64,000 bases of DNA, from assembly GCA_001770415.1 (NCBI GenBank), contig MEQX01000004.1:57305-121304 (forward strand), given 5' to 3'. Shown here in pieces: positions 1 to 64,000 of the stretch. Numbering within the stretch: position 1 is the first letter of the stretch; each line of letters begins with the position of its first letter. Source of the DNA: Betaproteobacteria bacterium RIFCSPLOWO2_02_FULL_63_19. GTDB taxonomy: Bacteria; Pseudomonadota; Gammaproteobacteria; Burkholderiales; SG8-39. The notes under the pieces were generated by a model. The model saw nothing but the letters and a program-made list of their open reading frames with translations. It did no database searches and had not been told where the DNA came from. Position numbers and translations under genes: made by a program.

Positions 1-734
1 GGCCGTCCCGTAATCGCACCCAAAGTCGACTTGCGCGAAAGCCCGACCAACACAGGTGCACCGAGTTCGGCAAGCCGGTGCAGATTCCGCAGCAACTCGA
101 GGTTGTGCTCAACCGTCTTGCCAAAGCCGAAACCGGGATCGATGACGATGCGTCCACGTGCAATACCCATCGCTGCCGCAGCCGCGATGCGCCCGGAAAG
201 AAAATTCCTCACCTCGGCGACGACGTCTTCGTAACGGGGCGCCGCCTGCATCGTGCGCGGGTCCCCCTGCATGTGCATCATGCAAAGGCCCGCGTCGGAG
301 GTCGCAGCGAGTTCCAGCGCTCCCGGCGCTCGTAGCGCATTCACGTCGTTGATCAGAGACGCGCCTTCACCCAGAGCCGCCTGCATCACGAGCGGCTTGG
401 CAGTATCCACCGCCACCGGAACTGGCGCATCGCGCAGTGCACGCAGCACGGGCACCACCCGTCGCAACTCGTCGGACGCATCGACTGGTTGCGCGCCGGG
501 TCGCGTCGATTCGCCGCCAATGTCGACGAGATCGGCACCCTCCTCGATGAGGCGCCGGGCGTGCGCCACGGCCTGCTGCGGATCGACAAACAGGCCACCG
601 TCCGAGAACGAGTTCGGCGTAACGTTCACTACGCCCATCACCAGCGGACGTGCACAGTCGAGGCGGAAGCGCCCGCATTGCCAGACGGGCCCATGCGCGG
701 AATGCGAGGCAGCAGGCGAGGTGGACGCCGACAT
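1..734 (-). CDS. folP: Dihydropteroate synthase, 3' end cut off by window start
   Basis: Minus-strand translation gives MGVVNVTPNSFSDGG...DIGGESTRPGAQPV...NDVNALR...DPGFGFGKTVEHN, the DHPS signatures; not in the ORF track because it runs off the edge. Confidence 0.93.
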   Translation of the reverse strand, partial: MSASTSPAASHSAHGPVWQCGRFRLDCARPLVMGVVNVTPNSFSDGGLFVDPQQAVAHARRLIEEGADLVDIGGESTRPGAQPVDASDELRRVVPVLRALRDAPVPVAVDTAKPLVMQAALGEGASLINDVNALRAPGALELAATSDAGLCMMHMQGDPRTMQAAPRYEDVVAEVRNFLSGRIAAAAAMGIARGRIVIDPGFGFGKTVEHNLELLRNLHRLAELGAPVLVGLSRKSTLGAITGR

Positions 735-784
735 CGGAGCGAGGATTCTACACCTCACCCGGCAGGCGCCGCCTCAAACGCGGG

Positions 785-2683
<1,899 letters not shown>

Positions 2684-2798
2684 TGTCTTTCCTTTGCTTA
2701 CGCCCTCGTGCCTTCGCTTCCGGCCCTTACTATCTCATTCTAGACTCAACCCAAGCGGGGAGCCAGTGCGCAAAAGGCCGAAAACGCAATAGATTATC

Positions 2799-2820
2799 TT
2801 CTGAATCAACGGATTCAGAA
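2799..2820. other. Perfect 9-bp stem / 4-nt loop hairpin between rlmE and ftsH
   Basis: ttctgaatc-aacg-gattcagaa; no T-tract follows on either strand. Confidence 0.75.
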
Positions 2821-2827
2821 CCCAGCT

Positions 2828-3496
2828 TCAATCCGTTTCAACGTGCGTCCAGTCCGCGTCGTCTGCCGGCTTCGCCACCGACTTGAGTCCCTTGCCGAGC
2901 AGATACATCTCGCTAGATCGCCCCCGAGACGCCCTTGGCTTGCGCGATGCGACCGACGCAAAACAGCGCCGCATATCGGCCAGAAACTCCGCATACCCCG
3001 CTCCCTGGAAGGCTTTGACCAGCAATCCCCCCCCGGGTTTCAAGTTCTCGCGCGCAAAATCCAGGGCCAGCCCGCATAAACGCAACCCCCGCGCCTGATC
3101 GCTAGCAACCACACCAGATAGATTGGGGGCCATATCCGAAACCACAAGGTCGACCTTATCCCCCCCCAACGCCTTCGTCACGACCGAAAGCACGCGCTGT
3201 TCACGAAAATCTCCCTCGACAAACTCGACGCCGGAAATCGGTTCGAACGGCAGAATATCCAGAGCGATCACCCTGCCCCCGGGCCGCACACGCTGCACGA
3301 TGACCTGCGACCAGCTCCCTGGGGCGGCACCGAGGTCGACGACGGTTTGACCCCGGCGGAGCAGCCGGTCGTGCTCGTCGATTTCGATCAGCTTGAACGC
3401 CGCGCGCGAACGATAGCCGCTGGATACCGCCCGCTGAACATAAGCGTCGCTGACATGCTGGCGCATCCAGACCTTTGATTTTGCCTTTCGTTTCAT
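2828..3496 (-). CDS. rlmE: 23S rRNA (uridine-2'-O)-methyltransferase RlmE (FtsJ/RrmJ)
   Basis: MKRKAKSKVWMRQHVSDAYVQRA..SRAAFKLIEID..VVDLGAAPGSWSQV; the track ORF start at 3637 is over-extended, likely ATG at 3496. Confidence 0.95.
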   Translation of the reverse strand: MKRKAKSKVWMRQHVSDAYVQRAVSSGYRSRAAFKLIEIDEHDRLLRRGQTVVDLGAAPGSWSQVIVQRVRPGGRVIALDILPFEPISGVEFVEGDFREQRVLSVVTKALGGDKVDLVVSDMAPNLSGVVASDQARGLRLCGLALDFARENLKPGGGLLVKAFQGAGYAEFLADMRRCFASVASRKPRASRGRSSEMYLLGKGLKSVAKPADDADWTHVETD

Positions 3497-3586
3497 GAAC
3501 CTGCTTTCCGTTCGCCTCGGCGGGCCATTGAATCCAGCGCCAGGCAGCCTGCCACTCCCGATATCCGGCCCGCTACAATTCCGCTG

Positions 3587-4021
3587 GTGAAACAAATCAG
3601 CTCCGCGGACCGCCGCGCGCTCAGAGCGCGCGCTCACGCACTTAATGTGGTCGTGATAGTAGGCAGTGCAGGCCTGACCAGCAGCGTGATGGCTGAAATC
3701 GAGCGCTGCCTGAAGGCCAACGAACTCATTAAAATCAGGATATTAGACCATGATCGGCCTCAGCGCGCCGAACTGCTTGCGAGGATTTGCGAACTCACGG
3801 GCACATGCCCCGTCCAGCACATCGGCAAGATCCTCGTGGTCCACCGCGCAAAGTCTGAATCGAGTGCGCCGGAACCATCGCCAGGGGCGAAAATGCAGCA
3901 AAGGGTGTCTCGGCGGCGACAGCCGGATCGTGACCGCCGCGCCGAGGCACGTCGCGAACAACCTCTGAGTTCGGCTCGGCGGTATCCGCCGCTGCATGCG
4001 ACCAAACGGCGTCGGCCCTGA
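3587..4021 (+). CDS. yhbY: YhbY-family CRM-domain RNA-binding protein
   Basis: RALRARAHALNVVVIVGSAGLTSSVMAEIERCLKANELIKIRI; divergent from rlmE as is common. Confidence 0.88.
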   Translation: MKQISSADRRALRARAHALNVVVIVGSAGLTSSVMAEIERCLKANELIKIRILDHDRPQRAELLARICELTGTCPVQHIGKILVVHRAKSESSAPEPSPGAKMQQRVSRRRQPDRDRRAEARREQPLSSARRYPPLHATKRRRP

Positions 4022-4075
4022 CTCCCCAGCCTGCGCTCGATCCGCGTGGCCGCGAATCGCGGCCCGGCCAAAGTT

Positions 4076-4552
4076 CTATTCGTAGCGTACGTCCAGTATC
4101 TCGTACTGGCGCACCCCGCCGGGGGTCAATACGTCGACGGGGTCCCCGGCATATTTGCCGATCAGAGCACGTGCAATGGGTGAACTGATTGATATCTTCG
4201 CCTTCTTGATGTCGGCCTCGTCTTCGCCGACGATTTGGTAGGTTACCGCTTCTTTACCTTCCCGGTCCTGCAACTCCACGGTCGCCCCGAATACGCAGCG
4301 TCCGTCCGCGTCCAGCTGCTTGGGATCGATGATCTGCGCGTTTGCGAGCTTGGCTTCGACTTCGGCGATACGGCCCTCGAGAAAGCCTTGCCGCTCCTTG
4401 GCGGCATCGTACTCGGCGTTTTCCGACAGGTCGCCGTGCGTGCGTGCCTCGGCGATCGCGGCAATGGCCTGCGGACGGTCCACAGTCTTCAATCGATGCA
4501 GTTCGGCCCGGAGCAGTTCGACGCCAGCAACAGTAAGAGGAGTCTTTGCCAT
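4076..4552 (-). CDS. greA: Transcription elongation factor GreA
   Basis: 158 aa; [34 protein letters not shown]. Confidence 0.97.
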
Positions 4553-4743
4553 CTTGACAGTCCAGAAAGAATATCCCGCCCGGACGCGCGGTGCGCGAAG
4601 AGTACGGTCAAGGGAAATGCGAACACCAGAAGCGACGCTCAGATCGCCGCAATTTTGGCTTTTACCTTACCACATTTTTGCCGCTGCGTGCCCCGGCAAA
4701 CCGGCTTCGCGCCGCTCGTGCCGCTGCCGTCGCGGCGAACGCG

Positions 4744-7700
4744 TCACAAAGTGGCATGGAGGCGCTGCAGATCGTAGGACACCAAATCCGCCATACGTCG
4801 AATCGCGGCGCACGCAGCCCGCGCCCCCGCGATCGTCGTGTAGTAGGTGATCCGTTGCGCGAGGGCGTTGGTGCGAATCGATCGTGAGTCGGAAACCGCG
4901 TTTCGCTTGTCCTCGACTGTATTGATTATCAGGCTCACCTCGGCATTCTTGATCATATCCACGATATGCGGACGGCCTTCGGCCACCTTGTTGACCGCGG
5001 TCACGGTGACCCCATGCGCGGCGAGTACAGCCGCCGTCCCACGCGTTGCAAGCAAAGAGAAGCCCAGTTCCACGAGTTCCCGTGCCACCTCGACGGCAGC
5101 CAGCTTGTCGCTATCGCGCACGCTGACGAACGCCCTTCCCCCTCGCGGGAGCGTGATCCCGGCGCCAAGCTGCGACTTGACGAAGGCTTCGCCGAACGAA
5201 TAGCCGACCCCCATTACCTCCCCTGTCGACTTCATTTCCGGACCCAGGATGGAATCCACGCCCGGGAACTTGATAAAGGGGAAAACCGCCTCCTTGACCG
5301 AAAAATACGGCGGCACCACCTCACGCACGATGCCTTGTTCGTCCAACGATCTGCCCACCATGCACCGGGCGGCAATCTTCGCGAGCGGCAAGCCCGTCGC
5401 TTTGGAAACGAACGGCACCGTGCGGGAGGCCCGCGGGTTGACCTCCAGCACGTGAACAACGTCGCGCTGAATCGCGAACTGCACGTTCATCAGCCCAACC
5501 ACATTCAAGGCTTTGGCCAGCGCCTCCGTCTGCCGGCGCAGTTCACGCTCGACGTGAGAGGGCAACGTGTAAGGAGGAAGCGAACACGCCGAATCGCCCG
5601 AATGCACACCGGCCTGCTCGATGTGCTCCATGACCCCGCCGATCAGCACCCGTCGGCCATCCGAAACCGCGTCGACGTCGACTTCGGTTGCGTCGTTCAG
5701 GAACCGGTCGAGCAAGACTGGACTGTCATTGGAGACCTTGACCGCCTCGTGCATGTACCGCTCGAGGTCGCGCTGCTCATGCACGATCTCCATGGCGCGA
5801 CCGCCAAGCACGTAACTGGGCCGCACCACGAGCGGATAGCCGATTTCCTGAGCCAGAGCGATCGCGTCGCTCTCGGTGCGCGCGGTCCGATTCGGCGGCT
5901 GCTTGAGGCCCAGCTCGTCGAGCAGACGCTGGAATCGCTCCCGGTCCTCCGCCACGTCGATCATGTCGGGCGTCGTGCCGATGATGGGGACGCCGTTCTT
6001 CTCCAGGTCGCGCGCGAGTTTGAGGGGTGTCTGGCCTCCGTACTGGACGATGACCCCGACAGGTTTCTCGATGTGCACGATTTCCAGCACGTCTTCGAGC
6101 GTGACCGGTTCAAAGTACAAACGGTCAGAAGTATCGTAGTCAGTCGATACCGTCTCCGGATTGCAGTTGACCACGATGGTCTCGTACCCGTCCTCGCGCA
6201 GCGCAAGTGCCGCGTGTACGCAGCAGTAATCGAACTCGATGCCCTGCCCGATGCGGTTGGGTCCGCCGCCCAGAACCATGATCTTCTTACGGGTCGTCGG
6301 CTGCGCCTCGCATTCCTCCTCGTAGGTCGAGTACAGGTACGCGGTGGTGGTCGCGAACTCGGCGGCGCAGGTATCCACGCGCTTGTACACCGGTCGCACG
6401 CCAAGCTCGTGCCGACGTGCGCGCACATCGGCGTCGTTTGACTTCACCAGCTTGGCGATTCGGCGGTCCGAAAATCCCTTGCGCTTGAGCGTTCGAAGCA
6501 GCACGGCGTCAAGATCGGCAAGCGACTTTTCGTCAATTTCCATTTCTATCCTGACGATCTCTTCGATCTGCGCCAGAAACCATGGGTCAATGCGCGTGAG
6601 CCGATGCACCTCCTCCAGCGTAAAGCCGGTTTCAAAGGCGTCGCCCACGTACCATATTCGTTCCGGTCCCGGCTCGCCCAGTTCCTTCTCGATGATCTCG
6701 CGGTCGGTGGTCTTTTGATTGAGCCCGTCCACGCCCACTTCCAGTCCCCGCAGCGCCTTCTGGAAGGATTCCTGAAAGGTGCGGCCGATCGCCATCACCT
6801 CCCCGACCGACTTCATCTGCGTGGTCAACCGGTCGTTCGCCAGCGGGAATTTTTCGAAAGCAAAACGCGGAACCTTGGTCACCACGTAGTCGATCGTCGG
6901 CTCAAACGAGGCTGGTGTCGCACCACCAGTGACCTCGTTCGCCAATTCGTCCAGCGTATAACCCACGGCCAGCTTCGCCGCCACCTTGGCGATCGGAAAG
7001 CCTGTCGCCTTGGACGCCAGCGCCGAGGAACGCGATACGCGCGGGTTCATTTCGATTACCACCATCCGGCCGTCCGCCGGATTGAGTGCGAACTGGACGT
7101 TCGAGCCGCCGGTGTCCACGCCGATCTCGCGCAGTACCGCGATCGACGCGTCGCGCATTATCTGGAATTCCTTGTCGGTAAGCGTCTGCGCCGGCGCCAC
7201 CGTGATCGAGTCACCCGTATGCACTCCCATCGGATCTACGTTCTCGATCGAGCAGATGATGATGCAGTTGTCCTTTGCGTCTCGCACCACCTCCATCTCG
7301 AATTCCTTCCAGCCGATCACCGATTCCTCGATCAGCAGCTCGCGGGTGGGCGATGCCTCCAGTCCGCGCTCGCAGATTTCAACGAACTCCCGGCGGTGGT
7401 AGGCGATACCGCCCCCGGAACCCCCGAGCGTGAACGACGGTCGTATCACCGCCGGGTAGCCGATCACCGCCTGAACCTGCAGCGCCTCCTCCATCGAATG
7501 TGCCAGAGCCGATCGCGGGCATACAAGACCGATCTTCGCCATCGCCTGCTTGAACTTGAGTCGATCTTCGGCCTTGTCAATTGCTTCGCGTGAAGCGCCG
7601 ATCAACTCGACGTCGTAGCGGGCGAGAACGCCCTCGCGCGCAAGATCGAGCGCGCAGTTGAGCGCGGTCTGCCCGCCCATCGTTGGCAGCAACGCATCGG

Positions 7701-7947
7701 GCCGCTCCCTCGCGATGATGGTCTCCACCATCTGCCAGATGACAGGCTCGATGTAGGTGACATCGGCCATCTCCGGATCGGTCATGATGGTCGCCGGGTT
7801 CGAATTGACCAGAATCACCCGGTAGCCTTCCTCGCGAAGGGCCTTGCATGCCTGGGCGCCGGAATAGTCGAACTCACAAGCCTGGCCGATGACGATCGGC
7901 CCGGCCCCGATGAGCAAGATGGATTTGATATCTGTGCGCCTTGGCAT
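4744..7947 (-). CDS. carB: Carbamoyl-phosphate synthase large subunit
   Basis: 1067 aa; [37 protein letters not shown], duplicated ATP-grasp halves. Confidence 0.99.
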
Positions 7948-7956
7948 TTCGTGGAC

Positions 7957-9099
7957 TCAGGAGCGAACCTTCTTATTTCCCATCATCCGGACGAAACGAC
8001 CGAACAGATAGCCGATGTCGTGCGGCCCCGGACTCGCCTCGGGATGCCCCTGGAAACAAAAGGCGGGCCGGTCGGTACGTTCGAACCCCTGCAGCGAGCC
8101 GTCAAACAAAGACACGTGGGTCGCCCTCAAGTTGCCAGACAGCGTCGACGCGTCCACCGCAAAACCATGGTTTTGGCTGGTGATCACGACTTGCCCGGTA
8201 TCCAGGTCCCGAACCGGATGGTTGGCGCCATGGTGGCCGAACTTCATCTTCACGGTCTTTGCCCCCGAGGCCAGTCCCATCAGCTGATGCCCCAGACAGA
8301 TGCCGAACACTGGAATACGTGTCGATTCAAGGAGTTCACGAATCGCGTCGATCGCGTAATCACAGGGTTCCGGATCGCCCGGACCGTTGGAAAGAAAGAC
8401 ACCATCCGGATTGAGCGCAAGAACATCTTTGGCGCTCGTCTCTGCGGGCAGCACCGTCATCCGGCAACCGCGGTCGGCCAGCATGCGCAATATGTTGCGT
8501 TTTACGCCGTAGTCGTACACCGCCACATGGAACTGCGCATCGGTGTGCTCGCGGTATCCCTTGCCAAGTTCCCAGCCGCCCTGCGTCCACGGATAGGGAC
8601 TGGCGGTCGTAACAACCTTGGCCAGATCCATCCCGCTAAGACCGGGAAATGCGCGCGCGCACGCGACAGCGGCATCCTCATCGATCTGCCCGGCCATAAT
8701 CGCACCGTTCTGGGCGCCCTGTTCACGCAGGATGCGCGTTAGCCGCCGCGTATCTACGTCGGCGATGGCAACGAGGCCGTGATACTTCAGGTAATCGGAC
8801 AGCGCCTGATTGGCCCGCCAGTTCGAATTCCTTACCGGAAGGTCCCGGATCACCAGCCCAGACGCGTAGATTCGCGCGGATTCCTCGTCCTCGGTATTCA
8901 CCCCGGTATTGCCGATATGCGGGTGCGTAAGAGTGACAATTTGGCGGCAGTATGACGGATCGGTGAGGATTTCCTGATAGCCGGTGATGGCTGTGTTGAA
9001 TACCACCTCGCCCGAGGCGAGCCCGTCGGAACCCGCCGAATGCCCCCGAAATACGGTCCCGTCTGCGAGCGCAAGCAAGGCGGGCGACAAGGCGGACAA
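7957..9099 (-). CDS. carA: Carbamoyl-phosphate synthase small subunit
   Basis: GATase motif [34 protein letters not shown]. Confidence 0.98.
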
Positions 9100-9169
9100 A
9101 TTGGACTCCGGGGTACCTGATACGAAAACGGGACGAGCCCTGCGCCCATCCCGTTGCTTGCTGGCGCGA

Positions 9170-9199
9170 ATTATACCGTAGAATCAAATATAGCCTCAA
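9170..9199 (-). promoter_or_regulatory. Predicted sigma70 promoter for carAB
   Basis: Minus strand TTGAGG-N18-TATAAT, about 70 nt upstream of the carA start. Confidence 0.65.
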
Positions 9200-9328
9200 T
9201 CTTAGGTCGCCTGATCAAAGCACCGGTGGGTCTGGCTCTGGCAACATCGCGGGTTTGACATTGCCGATGCACAATTAACGGCCGGTGACCGCGCGACAAG
9301 GGATTCGAAGCACACAACCCGTGGAAAA

Positions 9329-11095
9329 GTGATGACTAACTCAGTCCCAGCGGAAACTCCAGCGAAATCTGACGCGTCGACCGATTTCCTGGCCGAGCGG
9401 GTGGCGCTGCTCTACCGATTCGCGCTTCAGGACGTCATTGCACTTCTTCTCGCAACGGCCGTGACGGCCTTCGCCCTGTGGGGCTTCGTGGAACTGCGCC
9501 TGTTGGCATTATGGGTGGCCTGGATTGTGGTCGCCTGCTCGACACGGGTGCTCCTGTATCAGGCCCATCGGCGCCTTAAGCCCGGACCGGCCGCGGCCCG
9601 TTCCTGGGAGTCATGGTACTCCGGCGCCGGTGCCGCGCTGGGCGCCGTCTGGGGGGTCTGCATCCTGTTCGCATTCCCGAGCAAGGGCGACCTGTACCAG
9701 ATTCTGGTGCCGTCGATGATTTGTACTTTGGCGTTGGGAATGCCCTCTGCGCTCGCTCCGAGTCCGAAAGCATTCGCGTCGCTACTGGTACCCATTCTCG
9801 CGCCACTGATCGCGCTGTTGTTCACCAACGGCGGCTTCAATACTTCCGCAGCGATGCTGCTGCTGGTCTTCACTGGCGTGCTGCTGGCACTTTACCTGGG
9901 CGCCAACCGAAACCTGATGGAAACCCTTCGGTTCGGACGCGAAAACGTCGAACTCGCGAAAAGGCTGCACGAGGTCGACCGATCGCTTGCTGCCGCCTTG
10001 AGCGAATTGCGAGTCATCTTCGAAAGTGCCGCCGTGGGACTGGCGATGCTAAGGGATCGCAAAATCGCGCGATGCAACGACGCCTTCGCGCATCTTTTCG
10101 GCTACGGCACGGAAGAAATGACGGGCCAACTGAGCCGGATCATGTACGCCAGCGAAGAGTCCTGGGCGGAAGCGCAGGAAGCCGCCAACCGGCGCTTTGC
10201 CGAAGGACAAGCGTCGGTCTCCGAACTCGAACTGGCCAAGAAGGACGGCCAACTGTTCTGGGGCAACGTTGAAGCGCGTGCGCTCGATCTGCGCGATCCA
10301 AACGCCGGCGTCATCCTCGCCGTGCACGACATTACGCCGCGCAGGCGCGCCGAGCAGGAGCTGCTGACAGCGCTACAGCGCGAAAAAGAACTCAACGAAA
10401 TGAAGACCCGTTTCGTATCGACGGTATCGCACGAGTTCCGCACGCCCCTGTCAACCATCCTCTCCTCGGCGGAATTGCTCCGACTCTACGCGGACAAACT
10501 AGATAACAAGGAGAAACTCGACCTGCTCAACGGAATCGAAGATTCCACCAAGCGAATGCGCCGGCTGCTCGACGAGGTGCTTACGCTGGGGCGTGCCGAA
10601 TCGGGGGTGCTACAGTTGCGGCCATCGCAGATAGCATTGTCAGAATTGTGCAACAAGATCGTACACGAACTGTGCATCGGTGAAGGGAAACAACACACCA
10701 TCGTGTTCGATGACCGGTTCGATCGCCCGACCGCGGAGTTGGACGAAAACCTGCTGCGTCACATACTGAACAACCTGCTCTCAAATGCGATCAAGTATTC
10801 CGCCACCGGCACAACCGTGAGGCTGACGCTTGAACGCCGCGACGACAAGGTGGTCTTGACCGTCGAGGACAGCGGTATCGGAATCCCTGCGGAAGACCTG
10901 CCACACCTGTTCGAAAGTTTCCATCGTGCCACAAACGTCCAGAACCGACAGGGCACCGGCCTAGGTCTCGCGATCGTCAAGAAATCCGTGGAGTTGCACG
11001 GAGGGACCATCACCTTCGACACCAAGGTGGATGCCGGAACCCAGTTTATCGTCGAATTGCCGTTGCAGGCCCGTGCAAAGGCTCAGGCGGCATGA
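9329..11095 (+). CDS. Membrane PAS-domain sensor histidine kinase
   Basis: N-terminal TM helices, PAS-like region, H-box FVSTVSHEFRTPLS, HATPase N/G boxes ILNNLLSNAIKYS...GTGLGLAIVKKSVELHGG. Confidence 0.93.
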   Translation: MMTNSVPAETPAKSDASTDFLAERVALLYRFALQDVIALLLATAVTAFALWGFVELRLLALWVAWIVVACSTRVLLYQAHRRLKPGPAAARSWESWYSGAGAALGAVWGVCILFAFPSKGDLYQILVPSMICTLALGMPSALAPSPKAFASLLVPILAPLIALLFTNGGFNTSAAMLLLVFTGVLLALYLGANRNLMETLRFGRENVELAKRLHEVDRSLAAALSELRVIFESAAVGLAMLRDRKIARCNDAFAHLFGYGTEEMTGQLSRIMYASEESWAEAQEAANRRFAEGQASVSELELAKKDGQLFWGNVEARALDLRDPNAGVILAVHDITPRRRAEQELLTALQREKELNEMKTRFVSTVSHEFRTPLSTILSSAELLRLYADKLDNKEKLDLLNGIEDSTKRMRRLLDEVLTLGRAESGVLQLRPSQIALSELCNKIVHELCIGEGKQHTIVFDDRFDRPTAELDENLLRHILNNLLSNAIKYSATGTTVRLTLERRDDKVVLTVEDSGIGIPAEDLPHLFESFHRATNVQNRQGTGLGLAIVKKSVELHGGTITFDTKVDAGTQFIVELPLQARAKAQAA

Positions 11096-11134
11096 CGCGC
11101 GGCCGCATGGACTTTCTGGTTTCCGGAGGCGCGC

Positions 11135-13207
11135 ATGGCTAGGATTTTGGTCATAGAGGACGAGGCCGGCATCCGCATGACCCTGTCGATGATGCTCAAG
11201 GCCGAAGGCTTCGAGACAGCGGTGGCCGACAACGGGCGCGCCGGAATCGACGCGGCCCGGGCGGCGACGCCCGACCTGATACTCTGCGATATCAACATGC
11301 CCGAGATGAACGGGTTTGAGGTCCTGGAGCAACTGCGCAAGGACCCGGCTCTCGCCGCGACGCCGTTCGTGTTCCTCACCGCGCGCGTTGACCGCGGCGA
11401 CATGCGGCGCGGCATGAACCTCGGTGCCGACGATTATCTGACCAAGCCATTCACACGCGACGAACTGCTCGAGACGGTCACTGCGCGTCTGAAGAAGGAC
11501 GAAATTTCGCGCGAAGCGCTGACAAACCAGCTTATTGCCAGCAACACGGCGCTGCAGCAGCGATTCCGCAGCAATCTCTCCGGAGAAGAACGGCCGTCCG
11601 TGATTGAAGACGACGAACTGGCCTCGGTGGAAGGCACCGCGTCGGAGGCGACCGTTCTGTTCGCCGATATACGCAACTTTACTACCATTTCCGAGCGCTT
11701 ATCAGCCCCCGAAATAGCGGAACTGCTGAACGCCTACCTCGAGCGCGCGTGCCAGCCGATCATCGCCTGCGGCGGCAGCGTGGTGAAGTTCATCGGCGAC
11801 GGAATCATGGCCGTCTTCCCGCATACGGAAATGCGCCCTCGCGAAAAGCAGGCACTGCAAGCGGTCCACGCGGGCCTGGGCCTGTCATTCGTGGCGGATC
11901 ACTTTCGAGCTTGGGTCAGCGAGCGCCATCCGAACCGAGATCTGCCCGAATTCGCGATCGGTGTAGGTATCCATACCGGCGAAGTAACTCTATGCCGCGT
12001 TGGCGGACAGGGCCAGCAGGATTTCACCGCGATCGGCGACACCGTCAACATCGCTGCGCGGCTTGAGGAACAAACCAAGGAACTGGGCTGGCCCGTAGTC
12101 GCAAGCGAGGCCACGATCGCCGCCGCGGGCTCGTCGATAGCCCACGGAGCGAGTTGTTCGCTGATCCTGCGGGGACGCTCGCACGCAATCACTGTTTACG
12201 AGGTCACCGGTCTCACCACCCTCACGATCACGGCCGACCGCTCGACCGGTGGGTTGAGCGCATCGATGCTGGAGGCGCTCACGGCCAACGCGAATGGCGC
12301 AGCGAACGCCGCCAAGGGCGCGCTGCGCGACATGCTCAAGGCCGTCTCCGACAAGACCGATACCGGCGAGAGCAAGCCCACGCGGATAGGCAATTACCAC
12401 ATCATCGAAAAGCTCGGTGAGGGTGCCACGTCGACGGTATATCTCGCGGAACGGGAGTCGGACCAGGAACAGATCGCACTGAAGATCCTCAACAGCCGGC
12501 CAGGCGACGATCCGGACGTGATCCAGCGGTTCGTGCAGGAGGCGGCGATGATCTCGCGCATCGGCCATACCAACATCGTGCGGATTTTCGACCACGGATT
12601 CGCCGAAGATTGCGCGTACATCGCCATGGAATACTTTCCGCGCGGCAGCCTCACGCAGGTTGTCGGTGGGGCGCTGCCGAAGCGACAGGCGCTGTCGCTG
12701 CTGGCACAGGCGGCGAGCGCACTAGGCGAAATTCATCGGAACGGCATCGTGCACAGGGACGTGAAACCGTCAAATTTCATGGTGCGCGAAGACGGTGTCA
12801 TAGCGCTTGCGGACTTCGGCGTCGCCAAAGACCTGACGACCGACGTCACGAGGACGCAGGCCGGCCTGTCCTTCGGTTCGCCCTACTACATGTCCCCCGA
12901 ACAAGCGATGGGAACGGAAACGGACGCGCGCTCGGATCTGTACAGCCTGGGAGTAATCTTCTACGAGATGCTGACCGGACGCCGCCCCTACGAAGCCGAT
13001 TCACTCCATGAACTGATGCAGAAACACGTCGAAGCGCCGCCGCCGAAACTGCCTCCCGAAGTCGCCGACTGCCAGGAAATCGTCGATGGCCTGATGGCCA
13101 AGGCGCCGGCGTCACGTTACAGCAGCGCGGACGCGGTGCTGGACGCGATCGATACGGTCTGGACGCGCGCGGCGCTGGCCGCGGCGCGACAGTCTCCGCA
13201 AGCCTGA
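11135..13207 (+). CDS. Response regulator fused to class III adenylate cyclase and Ser/Thr protein kinase (REC-CYC-STPK)
   Basis: REC: MARILVIEDEAGIR..LILCDINMPEMNG..DDYLTKPF; cyclase: LFADIRNFTTISERL..KFIGDGIMAVF..DFTAIGDTVNIAARLE; kinase: YHIIEKLGEGATSTVYLA..IVHRDVKPSNFM..ADFGVAKDL. Confidence 0.92.
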   Translation: MARILVIEDEAGIRMTLSMMLKAEGFETAVADNGRAGIDAARAATPDLILCDINMPEMNGFEVLEQLRKDPALAATPFVFLTARVDRGDMRRGMNLGADDYLTKPFTRDELLETVTARLKKDEISREALTNQLIASNTALQQRFRSNLSGEERPSVIEDDELASVEGTASEATVLFADIRNFTTISERLSAPEIAELLNAYLERACQPIIACGGSVVKFIGDGIMAVFPHTEMRPREKQALQAVHAGLGLSFVADHFRAWVSERHPNRDLPEFAIGVGIHTGEVTLCRVGGQGQQDFTAIGDTVNIAARLEEQTKELGWPVVASEATIAAAGSSIAHGASCSLILRGRSHAITVYEVTGLTTLTITADRSTGGLSASMLEALTANANGAANAAKGALRDMLKAVSDKTDTGESKPTRIGNYHIIEKLGEGATSTVYLAERESDQEQIALKILNSRPGDDPDVIQRFVQEAAMISRIGHTNIVRIFDHGFAEDCAYIAMEYFPRGSLTQVVGGALPKRQALSLLAQAASALGEIHRNGIVHRDVKPSNFMVREDGVIALADFGVAKDLTTDVTRTQAGLSFGSPYYMSPEQAMGTETDARSDLYSLGVIFYEMLTGRRPYEADSLHELMQKHVEAPPPKLPPEVADCQEIVDGLMAKAPASRYSSADAVLDAIDTVWTRAALAAARQSPQA

Positions 13208-13301
13208 GCAGCCTCCACGCACGCCGTCGGGAATGGGCCTCCTTGGCAGCTGCGGTTCGGATCGCGCGCACATCATCACGATCCGCAGATCGCCGCGGAA
13301 T

Positions 13302-14105
13302 TCAGCTCAGGCCCAGCACGTCCTGCATGTCGAACAGGCCCGAATTCTTGTCCTTGAGGAAACGGCACGCGCGCAGTGCGCCGAGCGCATAGGTCATCCG
13401 ACTTCCTGAGCGTACAGTTAGTTCCACGCGCTCACCGACCCCCGCGAACATGACGGTATGCTCGCCGACGATGTCGCCCCCGCGTACCGCGTGGAACGCG
13501 ATAGCCTTCGCATCGCGCTCTCCAGTCATGCCCTCACGAGCGTAAATCGCATTCGTCTGCAGGTTACGCCCGAGAGCTGACGCGACGATTTCGCCGATCT
13601 TCAGCGCCGTACCCGACGGCGCGTCCGCCTTGTGCCGGTGATGCGCTTCTATTATCTCCACATCGTACGCATCGCCCAGCATGCCGGCGGCGAGTTCCGC
13701 GAGCTTGAAAACTGCATTCACACCGATCGCCATGTTCGGGGCGAACACAATGCCGATGCGCGCGGCGGCCTGCGCAATGCGCTGCTTTTGCTCGGCCGAG
13801 AAACCGGTGGTTCCTATCACCATTCTTGTTCCGCTCTCCACGCATTTGTCCAGGTGCGCGAGCGTACCTTCCGGGCGGGTAAAGTCGATTAGGCATTCGG
13901 CGCCAGCGAGCACGCCGAGATCGGCGGTAACGGAAACTCCGCATGGCGAACCAACGGCTTCCCCCGCGTCCTTGCCCAGGAATCGATTGTCCGCCACCTC
14001 CAGCGCGGCGGCGAGCGTGAAATCGTCTTTTCCCGCAGGCCCCAGCAACGCTTCAATCAGCGTCCGCCCCATGCGCCCCGTGGCGCCCGCAACTGCAATC
14101 TTCAC
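13302..14105 (-). CDS. dapB: 4-hydroxy-tetrahydrodipicolinate reductase
   Basis: [52 protein letters not shown]; likely GTG start at 14105, track ORF over-extended. Confidence 0.97.
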
Positions 14106-14115
14106 GGCGTGACTC

Positions 14116-14511
14116 TCATTGGCTGCTCCCACCCTGGTCCGACTCGGCGCGCGTCCCAGTCGCCGTCGGCGAACTTGCGTTCGATCCCGCCGCGACCACA
14201 TCGCCCTCGATCCGGGTCAGCCTATCCTGCTCGAAATACACCGAGATTCGCCGCCGCTCGGTGTCGCGGCTATCGGCACGCCGCCGTACGAATACATAGT
14301 CCCAGCGATCGCCGTGAAATACGTCGACCACCAGAGGCGTGCCCATGGCGAAGCGAACCTGATCCTTCGTCATGCCGGACTTCAACTGCGCCACCATTTC
14401 CTGCGAAATGAAATTGCCCTGCTGGATCTCGATTCGGTGCGGCGACAGATTCGGGAGGTGGCCGCAGGCAACCGCGGTGAATCCGAGAACAAATACGAGA
14501 ATTCGTTTCAT
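14116..14511 (-). CDS. bamE: Outer membrane assembly lipoprotein BamE
   Basis: [64 protein letters not shown]; divergent from fur. Confidence 0.93.
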
Positions 14512-14648
14512 GAACACGTGCTTCTTGCGTACGTAAAAACGATATATGATACCGGAGAGCGCCCCTGCGGTTGCCCGGAATCGGACACCGATCGGGTGGC
14601 GAGTGCAATCCGTTCCTGCCATGGATACCCCACGCGCGACGAGACTAC

Positions 14649-15071
14649 GTGACTGATCTCAAGACCATCGGACTCAAGGCGACGACCCCACGTCTTCGCG
14701 TGTTGAGACTGTTTGAAACGGCGGCGGTACGGCACATGTCGGCAGAGGATGTCTATCGCATCCTGATGAACGAAGGAATGGATATCGGGCTCGCGACCGT
14801 CTACCGTGTACTTACCCAGTTTGAACAGGCTGGCATACTGACGCGCCACCATTTCGAATCGGGCAAGGCCGTGTTCGAACTAAACGAGGGAACCCATCAC
14901 GATCATCTCGTGTGTCAACAGTGCGGCCGTGTCGAGGAATTTTTCGACGCGGAAATCGAGAAACGGCAGGCCAGGGTCGCGATGGAGCGTGGATTCACCG
15001 TCCGGGAACACTCGCTGTACCTCTACGCCGATTGCTCGAAGTCCAATTGCCCGCACAAGCCGCAAGGCTGA
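14649..15071 (+). CDS. fur: Ferric uptake regulator Fur
   Basis: [65 protein letters not shown]; probable GTG start. Confidence 0.95.
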
Positions 15072-15194
15072 CGGCCAAATCGGCGCGCGTTCGCCGCCAA
15101 CCCAATGCAGTCGCCCCCGGATTGACCACGGCTCATTGCGCCAGGGCAACGCCATGGGCCAGGCCGGGGGCGATACCGGTATATTCGCCGACGC

Positions 15195-15434
15195 TCAGGC
15201 CTGGTACTTGAATGACAGCAGCATTCTCGTTCGGTACGCGACCACCTTGCCGTTTTCGATCGCCATGTCCTGCTTCACGACCTCAGCGATGCGGAGGTCG
15301 CGCAGCGTCTTGGAAGCGGCCTGGACGGCACGTTTGCCAGCCTCTTCCCACGAGGTCGGGCTTGTGCCAACCACTTCGACGATCTTGTACACGCTGTCGG
15401 CACCTGCGGATTTCTTTGCCATGTTTGCCTCCAT
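15195..15434 (-). CDS. Dodecin family flavin-binding protein
   Basis: VYKIVEVVGTSPTSWEEAGKRAVQAASKTLRDLRIAEVVKQDMAIENGKVVAYRTRMLLSFKY. Confidence 0.93.
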   Translation of the reverse strand: MEANMAKKSAGADSVYKIVEVVGTSPTSWEEAGKRAVQAASKTLRDLRIAEVVKQDMAIENGKVVAYRTRMLLSFKYQA

Positions 15435-15552
15435 TTGCGATCATCCCTCCACACTGGCGGGATCGTTGCCATAATACGCTTTTCGGCTCGAGGCCAGTCC
15501 CAGTAACCTGAAACGCGATGCCGCGCCTAATCCATTCGAAGCGGACCCGACT

Positions 15553-16005
15553 ATGGACCTGATACTGTGGCGCCACGCCGAAGCCGAGGAAGGCACTCCC
15601 GATTCCGCACGCGAACTCACCAAACGCGGGCACAAGCAGGCGAGGCAGATTGCGGCGTGGCTGAAGGAACGCCTCCCTGCAAACCGCGCCATTCTAGTCG
15701 GCCCTTCAAAGCGCACCCGGCAAACCGCCGACGCGCTAGACCTGCCTTACGAGTCGACGAAAAACGTGGGCACGGGCGCCACCCCGGATGACGTCCTGAG
15801 CGCAGCAGGTTGGCCAACGCGCGATGGCGCGATATTGGTCGTTGGACATCAGCCCACGCTTGGCGACGTTGCGGCTCGGATTCTATGTGTGCATGGAGAT
15901 GCCGGTCTTGCGATCAAGAAAGGCGCGCTGTGGTGGTTTTCGTGCCGCCCGCGCCACGGCGGCGACGTAGTACTGCGTGCGGTGATCGGCCCCGACCTCG
16001 TTTAG
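15553..16005 (+). CDS. sixA: Phosphohistidine phosphatase SixA
   Basis: MDLILWRHAEAEEG RHG motif; ELTKRGHKQARQIAAWL; VVGHQPTLGD. Confidence 0.9.
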   Translation: MDLILWRHAEAEEGTPDSARELTKRGHKQARQIAAWLKERLPANRAILVGPSKRTRQTADALDLPYESTKNVGTGATPDDVLSAAGWPTRDGAILVVGHQPTLGDVAARILCVHGDAGLAIKKGALWWFSCRPRHGGDVVLRAVIGPDLV

Positions 16006-16020
16006 AATCCGGCAGCCCGC

Positions 16021-17532
16021 TCAGAAAGTCCTTGAGTATTCTTCGCCCAGAGCGAGAACGTCGATTCGCATTCCGAGTGAGCGCCACTCGTCGGCCTCCG
16101 CCTCGATTGCGGCTTCGGTAAGCGGGTGCTCTTCGAGCCATCCGCGCTCCACCCCAAGCTGAAAACCGGAATCCGTAGAACGACAGGCAATGCGCGGCAG
16201 CGTGATATCGCTGCGTGCGAGATAAAAAAGTGCTGCCAAGCGAAGCGCAAATATTAGTGACCAATCCGAGCTTCGTGCCGATAGGCCTTCGAGCTTCGTG
16301 AGCTTGCCCCGGTGCGCGAGGACCAGTCGCGCCAACCGTGCCTGTTCATCGCGCGAAAAGCCCGGCATGTCCGCCTGGGACAATATGTATGCAGAGTGTT
16401 TGTGGTAAGCCGCGTGCGCGATCGAAATGCCGATCTCATGCAGCGCGCAGGCCCAGCGCAGTATCAGCGACTCCGCCTCCGGCGGCTCGATTACGATTTC
16501 CGACTGCAGCCTTGAAGCCAGCCCGGATACGCGCTCGGCCTGCGCCGCGTCGACATGATAACGGCGCATGAATTCGGCGACGGTCGCTTCGCGCATGTCA
16601 TGGTGCTGCACTCGCCCCAGTAGGTCATAGAGCACACCCTGGCGCAGCGCGCCTTCCGACACATCGAGCGTGTCGATACCGAACTCCGCAAGTATCGCGG
16701 ACATGATGGCGATTCCCCCGGGCAATGTGGGACCACGATCGTCCCGCAGCCCCGCGAGCCGCAGGTTTTGGACCTCGCCCGCGTCGATGAACGCCGAACG
16801 GAGCCTCTTCAGCCCCGTCGCAGTGATGCCCTGCTTTACCCAGCCGCTCTCGGCCATCATGCCGGCGATCGAGCGCGCCGTTCCAGACGAAGCGATCACG
16901 TTCTTCCACCCCATGCGGCGAAACAGCTTGACGATGCGCTGCAACTCGTTCGCGGCGGCGAGTTCGGCGCGCTTGAATCCCGCCTTGTCAAGCTTGCCCT
17001 CCGGAAAATACTTCAGGCTATAACTGACACAGCCCATCGTGATCGATTCCATCAGTTCCGGTTTCAGGCCGGTGCCAATGATGAACTCGGTTGAGCCGCC
17101 GCCGATGTCCACGACAAGACGTTTGTGAGGCGATGGCGGAAGCGTGTGCGCTACTCCGAGATAGATAAGCCTCGCCTCTTCGCGCCCGAAAATCACTTCG
17201 ATCGGGAATCCCAGTATCGTTCTTGCCTCGGCGAGGAATTCATCGGCGTTCCTGGCCACCCGCAATGTGTTGGTGCCCACCGCACGTACCGCGCCCCGTG
17301 GGAAACCCTGAAGGCGCTCGGCAAAACGGCTCAGTGCCTCCAGTGCGCGCAATTGAGTCGCGCGGTCAAGGCGCCGATCGCGCGTCAGCCCTCCACCTAG
17401 ACGGACAGCATCTCTAATAGAATCAAGCAGATAGATCTGCTCGCCCACGACTCGCCCTATCTGGAGATGAAAACTGTTCGATCCCAGATCGACCGCCGCG
17501 AGGGTCTCGTGCTTCAAAGGCTCCTGCTTCAT
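16021..17532 (-). CDS. ppx: Exopolyphosphatase (Ppx/GppA)
   Basis: AAVDLGSNSFHLQIGRVVG, VVDIGGGSTEFIIG; start likely ATG 17532. Confidence 0.95.
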   Translation of the reverse strand: MKQEPLKHETLAAVDLGSNSFHLQIGRVVGEQIYLLDSIRDAVRLGGGLTRDRRLDRATQLRALEALSRFAERLQGFPRGAVRAVGTNTLRVARNADEFLAEARTILGFPIEVIFGREEARLIYLGVAHTLPPSPHKRLVVDIGGGSTEFIIGTGLKPELMESITMGCVSYSLKYFPEGKLDKAGFKRAELAAANELQRIVKLFRRMGWKNVIASSGTARSIAGMMAESGWVKQGITATGLKRLRSAFIDAGEVQNLRLAGLRDDRGPTLPGGIAIMSAILAEFGIDTLDVSEGALRQGVLYDLLGRVQHHDMREATVAEFMRRYHVDAAQAERVSGLASRLQSEIVIEPPEAESLILRWACALHEIGISIAHAAYHKHSAYILSQADMPGFSRDEQARLARLVLAHRGKLTKLEGLSARSSDWSLIFALRLAALFYLARSDITLPRIACRSTDSGFQLGVERGWLEEHPLTEAAIEAEADEWRSLGMRIDVLALGEEYSRTF

Positions 17533-17793
17533 GGTCTGCGGCGCCGGTTGGACACCGGCGCGATTGCCCGCCCTAACGCAAAACGGCCCCGAACATAGCA
17601 CCACCACCCGAGCGGCGCAACGCACCCGCCGGCTTCGCGTGGGCCTTCGTGCGCACCACGGACAAATGGACTAAAATGGTTAGCATTCAGACAGATATCG
17701 ACGTGGGTCAAGCGTAGTCCTCGATGCGCCCGTTCCATTCCCGGATTACTGGCAGGCGGGTTGCTCGCTGGTAGCAGGGTCAGCCCCAAGAAA

Positions 17794-19881
17794 ATGCTCC
17801 AAGAACCCGTATCACTGCTGAAGCAAACCGAACCGCTTTTCCTGAACCGCGAATTGAGCCTGTTGGCGTTCAATCGCCGGGTATTCGCGCAGGCGGAGGA
17901 CCGGCGCACACCCATGCTCGAACGGCTGCGCTTCCTGTGCATTGTGTCGTCCAACATGGACGAATTCTTCGAAATCCGCGTCGCCGAACTGAAGGAACGC
18001 ATCAAGCTCGGCGGCGACATGGACCACCGCGGTGAGGGAGCCGCCACGGATACTTTCCAGATCGTGAGCGAACGCGCTCACATCATGGTCAGCGAGCAGT
18101 ATCGTCTGCTGAACGAGGAAATTCTCCCCGGTCTGGAAGAGGAAGGCGTTCGTTTTCTGAACGAGTCGGACTGGACATCCGAACAGCGCCGTTGGCTGCA
18201 CGATTATTTCGTGCGCGAAATGATGCCGCTCATGACGCCGATCGGACTTGATCCCGCGCATCCGTTTCCGCGCGTGCTCAACAAGAGCCTGAATCTGGCC
18301 GTACAGCTCGAAGGTCGGGACGCGTTTGGGCGCAGTTCCGGCCGCGCCATCGTGCAGGCGCCGCGGCTGCTGCCGCGCGTGATGCAGATTCCGCCGCAGC
18401 TTACGGGGGGAGTAAGGCACCAGTTCGTTCAACTCAGCTCGGTTCTGACGGCGTTCGCGAGCGCGCTGTTTCAGGGGATGGTCGTCAATGGCGCATATCA
18501 ATTCCGGCTGACGCGCAACAGCGATTTGTTCGTCGACGAGGAGGAAATTCAGAACCTGCGCATTGCTCTTGCGGGTGAGCTGCCCCAACGTCACTTGGGA
18601 GATTCGGTAAGGCTGGAGGTGTCCGAGTCCTGTCCGGCGGAGATGGCCGAGTTCCTGCTGCAGCAGTTCGAACTCACCGAACAGGATCTGTACCGCGCCG
18701 ATGGCCCGGTCAACCTGGTGCGATTGATGAGCGTAGCGGACATCGTTGACCTGCCGGCACTCAAGTTCAAGCCGTTCCTCCCGGGCGTTCCCAAGACTCT
18801 GGGCAAACACGGCGACATCTTCCGCTCGGTGCTCAAGGCCGACATCCTTCTGCACCACCCGTTCCAGTCCTTCAATCCGGTCATCGAAATGCTGGAGCAG
18901 GCCGCCGAGGATCCGAACGTGCTGGCCATCAAGCAGACGGTATACCGCACCGGAACCGACTCGGTGATCATGAAGTACCTGATCGACGCCGCCCAGCGGG
19001 GCAAGGAAGTCACGGTAGTGGTGGAACTGCTGGCGCGCTTTGATGAAGAGGCCAATCTCAATTACGCGGCCAAACTCGAGGAGGTGGGAGCGCACGTAAT
19101 CTATGGCGTAGTGGGCTACAAGACTCACGCCAAGATGCTGCTGGTCGTGCGTCGCGAAAACGGGGAACTGCGCCGCTACGCACACCTGTCGACCGGGAAT
19201 TACCATCCGCGCACGGCAAAGCAGTACACCGATTTCGGCCTCATGACGGCGAACGAGGAGATCTGTGCCGATGTCGATGCCGTGTTCAAGCAACTGACCG
19301 GACTCGGACGCGCCAGAAGCCTCAATCACCTGTGGGTATCACCGTTCACACTGCACGAGCGCATTATGGCGGCGATCAAACGCGAAATCCGGCACGCCAA
19401 AGCTGGCAAACCCGCCCACGTGATCGCGAAGATGAACTCGCTGCTGGAGCGCAAGGTGATCGAGGCGCTGTATGCGGCATCGCAAGCCGGCGTGAAAGTG
19501 GACCTGCTGGTACGCGGCGTATGCGCGCTGCGGCCGGGCATTCCCGGGCTCTCCGAGAACATCCGAGTACGCTCGATTATCGGCCGGTTTCTGGAGCACT
19601 CGCGCATCTTCTATTTCCTGAACGAGGGCGCCGAAGACGTGTATCTGTCGAGCGCCGACTGGATGGAGCGCAATTTCTTCCGCCGCATCGAGCTGTGCTT
19701 CCCACTGCTCGATGCGCGTCTCAAGCAGCGCGTGATCAAGGAAGGGCTGAAAGTCTACCTGGCCGACAATAACCAGGCCTGGGAAATGGATTCCAGCGGA
19801 AACTATCACCGCAGGCGCTCCTATGGCCGTGTACCGCGTTCGGCTCAGGAACAGCTGATCGCGCAGCTTACTGCGCGCTAG
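17794..19881 (+). CDS. ppk1: Polyphosphate kinase 1
   Basis: FLNRELSLLAFNRRVFAQAED, SNMDEFFEIRVAELKE, HLSTGNYHPRTAKQYTDFGLMT, RNFFRRIELCFPLLD. Confidence 0.98.
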   Translation: MLQEPVSLLKQTEPLFLNRELSLLAFNRRVFAQAEDRRTPMLERLRFLCIVSSNMDEFFEIRVAELKERIKLGGDMDHRGEGAATDTFQIVSERAHIMVSEQYRLLNEEILPGLEEEGVRFLNESDWTSEQRRWLHDYFVREMMPLMTPIGLDPAHPFPRVLNKSLNLAVQLEGRDAFGRSSGRAIVQAPRLLPRVMQIPPQLTGGVRHQFVQLSSVLTAFASALFQGMVVNGAYQFRLTRNSDLFVDEEEIQNLRIALAGELPQRHLGDSVRLEVSESCPAEMAEFLLQQFELTEQDLYRADGPVNLVRLMSVADIVDLPALKFKPFLPGVPKTLGKHGDIFRSVLKADILLHHPFQSFNPVIEMLEQAAEDPNVLAIKQTVYRTGTDSVIMKYLIDAAQRGKEVTVVVELLARFDEEANLNYAAKLEEVGAHVIYGVVGYKTHAKMLLVVRRENGELRRYAHLSTGNYHPRTAKQYTDFGLMTANEEICADVDAVFKQLTGLGRARSLNHLWVSPFTLHERIMAAIKREIRHAKAGKPAHVIAKMNSLLERKVIEALYAASQAGVKVDLLVRGVCALRPGIPGLSENIRVRSIIGRFLEHSRIFYFLNEGAEDVYLSSADWMERNFFRRIELCFPLLDARLKQRVIKEGLKVYLADNNQAWEMDSSGNYHRRRSYGRVPRSAQEQLIAQLTAR

Positions 19882-21097
19882 GGAGCACCTGAAACTCCAT
19901 CGGATAGGTGTGCAGTCGTCGGGCACCTGAATTGGTGATCAGTACCGTTTCCGCGAAGACGCAGCCGGTCTCCCCCTTGCGCCATTTCGGATCGAACAGG
20001 TCGATATTGAATGCGAACACCATGTTTGCACGAAACTCGTCGCCCATCGCCGCGATCGCGCCCTCATCAGCGCGAATTGCGTGGTGCCGATAGCGCGGAT
20101 ATTCCAGAGACCCCAAACCGTGGCCGTGAATTCCGGCCTCGCAGATACCCAGACCGCGCGATTCGATAGTCGCCTTGACGGCGTCCATGGCCGTTGACAT
20201 CTTCTGTCCAGGGCCGAACATGCGCATTCCGCTCTCGTAGGCCGCCAAGCAGCCGTCATAGATTTCCAGATATTTCTCCTCTGGCTCGCCAATGCAAAAG
20301 CTGCGCTCGACATGCGTGAAATAGCCGCCGTATTTCGGGTGAATCTCGCAGATGATCATGTCGCCGGACGCGACCCGCCGCTGCGTCGGCACCCTGAACG
20401 GGTGTGGCCGCGGCGAGCGATCACAGGTCCATAGGAACAACGTAGGTTCCTCTCCGCCGTTGGCGAGCATCACCTCCATCATGGCTGCGTAGATTTCGCA
20501 TTCCTTTACCCCGGGTCTCGCCTCGTCCCTGCATGTCGCCAGCATCAGATCGCCCAGCCGCGCCGCCTGACCGAGCATACCGATTTCTTCGTCGCTCTTG
20601 ACGGCGCGCGCCTTTTCCAGCATGTCGCCGACGTTGACAAGTTCGGCCCTCGGAAGCAATTGCTGCAGCCGAACATACATGCTGTGCGGAACCCAGCCGT
20701 CGGGATCGAGAGGACCGGCCAGGCCATCCATTCCGATTCTCCCCGCATCGAGACCGAGTTCCTTCAAGCGGCCGGCAACCGTTTCGGCGAGCGAGCCCCT
20801 GCGCGAACGTACGTCGGGGACCCAGTCCTGCGCGCTGCGCCAGTAATCGACGAACACCGGCGAGAATACATAGCTCGTCGGTTCACCCTCCAGCGGAAAA
20901 ATCAAAATGTTGAATTCCGCATTGCCGCCGATCGGGCTCAAGTAGCGCGCGTTTGCGACGCAAAAATCCCAGTGCAACGGCATCCCGGTCAGCACCAGGC
21001 AATCGAGCCCATTCGCGCGCATCGTCTGCCGCGTCTCTCCCCAACGGCGATCCCGTTCACGCAGTGACAATCTCGGCAGTTCCATCCTGTTGCTCAC
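19868..21097 (-). CDS. M24-family Xaa-Pro aminopeptidase/creatinase-like hydrolase
   Basis: 409 aa pita-bread fold features: KSDEEIGMLGQAARLGDLML, HGHGLG, GDMIICEIHPKYGGYFTH. Confidence 0.85.
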   Translation of the reverse strand: MSNRMELPRLSLRERDRRWGETRQTMRANGLDCLVLTGMPLHWDFCVANARYLSPIGGNAEFNILIFPLEGEPTSYVFSPVFVDYWRSAQDWVPDVRSRRGSLAETVAGRLKELGLDAGRIGMDGLAGPLDPDGWVPHSMYVRLQQLLPRAELVNVGDMLEKARAVKSDEEIGMLGQAARLGDLMLATCRDEARPGVKECEIYAAMMEVMLANGGEEPTLFLWTCDRSPRPHPFRVPTQRRVASGDMIICEIHPKYGGYFTHVERSFCIGEPEEKYLEIYDGCLAAYESGMRMFGPGQKMSTAMDAVKATIESRGLGICEAGIHGHGLGSLEYPRYRHHAIRADEGAIAAMGDEFRANMVFAFNIDLFDPKWRKGETGCVFAETVLITNSGARRLHTYPMEFQVLPSAQ

Positions 21098-21157
21098 GTC
21101 CTGTCCCCTTCTATTCCTTGCGCTGCCGTCGCCAAGACACCGTTCTCGGATGCGGTT

Positions 21158-22129
21158 TCAATCGTCGAGAAGCTTGAGACGCTCCAGGCTGTGAAGATAA
21201 TCCGCAATGCCCCTATCGAGATCGTACTGCGGTGCATACCCAAGCTCCTGGCGGGCCCGCGAAATGTCGTAGATTCCGGACATCGGATACGGAGAATTGA
21301 AAAAATTCAAGCCGGGCCCGATTTCAATATCCGCGCTCGGAACATGCCGCCGCAGAATGCGCGCAAAGTCATTGAGCGTCGCCCCGACGCCGCTGCCGAT
21401 GTTGAACACGCGATGTTTCAGGTTTTCGGTGACCGTCGCGAGATAGAGCCCCAGCGCCGAATCCTTGTTGTAGATGAAGTCGTCCTGTTGATCGCCGCCT
21501 TGTGCGAGATGGAATGGCAGTCCGCGCGCAGGATGCTCGACGATCTGGCTCGTCACTCCCATCTTGCCGTGCCTCGCCGTCTTTCCCGGACCGTATGTGG
21601 TCGCAAAGCGGAGCACGACAACGTCCACGTTCATGTTCGCCTGATAGTACAGGCCGACCTGCTCTCCCATGAGTTTTGCAGAATCGTAGATACGGATCGG
21701 ATTCTTGGGCATGTCCTCCTGCATGCGCTTGTATGCAGGATGACCGTACTCGCCGAGCACCGCACCGTAAATACCCTTGGCACTGGTGTAAACGACCCGC
21801 TTTACGTCGAACAGGCGAGCGGCTTCAAGTACGTTCACCATGCCCATGACATTGACCTGCACACTGAGCGCAGGATTCGCCTGAGACACTGCGCCGACGA
21901 ACGCGGCCGTATGGACGATATGCGTCACCTTGCGCGTCTTGATCACCTGCAGCAGGCGGGGCATATCAAGCAGGTCACCAAGCTCGATATCCACCTTGTC
22001 CAGAATGTCGGAGACAAGCCGCTCATCGCGGTGGCGCGCAAAGATGACGGGGCGATGTCCTTCGAGAACGAACTTGCGGCTCGTTTCGGCGCCGATAACC
22101 CCCATTCCCCCCGTTATCAGGACCTTCAT
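21158..22129 (-). CDS. NAD-dependent epimerase/dehydratase (extended SDR)
   Basis: MKVLITGGMGVIGAETSRKFV, YxxxK region, RARQELGYAPQYDLDRGIADYL. Confidence 0.92.
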   Translation of the reverse strand: MKVLITGGMGVIGAETSRKFVLEGHRPVIFARHRDERLVSDILDKVDIELGDLLDMPRLLQVIKTRKVTHIVHTAAFVGAVSQANPALSVQVNVMGMVNVLEAARLFDVKRVVYTSAKGIYGAVLGEYGHPAYKRMQEDMPKNPIRIYDSAKLMGEQVGLYYQANMNVDVVVLRFATTYGPGKTARHGKMGVTSQIVEHPARGLPFHLAQGGDQQDDFIYNKDSALGLYLATVTENLKHRVFNIGSGVGATLNDFARILRRHVPSADIEIGPGLNFFNSPYPMSGIYDISRARQELGYAPQYDLDRGIADYLHSLERLKLLDD

Positions 22130-22166
22130 AGGTCAATTCCTCGCTGGCTTCAGGGCCGAGCTTGAC

Positions 22167-22763
22167 TCATCGCGGCGCGGCCGGTTCGCTTGCAGAAACG
22201 CCACGCGAGATCGCGTGCCCTATTCCCAGGGGCTTTGCGTCGACCAGCACGAAGGCCACCCGAGCCCTTTCGCTTCCGCGGTTGACCCAGGCATGGTTGG
22301 TGCCCCGCTGGACCATGACATCGCCGGCCTTCAGTTTCACCGTCGAGTCGTCCATATCCATTTCGATTTCGCCCGAGAGCACGATCACGTAGTCGACGGT
22401 CTCCGTTCGATGCATGACGGCGGAATTTCCCGGCGGGAAATCGATCACCGCGAACCGGGTTCCGTTCGGCGGCGGCGGTGAACCCAGTATGCGTGCTCCC
22501 ATGTCCTCGAACTGATCGCCCACCGATATGTCCGCGGGCATTTCATCAGTGGACCAGATAAGCGTCGAAACCGTGCCGGGCCCGGGATATTTTTCGTTTG
22601 TCGCCGGCCCGTCCAGTATCGCCTTCGCGACCTTGTCCTTCGTATGTCCCGTCACGACCCTGCGAATCGGTGGGTAGTGCGGCTTCTCGGGTGACATTTG
22701 TGATTGCCTCCTCATTGGAATGATACACAAGCTGCAGCGGCAAAATCGGGCTTCTCCCGCCAA
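22167..22763 (-). CDS. Cupin-domain protein (start may be internal)
   Basis: MHRTETVDYVIVLSGEIEMDMDDSTVKLKAGDVMVQRGTNHAWVNRG. Confidence 0.88.
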   Translation of the reverse strand: MAGEARFCRCSLCIIPMRRQSQMSPEKPHYPPIRRVVTGHTKDKVAKAILDGPATNEKYPGPGTVSTLIWSTDEMPADISVGDQFEDMGARILGSPPPPNGTRFAVIDFPPGNSAVMHRTETVDYVIVLSGEIEMDMDDSTVKLKAGDVMVQRGTNHAWVNRGSERARVAFVLVDAKPLGIGHAISRGVSASEPAAPR

Positions 22764-22967
22764 GAGCGTCCGCGCGACGCGCAGATCATAAGCGGCATTC
22801 TAGTCATTCGCGAGCCTCGTGTTGACGATTCCGCAGATGGATCGAACCCTGTATCCGTTTCGTCCGGCACAGCGCAAGCCACCGTGCGAATTGCGCGCTC
22901 ATTTACATGAACATCTCTCGCGTCTGGCATACTTTGATCGTTTGCATTCAAATTCGAGGAAGACGTC

Positions 22968-23948
22968 TTGGACAAGCTGACTTTGACGCTCGCCATAGGA
23001 AACTACGACCATGTCCGCGACGTGATTGACGGGCAGGTTCCAGTGCAGGGGGCGCGCCTTATCGTCCTCAATCTTCCTCCCGAAGAGGTGTTCTTCAGAT
23101 TTACGCTGCATCGCGAATGGGACGTCTCGGAAATGTCGATGGGTACTTATGTCTCTATGCGCTCTCAGGAAGACAAAAGCATTACCGCCTTGCCGGTTTT
23201 CGTGTCGCGCGTGTTTCGGCACTCGATGATTTACGTATCCGAGGGCAGCGGGATCACGAAACCACAACAACTCGAGGGCAAACGCGTCGGTATACCGCAG
23301 TGGACCCAGACAGCGGCAATCTATTCCCGTGGCTATCTCTCCCACGATGCGGGCGTACCACTCGATTCCATCGAGTGGGTGCAAGGCGGCGTTAATCAGG
23401 CCGGCCGCATAGAAAAAATGAAGCTGAAGCTGCCGCACGGCGTCAGATACCGGAACGTTTCGGACCGATCACTTACCGATATGCTGCTCGCAGGCGATCT
23501 CGACGCCGTCCTGTCAGCGCGACCGCCCTATGCCCACGGACAAGGCGTACGGCGCATGTTCGAAAACTATGAGCAGGCTGAAGAAGCGTACTTCAGGAAG
23601 ACAGGTATATTTCCCATCATGCACGTGCTGGCCGTCAAGACCGAACTGCTCGAACGTTATCCGTGGCTGGCGATGAACCTGTACAAGACGTTCGACGAGG
23701 CGAAGCGGCGTTCAATGGAAAGATTGCAGGACATTACCGCCTCGTACGCTCCGCTTCCCTGGTTGAGATCCTATAGCGACCGGATGAAAGCTCTCTTTGG
23801 CCAAGACTTTTGGCCCTACGGCCTGGAGCCGAACCGCAAGACGCTGGAGGCCTTTCTTCTTTTTGCATTCGAGCAAGGCGTGTGCCACCGCAAGGTCGAA
23901 CCCGAAGAGCTGTTTCCGAAGCAGGTATTGAGCACCTACAAAGTCTGA
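22968..23948 (+). CDS. 4,5-dihydroxyphthalate decarboxylase-like / periplasmic-binding-fold protein
   Basis: LTLAIGNYDHVRDVIDGQVPVQGARL, EGKRVGIPQWTQTAAIYSRGYL, RKTGIFPIMHVLAV; resembles the Pht5-like family. Confidence 0.75.
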   Translation: MDKLTLTLAIGNYDHVRDVIDGQVPVQGARLIVLNLPPEEVFFRFTLHREWDVSEMSMGTYVSMRSQEDKSITALPVFVSRVFRHSMIYVSEGSGITKPQQLEGKRVGIPQWTQTAAIYSRGYLSHDAGVPLDSIEWVQGGVNQAGRIEKMKLKLPHGVRYRNVSDRSLTDMLLAGDLDAVLSARPPYAHGQGVRRMFENYEQAEEAYFRKTGIFPIMHVLAVKTELLERYPWLAMNLYKTFDEAKRRSMERLQDITASYAPLPWLRSYSDRMKALFGQDFWPYGLEPNRKTLEAFLLFAFEQGVCHRKVEPEELFPKQVLSTYKV

Positions 23949-23961
23949 ATCGACCGGAGCT

Positions 23962-26900
23962 TCAATACATCTCGCGCAGAAAGATGAACGGGCTCCGTGA
24001 AGCGCCGAATCGCAGCCGCGCGTTGGGATCCTTGTCGAAACTTCCGCCGCACCAGTTGCCGCGCAACCAGGCGAGATCGGCGCGCGTGGAGTCCGCCACT
24101 GCCGGACTCCAGGTAATGCAGCTCGCGTCCTGGCTGGTTGCCGGCGGAGGTGCGCCCAGGTTGATCGAAAGGTCGACGCTGCCTTTTTCGGCCAAAGGAT
24201 TGTTGACCGTCAAGAGTGCTGTCCCGCCGCTCAGCGTGGGTGAACCGGGCGAAGTGGTCGACGAAAGCGCGCCCCGGTAATTGCCGAATACCAGCGAACC
24301 AGCCGGTATCGTGGTGCAGTTGTCCTGGCTGTTGCTCTGCCATCCGCTGCCGTTCCAGTACAGCGCCCGCACCGGTACCCGAATGGGAAGCAACTCCGAA
24401 CCATACGCGCTGTCGAGCTTGAGGATGCCGTAGCGCATCGACTTGCCGGCGTCGAATGCGATCCCATTGCCCGCAGTCGCCGCGCCAAACGATGCCGGAT
24501 TGCCGGCAAAGGCGACAAGGTCAGTGTCCGTCACGTTCAACTCCAGCCGGATATCGGCATCGAACGGTGCGTCGCGCGTCGTCGCGCTGCGCGTAAAGGC
24601 CAGTCCGCTACCCAGGTCGAACGTGAGCGTGCCGACGCCGTTGCTGAACGACCCGATGGCCGGATCGCCCGTGGTGGCCGGCAGCCCCGCTGTGTTGAGC
24701 ATTGGGGTGGCGCCGGCGTCGAAGCGCGAATAGCGTCCATCCTGTGCGTCGTAGGGTGCTTTGTTGAGGCTCGTTCCTGCTGAATTGGAGAGCTTCATGT
24801 AGGCACCCTGGTAGTTCTGGGTGACCGCGTTTGTCAATCCGTTGTTGGTGCCGCTGCGCGCGGTAACCGTTATCACCGGCTGAACGCTGTAGGTAAAAGG
24901 AGCGCCAACATAGGTAAACGTCCCGCAAGCCGTGGCGATCGACGGCGTGTTGTAGCTCAGGTCGAAGTTGTCCGGAATGAAACGCCCGAATCCGCTGGCG
25001 CCGGTGATCTGGGGAACGGCGGTGCTGCCGAACGAGCAGCCATATTTGCCGCCCACCAGCGAATTCGAGAAGTCCGCGCTGCATCCGTCGGGCTGGTCGA
25101 CGCTGGTGAAGCTGGAGTCGTACACGGCATTGGCGTTGAGCCCGACATTGCCGACCTCGCTGTAGAAGAACGCGTCGCCGCTTGCCGTTCCGGTCAGCGC
25201 CGAAGCCGCATTGAAGCTGCCGCCGATCGCGCCCGCGGTCGGCGTGCCCGCTATCTTTGAATTGTCTATACCCGGTGTGCCGTCGTAGCCGACCACCGCG
25301 GCGGCCGTGAGATTGAAATTGGCCCCGGTCTTGATTGCCGGAGCACCCGAAGTGCCGGCGTTCGTCGCGTTGGTCGAAGTCACGGTGAGCGCCGTCGGCC
25401 TGATCGCAAAATTGTCCGACGAACAACTGCGCCGCGGCGGCCCGCTGACCGAGGTGGCACGGACCCGCACGTCGCGGTATGCGTTGGACACGGTAAACGG
25501 ACCCACGGTAATCAGGCCGTTATCCGGGGCTGAAAAGGAGGGGTCGGGGCTCAATGTAACGATGGTGGACCAACTGCTGCGGCATTGGTCGGAATCGAGC
25601 GCGCCGCTATTATCACTCGCGTCAAGCAACTCGACGCTGACCGTCTTGTTGTAGTTGGTGTCCCGGCTGCCGTCTGTATTGAGCGCGACCAGGTCGAGGC
25701 TGAACGGCGCGCCTGCGAGCTTGGTGTGGACATAGGTGGACGGCGTTGCATTGGTGCAGCTCGCGCCGACATCGCAGACATTGAACCCGCCTCCCACGAC
25801 CGCCGCCGCGAGCGGAACCGAGGTGCTGGTGATGGTCCGGATCGGCGCGGTGACGCTTGCCGTCAGCGTTTGGCTGGACACGGTCGACAGCGTCACCGAG
25901 AAAGTCCGGGTGCCGGAAACCAGTGCCGCAGGGGACGGAAGGATCGCGCTTGGATCGCTTGAGCTGATGGTGACCGTGTCGGTTGCCGTGTTGACGATGT
26001 TCCAGCCTTCATCCACGGCGTTGACGGTAATGTTGAACGCCACCCCGGCGGTCTGGTTGGTCGGTGTACCGGTCTTGCCGGTCCCCGCCGACGGAGGTGG
26101 AGGGATTCCGTTCCAGGCCACCGGGCTCGCGGATTCCCCGGGCACCAGGATCTGCAACATCGGCACGACCTCGAAGCTGCTGCTTCCGGTGATCGATCCC
26201 GCTGTGGCCGTGATGGTGAAGGAGCCGGTATTCCACATGCGAACGGTGTGCGACGCGAGCACGCCGTTGACAAAGGCCGCCGTTGCGCCGTAACCGGCCG
26301 ACAGCCAGCCGTCCGACGAAATGGTCGCGGTTCCGCCGAAGCCGGTATTCGTCGTGCCATCCGAATTCCTGGCGGTGATCCGAAGATTGAAGCTGATCCC
26401 GGCGATTTGGGTTCCAACGCTGCCGCCGCCTTCGGCCTCGACGAGGAACGACGGAACCGCGGGTTTGAGGGCGATGGTCAGGAACGCGTTGATGCTGCTG
26501 GTGACGCTCGCCGTCGTATTTCCGATAGCTCCTGCGGTTGCGTTGATGCCGTCCCACACCCCAATGCCACCGCCGTTGCCCGAGGTCGTCCCGGCATCGG
26601 ATCGCTCGGTGATAGCGGCGAGAGTTGCATTTGTCTGCGCGCTGAATGCAGCGGCCGCGGAGTCGTCGTCGCGGGCGACCGCCTGAACGACAAGCGTGTC
26701 ATCCACCGTGGTCGTGACTCCGGATACCGTGACGGACGTGCTGGCCGAACTCTTGACGCCGCCGCCGGTGACGTCCCACGGGTCGCCGCTTCCGATGGCG
26801 CCGCGGTAGGTGAGGATTCGGGCGTAGACGTGATTGCCGGGGTCCGCGACGGTCGGAGCAGGCATCGAAGTCGATGTGGCGCGCGCCCAGAACACGGTAA

Positions 26901-27228
26901 TGCGCGTGCCGTTGGGTCCTGCCCCCGTTGCCTGTGGACTGCTGGCGACCTCGACGAATCCCGCCGGGGTGGAAAGCGTGGCGGCTTGTCCTCCGCCACT
27001 CTCGACAAAGAGAAGTGCCACATCGTCAACGGCGTGCGCCGGCCAGGCCGGACTGACCGCCCCGGTCCCGCTGACCTCTGGGCCTGCGGCCTGGTAAGCA
27101 GGCGCTGCCCGCGCTTCGTTTACCGTCGCCGATGCAACGGCGAGCAGTCCCAGCACCAGGAGCGCCGGGACTCGCAGGAACTCCCGCGGCCGGCGGAGCA
27201 TCGCTCGGCGACGATTCCGGAAGCTCAT
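23962..27228 (-). CDS. mshQ: MshQ-like DUF6701 adhesin/pilus-associated protein
   Basis: Last gene of pilin operon; signal peptide, Ig-like/tandem repeats, C-terminal ..LPIRVPVRALYWNGSGWQSNSQDNCT typical of DUF6701; starts ATG 27228 in an ATGA overlap with the upstream gene. Confidence 0.82.
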   Translation of the reverse strand: MSFRNRRRAMLRRPREFLRVPALLVLGLLAVASATVNEARAAPAYQAAGPEVSGTGAVSPAWPAHAVDDVALLFVESGGGQAATLSTPAGFVEVASSPQATGAGPNGTRITVFWARATSTSMPAPTVADPGNHVYARILTYRGAIGSGDPWDVTGGGVKSSASTSVTVSGVTTTVDDTLVVQAVARDDDSAAAAFSAQTNATLAAITERSDAGTTSGNGGGIGVWDGINATAGAIGNTTASVTSSINAFLTIALKPAVPSFLVEAEGGGSVGTQIAGISFNLRITARNSDGTTNTGFGGTATISSDGWLSAGYGATAAFVNGVLASHTVRMWNTGSFTITATAGSITGSSSFEVVPMLQILVPGESASPVAWNGIPPPPSAGTGKTGTPTNQTAGVAFNITVNAVDEGWNIVNTATDTVTISSSDPSAILPSPAALVSGTRTFSVTLSTVSSQTLTASVTAPIRTITSTSVPLAAAVVGGGFNVCDVGASCTNATPSTYVHTKLAGAPFSLDLVALNTDGSRDTNYNKTVSVELLDASDNSGALDSDQCRSSWSTIVTLSPDPSFSAPDNGLITVGPFTVSNAYRDVRVRATSVSGPPRRSCSSDNFAIRPTALTVTSTNATNAGTSGAPAIKTGANFNLTAAAVVGYDGTPGIDNSKIAGTPTAGAIGGSFNAASALTGTASGDAFFYSEVGNVGLNANAVYDSSFTSVDQPDGCSADFSNSLVGGKYGCSFGSTAVPQITGASGFGRFIPDNFDLSYNTPSIATACGTFTYVGAPFTYSVQPVITVTARSGTNNGLTNAVTQNYQGAYMKLSNSAGTSLNKAPYDAQDGRYSRFDAGATPMLNTAGLPATTGDPAIGSFSNGVGTLTFDLGSGLAFTRSATTRDAPFDADIRLELNVTDTDLVAFAGNPASFGAATAGNGIAFDAGKSMRYGILKLDSAYGSELLPIRVPVRALYWNGSGWQSNSQDNCTTIPAGSLVFGNYRGALSSTTSPGSPTLSGGTALLTVNNPLAEKGSVDLSINLGAPPPATSQDASCITWSPAVADSTRADLAWLRGNWCGGSFDKDPNARLRFGASRSPFIFLREMY

Positions 27229-27668
27229 AGCGTGACCTTCACGCGACGCTCGATATAGTTGTTGCCCGGCGCAGCATTCGGGCAGACGCCACCACCGGGC
27301 TGATTGCAGGCGGTGGACTGGATCTCGTAGACGGTCGGTCCGCCGCTGCCGTCCGCGTAAGCCGTGCAGGTCACCGTCACCGTGATTCCCGCCAGAGTTG
27401 GCGCGGTCGGAAACGTGAACGACGTCGACGCGGCACAGGCGCCGGACCGAAGCCGCTTGTACGCTCCCCACTCGATACCGGCGCGCGCCGCCTGATAGAC
27501 GCGTGCGCCCTGAACGTCCAGCGCCGAGCCGACCTGCTGCGTCGTGGACACGATGACAATGGCCGTTCCAAGCGCCGCAAGGACCACCAGCAGGAAGATC
27601 GCGGCGACGATGCTGAATCCGCGGCACTTCGCGCGTACATGCAGGCCGGCCGGCGGCGTCGAATTCAT
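27225..27668 (-). CDS. mshP: MshP-like pilus biogenesis protein
   Basis: CRGFSIVAAIFLLVVLAALGTAIVIVSTTQQVGSALDVQGARVYQAARAGIEWGAY; track ORF over-extended, start at 27668. Confidence 0.85.
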   Translation of the reverse strand: MNSTPPAGLHVRAKCRGFSIVAAIFLLVVLAALGTAIVIVSTTQQVGSALDVQGARVYQAARAGIEWGAYKRLRSGACAASTSFTFPTAPTLAGITVTVTCTAYADGSGGPTVYEIQSTACNQPGGGVCPNAAPGNNYIERRVKVTL

Positions 27669-28564
27669 GGTGAATTGTCCACGTGTATCTGCTGGAACGC
27701 GGTAATGCTTTCCCCGCTCGACGTGCCGTCGGTGAGCGTCAGCTTGATGTAGAGCAATCCGTTGCGCTGGGATACGCCGGCCGAATAGCCGATCTCGCAG
27801 GTAACGTTGGTCAACGCTATCGCCGCGCTGCCTCCCGGGGCGGCCGTCGGCACGCCGGCGTTGAAACCGTAGTTCCGGTACCGCGTCATCGTGCCGGGTG
27901 TGCCCGGTATCCCGCCGGTCCGCGGACATTCGTAGGTCACCGCCTTGATCGAGCCAGGTACGACGTGAAAGCGGCTGCTCGGCGAGGGCAGCGGCGGCGA
28001 GGCGCTGGCGAACGGATTGGTCGCCAATGTAACGGCATTCCCGGCGATGCCGGTCACCTGCGCGCGGTTTCCGCCGGTGTAGGCGTCTGCCGGTGCGTAA
28101 CCCGAACCGAGGTTGTAGACGACGATGTAATCCCCGGCGGCGAGCGCGGGATTGTTCGGCATCGGACCCAGGACATCGAATGTGAGTTTGCTTATATCGG
28201 TGAAGTCGAGAAAGTAGACGCCGGTGGAAGCATCGCCAGTGGAACCATCCGACACATCGCGATAACGCCCGCCGGCCGTGGCCAGGACAAATTCGACGTA
28301 GCTGTACGTCGCGTTGGTCGTGGTATCCACGCGCAGGCTGTTGGGCAGCGCCAGGCGCACCTCTCGCGCGAGCCGGCGCAACGTGACGTCAGCGGCATCG
28401 GTCAGGTCGCCCCGCCTTTGGGCGGCCAGATAACCCTCCACCGGCGTTCGAATGAATACCGCCACCACGGCGGCGATGATCCCGGTGATGACGATGACCA
28501 TGATCGCTTCCACCAGCGTAAACCCGCGCTGCCCGAGACTGATTGAACTTCTCCGCGTGCTCAT
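27665..28564 (-). CDS. mshO: MshO-like minor pilin
   Basis: GQRGFTLVEAIMVIVITGIIAAVVAVFIRTPVEGYLAAQRRGDLTDAADVTLRRLAREVRLALPNS. Confidence 0.87.
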   Translation of the reverse strand: MSTRRSSISLGQRGFTLVEAIMVIVITGIIAAVVAVFIRTPVEGYLAAQRRGDLTDAADVTLRRLAREVRLALPNSLRVDTTTNATYSYVEFVLATAGGRYRDVSDGSTGDASTGVYFLDFTDISKLTFDVLGPMPNNPALAAGDYIVVYNLGSGYAPADAYTGGNRAQVTGIAGNAVTLATNPFASASPPLPSPSSRFHVVPGSIKAVTYECPRTGGIPGTPGTMTRYRNYGFNAGVPTAAPGGSAAIALTNVTCEIGYSAGVSQRNGLLYIKLTLTDGTSSGESITAFQQIHVDNSP

Positions 28565-29166
28565 GGCAAGTAATTGGGCGAATGGCGAGTGCGGTAACCC
28601 TCGAGCGTGATGCTGTCGCCGCCGCGGCTCACCGTCACCGCAATACGAAGCGCCTCCATGGTCGCGCCCGCGGAAGTGGAGACGATGTCGTTCAGGTTTT
28701 CGGCGGCGATCTGGATCGTCGCGCTGTATCCGGCCGGGGCCGCGTAGACACCGCTTATGTCAACTACCGGGCTCGCCAGCGCCAGCCCGCCGCCGACGTA
28801 GTAATCATTGACATTGTTGAAGGGATTGGCGGCGCTGGTGCGCGTCTGGCCGGCTTCAGCCGGCGAGACCAGCACGCCGAGCTCCTCGACATAGTTGGCC
28901 GTGCAACCCGCCGTGCCGCCGGCCGTGCTTGCGAGCGGATCTGTCGGATCGCAGTAAGTGAACGGCATCAGCGCGACCTCCTCGAGCAGTGCCTCGGCGA
29001 TCGACAGCATGTTCTTGCGGATCATCGGATCGGCGCTGTCCTTGACGGTGGCGTTCAGCACGATGAGGATGCCGGCAATGCCGACGCTGACGACGACGAT
29101 GAACATGATCAGCTCGATGATCGTCAATCCGGCATGCCTGGGGTGCGGCCCGAGGCTAATGGACAT
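28561..29166 (-). CDS. mshD: MshD-like minor pilin
   Basis: HAGLTIIELIMFIVVVSVGIAGILIVLNATVKDSADPMIRKNMLSIAEALLEEVALMPF. Confidence 0.85.
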   Translation of the reverse strand: MSISLGPHPRHAGLTIIELIMFIVVVSVGIAGILIVLNATVKDSADPMIRKNMLSIAEALLEEVALMPFTYCDPTDPLASTAGGTAGCTANYVEELGVLVSPAEAGQTRTSAANPFNNVNDYYVGGGLALASPVVDISGVYAAPAGYSATIQIAAENLNDIVSTSAGATMEALRIAVTVSRGGDSITLEGYRTRHSPNYLP

Positions 29167-29677
29167 AGCCGGTCTCCGACTCCACCAAGATGTCCGGCTG
29201 CCCGGTGGACGAGAACGTCACGGCCCCAGACGCGCCGCCGCGCGCATCAAACTGAAACGATGCCGCGCTGGCAGTAAGCGTCACTCCGGACGGGGCGCAG
29301 ATCTGATTACCGGAACCGCCGCAGCTTCCGTCAGGCGACGGCAAGGCCAGCGGACTCGCAAACGGGCAGACACCGCCGAAAGGGGTGGCCGTACTCTCGG
29401 GAACATTGGCATCGACGGAAAAGCTGACCACGTTTGCGGCAACGCCGACGCACACATAGCGCCGCTGCGCCACCGCCGCCTTGCGAGCGAACTGAAGGCC
29501 CGCCTTCAGCCGGTCATGATAGGCGCGCTCGTCGAACCCGCTCTTGAAATCCATGCGCGATACGACGAATACCGCGAGAATGCCCATGATGATCATCGTC
29601 ATCACCAGTTCCACCAGCGTAAAGCCCCGTGACCTTTGCCCGGTCGCGCCGCCAGGTTGCGCGAAGCGCAAGTTCAT
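29156..29677 (-). CDS. mshC: MshC-like prepilin
   Basis: RGFTLVELVMTMIIMGILAVFVVSRMDFKSGFDERAYHDRLKAGLQFARKAAVAQRRYVCV; internal start preferred. Confidence 0.85.
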   Translation of the reverse strand: MNLRFAQPGGATGQRSRGFTLVELVMTMIIMGILAVFVVSRMDFKSGFDERAYHDRLKAGLQFARKAAVAQRRYVCVGVAANVVSFSVDANVPESTATPFGGVCPFASPLALPSPDGSCGGSGNQICAPSGVTLTASAASFQFDARGGASGAVTFSSTGQPDILVESETGYVH

Positions 29678-29772
29678 GCTCGGAACCTTTGGCCGGAAGA
29701 CGAGATTCCGTACCGGCTTGCGCCCGCTTTTGAAGTCCGGCGGTTCGCTTCCAAACTTTCTCCGAGTCACGC

Positions 29773-30516
29773 TTATTCCATCCACACCAGACTTGCCATG
29801 CGTCCCGTCGCGCCGTCGCGACGAAATGAATAAAAGCGTTCCGGATCATTGTATGTGCAAAACGTCCCTCCATAGATTCGCCGGATTCCGAGCCGCTCCA
29901 GGCGTTGTCGCGCCAGCTTGTTCAGATCGGCAAGAAACTTGCCCGGTCCACGCGGAACAAAAGCGCTCGCGGCATCGGCGTCCGCTGTTACGAAGGCCTC
30001 GAACACGTCGGACCCGACCTGATAGGCGCTGGCTCCGATCCCCGGACCGAGATAGGCGGTCAGCGATCCGCAGCCTATTCCCCCCTCACCCAGCACGCAC
30101 ACCACATTTTCGATGACTCCGGCAGCAAGACCGCGCCAGCCGGCGTGGGCGATGCCGACTGCCGAGCCATCGGCGTCCGCGAGTAGCACCGGAACGCAGT
30201 CGGCGGTAAGCACCGCGCACACACGCCCCGAATGCCACGCGACGGCGGCGTCGGCCTCCTGGCCCACCGCCCCCGGTCCGGCCTCGATCACGCGTGAGCC
30301 GTGCACCTGCCGCAGCCACACCGGATCGTCGGGCAGAAATTCCCTGAGTGCGTCGCGGTTCCGCGATACCGCAAGGGCTTCGTCACCAACGTGATCGCCG
30401 AAGTTCCACCCCGCGTATGCGCCTGTGCTCGCCCCTCCGCTTCTTGTGGTGATCAATGCCCGCACCCGCTGCGACACCGGCCAGTCGGGTACTATCCAGC
30501 CTGGAGGAATGTTCAT
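29773..30516 (-). CDS. pgeF: Peptidoglycan editing factor PgeF / multicopper polyphenol oxidase (YfiH)
   Basis: RALITTRSGGASTGAYAGWNFGDHVGD, VLTADCVPVLLAD, AHAGWRGLAAGVIE, GTFCTYNDPERFYSFRRDGATGRMASLVW. Confidence 0.95.
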   Translation of the reverse strand: MNIPPGWIVPDWPVSQRVRALITTRSGGASTGAYAGWNFGDHVGDEALAVSRNRDALREFLPDDPVWLRQVHGSRVIEAGPGAVGQEADAAVAWHSGRVCAVLTADCVPVLLADADGSAVGIAHAGWRGLAAGVIENVVCVLGEGGIGCGSLTAYLGPGIGASAYQVGSDVFEAFVTADADAASAFVPRGPGKFLADLNKLARQRLERLGIRRIYGGTFCTYNDPERFYSFRRDGATGRMASLVWME

Positions 30517-31466
30517 CGCAGCGCCGACAAGAGTTCCTGCATGTCAGCAGGCACGGGCGATTCGAACTGCATCGATTTGCGGCTCGTCGGGTGCACGAAC
30601 CCCAGTCGCCATGCATGCAGCGCCTGCCTTGCAAACGAATCGACGAGCGGATTGCCGAGCGGCTTCCGTGGTGACCGATAGACCGGATCTCCGATCAGAG
30701 GATGGCCTATGGACTGCATGTGGACCCGGATCTGGTGCGTGCGGCCCGTGGCAAGGCTGCACTCGAGCAGTGTCACCTGGTCAAACTGCCGCCGCACCCG
30801 GTAATGCGTGATCGCAGACTTGCCGCGGCCACTGACCGCCATGCGCGTACGCGTTCGGGCGTCGCGTCCGATCGGTTCTTCTATCGTACCTGCGCGTAGA
30901 CCGCGGAACGCGCCAAACACGAGTGCGAGATAGTCACGCTTCACGCTGCGAGCCTGCAACTGACGTACCAGATCGGTCTGCGCTTCGAGGCTCCTCGCGA
31001 CGACCAGCAGACCGCTGGTCTGCTTGTCCAACCGATGCACGATCCCGGCCCTCGGTATGCCGGCAAGTTCGGGGGCATGATGCAGCAGCGCGTTTAGCAT
31101 CGTGCCGTTCAAGTTTCCGCTTCCGGGATGCACGACCAGACCGGCAGGCTTGTCGACCACGATAACCGAATCATCCTCGTACAGAACGGGCAGCTCGATA
31201 CTTTCGGCCCGGTGAGCCAGTTCTGCCGGGCCGGGCTGGCGTACAAGTGTCACCTCCTCGCCGCCTCGGATCCGCTGCTTCGGCCTGGCTGCGACGGAGT
31301 CGACTCGGATATATCCATCGCGCAACCACGCCTGCAGCCGGCTGCGCGAATGCTCCGGAAACATGCGCACCAGCGCTTGATCCAGCCGCAGACCGGCCAG
31401 TTCCCCGGGCACCGTACACACCGCTTCGGCGCCATCCGGCGCGCTATAATGCTGTCCGATAACCAC
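30513..31466 (-). CDS. rluD: 23S rRNA pseudouridine synthase RluD
   Basis: S4 domain + GIVHRLDKQTSGLLVVARS, ATGRTHQIRVHMQSIGHPLIGDPVY; likely GTG start 31466, track ORF over-extended. Confidence 0.95.
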   Translation of the reverse strand: MVIGQHYSAPDGAEAVCTVPGELAGLRLDQALVRMFPEHSRSRLQAWLRDGYIRVDSVAARPKQRIRGGEEVTLVRQPGPAELAHRAESIELPVLYEDDSVIVVDKPAGLVVHPGSGNLNGTMLNALLHHAPELAGIPRAGIVHRLDKQTSGLLVVARSLEAQTDLVRQLQARSVKRDYLALVFGAFRGLRAGTIEEPIGRDARTRTRMAVSGRGKSAITHYRVRRQFDQVTLLECSLATGRTHQIRVHMQSIGHPLIGDPVYRSPRKPLGNPLVDSFARQALHAWRLGFVHPTSRKSMQFESPVPADMQELLSALR

Positions 31467-31485
31467 TTCCCTTGTGTATCCGCAG

Positions 31486-32295
31486 ATGAAACGTCGCCTG
31501 GGCAATCTGGCCGCTTTGGCCGCAATGGTACTGCCGTTGTTTCTATTGTCCGCCTGCGGCCTGTTCCCGGACAAGGGCGACCCCACGAAGGATTGGTCGG
31601 CCAAGCGCCTGTATGACGAAGCGAAGGACGAACTGACCTCGGGCAACTTCGAGCAAGCGATCAAGCACTACGAAACCCTGGAATCGCGCTATCCCTACGG
31701 CGCGTACTCGCAGCAGGCTCAGATCGAGAGCGCCTACGCGTATTACAAGCAGGGCGAATCGGTCTCGGCGGTCGCGGCGATCGATCGCTTTCTGAAGCTG
31801 CACCCGAATCATCCCAACGCCGATTACGCCTATTACTTGAAGGGCCTGGTGCATTTCAACGAGGACCACGGACTGTTCGCGAAACTCTCGGGGCAGGACC
31901 TGACCGAGCGCGACCCGAAAGCCGCCAGGGATTCCTTCGACGCGTTCAAGGAACTGGTGAGGCGCTTCCCGGAGAGCAAATACGTTCCGGACGCCTTGGC
32001 GCGGATGAAATATCTGGTCAATGCGCTTGCATCGAGCGAAGTGCATGTCGCCCAGTGGTATATGAAACTCGGCGCCTATGTTGCGGCGGTCAACCGGGCC
32101 CAGTACGCACTGCAGAATTACCCGGAAGCGCCGGCCACCGAGGAAGCGCTGTTCCTGATGGTCAAAGCCTATGACGCACTGGGCATGACCAAACTGCGCG
32201 ACGACGCCGAGCGCGTGATGCGCAGGAATTTTCCGAAGAGCGCCTATTTCGCAGGGATCGGCGGTGATAAGACGCCGTGGTGGAAATTCTGGTGA
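31486..32295 (+). CDS. bamD: Outer membrane assembly lipoprotein BamD (ComL)
   Basis: Lipobox LFLLSACGLFPD; AKRLYDEAKDELTSGNFEQAIKHYETLESRYPYGAYSQQAQIESAYAYYKQ; divergent from rluD. Confidence 0.96.
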   Translation: MKRRLGNLAALAAMVLPLFLLSACGLFPDKGDPTKDWSAKRLYDEAKDELTSGNFEQAIKHYETLESRYPYGAYSQQAQIESAYAYYKQGESVSAVAAIDRFLKLHPNHPNADYAYYLKGLVHFNEDHGLFAKLSGQDLTERDPKAARDSFDAFKELVRRFPESKYVPDALARMKYLVNALASSEVHVAQWYMKLGAYVAAVNRAQYALQNYPEAPATEEALFLMVKAYDALGMTKLRDDAERVMRRNFPKSAYFAGIGGDKTPWWKFW

Positions 32296-32573
32296 GTGCG
32301 ATTCGAGGCTGAGAAATTCGGTCTTGCGCAGGTCCCGGCATGCTGCCCGCCCGCTATCGGGAACCTGAAACGGCGCCGCGTGTAAAGCACCCCTTTCGTC
32401 GGCGCCCGACGAGATGAAACCGGGCACCGGGAGGAGGATCTGGCCCAACTCAATAGCATCCTGCCGGAAGGACCGGTATGGATCAGAAAGCGGTCGGAAA
32501 TGGTCTATACCCAGCGCGGACGCTTCGGCCAGCAGCGAAAGTACATGGGCGCGAGATTGAGCGTCCACCCCTC

Positions 32574-34189
32574 GGCGATTCTGTTGAAAAACTCGATGTC
32601 GTGCCCGACAGGATGTTGTCTTGGAAGATTTTGTAGCGTGGAGATCGCCCCTTTGTCGGGGTTCTGCTTGGGCTTAATGCCCAGGTTGTTCGTTAATCGG
32701 TAGATTTTGCCTCAGGCGGGCGCGCCTATCCTGTGAATTGGTGGTCCCTGGGCGACCATCTTGGCCAGACGCCGCAGATTTTGTACGGCAGCGGCGAGGG
32801 TAAATTCATCACTGGCGCCGCTCAGTCCGCGTAACCGAAGGCGATCAAGCTTGAGGATGGATTTGAGGTGCGCAAAGAGCATTTCGACCTTCTTACGTTC
32901 GCAGCGCGAACGTTCATATTCCGGGGTCGTGGCAATGTGTCGAGCCACATCGCGGGCAGCTTCATGGATACTGCGGACAATTTTGCGAAACGTGGTATTA
33001 GGGCAGCACTGCACTTTCATTGGGCATGCTGCGCAATCGCGCTGACTGGAACGATAGACAATGGTATCGGCCTTGGTGACGTGGGTGCGCAAATTCTTGA
33101 ACGCACGCCATTCGCGCCGGAGTGCGTTGCCCGCTGGACAGCGGTATTCATCGGCCCCTTCATTCCATTGGAAGTCCTCACGCTGAAAGGTGCCGTCGTT
33201 GCGTTCCGTCTTGTCCATGACTGGCACATGAGGCTCGATGCCCTTCTCCTCAACCATCCAGCCCAGCATCGGCGCAGTTCCATAGGCCGTATCTGCGATG
33301 AGACGTTCGGGCTTGAGATCGAAGCGATCCTCGACACGCTCGACCATCACCTTCGTGGATTCGATCTCAGCCGTGCGGTGAGCCGGCGTGGCCTCGACAT
33401 CGAGAATTACCCCATGAGTGGTATCGATTAAATAGTTGGTCGAATAGGCGAAGAAGGCGACTCCTCCTTTGGCAGCTGTCCAACGTGCGTGCGGGTCGCT
33501 GAGCGAGACCTTGCGCGACGGTGTCGCGCCAAGATCACCAGCATCGAGGGCCGCCAGATACTCGCGCATCGCACGCGTGTTGATTTCGGGACTGTCCCAA
33601 TCGCAATGTTCACCTGGCGCGACGCTGTGCTGGTGGCTTGCGTTGGCCGCCACCAGACTGGCGTCCACCGCAAAACCTTCTCCCTTTACCAAGCCCGCGG
33701 CCATGCAGCGACGGACGACCTCGTCAAACAGCCATCGAAACACGCCACTCTCACGAAATCGTCCATGCCGATTCTTGGAGAAGGTGGAATGGTCCGGCAC
33801 GGCATCCTCTAGGCCAAGACGACAGAACCAGCGATAAGCAAGGTTCAGATGCACTTCCTCGCACAGGCGGCGTTCCGAGCGAATGCCGTAGCTGTAGCCG
33901 ATGATCAGCATCCGGATCATCAACTCCGGATCAATCGAGGGCCGGCCCGTGTGGCTGTAATACTCGGTCAAGTGCTGATGCAGCTCGCTTAGATCGAGGC
34001 ATTGGTCGATCCTGCGCAGGAGATGCTCCGCTGGAACGTGATCATCGAGATTGAACGAATAAAACAATCGATCCTGTCCGCTTACCTGCCGTCCCATCAT
34101 CTTGAAGCGCTCCACCAATGCACTGCAAGATCAGACACTTCGCAGAATCAAAAATTCGATAATCAAAAAAGTTTTTCAACAGAATCGCC
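32574..34189 (-). mobile_element. IS1182-like insertion sequence with about 20-bp terminal inverted repeats
   Basis: Left end ggcgattctgttgaaaaact (32574-32593) is the exact reverse complement of right end agtttttcaacagaatcgcc (34170-34189), flanking a transposase. Confidence 0.9.
32712..34118 (-). CDS. IS1182-family (DUF772/DDE) transposase
   Basis: LFYSFNLDDHVPAEHLLRRIDQCLDL..YYSHTGRPSIDPELMIRMLIIGYSYGIRSERRLCEEVHLNLAYRWFC..DHSTFSKNRHGRF..FAVDASLVAANAS. Confidence 0.93.
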   Translation of the reverse strand: MVERFKMMGRQVSGQDRLFYSFNLDDHVPAEHLLRRIDQCLDLSELHQHLTEYYSHTGRPSIDPELMIRMLIIGYSYGIRSERRLCEEVHLNLAYRWFCRLGLEDAVPDHSTFSKNRHGRFRESGVFRWLFDEVVRRCMAAGLVKGEGFAVDASLVAANASHQHSVAPGEHCDWDSPEINTRAMREYLAALDAGDLGATPSRKVSLSDPHARWTAAKGGVAFFAYSTNYLIDTTHGVILDVEATPAHRTAEIESTKVMVERVEDRFDLKPERLIADTAYGTAPMLGWMVEEKGIEPHVPVMDKTERNDGTFQREDFQWNEGADEYRCPAGNALRREWRAFKNLRTHVTKADTIVYRSSQRDCAACPMKVQCCPNTTFRKIVRSIHEAARDVARHIATTPEYERSRCERKKVEMLFAHLKSILKLDRLRLRGLSGASDEFTLAAAVQNLRRLAKMVAQGPPIHRIGAPA

Positions 34190-34191
34190 AC

Positions 34192-34217
34192 GGTGGCGAT
34201 TCTCAAGGATCGCCACC
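34192..34217. other. Perfect 9-bp hairpin abutting the IS right end
   Basis: ggtggcgat-tctcaagg-atcgccacc; 3 nt beyond the IS terminus. Confidence 0.75.
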
Positions 34218-34373
34218 CCGAAGCGCGTCTGCCTGGGCAATATTCTTGGCCCTTCCATCGGCGGCTTGATCGCCCACGCGGCGGAACTCGGCGGCGTGTT
34301 CGTCGTGGGTTCGCTGGGATCGACGCTGTTATTCTTCGTGGTGATTTCGCTCGCGCGAAGGCTGAAGGAATGA
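34206..34373 (+). pseudogene. Possible 3' remnant of a small membrane protein gene beside the IS
   Basis: In-frame GNILGPSIGGLIAHAAELGGVFVVGSLGSTLLFFVVISLARRLKE*: one hydrophobic helix plus basic tail, no own start before the IS junction. Confidence 0.35.
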
Positions 34374-34501
34374 AGATTAGGGTCCGAACGGGAAACGCGA
34401 GCGCTGACACCCGACATGATGGTGATTAGCGAGCTTGGAGGTCGCTGCCGGATCAAGCCCTGATTGGCTTCCCGCTCCACGCGGCAGCCAAACCTCGTAT
34501 G

Positions 34502-36670
34502 TCAGCGCCTGACCCGGAAGAACGCTAGTACGTCCTCAAGCTCACGCGTCAGCCGCATAGGCGGCAGACTGGGAATGATGCGCCGCCCGTAGGCCTTGGA
34601 AAACAGGCGTCGGTCGCAGATCATCAGAACACCGCGGTCGTCCTCATCGCGGATGAGTCTTCCGGCCCCCTGCTTGAGCGCGATCACCGCCTGGGGAAGC
34701 TGGTACACCATGAACGGATTTCGGCCGCTCTTGTCGATCTGCTCGAGACGCGCCTGCAAGACGGGATCATCGGGCGGCGCAAACGGCAGCTTGTCGATCA
34801 CCACCAGCGATAGCGCTTCACCGCGAACGTCCACCCCTTCCCAGAAGCTCGCCGAGGCAACAAGGACGGCATTGCCAAGCCGGCGAAAGCGGGCAAGAAT
34901 TTCCGAGCGCGAACCCTCGCCCTGCTGGAGCAGCGGATAGGTCAATTGATCGCGCGCAAACGCTTCGCGCAGAAGTTCATAGGCCAAACGCATTCCGCGC
35001 AGTGTGGTGAACAACAGGAACGCACCTCCGCCGCCCGCGCGAATTACGGGCAGGGCACGCTCGACGACGGCGCGCGTATGCTCGGGACTGTTTGGCTCGG
35101 CGAGATCTCGCGGAACGTACAACAGCGCCTGCCGCGCATAATCGAACGGGCTGTCCCAGCAACGCGTGCGCGCCTCAGCGAGTCCCAGTTCGCCGCAGTA
35201 GAGTGAGAAATCGCCGCTCACCGCCAGTGTGGCCGAGGTAAAGATCCACGCCCGCGGTCGTCCGTCCAGCTCCTTTCGGAAGACCTCCGCGACCGAGAGC
35301 GGCGTTGCATGCAACTGCAACGCATGACTGTAGACCTCGGCCCAGCGTACGAGTTCGCCGCCGTTCTTTGCGCTGCGCTCCATGCCTTCCTCGCGCCAGC
35401 GTGACAGGCGCGCGCCCAGGTCATCCGCGCGCCAGGCCAGCCGCTCAAGTTCCTCGCTCCGCTCGGCGAGGGCTTCGAGCGCAAGCTTGGACTCGGCAAG
35501 GCAGCTGCCGATCGACGTCAACGCCGACTGAAAATCGGCGCGGGAACGCAGCGCCCGTGCGGCGATGCGCGCGTTGCTCTCGCTCACGCAAAGCCGCAGG
35601 TCGCGGGCTGCTCGCTCCAGCCGTGGCGCCAGCGCGGACAGCGCCGGAACATCGCGCGCCGTGGTGGCGGCCTCGATCTGCATGTCGCGCGCGAGTTCGA
35701 TCAACTGCCCTGTCGAGAGGCTCTCACCGAAGAACAGCGTGGCTGTCTGCGGCAACTGATGGGCTTCGTCGAAGACCACCGTGTTGCATGCCGGCAGCAG
35801 TTCGGCCATGCCCTCATCCTTCAGCACCAGGTCAGCCAGAAACAGGTGATGATTGACCACCACAACGTCAGCGGTGAGCGCCTCGCGCCGGGCAGCCATT
35901 ACGAAGCACTCGTCGTATCTCGAACACTTGGAACCGAGGCAGTTTTCGCGCGTCGAGGTCGCATACGCCCAGGCCGGGGCATCCTCGGGAACATCCGCGA
36001 GTTCGCTTCTGTCGCCGCGCGCGCTGGAGCGCGCAAAGTGCTTGATGCGCTGAAGGTGCACGGCATCGTCGCGCGAGCCGAGACGCGCTTCTCCGAGGTT
36101 GCGTTCCAGGTGATGATGACAGACGTAGTTCGCCCGGCCCTTGAGCAAGGCTGTCGTCAGAGAGATCTTTAGCGCTTCGCGCACCAGCGGCAGGTCGCGC
36201 TGGAAAAGCTGGTCCTGCAGCGTCTTGGTCCCGGAGGAAATAATGATCTTGCCGCCCGACAAGAGCGCCGGGATCAAGTACGCGAAGGTCTTGCCCGTCC
36301 CGGTGCCCGCCTCGCAGACGAGCGTCGCGCAATCGCGGATGGCACGGGCGACCTCCCCCGCCATTTCAATCTGCTGCGTGCGAACGCGATAACCGTGGAT
36401 ATGTCTGGCCAGAGCACCCGCCGGGCCGAACACGTCGGCGAACTCCGGGTCGGGTCGCGTGCTCACCCTTGTGACCCCGCGTCGCTGCTGCATGGCGTAT
36501 TCAACCGCTTCGACCTTCACGCAGATCCGCCGAACATCGGCAGCAGACCGGCGAAGACGCCAGTCCAGTTCATCGCTCGCGTACACGGCATCGACGTCTT
36601 CCCAATCCCGTTTGAAATCCGGCACCTGGACCGAATAACGGGTCTCGCCCCGATCGGTCGACGGCAACAA
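34502..36670 (-). CDS. DinG/YoaA-family ATP-dependent helicase (true start probably about 36494)
   Basis: LVCEAGTGTGKTFAYLIPALL, CCHHHL-type FeS region, VVFDEAHQLP, KQGAGRLIRDEDDRGVLMICDRRL. Confidence 0.92.
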   Translation of the reverse strand: MLPSTDRGETRYSVQVPDFKRDWEDVDAVYASDELDWRLRRSAADVRRICVKVEAVEYAMQQRRGVTRVSTRPDPEFADVFGPAGALARHIHGYRVRTQQIEMAGEVARAIRDCATLVCEAGTGTGKTFAYLIPALLSGGKIIISSGTKTLQDQLFQRDLPLVREALKISLTTALLKGRANYVCHHHLERNLGEARLGSRDDAVHLQRIKHFARSSARGDRSELADVPEDAPAWAYATSTRENCLGSKCSRYDECFVMAARREALTADVVVVNHHLFLADLVLKDEGMAELLPACNTVVFDEAHQLPQTATLFFGESLSTGQLIELARDMQIEAATTARDVPALSALAPRLERAARDLRLCVSESNARIAARALRSRADFQSALTSIGSCLAESKLALEALAERSEELERLAWRADDLGARLSRWREEGMERSAKNGGELVRWAEVYSHALQLHATPLSVAEVFRKELDGRPRAWIFTSATLAVSGDFSLYCGELGLAEARTRCWDSPFDYARQALLYVPRDLAEPNSPEHTRAVVERALPVIRAGGGGAFLLFTTLRGMRLAYELLREAFARDQLTYPLLQQGEGSRSEILARFRRLGNAVLVASASFWEGVDVRGEALSLVVIDKLPFAPPDDPVLQARLEQIDKSGRNPFMVYQLPQAVIALKQGAGRLIRDEDDRGVLMICDRRLFSKAYGRRIIPSLPPMRLTRELEDVLAFFRVRR

Positions 36671-36731
36671 ACCCCTCCCCCCGTCGCCCTGTCTCCTTTA
36701 CTTTTGCCGAGCATTCTTCTAAATTACTTGA

Positions 36732-37286
36732 ATGTCATATCGTAATCAATTGTTTTTCATAATTTTCGTGCTTTGCTTCGTCGCTGGGTGCGGAACCCTG
36801 CCGTCCGGGCGCGACACCGACAGGGTCGGTGGGCGAGCGCCCGCAAACGCCGCCGGGGCCTTCGCTGGGCAGGACTCCCGCTCGGGAACCTCGCGCGAAA
36901 CCGAAATGTTGATCCGGGCGCTCGCCACCGCGGGAACGAGCTACCGATACGGGGGCAAATCCTACGAGAATGGCTTCGACTGCAGCGGACTCGTCGCGTT
37001 CGTCTACCGCGAGGCCTATGGGCTGGTATTACCGCATGACTCCCGCGCGCAGAGCGAGATGGGCGTGCGCATCGATCCGTCCGAATTGCGGCCAGGGGAC
37101 CTCGTGTTCTTCAACACACTGAAACAGCCGTACTCGCACGTCGGTATCTATCTCGGCGATGACCGCTTCATTCATGCGCCAAAAACCGGCGCCGTCGTGC
37201 GCACCGAAAGACTGGGCTCTCCGTACTGGGCGACACGGTTCGACGGTGCACGGAGACTCCCTCCACGAGCCAGGTTCGCAAACTAG
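36732..37286 (+). CDS. NlpC/P60 family lipoprotein endopeptidase
   Basis: FVAGCGTLPSG lipobox; GFDCSGLVAFVYRE catalytic Cys; HVGIYLGDDRFIHAPKTG. Confidence 0.94.
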   Translation: MSYRNQLFFIIFVLCFVAGCGTLPSGRDTDRVGGRAPANAAGAFAGQDSRSGTSRETEMLIRALATAGTSYRYGGKSYENGFDCSGLVAFVYREAYGLVLPHDSRAQSEMGVRIDPSELRPGDLVFFNTLKQPYSHVGIYLGDDRFIHAPKTGAVVRTERLGSPYWATRFDGARRLPPRARFAN

Positions 37287-37337
37287 CCGGCGCTGTTGAA
37301 ACAGCCCGGTGTATCACGCAGCGGCGCGGCGGTAGTT

Positions 37338-38291
37338 TCAGCCGGTCTGCAGGTCGAATATGACCGGTATATCGACCTCGAATTCGCGCCCACGCAGCGC
37401 GGCGGGAATACGTGTCAGCGGCTTGGCCTTCTTGACCATGCCCAGCGCCTGTTTGTCGAGAATTTCATAACCGCTGGAGGACTCGATCGAGGCGCTCCTC
37501 GTCCTGCCGTTCGCGCCGATCACGAGCCGTATCACGACCTTCCCCTGCCAGCCCTTGTCCATCGCCTGCCTCGGATAGCGCTTGTAACGCCTCGCGCTCT
37601 CGATCAATGCAAGCCGGTAACGATCAAGCGTGCCGGTGTCGACATCAGTCCCCGACCGTGTCGTCCCGGTGCCGACAATCGGGGCAGCAGGCTGTGCTGG
37701 CGCCGATACGCCGGCCTCCGAGGGTGCGCCTGACGATGCCGCCGCGGACCGAGCCGGCCGCGCCGGGGGAACGGCCGTCGTTGCCGGCATATCAGCCGCG
37801 CGCGGCAATTCGGGCGCGGGCCGGGGCTCCGAGGCCAGCGGGCGCGCTGGCGCATCGGTCTCTGACGGAGCGGGTTCAGGCCTCGGCCGGACCGTTTGCG
37901 GCGGAGGCCGAATCGGCTCCGGTTTAGACCGAACCGGCTCGCGCCTCGGACGGATCAACCGAGGTTTCGGGCCGGCAGGTTCAGCTTTCGGCACGCTGGG
38001 TTCGGGTTCTTGCCCGATCGGCTCGGGTTTCGGCGGGATGGGTTGCGGCGGAACCGGCTCGACGCGGGTCGCCGCGTCACGCGCCGCTTGAGGCGGCTTT
38101 TCTGCCGTGATTCGAGGCGCGAACGTTGCCGTGAGTATGCGCGTTGCAGCAGGCGCCGGCGCACCGGGTCGCATATCCGGCAGCAGCAGCGCCAGCGCGT
38201 GAAGTGCCAGCGAAGCAATTACGCATAGCACGAGCGCCCGATTCTGCACCGGAGGAGAAAAGATGGCCGCTGAGTTCGCCGGGGCTGGCAT
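37338..38291 (-). CDS. TonB-family energy transducer
   Basis: N-terminal TM, long Pro-rich spacer, C-terminal RYKRYPRQAMDKGWQGKVVIRLVIGANGRTRSASIESSSGYEILDKQAL. Confidence 0.92.
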   Translation of the reverse strand: MPAPANSAAIFSPPVQNRALVLCVIASLALHALALLLPDMRPGAPAPAATRILTATFAPRITAEKPPQAARDAATRVEPVPPQPIPPKPEPIGQEPEPSVPKAEPAGPKPRLIRPRREPVRSKPEPIRPPPQTVRPRPEPAPSETDAPARPLASEPRPAPELPRAADMPATTAVPPARPARSAAASSGAPSEAGVSAPAQPAAPIVGTGTTRSGTDVDTGTLDRYRLALIESARRYKRYPRQAMDKGWQGKVVIRLVIGANGRTRSASIESSSGYEILDKQALGMVKKAKPLTRIPAALRGREFEVDIPVIFDLQTG

Positions 38292-38309
38292 GTGTTCGAA
38301 TACCGGGGG

Positions 38310-38936
38310 TTATTGCCGCGGCCGCAGCAGAAAGACTTCGTCGAACGCTCGCTCGAGCCGCGCGTGCACCCCGCGCAATCCGTCGACGACCTGCCTGGCC
38401 CAGTCGAAATACTGCTGGCGCCGCTGCAGATCCCATCGCTCGGGCGGCGAGTACGCCACGTCGCGCAGATTGCAGATCTTATCGGCAAGTTTCACCAGTT
38501 TGGCGCGCCTGGACAGGCCGGGCGCTTGCTCGATCTGCAGGCGCTTGCGCTCGTTCTTGGGCAGGCGCTTGTCATCCGTCATCTCCAGCACGATAGCGCA
38601 GACGCGTTTGCCGAATTCGCGCTGCAACTCTTCGGGTGACGTCTGCGTGTCTTCAATCGTGTCGTGAAGCAACGCTGCGCATATCACAACCCCGTCGCGG
38701 ATTCCACCCTCGTTGCGCAGAACGTTGGCCAGGTCAATCGGGTGATTGATGTAGGGCGAGGCCGGCGTATCCTTGCGCCGCTGGTCGCGGTGCTTGTTTG
38801 CCGAAAAGGCCAGGGCCTTGATAATGAGGGCCAGCGGATCACCGGTCTTCCCGTCAGACTGACGGCTGAGCTTGCTAATCGGTTTGCGGGGCATGGTACG
38901 GGAGGCCACCGAAAGGACGCAGCGGGGAATCACCAC
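38310..38936 (-). CDS. HD-domain small alarmone hydrolase (MESH1-like) / guanosine polyphosphate pyrophosphohydrolase
   Basis: HRDQRRKDTPASPYINHPIDLANVL, CAALLHDTIEDTQTSPEEL, KLADKICNLRDV; no synthetase/TGS/ACT domains. Confidence 0.85.
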   Translation of the reverse strand: MVIPRCVLSVASRTMPRKPISKLSRQSDGKTGDPLALIIKALAFSANKHRDQRRKDTPASPYINHPIDLANVLRNEGGIRDGVVICAALLHDTIEDTQTSPEELQREFGKRVCAIVLEMTDDKRLPKNERKRLQIEQAPGLSRRAKLVKLADKICNLRDVAYSPPERWDLQRRQQYFDWARQVVDGLRGVHARLERAFDEVFLLRPRQ

Positions 38937-39120
38937 AGGCTGTAGGAATTATAGCCGCCTGACCGCCGCGAAGCGCTATGAGGCGAGTATCGCCTCCGGT
39001 ACACTTGCATCAAGACGTTGGCTTCCGAGTACCCGTAACAGAGGTCGTTTCATTGCCGGCCGATCCGGAGGAGTACAAGGGGAGATATCCGCTCTTCTTG
39101 CCGCGAATTCGAATTTGATC

Positions 39121-40590
39121 ATGTGGAGACCCCCAGAAAGGATCCGGTGGTATCCGGATCCAGGACGCTGGCCGAGCGCTGAGGATGCGCGGCGCTCGCT
39201 GCTCTTTAGCCCGGTGCGAGTCGGGAACATGAGCTTGACGAGTCGCACCTGGGTCCCGGCAATGGTGCCATGGCGCGCGACCGAAGAAGGGTATGCCACC
39301 GAAGCGAACATCGAATGGTACGCGCGCTTTGCGCGAGGCCGGCCTGGTGCCATCGTCGTCGAAGCGACCGGGGTGCGTGATGTGCCGAGCGGACCACTGC
39401 TGCGCATAGGAGACGACCGGTTCATTGCCGGCCTTGCGCGACTGGTCCAAGCGGTGCGCCGCGCAAGCGGGGGTCAAACACGGCTGCTGATCCAGCTCAT
39501 CGATTTTCTCGCCATCCGACGCCGGCCGGAACCTGCCAAATTTTTTCGCAGGTTCCTCCGAATCACGGACCGCCATCGCTCGGCACTGGGTGCGCATGAA
39601 TGGCCCGATGCCGCCGTGCGCGAACGCCTTGCGGCACTGCCGGATGCCGAACTGATCGAAGTGTTAAGCGAACGCGAACTCGAGTCCTTGCGCATGGGCT
39701 ACCGCGAGCGCGTCACCGACATCCACCTGCCCCACATCCGCGATCTGCCGCAAACGCTGCCCGGATCCTTCGCGGCGGCGGCGCGGCGGGCTCGCGCGGC
39801 GGGATTCGACGGCGTCGAACTACACTTTGCGCACGCCTACACCATGGCCTCCTTTCTGTCGCCGCTCAATGACCGTCCCGATGGCTATGGCGGAGGGCCG
39901 GCAGGCCGGGTGCGGGCGCCCCTTGAGGTATTGCGCGCCGTGCGGGAATCCGTCGGCGCAGACTACACGGTCGGTTGCCGCTATCTGTCAGAGGAGTGCA
40001 TCGGGGGCGGCACGACGGTCGAAGATGCCGCTTGGTTCGGTGTGGAATTCGCGCGAGCAGGCATGAACTTTCTTTCGCTGTCGCGCGGCGGAAAGTTCGA
40101 GGATGCCAAACAACCCGCGATCGGCGCTTCAGCCTACCCTTACACGGGGCCCAGCGGATACGAGTGCATGCCGCAATACATCTCGGATCAGCGCGGGCCG
40201 TTCGGACGCAACGTAGAGCCCGCCGCGCGTATTCGTGCTGCCGTTCGCGCCGCAGGCTTCGCCACGCCTGTCGTCGTCAGCGGCGGCTTGCATGGCTTTG
40301 AGCAGGCCGAAAACCTGTTGCGCGATGGCAAGGCCGACCTGGTTGCCTTTGCGCGCCAGAGCCTCGCCGATCCGGACTGGTTCCAAAAAGTGAAACTGGG
40401 CCGGGGCGAAGAAGTCCGTGTATGCAAGTACAGCAATTACTGCGAGGCGCTCGACCAGAAGCACTCCCAAGTCACCTGCGAGCTCTGGGACCGTGAGGCA
40501 CTGGACGAGCCCGGAATCGGCAAGTCCCGGGACGGCAAGCGACGCCTGTTGCCGCCGGAATGGAAAGCGGCGTCGAAAGATCCTGCGTAA
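39121..40590 (+). CDS. NADH:flavin oxidoreductase / OYE-family TIM barrel (start approximate)
   Basis: FSPVRVGNMSLTSRTWVPAM, GVELHFAHAYTMASFLSPLNDRPDGYGG, DLVAFARQSLADPDW, C-terminal C-x5-C-x11-C. Confidence 0.85.
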   Translation: MWRPPERIRWYPDPGRWPSAEDARRSLLFSPVRVGNMSLTSRTWVPAMVPWRATEEGYATEANIEWYARFARGRPGAIVVEATGVRDVPSGPLLRIGDDRFIAGLARLVQAVRRASGGQTRLLIQLIDFLAIRRRPEPAKFFRRFLRITDRHRSALGAHEWPDAAVRERLAALPDAELIEVLSERELESLRMGYRERVTDIHLPHIRDLPQTLPGSFAAAARRARAAGFDGVELHFAHAYTMASFLSPLNDRPDGYGGGPAGRVRAPLEVLRAVRESVGADYTVGCRYLSEECIGGGTTVEDAAWFGVEFARAGMNFLSLSRGGKFEDAKQPAIGASAYPYTGPSGYECMPQYISDQRGPFGRNVEPAARIRAAVRAAGFATPVVVSGGLHGFEQAENLLRDGKADLVAFARQSLADPDWFQKVKLGRGEEVRVCKYSNYCEALDQKHSQVTCELWDREALDEPGIGKSRDGKRRLLPPEWKAASKDPA

Positions 40591-40650
40591 GAACCCTGAC
40601 GGGAACGCATGGCGACACGTTCCTCTTGAAATCGCGCACTTCGCGTGCAA

Positions 40651-41382
40651 TCACATGCCCAGATAGGCCTGCCTGACGCGATCGTCCTGCAGCAAGTCAC
40701 GGCCCCGCCCAGAGATCACCGTCTTGCCGGTCTCGATCACGTAGCCGAAGTCGGCGACAGAGAGCGCAGCCTGGGCATTCTGCTCAACCAGCAAAATGGT
40801 CATTCCGCCCTTCGCCAGCGCCACGATGGCCGAGAAGATCTCCGCGACCAGCTGCGGCGCGAGCCCCATGCTGGGTTCATCGAGCAGTAACAGTCGCGGC
40901 TGCGACATGAGCGCGCGTCCGATGGAAAGCATCTGCTGCTGTCCCCCGGATAAAGTGCCCGCGGGTTGCGCGCGTCGTTCCTCGAGCACCGGGAACATCG
41001 CGTATATCCGCCCGATGCTGCGCCGGGACTCGGCGATGGGACGGGTATACGCGCCCAAATTCAGGTTGTCTTCGACCGACATCGGTCCGAACATCTGCCG
41101 TCCCTCGGGCACCTGCGAAATGCCGGACCGGACGCGCAGGTCGGCGCGTGCACGGGTGATGTCCCTGCCGTCAAAGACGATGCGGCCGCCCGTTGCCCTG
41201 TGCACTCCCGACAGCGTGCGCAACAGCGTTGTCTTTCCCGCCCCGTTTGCGCCTACCAGCGCAACCAGCGATCCCCGATGCACCGACACGCTGACGCCAT
41301 GGAGTGCCTGGATGCGCCCGTAGTGGGTGCACAGGTCCGATACGTCGAGCAATGGCGAGGGTACTTGCCCGTCTTCGCTCAT
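40651..41382 (-). CDS. livF: Branched-chain amino acid-type ABC transporter ATPase
   Basis: Walker A VGANGAGKTTLLRTLSG, GTLSGGQQQMLSIGRALMSQPRLLLLDEPSMGLAP. Confidence 0.95.
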   Translation of the reverse strand: MSEDGQVPSPLLDVSDLCTHYGRIQALHGVSVSVHRGSLVALVGANGAGKTTLLRTLSGVHRATGGRIVFDGRDITRARADLRVRSGISQVPEGRQMFGPMSVEDNLNLGAYTRPIAESRRSIGRIYAMFPVLEERRAQPAGTLSGGQQQMLSIGRALMSQPRLLLLDEPSMGLAPQLVAEIFSAIVALAKGGMTILLVEQNAQAALSVADFGYVIETGKTVISGRGRDLLQDDRVRQAYLGM

Positions 41383-42155
41383 GTCGAGCCTGCTTCGACA
41401 GAGCCGCCGAGGTAAGCGGCGATGACCTCCGGGTTGCCGCGCACCTCCTGCGCACTACCCTCCGCGAGTTTCCTGCCATAGTCGAGCACCAGGATCCTGG
41501 CCGAGATTCCCATCACCAGCTTCATATCGTGCTCGACCAGCACCACGGTCACGCCAGAGTCGCCAATTCGCTGGATCAACGCATCAATCTCGTGCGTTTC
41601 GGTGGGATTGAGACCCGCGGCGGGTTCGTCGAGCAGGAGCAGTTTCGGCCGCGCGGCGAGTGCGCGCGCGATTTCGAGACGCTTCAGCGCACCATAGGGC
41701 ATTGAATCGGCAGCCGCGCCGACGTACCTGTCCAGGCCGACGAACCGCATCAGTTCGCGGGCTTCGTCGCGGCACTCGGCATCGCGGCGCGCCACGGTCG
41801 GAATCCGAAGCATGGAGCCGAGCATTCCCTGATCGAGGCGAAGGTGCGCACCCACCATGACATTCTCGACGGCGCTCATGTTGAAGCAGATCTGCAGATT
41901 CTGGAACGTCCGGCTCATACCGCGCCTGGCCAGTTCATGCGGCACGTATCCAGTCACCTCGACGCCATCGAACACCACGCGTCCCGACGAAGGTCGATAA
42001 AGCCCGGTAATAAGGTTGAATACCGTTGTCTTGCCGGCGCCGTTGGGTCCGATGATGGAATGGATCTTCCCCTGCTCGATCTCGAAAGACAGATCCTGCA
42101 CGGCGTGCACGCCGCCGAATGACCTTGAAAGCGCCTCAACCTCGAGCAGTGCCAT
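41379..42155 (-). CDS. livG: Branched-chain amino acid-type ABC transporter ATPase
   Basis: IGPNGAGKTTVFNLITGLYRPSSG, RLEIARALAARPKLLLLDEPAAGLNPTE. Confidence 0.95.
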   Translation of the reverse strand: MALLEVEALSRSFGGVHAVQDLSFEIEQGKIHSIIGPNGAGKTTVFNLITGLYRPSSGRVVFDGVEVTGYVPHELARRGMSRTFQNLQICFNMSAVENVMVGAHLRLDQGMLGSMLRIPTVARRDAECRDEARELMRFVGLDRYVGAAADSMPYGALKRLEIARALAARPKLLLLDEPAAGLNPTETHEIDALIQRIGDSGVTVVLVEHDMKLVMGISARILVLDYGRKLAEGSAQEVRGNPEVIAAYLGGSVEAGST

Positions 42156-43081
42156 CAGTCCGACTTGCGCAGGCGCGCCGCGATCGTAGGCACCAGCCCC
42201 CGCGGAAGGAAGATGACGGTAAGCATGAGAATCAGTCCAAAGACGATCATCTCGTAGCCCTCGAACCGCGACAGCAGTTGCGGCAGCATCGTCAGGATCG
42301 CAGCGCCAAGCACCGCGCCGTAGGTGGAGGCCATGCCACCGACGACTACCATGGTCACCAGTTCGATGGAGTGGAAGAATGACGACACTTGCGGCGTAAT
42401 GAACCCGACATAGTGCGCCATCATGCTGCCCACGGCGCTCGCAAACACTGCCGACACGACGAAAACCCTCACCTTGTAGCGCGCCGTATCGATCCCGGCC
42501 ACCTGGGCCGCGGTTTCCGAACCGTGTACCGCGCGCAGCGCGCGCCCGACCGGCGAATCGACAATGTTACGGGCGAGAACGATGGCAACCAGCAACACCG
42601 CGCCTGTCACCCAATACCATGCACGCTCGTTCGCGAGACTGAACCCGAAGATCGAGAAAGCCTTCACGTTCATGCCGTCGTTGCCACCGGTCCAGCCTGA
42701 CTCGTTTACCAACACCATGTAGATGATGATACCCAGCCCCAGCGTCGCCATGGCCAGGTAGTGGCCGCGCAAACGCAGTATCGGGCGCGCCACCACGAAC
42801 GCGATGACGCCCACCGCCGCCATTCCCGAAATCATTGCCGCAATCGGAGGCCAGCCGTAGCGTGAAGTCAGAATCGCCGAGGCATAAGCGCCCAAGCCGA
42901 AAAAGCCGGCGTGACCCAGACTGATCTGGCCGGCGTAACCGATCAGCAGATTCAGCCCCACGACCATGGTCGCGTTCATGCCGATGCGAATGGCCACGTC
43001 GTAGTGATAACTGTTGCGCAGCGCCAGCGGGAGCACCACGATAATAAGCGCCAGGACCGCCAGCCCCCGAAAGCGGTCCAT
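42155..43081 (-). CDS. livM: Branched-chain amino acid-type ABC transporter permease
   Basis: MNATMVVGLNLLIGYAGQISLGHAGFFGLGAYASAIL; track ORF over-extended, start ATG 43081. Confidence 0.95.
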   Translation of the reverse strand: MDRFRGLAVLALIIVVLPLALRNSYHYDVAIRIGMNATMVVGLNLLIGYAGQISLGHAGFFGLGAYASAILTSRYGWPPIAAMISGMAAVGVIAFVVARPILRLRGHYLAMATLGLGIIIYMVLVNESGWTGGNDGMNVKAFSIFGFSLANERAWYWVTGAVLLVAIVLARNIVDSPVGRALRAVHGSETAAQVAGIDTARYKVRVFVVSAVFASAVGSMMAHYVGFITPQVSSFFHSIELVTMVVVGGMASTYGAVLGAAILTMLPQLLSRFEGYEMIVFGLILMLTVIFLPRGLVPTIAARLRKSD

Positions 43082-43956
43082 TACACCCTCTCGCTGGCGC
43101 GCGCGCCGAACAGTCCCCGCGGCATGAAGAACAGAATGAGGATGATCAGCACGAACGGAACCGCATCCTTGTAGGCCGAAGATATGTAGCCTGCGGCAAG
43201 CGCTTCGGTCAGCCCGAGTATCAGGCCGCCGACCACCGCACCGAGCCCGCTTCCCAATCCCCCCAGCGTCGCTGCGACGAACCCCTTCAATCCCACCATG
43301 ATGCCCACGTCGTACGAGGTCAGCGTAATCGGTGCCGACACCACCCCGGCCACCGCACCCAGCGCCGCTGATATCACGAAACTCAGTGCCAGCACATGCC
43401 GCGTATTGATTCCGACCAGGCGCGCCGCGAGACGGTTGTGCGCGGTGGCGAGCATGGCCTTGCCCAGGCGCGTGCGCCCGAAGAACCACGCCAGAATCAG
43501 CACGATCAGCGCTCCCGTGCCCATCATCCACATGCTCTGCGGCAGCAGCGAGGCCCCAAAGATCATGATCGGCGCGTCTCCGGTGAATGGCGCCAGTGCC
43601 CGCTGGCCCGGGCCGAACACTACCTGTGCCACGCCCTGAAGAAAAATCGACGCGCCTATGGTGATGATGATCAGCGAAACCACGTCGGCGTCACCGGCAG
43701 GCTCGATCGCGAGTTTTTCCAGCATCAGGCCGACCAGCGACACGACGAGAACGGCGATCAGGATCGCGAGCGGAAGCGGCACTCCTGCCGCGGTCAGCAT
43801 CACCGCGCACACGCCGCCCAGCATGATGAATTCGCCCTGCGCGAAATTGATCACGCCACTGGCGTTGTAGATCAGGGAAAAACCGAGTGCAGAAAGCGCG
43901 TAGATCGCGCCGTTCGTGAGTCCGGAGAAGAAATATTGCAGCGTCTGGGACAGCAT
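43081..43956 (-). CDS. livH: Branched-chain amino acid-type ABC transporter permease
   Basis: LTNGAIYALSALGFSLIYNASGVINFAQGEFIMLGG. Confidence 0.95.
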   Translation of the reverse strand: MLSQTLQYFFSGLTNGAIYALSALGFSLIYNASGVINFAQGEFIMLGGVCAVMLTAAGVPLPLAILIAVLVVSLVGLMLEKLAIEPAGDADVVSLIIITIGASIFLQGVAQVVFGPGQRALAPFTGDAPIMIFGASLLPQSMWMMGTGALIVLILAWFFGRTRLGKAMLATAHNRLAARLVGINTRHVLALSFVISAALGAVAGVVSAPITLTSYDVGIMVGLKGFVAATLGGLGSGLGAVVGGLILGLTEALAAGYISSAYKDAVPFVLIILILFFMPRGLFGARASERV

Positions 43957-44022
43957 GCCGGTGCCCGTGTGCCGTTCTAGACAAAACCCCGGGGCGGCGC
44001 GCCGTCCCGGGTTCCGGACAGG

Positions 44023-45171
44023 TTAATTGACCAGCGTCCAGGTGCCGTTTCGGATCTCCAGCATGCGGAACGCCGAGAGGTCCAGGCCCATGTGATCGGT
44101 GGGCGACATGTTCACGACGCCGCCCGTGCCGATGAAGCCCTTGGTCCGCTCGATGGCGTCGCGCACCTTCGCCTTGTCAGTGGACTTGGCGCGCTTGATC
44201 GCCCCGACCGCTATCATCAGGCCGTCATAGGCATGACCGCCAAAGGTCGATACTTCCTGCTTGTATCGAGCCTTGTAGGCTTTCTCGTAGCCGACCACGA
44301 CGGGCTTCTGCGGATCGTTTTTCGGCAGTGCATCGGCGACCAGCAACGCCGCCGCCGGCAGCCGCACACCTTCGGCCGCCCTGCCCGAGAGCTTGATGTA
44401 CTGTTCCGAGGCGACGCCGTGCGACTCATAGTGCGGCAGCGTGATGCCGAGCTGGCCCATGTTCTTGGTCACCACCGCCGGCCCCTGGCCAAAACCGAAT
44501 ACCAGGATCGCCTGCACGCCGGCCGTATTCTTGATCTTCGTGAGCTGCGTGGTTACGTCCGCGTCCTTCGGGCCGTAGCTCTCGTTTGCCACGATCTGCA
44601 TGCCGTACTTGCCGGCGACCGCGAGTGTTTCCTTCTTGCCCGATTGCCCGAATCCGGAGTTTTCGGCAAGCAACCCGACCCTGGTGATGCCGCGCTTCTT
44701 CATATCTTCGAACGCTTTTTCCGCAGCCATGCGATCGGTGTGCGGCGTCTTGAAGACCCATTTCTTGACTGGTTCGATGATGACTACCGCGCCGGCAAGC
44801 GATATGAACGGAATCTGCGCTTTTTCGACCACGGGCACCATAGCCATGGTCGACCCGGTGGTCGTGCCTCCCACGAGGATATCGACCTTGTCCTCCTCGA
44901 TAAGGCGCTTGACAAAGGTGTTGGCCTTGCCGGCACTGGTGCCGTCGTCATAGGTATAGAGCTCAAGTCTGCGGCCAAGTACACCGCCGGCCGCGTTGAT
45001 TTTCTCGACGTACAGATCCAGAGTCTTTTTCTCCGGGTCGCCGAGAAATGCTGCAGGTCCGGTCACCGAAAGCACCGAGCCGATCTTGATTGGGGCCTGC
45101 GCCTGCGCCCCTGCAGACAGGGCAAGCGCGGCGAGCGCGAATCCCGTCGTTCGCAACATGGACCTAAACAT
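44023..45171 (-). CDS. livK: Branched-chain amino acid-type (LivK) periplasmic binding protein
   Basis: Signal peptide; IKIGSVLSVTGPAAFLGDPEKKTLDLYVEKINAAGGVLGR. Confidence 0.93.
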   Translation of the reverse strand: MFRSMLRTTGFALAALALSAGAQAQAPIKIGSVLSVTGPAAFLGDPEKKTLDLYVEKINAAGGVLGRRLELYTYDDGTSAGKANTFVKRLIEEDKVDILVGGTTTGSTMAMVPVVEKAQIPFISLAGAVVIIEPVKKWVFKTPHTDRMAAEKAFEDMKKRGITRVGLLAENSGFGQSGKKETLAVAGKYGMQIVANESYGPKDADVTTQLTKIKNTAGVQAILVFGFGQGPAVVTKNMGQLGITLPHYESHGVASEQYIKLSGRAAEGVRLPAAALLVADALPKNDPQKPVVVGYEKAYKARYKQEVSTFGGHAYDGLMIAVGAIKRAKSTDKAKVRDAIERTKGFIGTGGVVNMSPTDHMGLDLSAFRMLEIRNGTWTLVN

Positions 45172-45373
45172 AGCGTATCTCCTCCGTTGTGATTACCTTC
45201 AAAGCCGCTCCCTCTCCACTGCGACGGTCCGCGACCACCAAGAATACCGATTTCTCAGCCAGATAGGCTGTATATCCGGCGACCGCGAGCCCGTCTTTGA
45301 CCTGTGTCAAACGCGCCGCTACCACCGCGGTTTCACCGCCCGCGGGCGCACCGACGCCGGCGCCAAGTCGCCG

Positions 45374-45931
45374 CTAGTCCGCAAGCGCGGGCGGGTCCGG
45401 ATCGATCGACCAGTCGGCGTCCGGCTTCGGCGTGCGTTTGATCCACTCCTCGATAAGGCGCACGTGTTCTGCCTCCTCTTGCTCCATTTCCATCGCTGCC
45501 TTTCTCACTTTGGCGTTACTCGCCTGCTTTACCAGGTTGCCGTAGAACACATGGGCCCGCTTTTCGTTGTGCAGCGCTATCTGCAGCGCGTGGTAAGGCT
45601 GCATCAGGTAGTGAAGTTCCGTCACGTCTCCGGTTTCCGGCGCCTCGAAGCCCTCCCATTTGTAGCCGCCATGCGGCGTTTCAGGTGGGCTCGTCCAGCC
45701 CATCTCGTCGAGAACCTGCTCGGCGTGACGTTGCTCAATGCGCGCGAGCTTGCGAAACAAGCCAGAAACCTCTCTATTGTTGTGCAGTTCCATGGCATCG
45801 GCGAACTCGGCGTAGCGCTCCGCGGCCTCCAACTCGAGCGCGTAGGCGTACGCCATGAGTTCCTCGATACTCGCTATCCCGGCGGCGGCGCTCTTGCGCG
45901 CGCTCGCCGCAGTCGCTTTCTTCGCCTTCAT
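45374..45931 (-). CDS. Ferritin-like/rubrerythrin-type diiron protein
   Basis: YALELEAAERYAEFADAM, ARIEQRHAEQV, EMEQEEAEHVRLIEEWI; no rubredoxin domain. Confidence 0.85.
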   Translation of the reverse strand: MKAKKATAASARKSAAAGIASIEELMAYAYALELEAAERYAEFADAMELHNNREVSGLFRKLARIEQRHAEQVLDEMGWTSPPETPHGGYKWEGFEAPETGDVTELHYLMQPYHALQIALHNEKRAHVFYGNLVKQASNAKVRKAAMEMEQEEAEHVRLIEEWIKRTPKPDADWSIDPDPPALAD

Positions 45932-46791
45932 ATCGCGAATCCTTTCTCCAGATCGGCGGGTTGTTTAGCGGCTTTATCCGTCTTGCGGTAATAGGGCTCG
46001 CGGTGCCCCCGGTAAAGAATGCCGATGTTGAAGCCGTCGTCAGTCATGATCAACCTTGCCGCGCGCGCTGGATCGTCGGTGTTTATCGGCGCCTCGCGGA
46101 CAGCTTTCCTCCACTCACGCTGCTCGGGCCGGAAGGTCACACAGGGAGAGAGAATCTCGACAAACGAGAAACCGGGCGTCTTGATCGCCTCTGCAATCAG
46201 TTCGCCTGTACCCTTGGGATCTCCCGAAAACCCGCGTGCCACGAAATTTGCCCCTGCGGCAAGCGCGATCACCAACGGGTGAAACGTTCGCAGCCCGGTG
46301 CCGCCCGGGGAAAGCTTCGAGTCCCAGTCGGGCTCCGTCGTAGGCGAGGGCTGGCCCTTGGTCATCCCATACACGTGGTTATCCATCACCACGTAGGTCA
46401 TGTCGACGTTGCGGCGGCAGGCGTGCATGAAATGGTTGCCACCGATCGAATAGCCGTCGCCGTCACCGCTGGCCACGACCACCGTCAGGTCGGGGCGCGC
46501 CAGTTTCAATCCCGCGGCGGCGGCGAGAGAGCGCCCGTGCACGCCGTGAAACCCGTAGCTGGTGAGATAGGCCGGGATGCGCGATGAACAGCCGATGCCC
46601 GAAATGACTGCGGTATTCTCGGGCCTCAGACCAAGACTCGCGAACGCCCGGGTAAACGAGGACACCACCGAGAAATCGCCGCAACCCGGGCACCAGATCG
46701 GCTTGTAGTCGGACTTGAAGTCCGCCGCGGTAAGGGGAATCGTAGCTCTTGCGGTCGCGCTCGTGGTCGCGGCGGTCATTGGTTGCTCCAT
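45928..46791 (-). CDS. korB: 2-oxoacid:ferredoxin oxidoreductase beta subunit (KorB-like)
   Basis: KPIWCPGCGDFSVVSSFTRAFASLGL, GIGCSSRIPAYLTSYGFHGVHGRSLAAAAGLKLARPDLTVVVASGDGDGYSIGGNHFMHACRRN. Confidence 0.92.
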   Translation of the reverse strand: MEQPMTAATTSATARATIPLTAADFKSDYKPIWCPGCGDFSVVSSFTRAFASLGLRPENTAVISGIGCSSRIPAYLTSYGFHGVHGRSLAAAAGLKLARPDLTVVVASGDGDGYSIGGNHFMHACRRNVDMTYVVMDNHVYGMTKGQPSPTTEPDWDSKLSPGGTGLRTFHPLVIALAAGANFVARGFSGDPKGTGELIAEAIKTPGFSFVEILSPCVTFRPEQREWRKAVREAPINTDDPARAARLIMTDDGFNIGILYRGHREPYYRKTDKAAKQPADLEKGFAI

Positions 46792-48524
46792 TGGACAAGT
46801 TGACGGTGCACTTCGTCGGCACGTATCGGTAGCGGCCCCGGACGACGGAAGCTCTGCACCTCTCCAGGTATCTCGAATTCCGAGCGCAGGTGCCTGAGGA
46901 GCTGGCCGCCATGATTCTGTTCGACGACAAGCACCCGTTTTACGCCCGCGAGTGCGGCAGCGAGCTTGGCCGGCTGCGCCGGTGCGAGCAATCGCATCGA
47001 CACCAATCGTACCGGCACACCATCGGCTTTCGCGCGCGCGATCGCCTCGCGCACGGGGCCGGTGCTGGAACCAAACGTCACGACCGCCGTCTCCCCGTCA
47101 CCCTCGACGTCGGCCCAATAATCGCCGTACTCGTGGCCAAGCAGCTTGCGCTCCCGCTTGGCGAGCTGTACTGCGTGGTCCTTCGCCCCGCTTGAGGGGA
47201 TTCCGCGCTCGTTGTGCGTCAGACCGTCCGCGGTGTAGGCTATGCCCGGCGTACCGGGAATGGCCATCGGCGAAATCCCCGATTCCGTGAGCGAGTAGCG
47301 CTTATACCCTTCGGTGTTCCCGGCCGCAGTAAGTCGCGCGCCCTGATAGGATACGTCCTTGGGCCGGTCGACCACCGCACGCATCTGCCCGAAGAACTGG
47401 TCCGAAAGGACTATGGCCGGCGATTGCGTGGCCTCCGCCAGATGCACCGCCCATTGGGTGGACATAAGACAATCGGCCACCGAGTTCGGCGCCACGACGA
47501 TACGCGGAGCATCACCATGCATGCCGTTAACCGCGATCGACACGTCGCTTTGCTCACTCTTCGCGGGAATTCCAGTCGATGGACCGCCGCGCATGACGTC
47601 GATCACGACTATCGGCACTTCGGCGGCGACCGCAAGCCCGAGCGATTCTGTCATCAGCGACAGCCCCGGACCCGCGGTTGCGGTTAACGCCGGCACGCCG
47701 CCGAATGACGCGCCTATGATCATATTGATCGACGCCAGTTCGTCTTCGGCCTGCACCAGGGTACCGCCCACATCCGCCAGCGCGGGGGCAAGCCATTCCA
47801 GCACCTCGGTAGCGGGCGTGATCGGGTAAGCAGCGACGAAACGCACACCGCCCCTGATCGCACCGTAGCCGGCCGCTTGATTGCCGGTAATGAGCCAGCG
47901 CGATTCGCTGCGCGGTGCCGGCGCAGCGAGCTTCTCGCCGGCTTGCATCGTCTCGCCGGCCTCATATCCGGCATCGATCGCAGCGAGACTGGGCGCGAGG
48001 CCGGCGCGTGATTTCTTGAGCATGTTCTCGACGACGGCACGCAAAACATCCTTCGGCAAACCGATCAGGCCAGCCGCGACACCAACCACTACCATGTTGG
48101 GCCAACTGCCTTGTATGGCCTTCGCCATACCCTTGATGCCCAGTCTTTCGTAGCGTGCGGCACTCTTCGCGAAGACTTCCGGGGGATCGCCCTGGGTGGG
48201 ATCTCCGACCATGAGGCTCGCTGAATCGAGTGGAATCTCATCGGCGAAACGGTGGAGATTTTCCCAATCCACCGCAATCAGCACGTCGAACCGATCGTCC
48301 AGACAATCTACCGGACGGGTCGCGAAGCGACAAAGCGCAGCCGCTTCGCCGCCACGAATCTGCGGTCCGCTCGAGCGCACCATGAGGCCATACCACCCGG
48401 CCTTCGCCGCCGCCTCGAGCAGCATATTGCCCGCGGTCATCACACCGGCGCCGCCGCTTCCGGTGATGGCGACCGATATGCTGGTACGCGCAGCGGCCCC
48501 AGAGCCATTCCTGCTGTCCGTCAC
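46776..48524 (-). CDS. korA: 2-oxoacid:ferredoxin oxidoreductase, fused gamma-alpha subunit (KorA-like)
   Basis: SVAITGSGGAGVMTAGNMLLEAAAKAGWYG (gamma) followed by ITGNQAAGYGAIRGGVRFVAAYPITPATEVLEWLAPAL (alpha). Confidence 0.92.
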   Translation of the reverse strand: MTDSRNGSGAAARTSISVAITGSGGAGVMTAGNMLLEAAAKAGWYGLMVRSSGPQIRGGEAAALCRFATRPVDCLDDRFDVLIAVDWENLHRFADEIPLDSASLMVGDPTQGDPPEVFAKSAARYERLGIKGMAKAIQGSWPNMVVVGVAAGLIGLPKDVLRAVVENMLKKSRAGLAPSLAAIDAGYEAGETMQAGEKLAAPAPRSESRWLITGNQAAGYGAIRGGVRFVAAYPITPATEVLEWLAPALADVGGTLVQAEDELASINMIIGASFGGVPALTATAGPGLSLMTESLGLAVAAEVPIVVIDVMRGGPSTGIPAKSEQSDVSIAVNGMHGDAPRIVVAPNSVADCLMSTQWAVHLAEATQSPAIVLSDQFFGQMRAVVDRPKDVSYQGARLTAAGNTEGYKRYSLTESGISPMAIPGTPGIAYTADGLTHNERGIPSSGAKDHAVQLAKRERKLLGHEYGDYWADVEGDGETAVVTFGSSTGPVREAIARAKADGVPVRLVSMRLLAPAQPAKLAAALAGVKRVLVVEQNHGGQLLRHLRSEFEIPGEVQSFRRPGPLPIRADEVHRQLVQWSNQ

Positions 48525-48829
48525 AAATGATCTCCTTCCATTTTGCTAGTCGCAGGCCGCGCGCGTTGCGAGCTTGCCGCCCCTACGTTCGAATCAGACT
48601 TGGCTCAGCGAACGTTCGGAACCGGAGCACAAACCTGCATCGTCTTCCGCCTACCGCACATTCTGTGTCACGCACCTCAATACTGCCACGCAGGCACTTG
48701 CCTGCCCAACCCATTGCCAAGACCCTGGGAGCCGAGCTTTGTGGCCGTCTGCTCCCCGGCCCCTCCTTGTCCATCAATCGCCTCGATCGCGGGAACTCCG
48801 TTGTGACCGTCGGGATTCCGATTCATTAC

Positions 48830-48858
48830 TTGACAGCTTTTTAGTAATTTCGTACGAT
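48830..48858 (+). promoter_or_regulatory. Predicted sigma70 promoter for bcrCBAD
   Basis: TTGACA (48830-48835)-N17-TACGAT (48853-48858); about 200 nt upstream of bcrC. Confidence 0.65.
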
Positions 48859-48866
48859 AATACTAA
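48841..48866. promoter_or_regulatory. 26-bp imperfect palindrome overlapping the bcr -10: candidate operator
   Basis: TTAGTA-attt-CGTACG-ataa-TACTAA; core GTA-N5-GTAC-N5-TAC. Confidence 0.65.
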
Positions 48867-49063
48867 ATTAGTGATGGTTCCTCGTCAAGTCCAGCGTGCA
48901 TTGTGCGGGAAAAATAGCCGAAAATGGTTCCAACGCCTCGCCAAATTCTGTTGGTGCAGTTGCGATCCGACCCAGCGCGGGGCTTATATTCACCACCGGA
49001 GCGTCGCGCCGGCGTCCCACATAGGCCCGCCGGCTACACATAGCAATAGAGGAGCACAGTCTG

Positions 49064-50236
49064 ATGGCCGAAATGGTTAAGGATATCGTAGGCCGTTGCG
49101 AAGCGCTATTCGAGGATTTGCACTTCGATGCGGTCAAGCAATGGAAGGCGGCAGTCCCCGGCCGAAAAGCCATCGGCTATATGCCGGTCTACGTGCCCCG
49201 CGAAATCGTCCATGCCGCCGGCATGCTGCCGGTTGGCATATTCGGCGGTGGCGATCAGATGGAAGTGATCCAGGGCGATGCCTACTACCAAAGCTACATC
49301 TGCCGTATCCCGCGCTCGACCCTGGAACTCGGACTGACCGGGCGCCTGGACTGTCTGGACGGGATGCTTTTTCCATCGATCTGCGACGTGATACGCAACC
49401 TCTCGGGTATGTGGCAGATCTTGTTCAAAGATAAATACGTGCGGTACGTCGACGTGCCGCAGAACTATCTCGATTCGGTCGGCGGGGAATTCTACATCCA
49501 CGAGATGCAGGTTCTCCGGGATGACTTGGGCAAACTCGCGGGCAAGCCCGTTACCGATGATGCACTTCGAGCGTCGATTGCGGTCTATAACGAAAATCGC
49601 CGCGCGGTGCAGGATTTGTATGCCTATCGCGCACAGAAACCCTGGCAGGCACCGACCTCGGAGGTGTACCTGGTGATTCGCGCCGGCATGGTGCTGCCCC
49701 CCGAAGAGCATACGAAGTTGGTCCGCGATTACATCGCCGCCGCGGAGTTGGAGAACCGCCCCAAGCGCGACAACGCGCGCGTGGTCTTGACGGGATCCTT
49801 CTGCGAGCAGCCGCCCCTCGGTCTGATCAAATCGATAGAGATGTCAGGCTGCTATGTTGTCGACGACGATTTCGGGCTCGTAATGCGCTGGCTGCTGGAT
49901 GAAGTCCCCGCGACCGGCGATCCGCTGCTCGAACTGTCGAAAGCGTTCCTGCACCGCTCGAACCAGCAGGCGTCAAAGTACGACGAAAAGAAGGAAGACA
50001 AGGGCAAGCTCCTCGTGCATTCGGTGAAGTTCTACGGCGCGGAGGGCGTAATTTTCGCTGCACCTTCCTTTTGCGACCCCGCGCTCCTCGAGCGGCCGAT
50101 GCTGCAGGACGTGCTCGCAAAGCAAAAAATCCCCTATACGGCGTTCAAGTACGCCGAAAACACCGGCCAGATGGCCCCGATTCGCGAACAGGCCGGCACT
50201 TTTGCCGATTCGATCAAGCTATGGAGCGCTGCATGA
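49064..50236 (+). CDS. bcrC: Class I benzoyl-CoA reductase subunit C (2-hydroxyacyl-CoA dehydratase D family)
   Basis: 390 aa; KQWKAAVPGRKAIGYMPVYVPREIVHAAGMLPVGIFGGGDQMEVIQGDAYYQSYICRIPRSTLELGLTG; first of an ordered bcrCBAD set. Confidence 0.9.
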   Translation: MAEMVKDIVGRCEALFEDLHFDAVKQWKAAVPGRKAIGYMPVYVPREIVHAAGMLPVGIFGGGDQMEVIQGDAYYQSYICRIPRSTLELGLTGRLDCLDGMLFPSICDVIRNLSGMWQILFKDKYVRYVDVPQNYLDSVGGEFYIHEMQVLRDDLGKLAGKPVTDDALRASIAVYNENRRAVQDLYAYRAQKPWQAPTSEVYLVIRAGMVLPPEEHTKLVRDYIAAAELENRPKRDNARVVLTGSFCEQPPLGLIKSIEMSGCYVVDDDFGLVMRWLLDEVPATGDPLLELSKAFLHRSNQQASKYDEKKEDKGKLLVHSVKFYGAEGVIFAAPSFCDPALLERPMLQDVLAKQKIPYTAFKYAENTGQMAPIREQAGTFADSIKLWSAA

Positions 50237-50345
50237 GCTGGAAGGCCTGTTCTTGGCGCAGCGGAGATACGACCAGACGAGCGCGGCGAGGTGGCGACAA
50301 GACCACCGGCCATACCAACGCAGGACACCACAGAGGAATGCAACC

Positions 50346-51683
50346 ATGAGCACCCCCATCCAGATGATGCCATCGCAACCGTCGAAGAAGCCCGCGCCGA
50401 AGGTGCAGAAAGAGGACGCGATGTGGTTGCAGAAGGAGATGATCAACGCGAACTATCACGAACTCGCCACCGCGCACGAGAGAGGCAAGAAGGTTTCCGC
50501 GACCTTTGTACCGGGAAACCTCAATGAATTGGTGATGTGCTTCGACTTTGCCCGCAGCCTGCCGGAGACGAATGCGCTGCAGAACGGCATGCGCAAGAAA
50601 TCCGGCAAGATGATCATGGACGCCGAACGCGACGGCCAGTCGGAGGACGTGTGCACCTACGTCAAGGCCGACCTGGGCATGATGCTGGGTGGCGAGATCG
50701 GCCCCACCGGCGAGAAGCTCCCGACGCCGGACCTGCTGTTGCTTTCGTACACCGGCTGCTTCACATTCATGAAGTGGTTCGAGCTGGTCCGACAGAAATA
50801 CAACTGCGAAACCGTTATGTTGCACACCCCCTACCAGGGCGACGGCAAGATTTCCCAGAGCATGCGCGACTATGTCGTCAAGCAGCTCAAGGAATCGGTG
50901 ATTCCCACGCTGGAACGGGTGTCGGGGGTGAAATTCGATATCGACCGGCTGCGCCAGTACATGAAGGAATCGGCCAGGGCCGAAGACGACCTGGTGAAGG
51001 TGCTGCAGTCGGCGAAGAACCGTCCCTCGCCCATCGACGGTTACTTCGGCGCGGTGTATTACATCGGGCCGATGTTCACCGCGTTCCGCGGCACCCCCGA
51101 AGCGACGCAATACTATGACGTGCTTCGCAAGGAAATCGACGCGCGCGTCCGGGACAAGAAGGGCCCGATCACTCCAGAAGGTGAACTGACCGAGGAAAAA
51201 TACCGCCTGGTCGTCGAGGGTCCACCCAACTGGACCAGTTTCCGCGATTTCTGGAAGATGTTCGCTGACGAGGGCGCTGTCGTGGTAGCGAGCACCTATG
51301 CAAAGGTTGGCGGCGTGTACGATCTCGGTTTCCGGCACGACCCGGACCACCCCCTGGAGTCGCTTGCGGAATATTGCCTCGGCTGCTACACCAACATGAA
51401 CTTTCCGCAGCGTATCGACATGATCTGCAGGTACATCGAAGAATACGAAGCCGACGGCCTGCTGATCAATTCGATCAAGAGCTGCAACAGCTTCTCGGCC
51501 GGGCAGTTGCTTATGCTGCGCGAAGTCGAAAAGCGCACCGGCAAGCCCGCAGCGTTCATTGAATCCGACCTGGTGGACCCGCGCTACTTTTCCGCTGCAA
51601 ACATCAAGAACAGACTGGAGTCCTATTTCCAGATGATCAAGCAGAAGCGCTCCGTGGCAGGTGCTGCCGTCGCCGCGCACTGA
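50346..51683 (+). CDS. bcrB: Class I benzoyl-CoA reductase subunit B
   Basis: [75 protein letters not shown]; internal ATG 50346. Confidence 0.9.
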
Positions 51684-51699
51684 CAAGGAGGATACGGAC

Positions 51700-53037
51700 A
51701 TGCGCTGCTTTATCGGCATCGATCTCGGCTCCACCACCACCAAGGCCGTGGTGATCGACGCGCAACAAAACGTAGTGGGCCGGGGCATTACCAACTCGCG
51801 CTCCAACTATGACACCGCCGCGCAAATCGCGAAGCAGGAGGCCCTGGTCAATACGCGTTTCCATCTGTTTCGGGAAGCCCTTGCCAAATCGGGCGCACTC
51901 AACGGCTCACTCGAGGATTTCCTTGCGCAGCTCGAACGAGACTTCCGCCTCGAGCAGTTTCTGGTCCAACTATCGGACTTGGAAACCACCTCCATTCGCA
52001 ACACGGAAGGCTCGCGCTTCGGCGATGCGAGCAAGGCGGTTGCCTCTGCTTTGACGGAAATATTCAAGCGGCTCACCACCGAGGCGCCGGAGCTCTTTGC
52101 ACCAGGTGCCAAGCGAAAGTCCGATTTCTTCCGCGATATCGCGGGCAGCCGCTATCTCGCCATCGGCGACGAAGTCGCCAAGCAAGGCGGCGTTCGCTAC
52201 GACATGCTGTGCAACGTGTTCGACCGCTCGATCATCGAGGTCGAAAACCGGGTCTACGGCGACGCGATCAGCGCCAACCTCCTTGCGGCATTGGACCGTA
52301 CCTTCGTCGCGATGCCCGAAACTGCGAGCCGGGGCGACGCGGTGCGTGAGCCGATCAAGAGCGTACTGGACACCGCGCTGGAGGAAACCTACACGGTCGG
52401 CACCGGCTACGGTCGGGCGCGCCTGCCCTTTTCGAAGGAGCACATCCGCTCGGAGATACTCTGCCACGGCCTCGGCGCGCACATGATGCATCCGGGCACC
52501 GCAACCGTGCTGGACATCGGCGGCCAGGACACCAAAGCCATCCAGGTGGACAAACACGGCATCGTAGAGAGCTTCCAGATGAACGACCGCTGCGCGGCGG
52601 GCTGCGGCCGGTACCTGGGCTACATAGCCGACGAAATGAACATGGGCCTGCACGAGCTCGGGCCGCTGGCCATGAAATCCACCAAGAAGATCCGTATCAA
52701 TTCGACCTGCACCGTGTTCGCCGGCGCCGAACTTCGGGACCGACTCTCGCTCGGAGACAAGCGCGAGGACATCATGGCTGGGCTGCATCGCGCGATCATC
52801 CTGCGCGCGATGTCCATCCTCGCCCGCTCCGGCGGGATTCGCAACGAATTTACATTCACGGGCGGCGTCGCAAAGAACGAAGCCGCTGTGAAGGCACTCA
52901 AGGATCTGGTGCGCGAAAACTACGGCGAACTGACCCTGAACATCAATCCAGAATCGATTTTCACCGGTGCGCTCGGCGGCGCGACGTTCGCCTACCGCGC
53001 GGTGGTCGAGGAAGGCAAGACAGTGGAGGCGCGATAG
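51700..53037 (+). CDS. bcrA: Class I benzoyl-CoA reductase ATPase subunit A
   Basis: [34 protein letters not shown] fold; [18 protein letters not shown] FeS-bridging loop. Confidence 0.92.
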
Positions 53038-53880
53038 ATGATTACCACAATTGGCATCGACATCGGCTCGGGCGCCGTAAAAACCGTGCTATTCCGTCAG
53101 GACGGCGACAAGGTCGAATGGCTGGCCAAGCGCGTTGAGCGAATCCGGCAGCGCTCGCCGATGGAACTCGCCCGCTGGACCTACGACGAGGTCCTCGAGG
53201 AAGTGAAACTGCGGCCCGAAGACATTCAGTACACCGCCACGACCGGCGAAGGCGAAAACGTCACGTTCGCGACCGGGCACTTCTATTCGATGACCACTCA
53301 CGCGCGCGGCGGGGTGTACCTGTGCCCCGAAGCGAAAGCGGTGGTCGATGTCGGCGCACTCAACGGACGGGCTATCTTCATTGACGAGCGCGGCAAGGTG
53401 CTCGCCTCCAAGATGACGAGCCAGTGCGCTTCGGGATCCGGACAGTTCCTGGAGAACATCGCCCGTTACCTCGGTGTGGCGATCGAGGAGATCGGCCCGC
53501 TGTCGCAGACCTCGAAGGACCCGGAGAAGCCGAGTTCCATCTGCGCCGTGCTGGCGGAGACCGACGTCATCAACATGGTCTCGCGCGGCATCGCCACGCC
53601 TGACATTCTGAAGGGGATACACCTTTCGATGGCCAGCCGCCTTGCGAAACTGCTCAAGGTAACCGGAATCAAGACGGGGACCGTGTTGCTCACCGGCGGA
53701 CTGGCGCTCGATACGGGACTGCTCGCCGCGCTACAGGAAGAACTGGTGAACGAGAAGATCACCGGGATCCAGGCGGTGAGCCACCCCGATTCGATTTGCG
53801 CCGGCGCAATCGGAGCGGCGCTGTGGGGTGCGTTCCGCCACGAAAAACTCCGCCAGCTCGAGCAGCGGGCAGCGGCGTAG
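53038..53880 (+). CDS. bcrD: Class I benzoyl-CoA reductase ATPase subunit D
   Basis: TIGIDIGSGAVKTVLFRQDGDKVEWLAKRVERIRQRSPMELARWTYDEVL; SQCASGSGQFLENIARYLG. Confidence 0.92.
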   Translation: MITTIGIDIGSGAVKTVLFRQDGDKVEWLAKRVERIRQRSPMELARWTYDEVLEEVKLRPEDIQYTATTGEGENVTFATGHFYSMTTHARGGVYLCPEAKAVVDVGALNGRAIFIDERGKVLASKMTSQCASGSGQFLENIARYLGVAIEEIGPLSQTSKDPEKPSSICAVLAETDVINMVSRGIATPDILKGIHLSMASRLAKLLKVTGIKTGTVLLTGGLALDTGLLAALQEELVNEKITGIQAVSHPDSICAGAIGAALWGAFRHEKLRQLEQRAAA

Positions 53881-53892
53881 ACACGCACACAT

Positions 53893-53920
53893 TTGCCGGG
53901 GCGCACCATCGATCTATAAT
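53893..53920 (+). promoter_or_regulatory. Predicted promoter for the ferredoxin gene
   Basis: TTGCCG (53893-53898)-N16-TATAAT (53915-53920) just upstream of the ferredoxin ATG. Confidence 0.55.
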
Positions 53921-53943
53921 ACGTGCGACCAACGGAGGACGAC

Positions 53944-54189
53944 ATGGCTCTGCTCATTACCGACGACTGTACCGCTTGCGACGCCTGCAAACCTGCATGC
54001 CCGAACGAAGCGATAAGCGTGGGCGATCCCTATTACGTCATTGACCCGCTGCGCTGCACTGAATGCGTCGGCGCGTTCGACGAACCTCAGTGCAAGCTCG
54101 TGTGTCCGGCCAATTGCATCGACGTGAACCCGGACTTCCAGGAAACGCCGGAACAACTGCAGGAGAAGTATCAAAGCCTGCATGGTTAG
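53944..54189 (+). CDS. fdx: 2[4Fe-4S] ferredoxin, Allochromatium/Thauera type
   Basis: MALLITDDCTACDACKPACPNEAI..CTECVGAFDEPQCKLVCPANCI: CxxCxxC plus CxxC-x8-CxxxCP; start ATG 53944. Confidence 0.93.
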   Translation: MALLITDDCTACDACKPACPNEAISVGDPYYVIDPLRCTECVGAFDEPQCKLVCPANCIDVNPDFQETPEQLQEKYQSLHG

Positions 54190-54359
54190 ATCCCCGCCGT
54201 GCCGCCGGCCGTTTGAGCAAAAGCCAAGCCGGCGTTGATTTGCCTGCCGGGCGTGACGAATTCAGGACCTGGACGGCCGCTAAGGGTCGAAGCCGAGAGA
54301 CGTAACCTGCTTGCCCATAGCGGGATATGGCGGGCGCCGGCCAGGCAGGATTCCCAGTA

Positions 54360-55382
54360 TCAGCTGACGCGCTTGACGAACGCGAGCCGCTGCGATGGCG
54401 CAAAGTCAAGCTTGTAGAGGAATCCGAGCAAGCCAAAGTTCTCGCGCGAGACCATGGTTTCGACTCGCTCGACCTGCAGACCAGCCAGGTTGATGAACAG
54501 TTGCGACAGCAACGCGTGCCCGACGCCATGGTGCGAATAATCGGGGTCCACACCGATGGTATCGAGAACCGCCACCGGTTCGGGACGGCCGAAATCTCCG
54601 AAGTCGGTGCGTGCCATTATGAATCCTGCCGCGATGCCATCGACCCTCGCCACCAATGACAAGCGTACGGCCGAATCGGTGAGCGCTTCCTGTACCACGT
54701 GCTCAATGTAGCCCTCGCGCCGGCGGCCAGTCACGCTTTCATCGATACGCTTGACGTGCACAGTGTCCTCGGGTTTGAGCGTGCGCAGGTCGACCCTGTC
54801 ACGCGCCAACGCTTCAAAATCGTTGCCCTTGGAAGGGCTGTAGTCAATTTCGCTGGTCGAAAAGCCGGTCAGGTGCCCCGGAGCCAGGACCTTATCGCCC
54901 TCATGCGCGGCAAGGCGGTCGCCGCGCACCGGACAATCCACGACGAGAACCTTATCCAGTTCGAAGCCCGCTCGATCAAAGAACTGCAGGATGCGATGGT
55001 CGCGCCATGACCCCGTGGTGCGTATCTCCGCGACACCGAGGCGCCTGGCCTCGGCTTCCAACTTAGACATGAGCGCGGAACCGATACCCTGTCCCTGCTC
55101 GCCGGAGGCGACACCCATCGCCTCGAGCCGCAATGCAGGCTCCGCGCGCCCGAACTGGCCAAACAGCTGCCGCGCCATCACGAAACCGACGAGTTTCCCG
55201 CCATGTTCGCACGCGAACTGCACATGCAACGCCGGCTGATCGAGCGCCGCCTTCAGCCGCTTATGGTGATAAACATGCCGGGCACGGCCGATATTCGCCT
55301 GGTCGAGCGCAACCACGGAATCCAGATCCCGTTCTGTCAATCCGCGAAGCGTGATGTCCCGCTGCTGTGTACTGGTAACCAA
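54360..55382 (-). CDS. Tandem GNAT-domain acetyltransferase
   Basis: Two GNAT repeats: LEAMGVASGEQGQGIGSALMSKLEAEARRLGV and LDTIGVDPDYSHHGVGHALLSQLFINLAGLQV. Confidence 0.85.
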   Translation of the reverse strand: MVTSTQQRDITLRGLTERDLDSVVALDQANIGRARHVYHHKRLKAALDQPALHVQFACEHGGKLVGFVMARQLFGQFGRAEPALRLEAMGVASGEQGQGIGSALMSKLEAEARRLGVAEIRTTGSWRDHRILQFFDRAGFELDKVLVVDCPVRGDRLAAHEGDKVLAPGHLTGFSTSEIDYSPSKGNDFEALARDRVDLRTLKPEDTVHVKRIDESVTGRRREGYIEHVVQEALTDSAVRLSLVARVDGIAAGFIMARTDFGDFGRPEPVAVLDTIGVDPDYSHHGVGHALLSQLFINLAGLQVERVETMVSRENFGLLGFLYKLDFAPSQRLAFVKRVS

Positions 55383-55597
55383 TGCAAATCTCCTTCTCGT
55401 GCCGCTGTATCGTGGAATTTCGTCTGCCCTCGGTGTATTGCCGCGATTCTAGCGCAGTGATCTTCCCACCGTCCCCATTCGCGCAATACGGTGCCCGACG
55501 GTATGCGCGTTGAACTGCGGCCGATGACCGACACTCGATCCGTCGCACCGGTTCGCCCGCTCACGGCAAGAATCGCCGGTGCTTTCGCCCATACATG

Positions 55598-55617
55598 GTA
55601 ACCTAGTACGTAATTAC
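55598..55617. promoter_or_regulatory. Candidate operator with the same core dyad as the bcr site
   Basis: GTAacctaGTACgtaatTAC = GTA-N5-GTAC-N5-TAC, upstream of GNAT-Rrf2 and between divergent genes. Confidence 0.5.
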
Positions 55618-55663
55618 CGGTTTTTAGGTCCGCGCCCCTTAGCCCTAATTCAATTATTCCGGA

Positions 55664-56194
55664 ATGCATTCGATGCCAGGCCCCGATTCACCCGCCACGC
55701 CCGCGGGCAGCGCCAGCCACCGCCAGCCGAGACCGACAATCCGGGTCCGTCCCATTGAAGCCGGTGACCTCGCCCAGGTCATTGCGATCGATGCCGAGGC
55801 AAGCGGCATCGATAAAGTGGATTACTGGTATGAACTCTTCCATCGCTACGGAACGCGGGGACGACAACAGCGCTTTTTCCTGGTCGCGGAAGCCGAGGAT
55901 TCCGTTCTGGGTTTCATCATCGGCGAGGTCCGAGACTGGGAATTCGGATCGCCCCCCTGCGGGTGGGTGTTCGGCATTGCGGTGAGGCGTGCCGCCCGCG
56001 TGGGCGGCGTGGGCAGTGAACTGCTCGCGGCAATCCTTGAAAACTTTCGTCGGGCCGGTGTGGAAAAAGTGCGCACGCTGACCACGCGCGACAACAACCT
56101 GGTGCTGTCGTTCTTTCGAAGCCAGGGCATGATGGCCGCACCGTTCATTCCTCTCGAAATGGACCTTCCCGCGGTAAAGGGGGACATATCGTGA
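55664..56194 (+). CDS. GNAT acetyltransferase (BadL-like by context)
   Basis: IRVRPIEAGDLAQVIAIDAEASGIDKVDYW..FGIAVRRAARVGGVGSELLAAILENFRRAGVEKVRTLTTRDN. Confidence 0.85.
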   Translation: MHSMPGPDSPATPAGSASHRQPRPTIRVRPIEAGDLAQVIAIDAEASGIDKVDYWYELFHRYGTRGRQQRFFLVAEAEDSVLGFIIGEVRDWEFGSPPCGWVFGIAVRRAARVGGVGSELLAAILENFRRAGVEKVRTLTTRDNNLVLSFFRSQGMMAAPFIPLEMDLPAVKGDIS

Positions 56195-56613
56195 GGCTGC
56201 AGACCAGCACCATGCTCGCGCTGTACAGCATCATCGAGGCGGCCTCGCACCCAGGCAAGCAGGTTTCGGCCGCGGAGATCGCGGAGCGCTACGGCGTGTC
56301 GGCGCATCACCTGGCGAAGGTGCTGCGCGAGCTGGGGCGCGCCGGCCTTGTGGACTCGTCGCGGGGCGCAGGAGGCGGATATCGCTTCTCGGGCAACGCG
56401 CGGCGGCTCACACTCATGGACGTTATCGAGCGCTTCGAGGACATCGGCGCACGCTCCCCGGACCCGGGTACTGCGCAAACCGACCTTGGACTGGCCATCG
56501 CGCGCGTGCTCTCGGAGATCGACGAAATCGCCAAAGCCACGTTTCGCTCGATCACCATCGAAACGCTGCTGAAGCTGGTCGAACGGGCGCGGCGGTCTGA
56601 AACATCAGAGTAG
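56191..56613 (+). CDS. Rrf2-family transcriptional regulator (BadM-like by context)
   Basis: TMLALYSIIEAASHPGKQVSAAEIAERYGVSAHHLAKVLRELGRAGLVDSSRGAGGGYRFSGNARRLTLMDVIERFED. Confidence 0.88.
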   Translation: MRLQTSTMLALYSIIEAASHPGKQVSAAEIAERYGVSAHHLAKVLRELGRAGLVDSSRGAGGGYRFSGNARRLTLMDVIERFEDIGARSPDPGTAQTDLGLAIARVLSEIDEIAKATFRSITIETLLKLVERARRSETSE

Positions 56614-56614
56614 G

Positions 56615-56893
56615 GATAAGGATATCGATCCCTCGAACATCTTCGAGGTCATCCTGGCGCTCTCGACTCGCCGCGACCCGCCCTCGGACATCGAATTCAT
56701 CGGTCGCACCTGGAGCACGCCGCTCGATCCCACGCTGCGCGAGCCGCCGTGGGAGAACAATCACGCCATCGCGAACGCGCGCGGGTCCCGGGCGTGGAAG
56801 AAGAGCTTTCCGATCGTCCCCGAAGCGAGCCCGGAGCTCAAACGCAAGCTCATGGCAAAGTGGCCGCATCCCTTCAACCGCCGAGCGCCGGCG
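56615..56893 (+). pseudogene. 3' fragment of a UbiD-family (de)carboxylase gene
   Basis: Unannotated frame reads DKDIDPSNIFEVILALSTRRDPPSDIEFIGRTWSTPLDPTLREPPWENNHAIANARGSRAWKKSFPIVPEASPELKRKLMAKWPHPF, like a UbiD C-terminus; no upstream N-terminal part, abuts the Rrf2 stop. Confidence 0.65.
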
Positions 56894-56901
56894 ATGAACT
56901 T

Positions 56902-56927
56902 AAACCCTAGCCGAATGATAAGGGTTT
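56902..56927. promoter_or_regulatory. Perfect 7-bp inverted repeat upstream of the TA operon
   Basis: AAACCCT-N12-AGGGTTT, directly upstream of TATAAT (56932-56937). Confidence 0.55.
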
Positions 56928-56943
56928 TCGGTATAATGCCTGC

Positions 56944-57438
56944 ATGGAATCCCGTGCCAAAGCGGAACAAGCGCCGCATGTTTCCGTGACACAGCTCGCA
57001 AAACGCGAAGGTGTGAGCCGGGCTCGCGTGCTCCAACTGCTCGCCGAGCGTCGCGTTCCCGGGGCGCGGAAAATCGGCCATCACTGGGTCATCCCCGTCG
57101 CCGCCAAGCTCGTGCGGCGTGCCCCGGGCCGCCCGCGAAAGCGGCCACTTGCCGGCGAGCGGCTGTTGCGCTCGTTCGCCAGGCGCTACGTCTGGTGGCT
57201 TTCCCCGGGCGCAGCGCTGGCGAGGCCGAACTTCATCGCCACCCAGGTCATGGAGATGGGCGACTACGACGACGTGCTGGCCCTCGAAGCAACGCTCGGG
57301 CGCGAGGCGCTCGTGCGCGCGCTTCGCGAGGCCGAAGCCGGGCGATTGTCCGAACGATCGTGGATCTACTGGCATCATCGCTTGGGTGTTGCCCGCGCCG
57401 GCCGGATTCCACCCCTGCCCCGGCGCGCGCTGCGCTGA
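56944..57438 (+). CDS. HTH (MerR/excisionase-like) protein, candidate antitoxin
   Basis: HVSVTQLAKREGVSRARVLQLLAERRVPGARKIGHHWVIPVAAKL; immediately upstream of AbiEii-like gene. Confidence 0.65.
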   Translation: MESRAKAEQAPHVSVTQLAKREGVSRARVLQLLAERRVPGARKIGHHWVIPVAAKLVRRAPGRPRKRPLAGERLLRSFARRYVWWLSPGAALARPNFIATQVMEMGDYDDVLALEATLGREALVRALREAEAGRLSERSWIYWHHRLGVARAGRIPPLPRRALR

Positions 57439-57456
57439 CCGCGGCGGTCCCGCCCG

Positions 57457-58182
57457 ATGGCAGCGCCGATTGCGAACCTTACGCCGAATTTCACCCGGCT
57501 CCCGCCGGCGCAGCGGCAGCTCTGGCCGGAACTGCGTCCCGGCGTCGATCTCGGCTTCGTGCTTTACGGCGGAACCGCGATCTCGCTTCATCTCGGCCAC
57601 CGCCGCTCCGTCGATTTCGATTTTTTCCATGACCGGGCGCTGGCGCAGGATGAGATCAGGGCCGCGTTCGCGTTCATCCGGCGAGCGACAACGCTGCATG
57701 ACTCAAAGGACACGCTTGTGGTCATGGTGCCGGGTTCCGGACGCGGTTCCGGATCGGTTCCCGGAAAAGCGGGCCGAGACAGCGTGAAAGTGGGCTTCTT
57801 CGGCGGCCTGTCCTTCGGGCGGGTCGCAGACCCGCTGCTCAGCGATGACGGCGTCATGTGGGTTGCCTCGCTCGAGGATCTGATGGCGCACAAGCTGAAA
57901 GTCATCCTGCAGCGAAGCGAAAAGAAGGATTACCAGGACATCGCGGCGATGATCCGGGCGGGCTGCCAGCTGGCACGCGGGCTCGCCGCGGCGCGCCTGT
58001 TCTTCGGCAACGCCTTGCAACCCGCCGCATGCCTCAAGGCACTGACCTACTTCAAGGACGGCGATCTGGGCAGGCTCTCGGGGGCCGATCGGAACACGTT
58101 GATCGAAGCGGCGAAGTCGGTCCGCGCTCTCCCCCGGGTCGCGCTGCGATCGAAGAATCTGGCGCCATCGCCGCTTCGCTGA
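57457..58182 (+). CDS. AbiEii/AbiGii-family nucleotidyltransferase toxin-like protein
   Basis: FVLYGGTAISLHLGHRRSVDFDFFHDRALAQDEI (GG..S/T...DFDFF NTase motif), SLEDLMAHKLKVILQRSEKKDYQDIAAMI. Confidence 0.82.
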   Translation: MAAPIANLTPNFTRLPPAQRQLWPELRPGVDLGFVLYGGTAISLHLGHRRSVDFDFFHDRALAQDEIRAAFAFIRRATTLHDSKDTLVVMVPGSGRGSGSVPGKAGRDSVKVGFFGGLSFGRVADPLLSDDGVMWVASLEDLMAHKLKVILQRSEKKDYQDIAAMIRAGCQLARGLAAARLFFGNALQPAACLKALTYFKDGDLGRLSGADRNTLIEAAKSVRALPRVALRSKNLAPSPLR

Positions 58183-58346
58183 GGGCGCGCGTGGCGCTGT
58201 TGCCGAACGCGGGGCGCCACGCCGCTCGATTCCCGCCCCATGTACAACACCGGCGCTGTTGCGCTACCGTGCATCCTACGGATCCCCGGGTTCGTTCCCG
58301 GACTCGGAAAGCCACCCGGCCAGCAGACTCACGAAGGAGCAACCAC

Positions 58347-58670
58347 ATGCCGACCGATGCCGAAGAGATCTTCCCGCCTATCAGGCGCTGGAGAGCGAGC
58401 GGGCTGCAAGTCGCGCTCGCGACCGTGGTGCAGACCTGGGGCTCCTCGCCGCGCCCCGAGGGCAGCCACCTGGCGGTGAACGAGCGCGGCGAATTCGTCG
58501 GCTCGGTCTCGGGCGGCTGCATCGAGGGCGCGGTGGTGACCGAGGCGCTCGAAGTGCTCGCCGAGGGCAAGCCGCGCAGCCTCGAATTCGGCGTCTCCGA
58601 CGAGCAGGCGTGGGAGGTGGGGCTCGCCTGCGGCGGACGCGTGCGCGTGTTCGTGGAGCGGCTCGAATGA
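58347..58670 (+). CDS. XdhC/CoxI N-terminal domain protein
   Basis: VALATVVQTWGSSPRPEGSHLAVNERGEFVGSVSGGCIEGAVVTEA; internal ATG of the track ORF 57858-58670. Confidence 0.88.
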   Translation: MPTDAEEIFPPIRRWRASGLQVALATVVQTWGSSPRPEGSHLAVNERGEFVGSVSGGCIEGAVVTEALEVLAEGKPRSLEFGVSDEQAWEVGLACGGRVRVFVERLE

Positions 58671-59362
58671 AGTGGGCGACCTGGGAGCGGCTCGATGCCG
58701 CCGCCGCGGCGGGGATCTCGGCGGCGCTGGTGACGCGGCTCGCAGACGGCGCGCAGAGCCTCTTCGACGGCGAGCGCTGGCAGGGCGCACTCGATCTCGC
58801 GGGGGAGCAGCGCGCCGCGGTGCGCCGCATGCTGGCGGCCGACAAGAGCGGCATGCTCGCCGGCGCGGAGGGGCTTTTCGTGCGCTGTTACGCGCGCGCC
58901 CCGCGCCTGGTGGTGGTCGGTGCTGCGCACATCAGCCAGTTCTTGGCGCCGATGGCGACGCTCGCCGGCTTCGAGGTGATCGTGATCGATCCGCGCCGCG
59001 CTTTTGCGAGCGCCGAGCGTTTTCGCGGCGTGACGCTGATCGATGCCTGGCCCGACGAGGCGCTCGAGCAGGTGCGGCTCGACGCGACCAGCGCGGTGGT
59101 GACGCTTACCCACGATCCGAAGCTCGACGACCCGGCGCTCATCGCCGCGCTCGCCAGCCCTGCCTTCTACATCGGCGCGCTCGGCAGCAGCCGCACGCAC
59201 GCCAAGCGCATCGCGCGGCTCACCGAGGCCGGCCTCGGCGACAAGGCCGGCCGCATCCACGCGCCGGTCGGACTCGACCTCGGCGGACGCGCGCCGCGGG
59301 AGATCGCCGTTTCGATCCTCGCCCAGGTGATCCAGGTGCGCTACCGCGGCGAGGGCTCGTGA
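58667..59362 (+). CDS. XdhC Rossmann-domain protein
   Basis: RLVVVGAAHISQFLAPMATLAGFEVIVIDPRRAFASAERF..ALGSSRTHAKRIARL..HAPVGLDLGGRAPREIAVSILAQV. Confidence 0.88.
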   Translation: MKWATWERLDAAAAAGISAALVTRLADGAQSLFDGERWQGALDLAGEQRAAVRRMLAADKSGMLAGAEGLFVRCYARAPRLVVVGAAHISQFLAPMATLAGFEVIVIDPRRAFASAERFRGVTLIDAWPDEALEQVRLDATSAVVTLTHDPKLDDPALIAALASPAFYIGALGSSRTHAKRIARLTEAGLGDKAGRIHAPVGLDLGGRAPREIAVSILAQVIQVRYRGEGS

Positions 59363-60573
59363 GCTTCGATTCCCGCGCGCTGCGCCGGCAGTTTCCGCTC
59401 TTCACCCGCCAACCGGCGCTGCATTACCTCGACAATGCGGCCACTGCGCAATTGCCGCAGGTGGTGCTCGATGCGCTCATCGCGCACGAGACCGGGCGGC
59501 GCGCCAACGTGGCGCGCGGCGCCTATCCGCTCGCCGAAGAAGCGACCGAAGCCTACGCCCTCGCGCGCGAGCGCGTGCGCCGCTTCCTCAATGCCGCGAG
59601 CGTCGCCGAGGTGGTGTTTACCTCCGGAACCACCGCGAGCATCAACTTCTTCGCGCATGGCTTCGGCGCGCGGCTGGGGGCCGGCGACGAGATTCTCGTG
59701 AGCGAAGCCGAGCACCACAGCAATTTCGTTCCCTGGCAGCAGCTAGCCGAGCGCAGCGGCGCGCGGCTGCGCCTGCTGCCGCTCGCCGCCGACGGACGCA
59801 TCGACGCGGCGCGCATCGAGCAGTTCGTCAGCGCGCGCTTGAAGCTCGTCGCGATCACCCATTGCTCCAACGTCACCGGCGCGCTCACCGACTTGGCCGC
59901 CGTGGTGCGCGCGGCGCACGCGGTCGGCGCACGCGTCATGGTGGACGGCGCGCAGGCCGCGCAGCACGGCGCGCCGGACGTGCAAGCGCTCGGCGTCGAT
60001 GCGTACGCGTTCTCGGGCCACAAGTGTTTCGGGCCGAACGCCATCGGCGTGCTGTGGGTGCGCGCAGAACTCCTCGAGACGCTGCCGCCCGTGTTCGCCG
60101 GCGGGGGCATGGTGGGTCACGTGAGCCTCGCCAAGACCACTTACGCCGAGCCGCCCGCGCGCTTCGAGGCGGGGACGCCGCCGATCGCGCAAGCCGTGGG
60201 TCTGGGCGCGGCGCTCGAGTGGATGGCCTCGCTCTGCTGGCCCGAGATCCGCGCGCACGAAGAGCGCCTCGGCCGCTGCCTGCTCGATGCGCTCGCGGCG
60301 ATGCCCGACGTCAGGATCCTCGGGCCGCGGGAAATGCGCGAGCGCCTGCCGATCGTCGCCTTCGCCGTGGACGGCGTGCACCCGCACGACCTGACCCAGG
60401 TGCTGGGCGACTACGGGGTGTGCCTGCGCGGCGGCCATCATTGCGCGCAGCCGCTGCACGCGGCCTTCGGCCTCGAGGCGAGCGCACGCGCGAGCCTGGC
60501 GCTTTACAACGATGACGCGGACATCGACGCGCTCCTTGCCGGGCTCGATCGAGCGCGCACGATGCTGCGATGA
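59359..60573 (+). CDS. SufS-type cysteine desulfurase
   Basis: ALHYLDNAATAQLPQVVLDAL, EAEHHSNFVPWQQL, DAYAFSGHKCFGPNAIGVLW, RGGHHCAQPLHAAFG; GTG start 59359. Confidence 0.93.
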   Translation: MSFDSRALRRQFPLFTRQPALHYLDNAATAQLPQVVLDALIAHETGRRANVARGAYPLAEEATEAYALARERVRRFLNAASVAEVVFTSGTTASINFFAHGFGARLGAGDEILVSEAEHHSNFVPWQQLAERSGARLRLLPLAADGRIDAARIEQFVSARLKLVAITHCSNVTGALTDLAAVVRAAHAVGARVMVDGAQAAQHGAPDVQALGVDAYAFSGHKCFGPNAIGVLWVRAELLETLPPVFAGGGMVGHVSLAKTTYAEPPARFEAGTPPIAQAVGLGAALEWMASLCWPEIRAHEERLGRCLLDALAAMPDVRILGPREMRERLPIVAFAVDGVHPHDLTQVLGDYGVCLRGGHHCAQPLHAAFGLEASARASLALYNDDADIDALLAGLDRARTMLR

Positions 60574-61037
60574 GCGCGGCCGAGCTCTATCAGGCCGCGC
60601 TCAAGTCGCTCGCGCAGGAGGCGAGCGGGCACGGCCGGCTGGACGCCCCCGGCGGACGCGCGCTCGCCGACAATCCGCTCTGCGGCGACCGCGTGGAGAT
60701 GGAGGTCAGCCTCGCCGAGGGCCGCATCGCGGCGCTCGCGCACCGGGTGCAAGGCTGCCTGCTGTGCCGCGCATCGGCCTCGGCAATCGGCCGGCGCGCC
60801 CCCGGCGCGACGCCCGAGGAAGTCGAGCGCATCGCCGGCGCGCTGCAGGCGATGCTCGAAGGTTCGCCGCCGCCGGGGTGGGATTCGAGCTGGGACGAGC
60901 TTGCGGCGTTCGCGCCGGCGCAAGCCTATCGCAGCCGCCATGGCTGCGTGTTGCTGCCGTTTCGCGCGCTGCTCGAGGCGCTGCGCGCCGCGAGGGCGGG
61001 GGTGGATGACGGGCACATGTCCGGCCGGGAACAGTAA
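60570..61037 (+). CDS. SufU/IscU-like sulfur acceptor/scaffold
   Basis: NPLCGDRVEMEVSLAEGRIAALAHRVQGCLLCRASASAIGRRAPG: conserved Cys of SufU/NifU-N family. Confidence 0.85.
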   Translation: MSAAELYQAALKSLAQEASGHGRLDAPGGRALADNPLCGDRVEMEVSLAEGRIAALAHRVQGCLLCRASASAIGRRAPGATPEEVERIAGALQAMLEGSPPPGWDSSWDELAAFAPAQAYRSRHGCVLLPFRALLEALRAARAGVDDGHMSGREQ

Positions 61038-61062
61038 AGGCGATCTGCCAATCGAATTCCCG

Positions 61063-61767
61063 TCAGAACTTCTCGACCCACGGCCTCACCTCGATCTCCC
61101 ATGACCATGCACTGCGGTCCTGTTCCAGAACGTGCAGATAACTGCGCGCGATCGCATCGGGGTCGAGCATCGAATCCGGGGCATTCGCCGGCTCGACGCG
61201 GCCCGGATTGCGGATTCCACCGTCGATTACGAAGTGCGCGATGTGAACGCCCTTGGGCGCGAGTTCGCGGGCCATGCTCTGGGCAAGTCCCCGGAGTGCA
61301 AATTTTCCCATCGCAAAGGATGCGGACTGCGGGTACCCCTTGACGCTGGCCGAGGCGCCGGTGAACAGGATGGCGCCGCTGCCCCGCGATACCATGCGCC
61401 TGGCGGCCTGCTGCGCGACCAGGAAGCCGCCAAACGCGGTCACCGCCAGCGCCTTGGCGACATCGCCGGGATCAATATCGAGGATCGGGCCGCGAACGCG
61501 GTAGCTTGGATTGTAGACGACCACGTCGGGCGATGCGCCAAACCACTCATCGGCCTTTGCGAACATCGACTCGACCCGTGACCGGTCCGACGCGTCGCAT
61601 TCCAGGGCGCACGCATCCAGCTGGTTGGCCAGCGCGGCGAGTTTGCCCGGATTGCGCGCCGCCAGCGCGATGCGCATCCCCCCTTTGTCCGCGAATAGGC
61701 GCGCGACGGATGCACTTAGCCCGTCACCTGCGCCGACGATCAATGCCGTTTTGTGTATGGGCTTCAC
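61063..61767 (-). CDS. Short-chain dehydrogenase/reductase
   Basis: KTALIVGAGDGLSASVARLFADKGGMRIALAARNPGKL..VYNPSYRVRGP..SASFAMGKFALRGLAQSMARELAPKGVHIAHFVIDGGI; likely GTG start 61767. Confidence 0.9.
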   Translation of the reverse strand: MKPIHKTALIVGAGDGLSASVARLFADKGGMRIALAARNPGKLAALANQLDACALECDASDRSRVESMFAKADEWFGASPDVVVYNPSYRVRGPILDIDPGDVAKALAVTAFGGFLVAQQAARRMVSRGSGAILFTGASASVKGYPQSASFAMGKFALRGLAQSMARELAPKGVHIAHFVIDGGIRNPGRVEPANAPDSMLDPDAIARSYLHVLEQDRSAWSWEIEVRPWVEKF

Positions 61768-62252
61768 GATTGCTCCCGGTGAAATTGGATGAAATCGAAT
61801 CCTAACTCGTTGTCCGGGTCGAATCGACGGCGACCATGTGGCCCCGGTTTTCAGTTGGCCGACCAAAGCGCCGGCGCAAACCGGGCACTATGGAGATATC
61901 CGCGTAGCGATCCGGCGCAATCGCCCAGCTAAGAACTCGTGAGTGGTCGGTTCTCGGCCTGAACGGACGGTGGGGTTCAGGGCCAACTTGGTCCGCAATG
62001 CGACAATTATCTGACGCTGGCTAGAAATTCCCTGCTGAACTGCAGGTTTCCATTTCCATTGGGGCCGGACTCGACGCATTGCGGCCAATGCCTCCGGTTG
62101 GTCGGGGCGGCGCAGTTGGCCGCAAGCTGCCATATGGCTAATCGTCAGGCCGGCAGAACCAATGGATGGGATGGCTTGTCATGTTGCGTTAAGTTAGTAT
62201 TGAGACGATAACGATAATGAGGGGTGCGTGGAGGCCACGGAACCCGAATACT

Positions 62253-63977
62253 TCAATAGTCTTGCTTCGATGCCTTCTTTGCGCGCCAAAGCCTCAGCGT
62301 TCCGTCATCGATTCTTAGTCCAACAAGGGCGGATTTCACTCCGCTTGAAGGGTCATAGTCACGCGACGATCGGTACTTCCGAAGCGTCACCGTGAAAACA
62401 AGTCGCCGATTGAGCGTGGACAATGCCGCAGCAAGCCAATTGGGCGAAGCCCATAAAATCTCACCATCCTCATGACGACGAGATCGGCTATCGGGATCGG
62501 GTTTCCAACTACCCCAGACCTGGCTTCTCAGAGCGAAATGTCCATCAGGCGTACGCCAATCAACGCTATTTGGCTCATTCACCAACTCCAGGCTCTTCGT
62601 GAGGTCGATTCCGAGACGCGGTCTGCCGCCCGGTCCCTTCGCGGCGATTTCGTCGCCCTCGTCGATACCTAGACTGTGGGTCTCGGGTGCCCATATCAGT
62701 GGAGCGAAAGGACTCGCCCGACGATAGCGGTGGTCGTAATACCCCCCGTCCCAAAACTCCGGCAGCCAAAAATCATGGCTGGGTTGCTTGGAAAATGCAG
62801 AGCAGCGCCCAATGGCGCCTTTTCGCTCCGTCAATGCGGACGTGATGCTTACTGCCACGCCATCAGGCGATGACCAGCGCCCATACAATGGAATCAGGGC
62901 GTCGACAGCGGTGTCCACGAAGCCCAATTTCCGCAGCACTGTTTGTTGATCCTGCAGCGTTTCTTGCTGGCCGATCCGTTTAGCTAGCAGATCTTCTTTC
63001 GCCTGCTGTGGAACAGGATCCTTCCGATCCGACAGCCACGAACCGTCATCGAATGTGACATCGTAGCGATCGCGCCACTCCAGCCAAGGTGAGCCGCCGC
63101 CGGTCTCATAGCTCCGAACGACCACCGCCAGCGTCTTTGAAAGGCTGGTGGCAGCGTTAAGCAATGCGTGTCTTTGAATGTGCTCCCGGTAGAACTCATA
63201 TCGATCGCCCAGGTCCCACCGGTACCGCTCGCGGCCCGGGAAAAAATCCAGCGAGGTGGCCTCCGGCCATCGGCGCGTAATCTCAGCCGCAATTGCATCT
63301 TCGATCGTTGCCTGCGAGACATTGAACAGATGAGCTAAGGTGCTGACCTCGCTTTTATTGAACTCATAGTCGAAGCGAAAGCCCGATGTCGGTTTCGTAA
63401 CACTCGGGGGGGAGTCGCTGGTAACAATGCCGCACTGAGGCTGGTCGATCTCATCGAGCAACGCCTCCAACTCCGTGTCGCGCTCTCCCCCCTTACTTAT
63501 GTGTCCCAGACACCTGGCGACGTGGACTTTATCGATGACGTGCAGGTCGCTTCGTTGAGCGAGAATTAGCAGCTTGGGTCGAAGGGTCCACATGGCTTGT
63601 CCGTGGCGCAAGGCGGCCCGCGCCAGACCCATCAGCAACCACTGCTGGGAATTTTGGAACGAAAGCTTCCGATCCGTCGATGCCAGGGCCGGGACTTCTC
63701 TTTGGTCGAAGCGGTCAAGCAATAGGTTGAGGTCGTCGCTGAGCCCCAACTCGACAAGTGTGTTCAGCCCACTCGCGACCGTCCAGCGAACATAGGCATC
63801 GTCCTCGCCGAGGAGGTGCCAAATGACGTCGGCAATGAACTCTACCTCGCCCCCCCCGATTGCTTGCTCAGGGCGGAATGGTCCCTCTCCGATCTCATCG
63901 GCGATGCGAGATGCCGGCCCGGACAGCAGTAACTCCAGCGCGTCGAGACCCCCCTGTGCCAATATGACGTGAGACAC
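62253..63977 (-). CDS. Uncharacterised 574-aa protein, possibly alpha-helical-repeat N-terminus
   Basis: Long ORF with no family I recognise; GTG start directly after an in-frame TAG, preceded by AGAGG. Confidence 0.6.
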   Translation of the reverse strand: MSHVILAQGGLDALELLLSGPASRIADEIGEGPFRPEQAIGGGEVEFIADVIWHLLGEDDAYVRWTVASGLNTLVELGLSDDLNLLLDRFDQREVPALASTDRKLSFQNSQQWLLMGLARAALRHGQAMWTLRPKLLILAQRSDLHVIDKVHVARCLGHISKGGERDTELEALLDEIDQPQCGIVTSDSPPSVTKPTSGFRFDYEFNKSEVSTLAHLFNVSQATIEDAIAAEITRRWPEATSLDFFPGRERYRWDLGDRYEFYREHIQRHALLNAATSLSKTLAVVVRSYETGGGSPWLEWRDRYDVTFDDGSWLSDRKDPVPQQAKEDLLAKRIGQQETLQDQQTVLRKLGFVDTAVDALIPLYGRWSSPDGVAVSITSALTERKGAIGRCSAFSKQPSHDFWLPEFWDGGYYDHRYRRASPFAPLIWAPETHSLGIDEGDEIAAKGPGGRPRLGIDLTKSLELVNEPNSVDWRTPDGHFALRSQVWGSWKPDPDSRSRRHEDGEILWASPNWLAAALSTLNRRLVFTVTLRKYRSSRDYDPSSGVKSALVGLRIDDGTLRLWRAKKASKQDY

Positions 63978-64000
63978 CTACCTCTGACCAATTAGAGTAG

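Follow-up and report, generated by a model that had tools for sequence, protein, structure and literature searches.

The window (the whole stretch of DNA analysed, 64,000 nucleotides) carries on its plus strand bcrC (49064-50236; TIGR02263, 652 bits), bcrB (50346-51683; TIGR02260), bcrA (51700-53037; TIGR02259) and bcrD (53038-53880; TIGR02261), the starts of bcrB and bcrA being the likely ones judged from translation. The NCBIfam equivalog models, with scores far above cut-off, assign this bcrCBAD cluster, which serves the anaerobic degradation of benzoate, to the Thauera type. Divergently, on the minus strand, lie korA for the alpha subunit of a 2-oxoacid:acceptor oxidoreductase (46776-48524; TIGR03710, 542.6 bits) and korB for the TPP-binding beta subunit (45928-46791; PF02775). 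In Thauera aromatica, benzoyl-CoA reductase receives its reduced ferredoxin from KorAB (Dorner and Boll 2002, cited in PMC9973337), and the korAB product presumably plays this part for the benzoyl-CoA reductase of the window.

Downstream of bcrD, a plus-strand ORF (53923-54189) is a probable fdx gene, to judge from its translation, a small ferredoxin in which two cysteine motifs of the 4Fe-4S type occur. The promoter-like element TTGCCG-N16-TATAAT (53893-53920) stands just before this ORF, and fdx may have a promoter of its own. A tandem GNAT protein is encoded on the minus strand at 54360-55382, between fdx and a plus-strand gene for a BadL-like GNAT N-acetyltransferase (55664-56194; PF00583). 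The neighbouring gene on the same strand (56191-56613; PF02082, 6e-24) encodes a BadM-like Rrf2 repressor with orthologues in related genomes. The two genes overlap and are laid out like badL-badM.

An initial annotation of this DNA had described, upstream of bcrC, a near-consensus sigma70 promoter with an operator placed over its -10 hexamer. The promoter elements are present on the plus strand as TTGACA (-35, 48830-48835) and TACGAT (-10, 48853-48858), with a spacing of 17, 10/12 consensus matches and a predicted start at ~48865. Promoter-like matches of equal quality are frequent (four found in 8 kb, 1.8 expected), and taken alone the TTGACA-TACGAT match is weak evidence of a promoter. The comparison with related genomes gives it support. 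In the nearest relative, Betaproteobacteria bacterium RIFCSPLOWO2_02_FULL_65_20 (locus L012; BcrC 93% identical), CTTGACA is identical and the spacing and the -10 hexamer are kept, and several betaproteobacterial relatives have TTGAC at the equivalent place. The alternative hexamer named in the annotation, TATATT, does exist at 48985-48990; we rejected it as the bcr -10, as it is lost in L012, which reads GTCTCT there. The predicted start leaves a bcrC leader of ~199 nt by arithmetic, in agreement with the ~200 nt proposed earlier. The accompanying suggestion of additional control within the leader found no support: an Rfam search of the leader gave no family match up to E 0.1, and only 111 of its 188 columns are identical to L012. 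Boxes of the FNR/AadR type (TTGAT-N4-ATCAA) were also considered, and the best matches, with 3/10 mismatches, were not convincing.

The palindrome reported across the spacer end, the -10 and the start region was confirmed. Its 26-bp core, TTAGTAATTTCGTACGATAATACTAA at 48841-48866, pairs at 11/13 positions, and extension by one pair to TTTAGTA...TACTAAA yields the 28-bp palindrome at 48840-48867 (12/14 pairs, no strand) that we predict to be a BadM-type operator. By chance, no more than 0.18% of 539-bp regions of equal composition should hold a palindrome of 12/14 pairs, and TTAGTA-N14-TACTAA occurs a single time in the 4.65 Mb genome. Within the 44-bp block CTTGACAG...TTAGT, 41/44 columns are identical to L012, which, together with the motif family found across loci (see below), supports the placement of an operator over the bcr -10. 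The earlier description had divided the palindrome into TTAGTA arms and a central CGTACG; these letters are present, but the centre reads CAGTACG in L012, so that conservation falls on GTAC in the middle and on the GTAWT/AWTAC arms outside it. To judge from the alignment, the conserved motif is better written as GTAWT-N4-GTAC-N4-AWTAC than as TTAGTA plus CGTACG. An inverted repeat that arose by chance, or that is purely structural and has no regulatory role, might be considered, given that ~0.65 equally good palindromes are expected per 64-kb window and that another one is found at 43986. We give this explanation practically no weight, because the conservation of the motif and its recovery in a second class exclude a chance repeat; conservation is the strongest evidence against chance and settles the point.

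The promoter/operator picture of the initial annotation was thus right in outline; it had overlooked a minus-strand promoter that shares the operator and had left the regulator unnamed. This second predicted promoter, TTGACG-N17-TAGTAT (48888-48860), faces korAB. Its -35 hexamer lies at 48883-48888, in a sequence (CGTCAAGTCC) that is conserved in L012, and its -10 hexamer, within the operator, at 48860-48865, with a predicted start at ~48853. Both -10 hexamers lie side by side inside the operator and the predicted divergent starts are ~12 bp apart; the elements are conserved in close relatives. Among the relatives, minus-strand elements with at least 9/12 matches were found in 50% of the loci and elements in the bcr direction in 23%, as compared with 6% in shuffled flanks. 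Consensus -35/-10 pairs are weak in many distant relatives.

These frequencies bear on the possibility that kor or badLM is the main target of the operator, with the bcr start elsewhere, for example at the TATATT of 48985-48990, and with a fortuitous TTGACA-TACGAT. The commoner minus-strand signal speaks for such an arrangement, as does the bcr -10, which matches the consensus at merely 4/6 positions in a setting where chance promoter-like matches are common. We nevertheless regard it as quite improbable. L012 keeps the bcr elements and their spacing but not the 48985 hexamer, and at a further locus (L209) the operator lies directly 5' of bcrC while no kor was found in 18 kb.

We searched the relatives for the exact arms TTAGTA/TACTAA (at least 10/12 matches) and found few sites; three other genomes had similar ones immediately in front of divergent kor genes, at the opposite end of their bcr clusters. 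A symmetric matrix was needed because the palindrome arms vary among relatives. The first such matrix was dropped as self-trained and replaced by one built from bcr/kor regions only, namely those upstream of divergent kor genes. The resulting operator family reads about TGGTATTnnRGTACYnnAATACCA. A site of >15 bits was present in the bcr/kor promoter region of 56/58 betaproteobacterial loci (shuffled 99th percentile, 6.8), a count that is circular because those sites trained the matrix.

Held-out loci provided a separate measure. On the 5' side of badL, 20 of 30 badLM loci (one of which, L094, ends at a contig end) had a site of >15 bits, located ~0.45-0.6 kb before badM, and a clear site was missing in about a third. 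Some of these sites precede badLM on contigs other than the bcr contig. The motif was also recovered in all of 14 bcr loci that we take to be alphaproteobacterial (the class of G580, a different class of the same phylum), each with a site of >16 bits in the bcr region; the 14 genomes were drawn later, regardless of the motif, and shuffled loci of equal size gave a median of 6.6, a 95th percentile of 13.8 and a maximum of 19.8 bits. With a matrix that left out the window and L012, the operator scored 23.9 bits within the 64-kb window, and the best non-overlapping site of the remainder 4.2 bits, once a weaker copy was set aside. This copy, ATGGTAACCTAGTACGTAATTACCGG (55595-55620, no strand; 18.2 bits), is the second-best site of the 64 kb and lies ~45 bp before badL; its position suggests autoregulation of badL-badM. 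In another locus (L208, genome G1066), a single operator stands between divergent bcrC and badL.

A scan of the whole genome with one mismatch allowed returned 28 places, as against 15 for the reversed pattern, and therefore no wider regulon can be claimed in this genome. No operator was found within 20 kb of the oah gene of genome G000 (contig C8:28588-29664; L146, L151), a gene that is unlinked to bcr.

As to the regulator, the protein encoded at 56191-56613 scores 85.1 bits with PF02082 (Pfam cut-off, 30) and thus has an Rrf2 domain. Its gene directly follows and overlaps the BadL-type GNAT gene near the benzoyl-CoA reductase operon, and this pairing recurs in most relatives. Among 24 genomes outside the training set, all 17 that have a BadM orthologue carry the site, as does one of the seven that have none (Fisher p=5e-5, a value that ignores kinship among the genomes and serves only as a guide). 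The co-occurrence of the motif with BadM, the badL-badM pair in the window and the site before badL make BadM the likely repressor at the bcr/kor operator on the sequence data. Six bcr-carrying genomes of the same class (G061, G087, G211, G014, G093 and G265; L131-L136) have neither BadM nor the operator, and must therefore regulate the bcr cluster otherwise; in five of the six, a divergent kor is found in the stretch read.

Three genomes have the site and no BadM that we could find, namely G1059, from outside the training set, and two betaproteobacterial members of that set, G374 and G402. The G1059 operator (L198:7041) is a very good one, at 30.3 bits. The lack of BadM may reflect assembly gaps in all three or, in G1059, another regulator. 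These genomes, and another Rrf2 gene in the genome that the window comes from, would fit a real operator that belongs to a different aromatic regulator (BadR or another MarR protein, BzdR/BoxR, or another Rrf2 protein), with BadM merely encoded in the same cluster. We consider this rather unlikely. The motif is unlike the BadR operator CAATnnATTG (PMC9795900) and the TGCA repeats of BzdR/BoxR (PMC6449761), it precedes badLM itself, even on contigs apart from bcr, and the six bcr genomes without BadM are also without the motif. Neither CAATnnATTG nor CAAN4TTG is present in the palindrome, and we rejected BadR-type and BzdR-type sites, none of which coincides with the operator. An iron-sulphur sensor of the IscR, NsrR or RsrR kind was rejected as well: the window BadM has no cysteine, 37/48 orthologous sequences likewise lack one, and their alignment shows no conserved cysteine column.

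BadM thus remains the favoured repressor, and its family, target operon and repression are already known from Rhodopseudomonas palustris. There, BadM acts as a repressor of badDEFGAB; in gel shifts it bound the badC-badD region, with an affinity that is reduced by the acetamidobenzoates that BadL produces (PMC6191541). Common to both systems are an Rrf2 regulator beside a BadL acetyltransferase and a benzoyl-CoA reductase operon as target (PMC6191541). Unlike the R. palustris case, the window operator spans the divergent bcrCBAD and korAB promoters; R. palustris CGA009 is without korAB (PMC9973337). The cross-class motif and the shared bcr/kor control element would be additions to this knowledge.

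Bidirectional promoters of E. coli have starts 10-23 bp apart, and AcrR represses both the acrA and acrR RNAs (PMC12825309). The predicted starts ~12 bp apart and the single proposed repressor for both directions resemble these cases, but the window is predicted to have two adjacent -10 hexamers in one operator and no single shared -10. The MarR-type BadR, whose 10-bp operator controls bad-ali genes, likewise acts in anaerobic aromatic/alicyclic catabolism from a repressor site that lies over divergent promoters (PMC9795900), whereas the window operator differs in sequence, protein family and genes. BzdR/BoxR also control the benzoyl-CoA pathway in Betaproteobacteria, but through TGCA repeats, and others found no BzdR/BoxR sites upstream of the bcr operon of Thauera MZ1T (PMC6449761).

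Taken together, we think it highly probable that the palindrome is a BadM-type Rrf2 operator at which a dimer closes the overlapping bcrCBAD and korAB promoters, with autoregulation of badLM and an aromatic inducer. What the sequences show directly is where the sites lie, that they are conserved and that they occur together with badM; binding by BadM, repression by occlusion, the start sites and the ligand are inferred. A BadM dimer over 48840-48867 would cover both -10 elements of the overlapping divergent sigma70 promoters and, while bound, would keep RNA polymerase off bcrCBAD (probably with fdx) and korAB. By occupying the weaker site before badL-badM, BadM would also regulate its own gene. 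An aromatic ligand that the BadL acetyltransferase makes or signals is the probable inducer, in line with what is reported for acetamidobenzoates in R. palustris; once it is bound, BadM would leave the operator, and the reductase would be expressed along with the enzyme that supplies its electrons. A more far-reaching version, which we put forward tentatively and hold to be possible rather than probable, is that one BadM dimer switches two mutually exclusive promoters, that polymerase competition at the -10 hexamers sets the ratio of reductase to ferredoxin-reducing enzyme, and that this device is conserved across Alpha- and Betaproteobacteria.

The same-class genomes that carry bcr but lack both BadM and the operator offer a natural comparison in which regulation differs. 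For the organism, the shared operator would provide a simple reason for the joint switching of an oxygen-sensitive, ATP-consuming reductase and its low-potential electron supplier. For the family, an operator model for BadM in two proteobacterial classes would make BadM regulons predictable from sequence.
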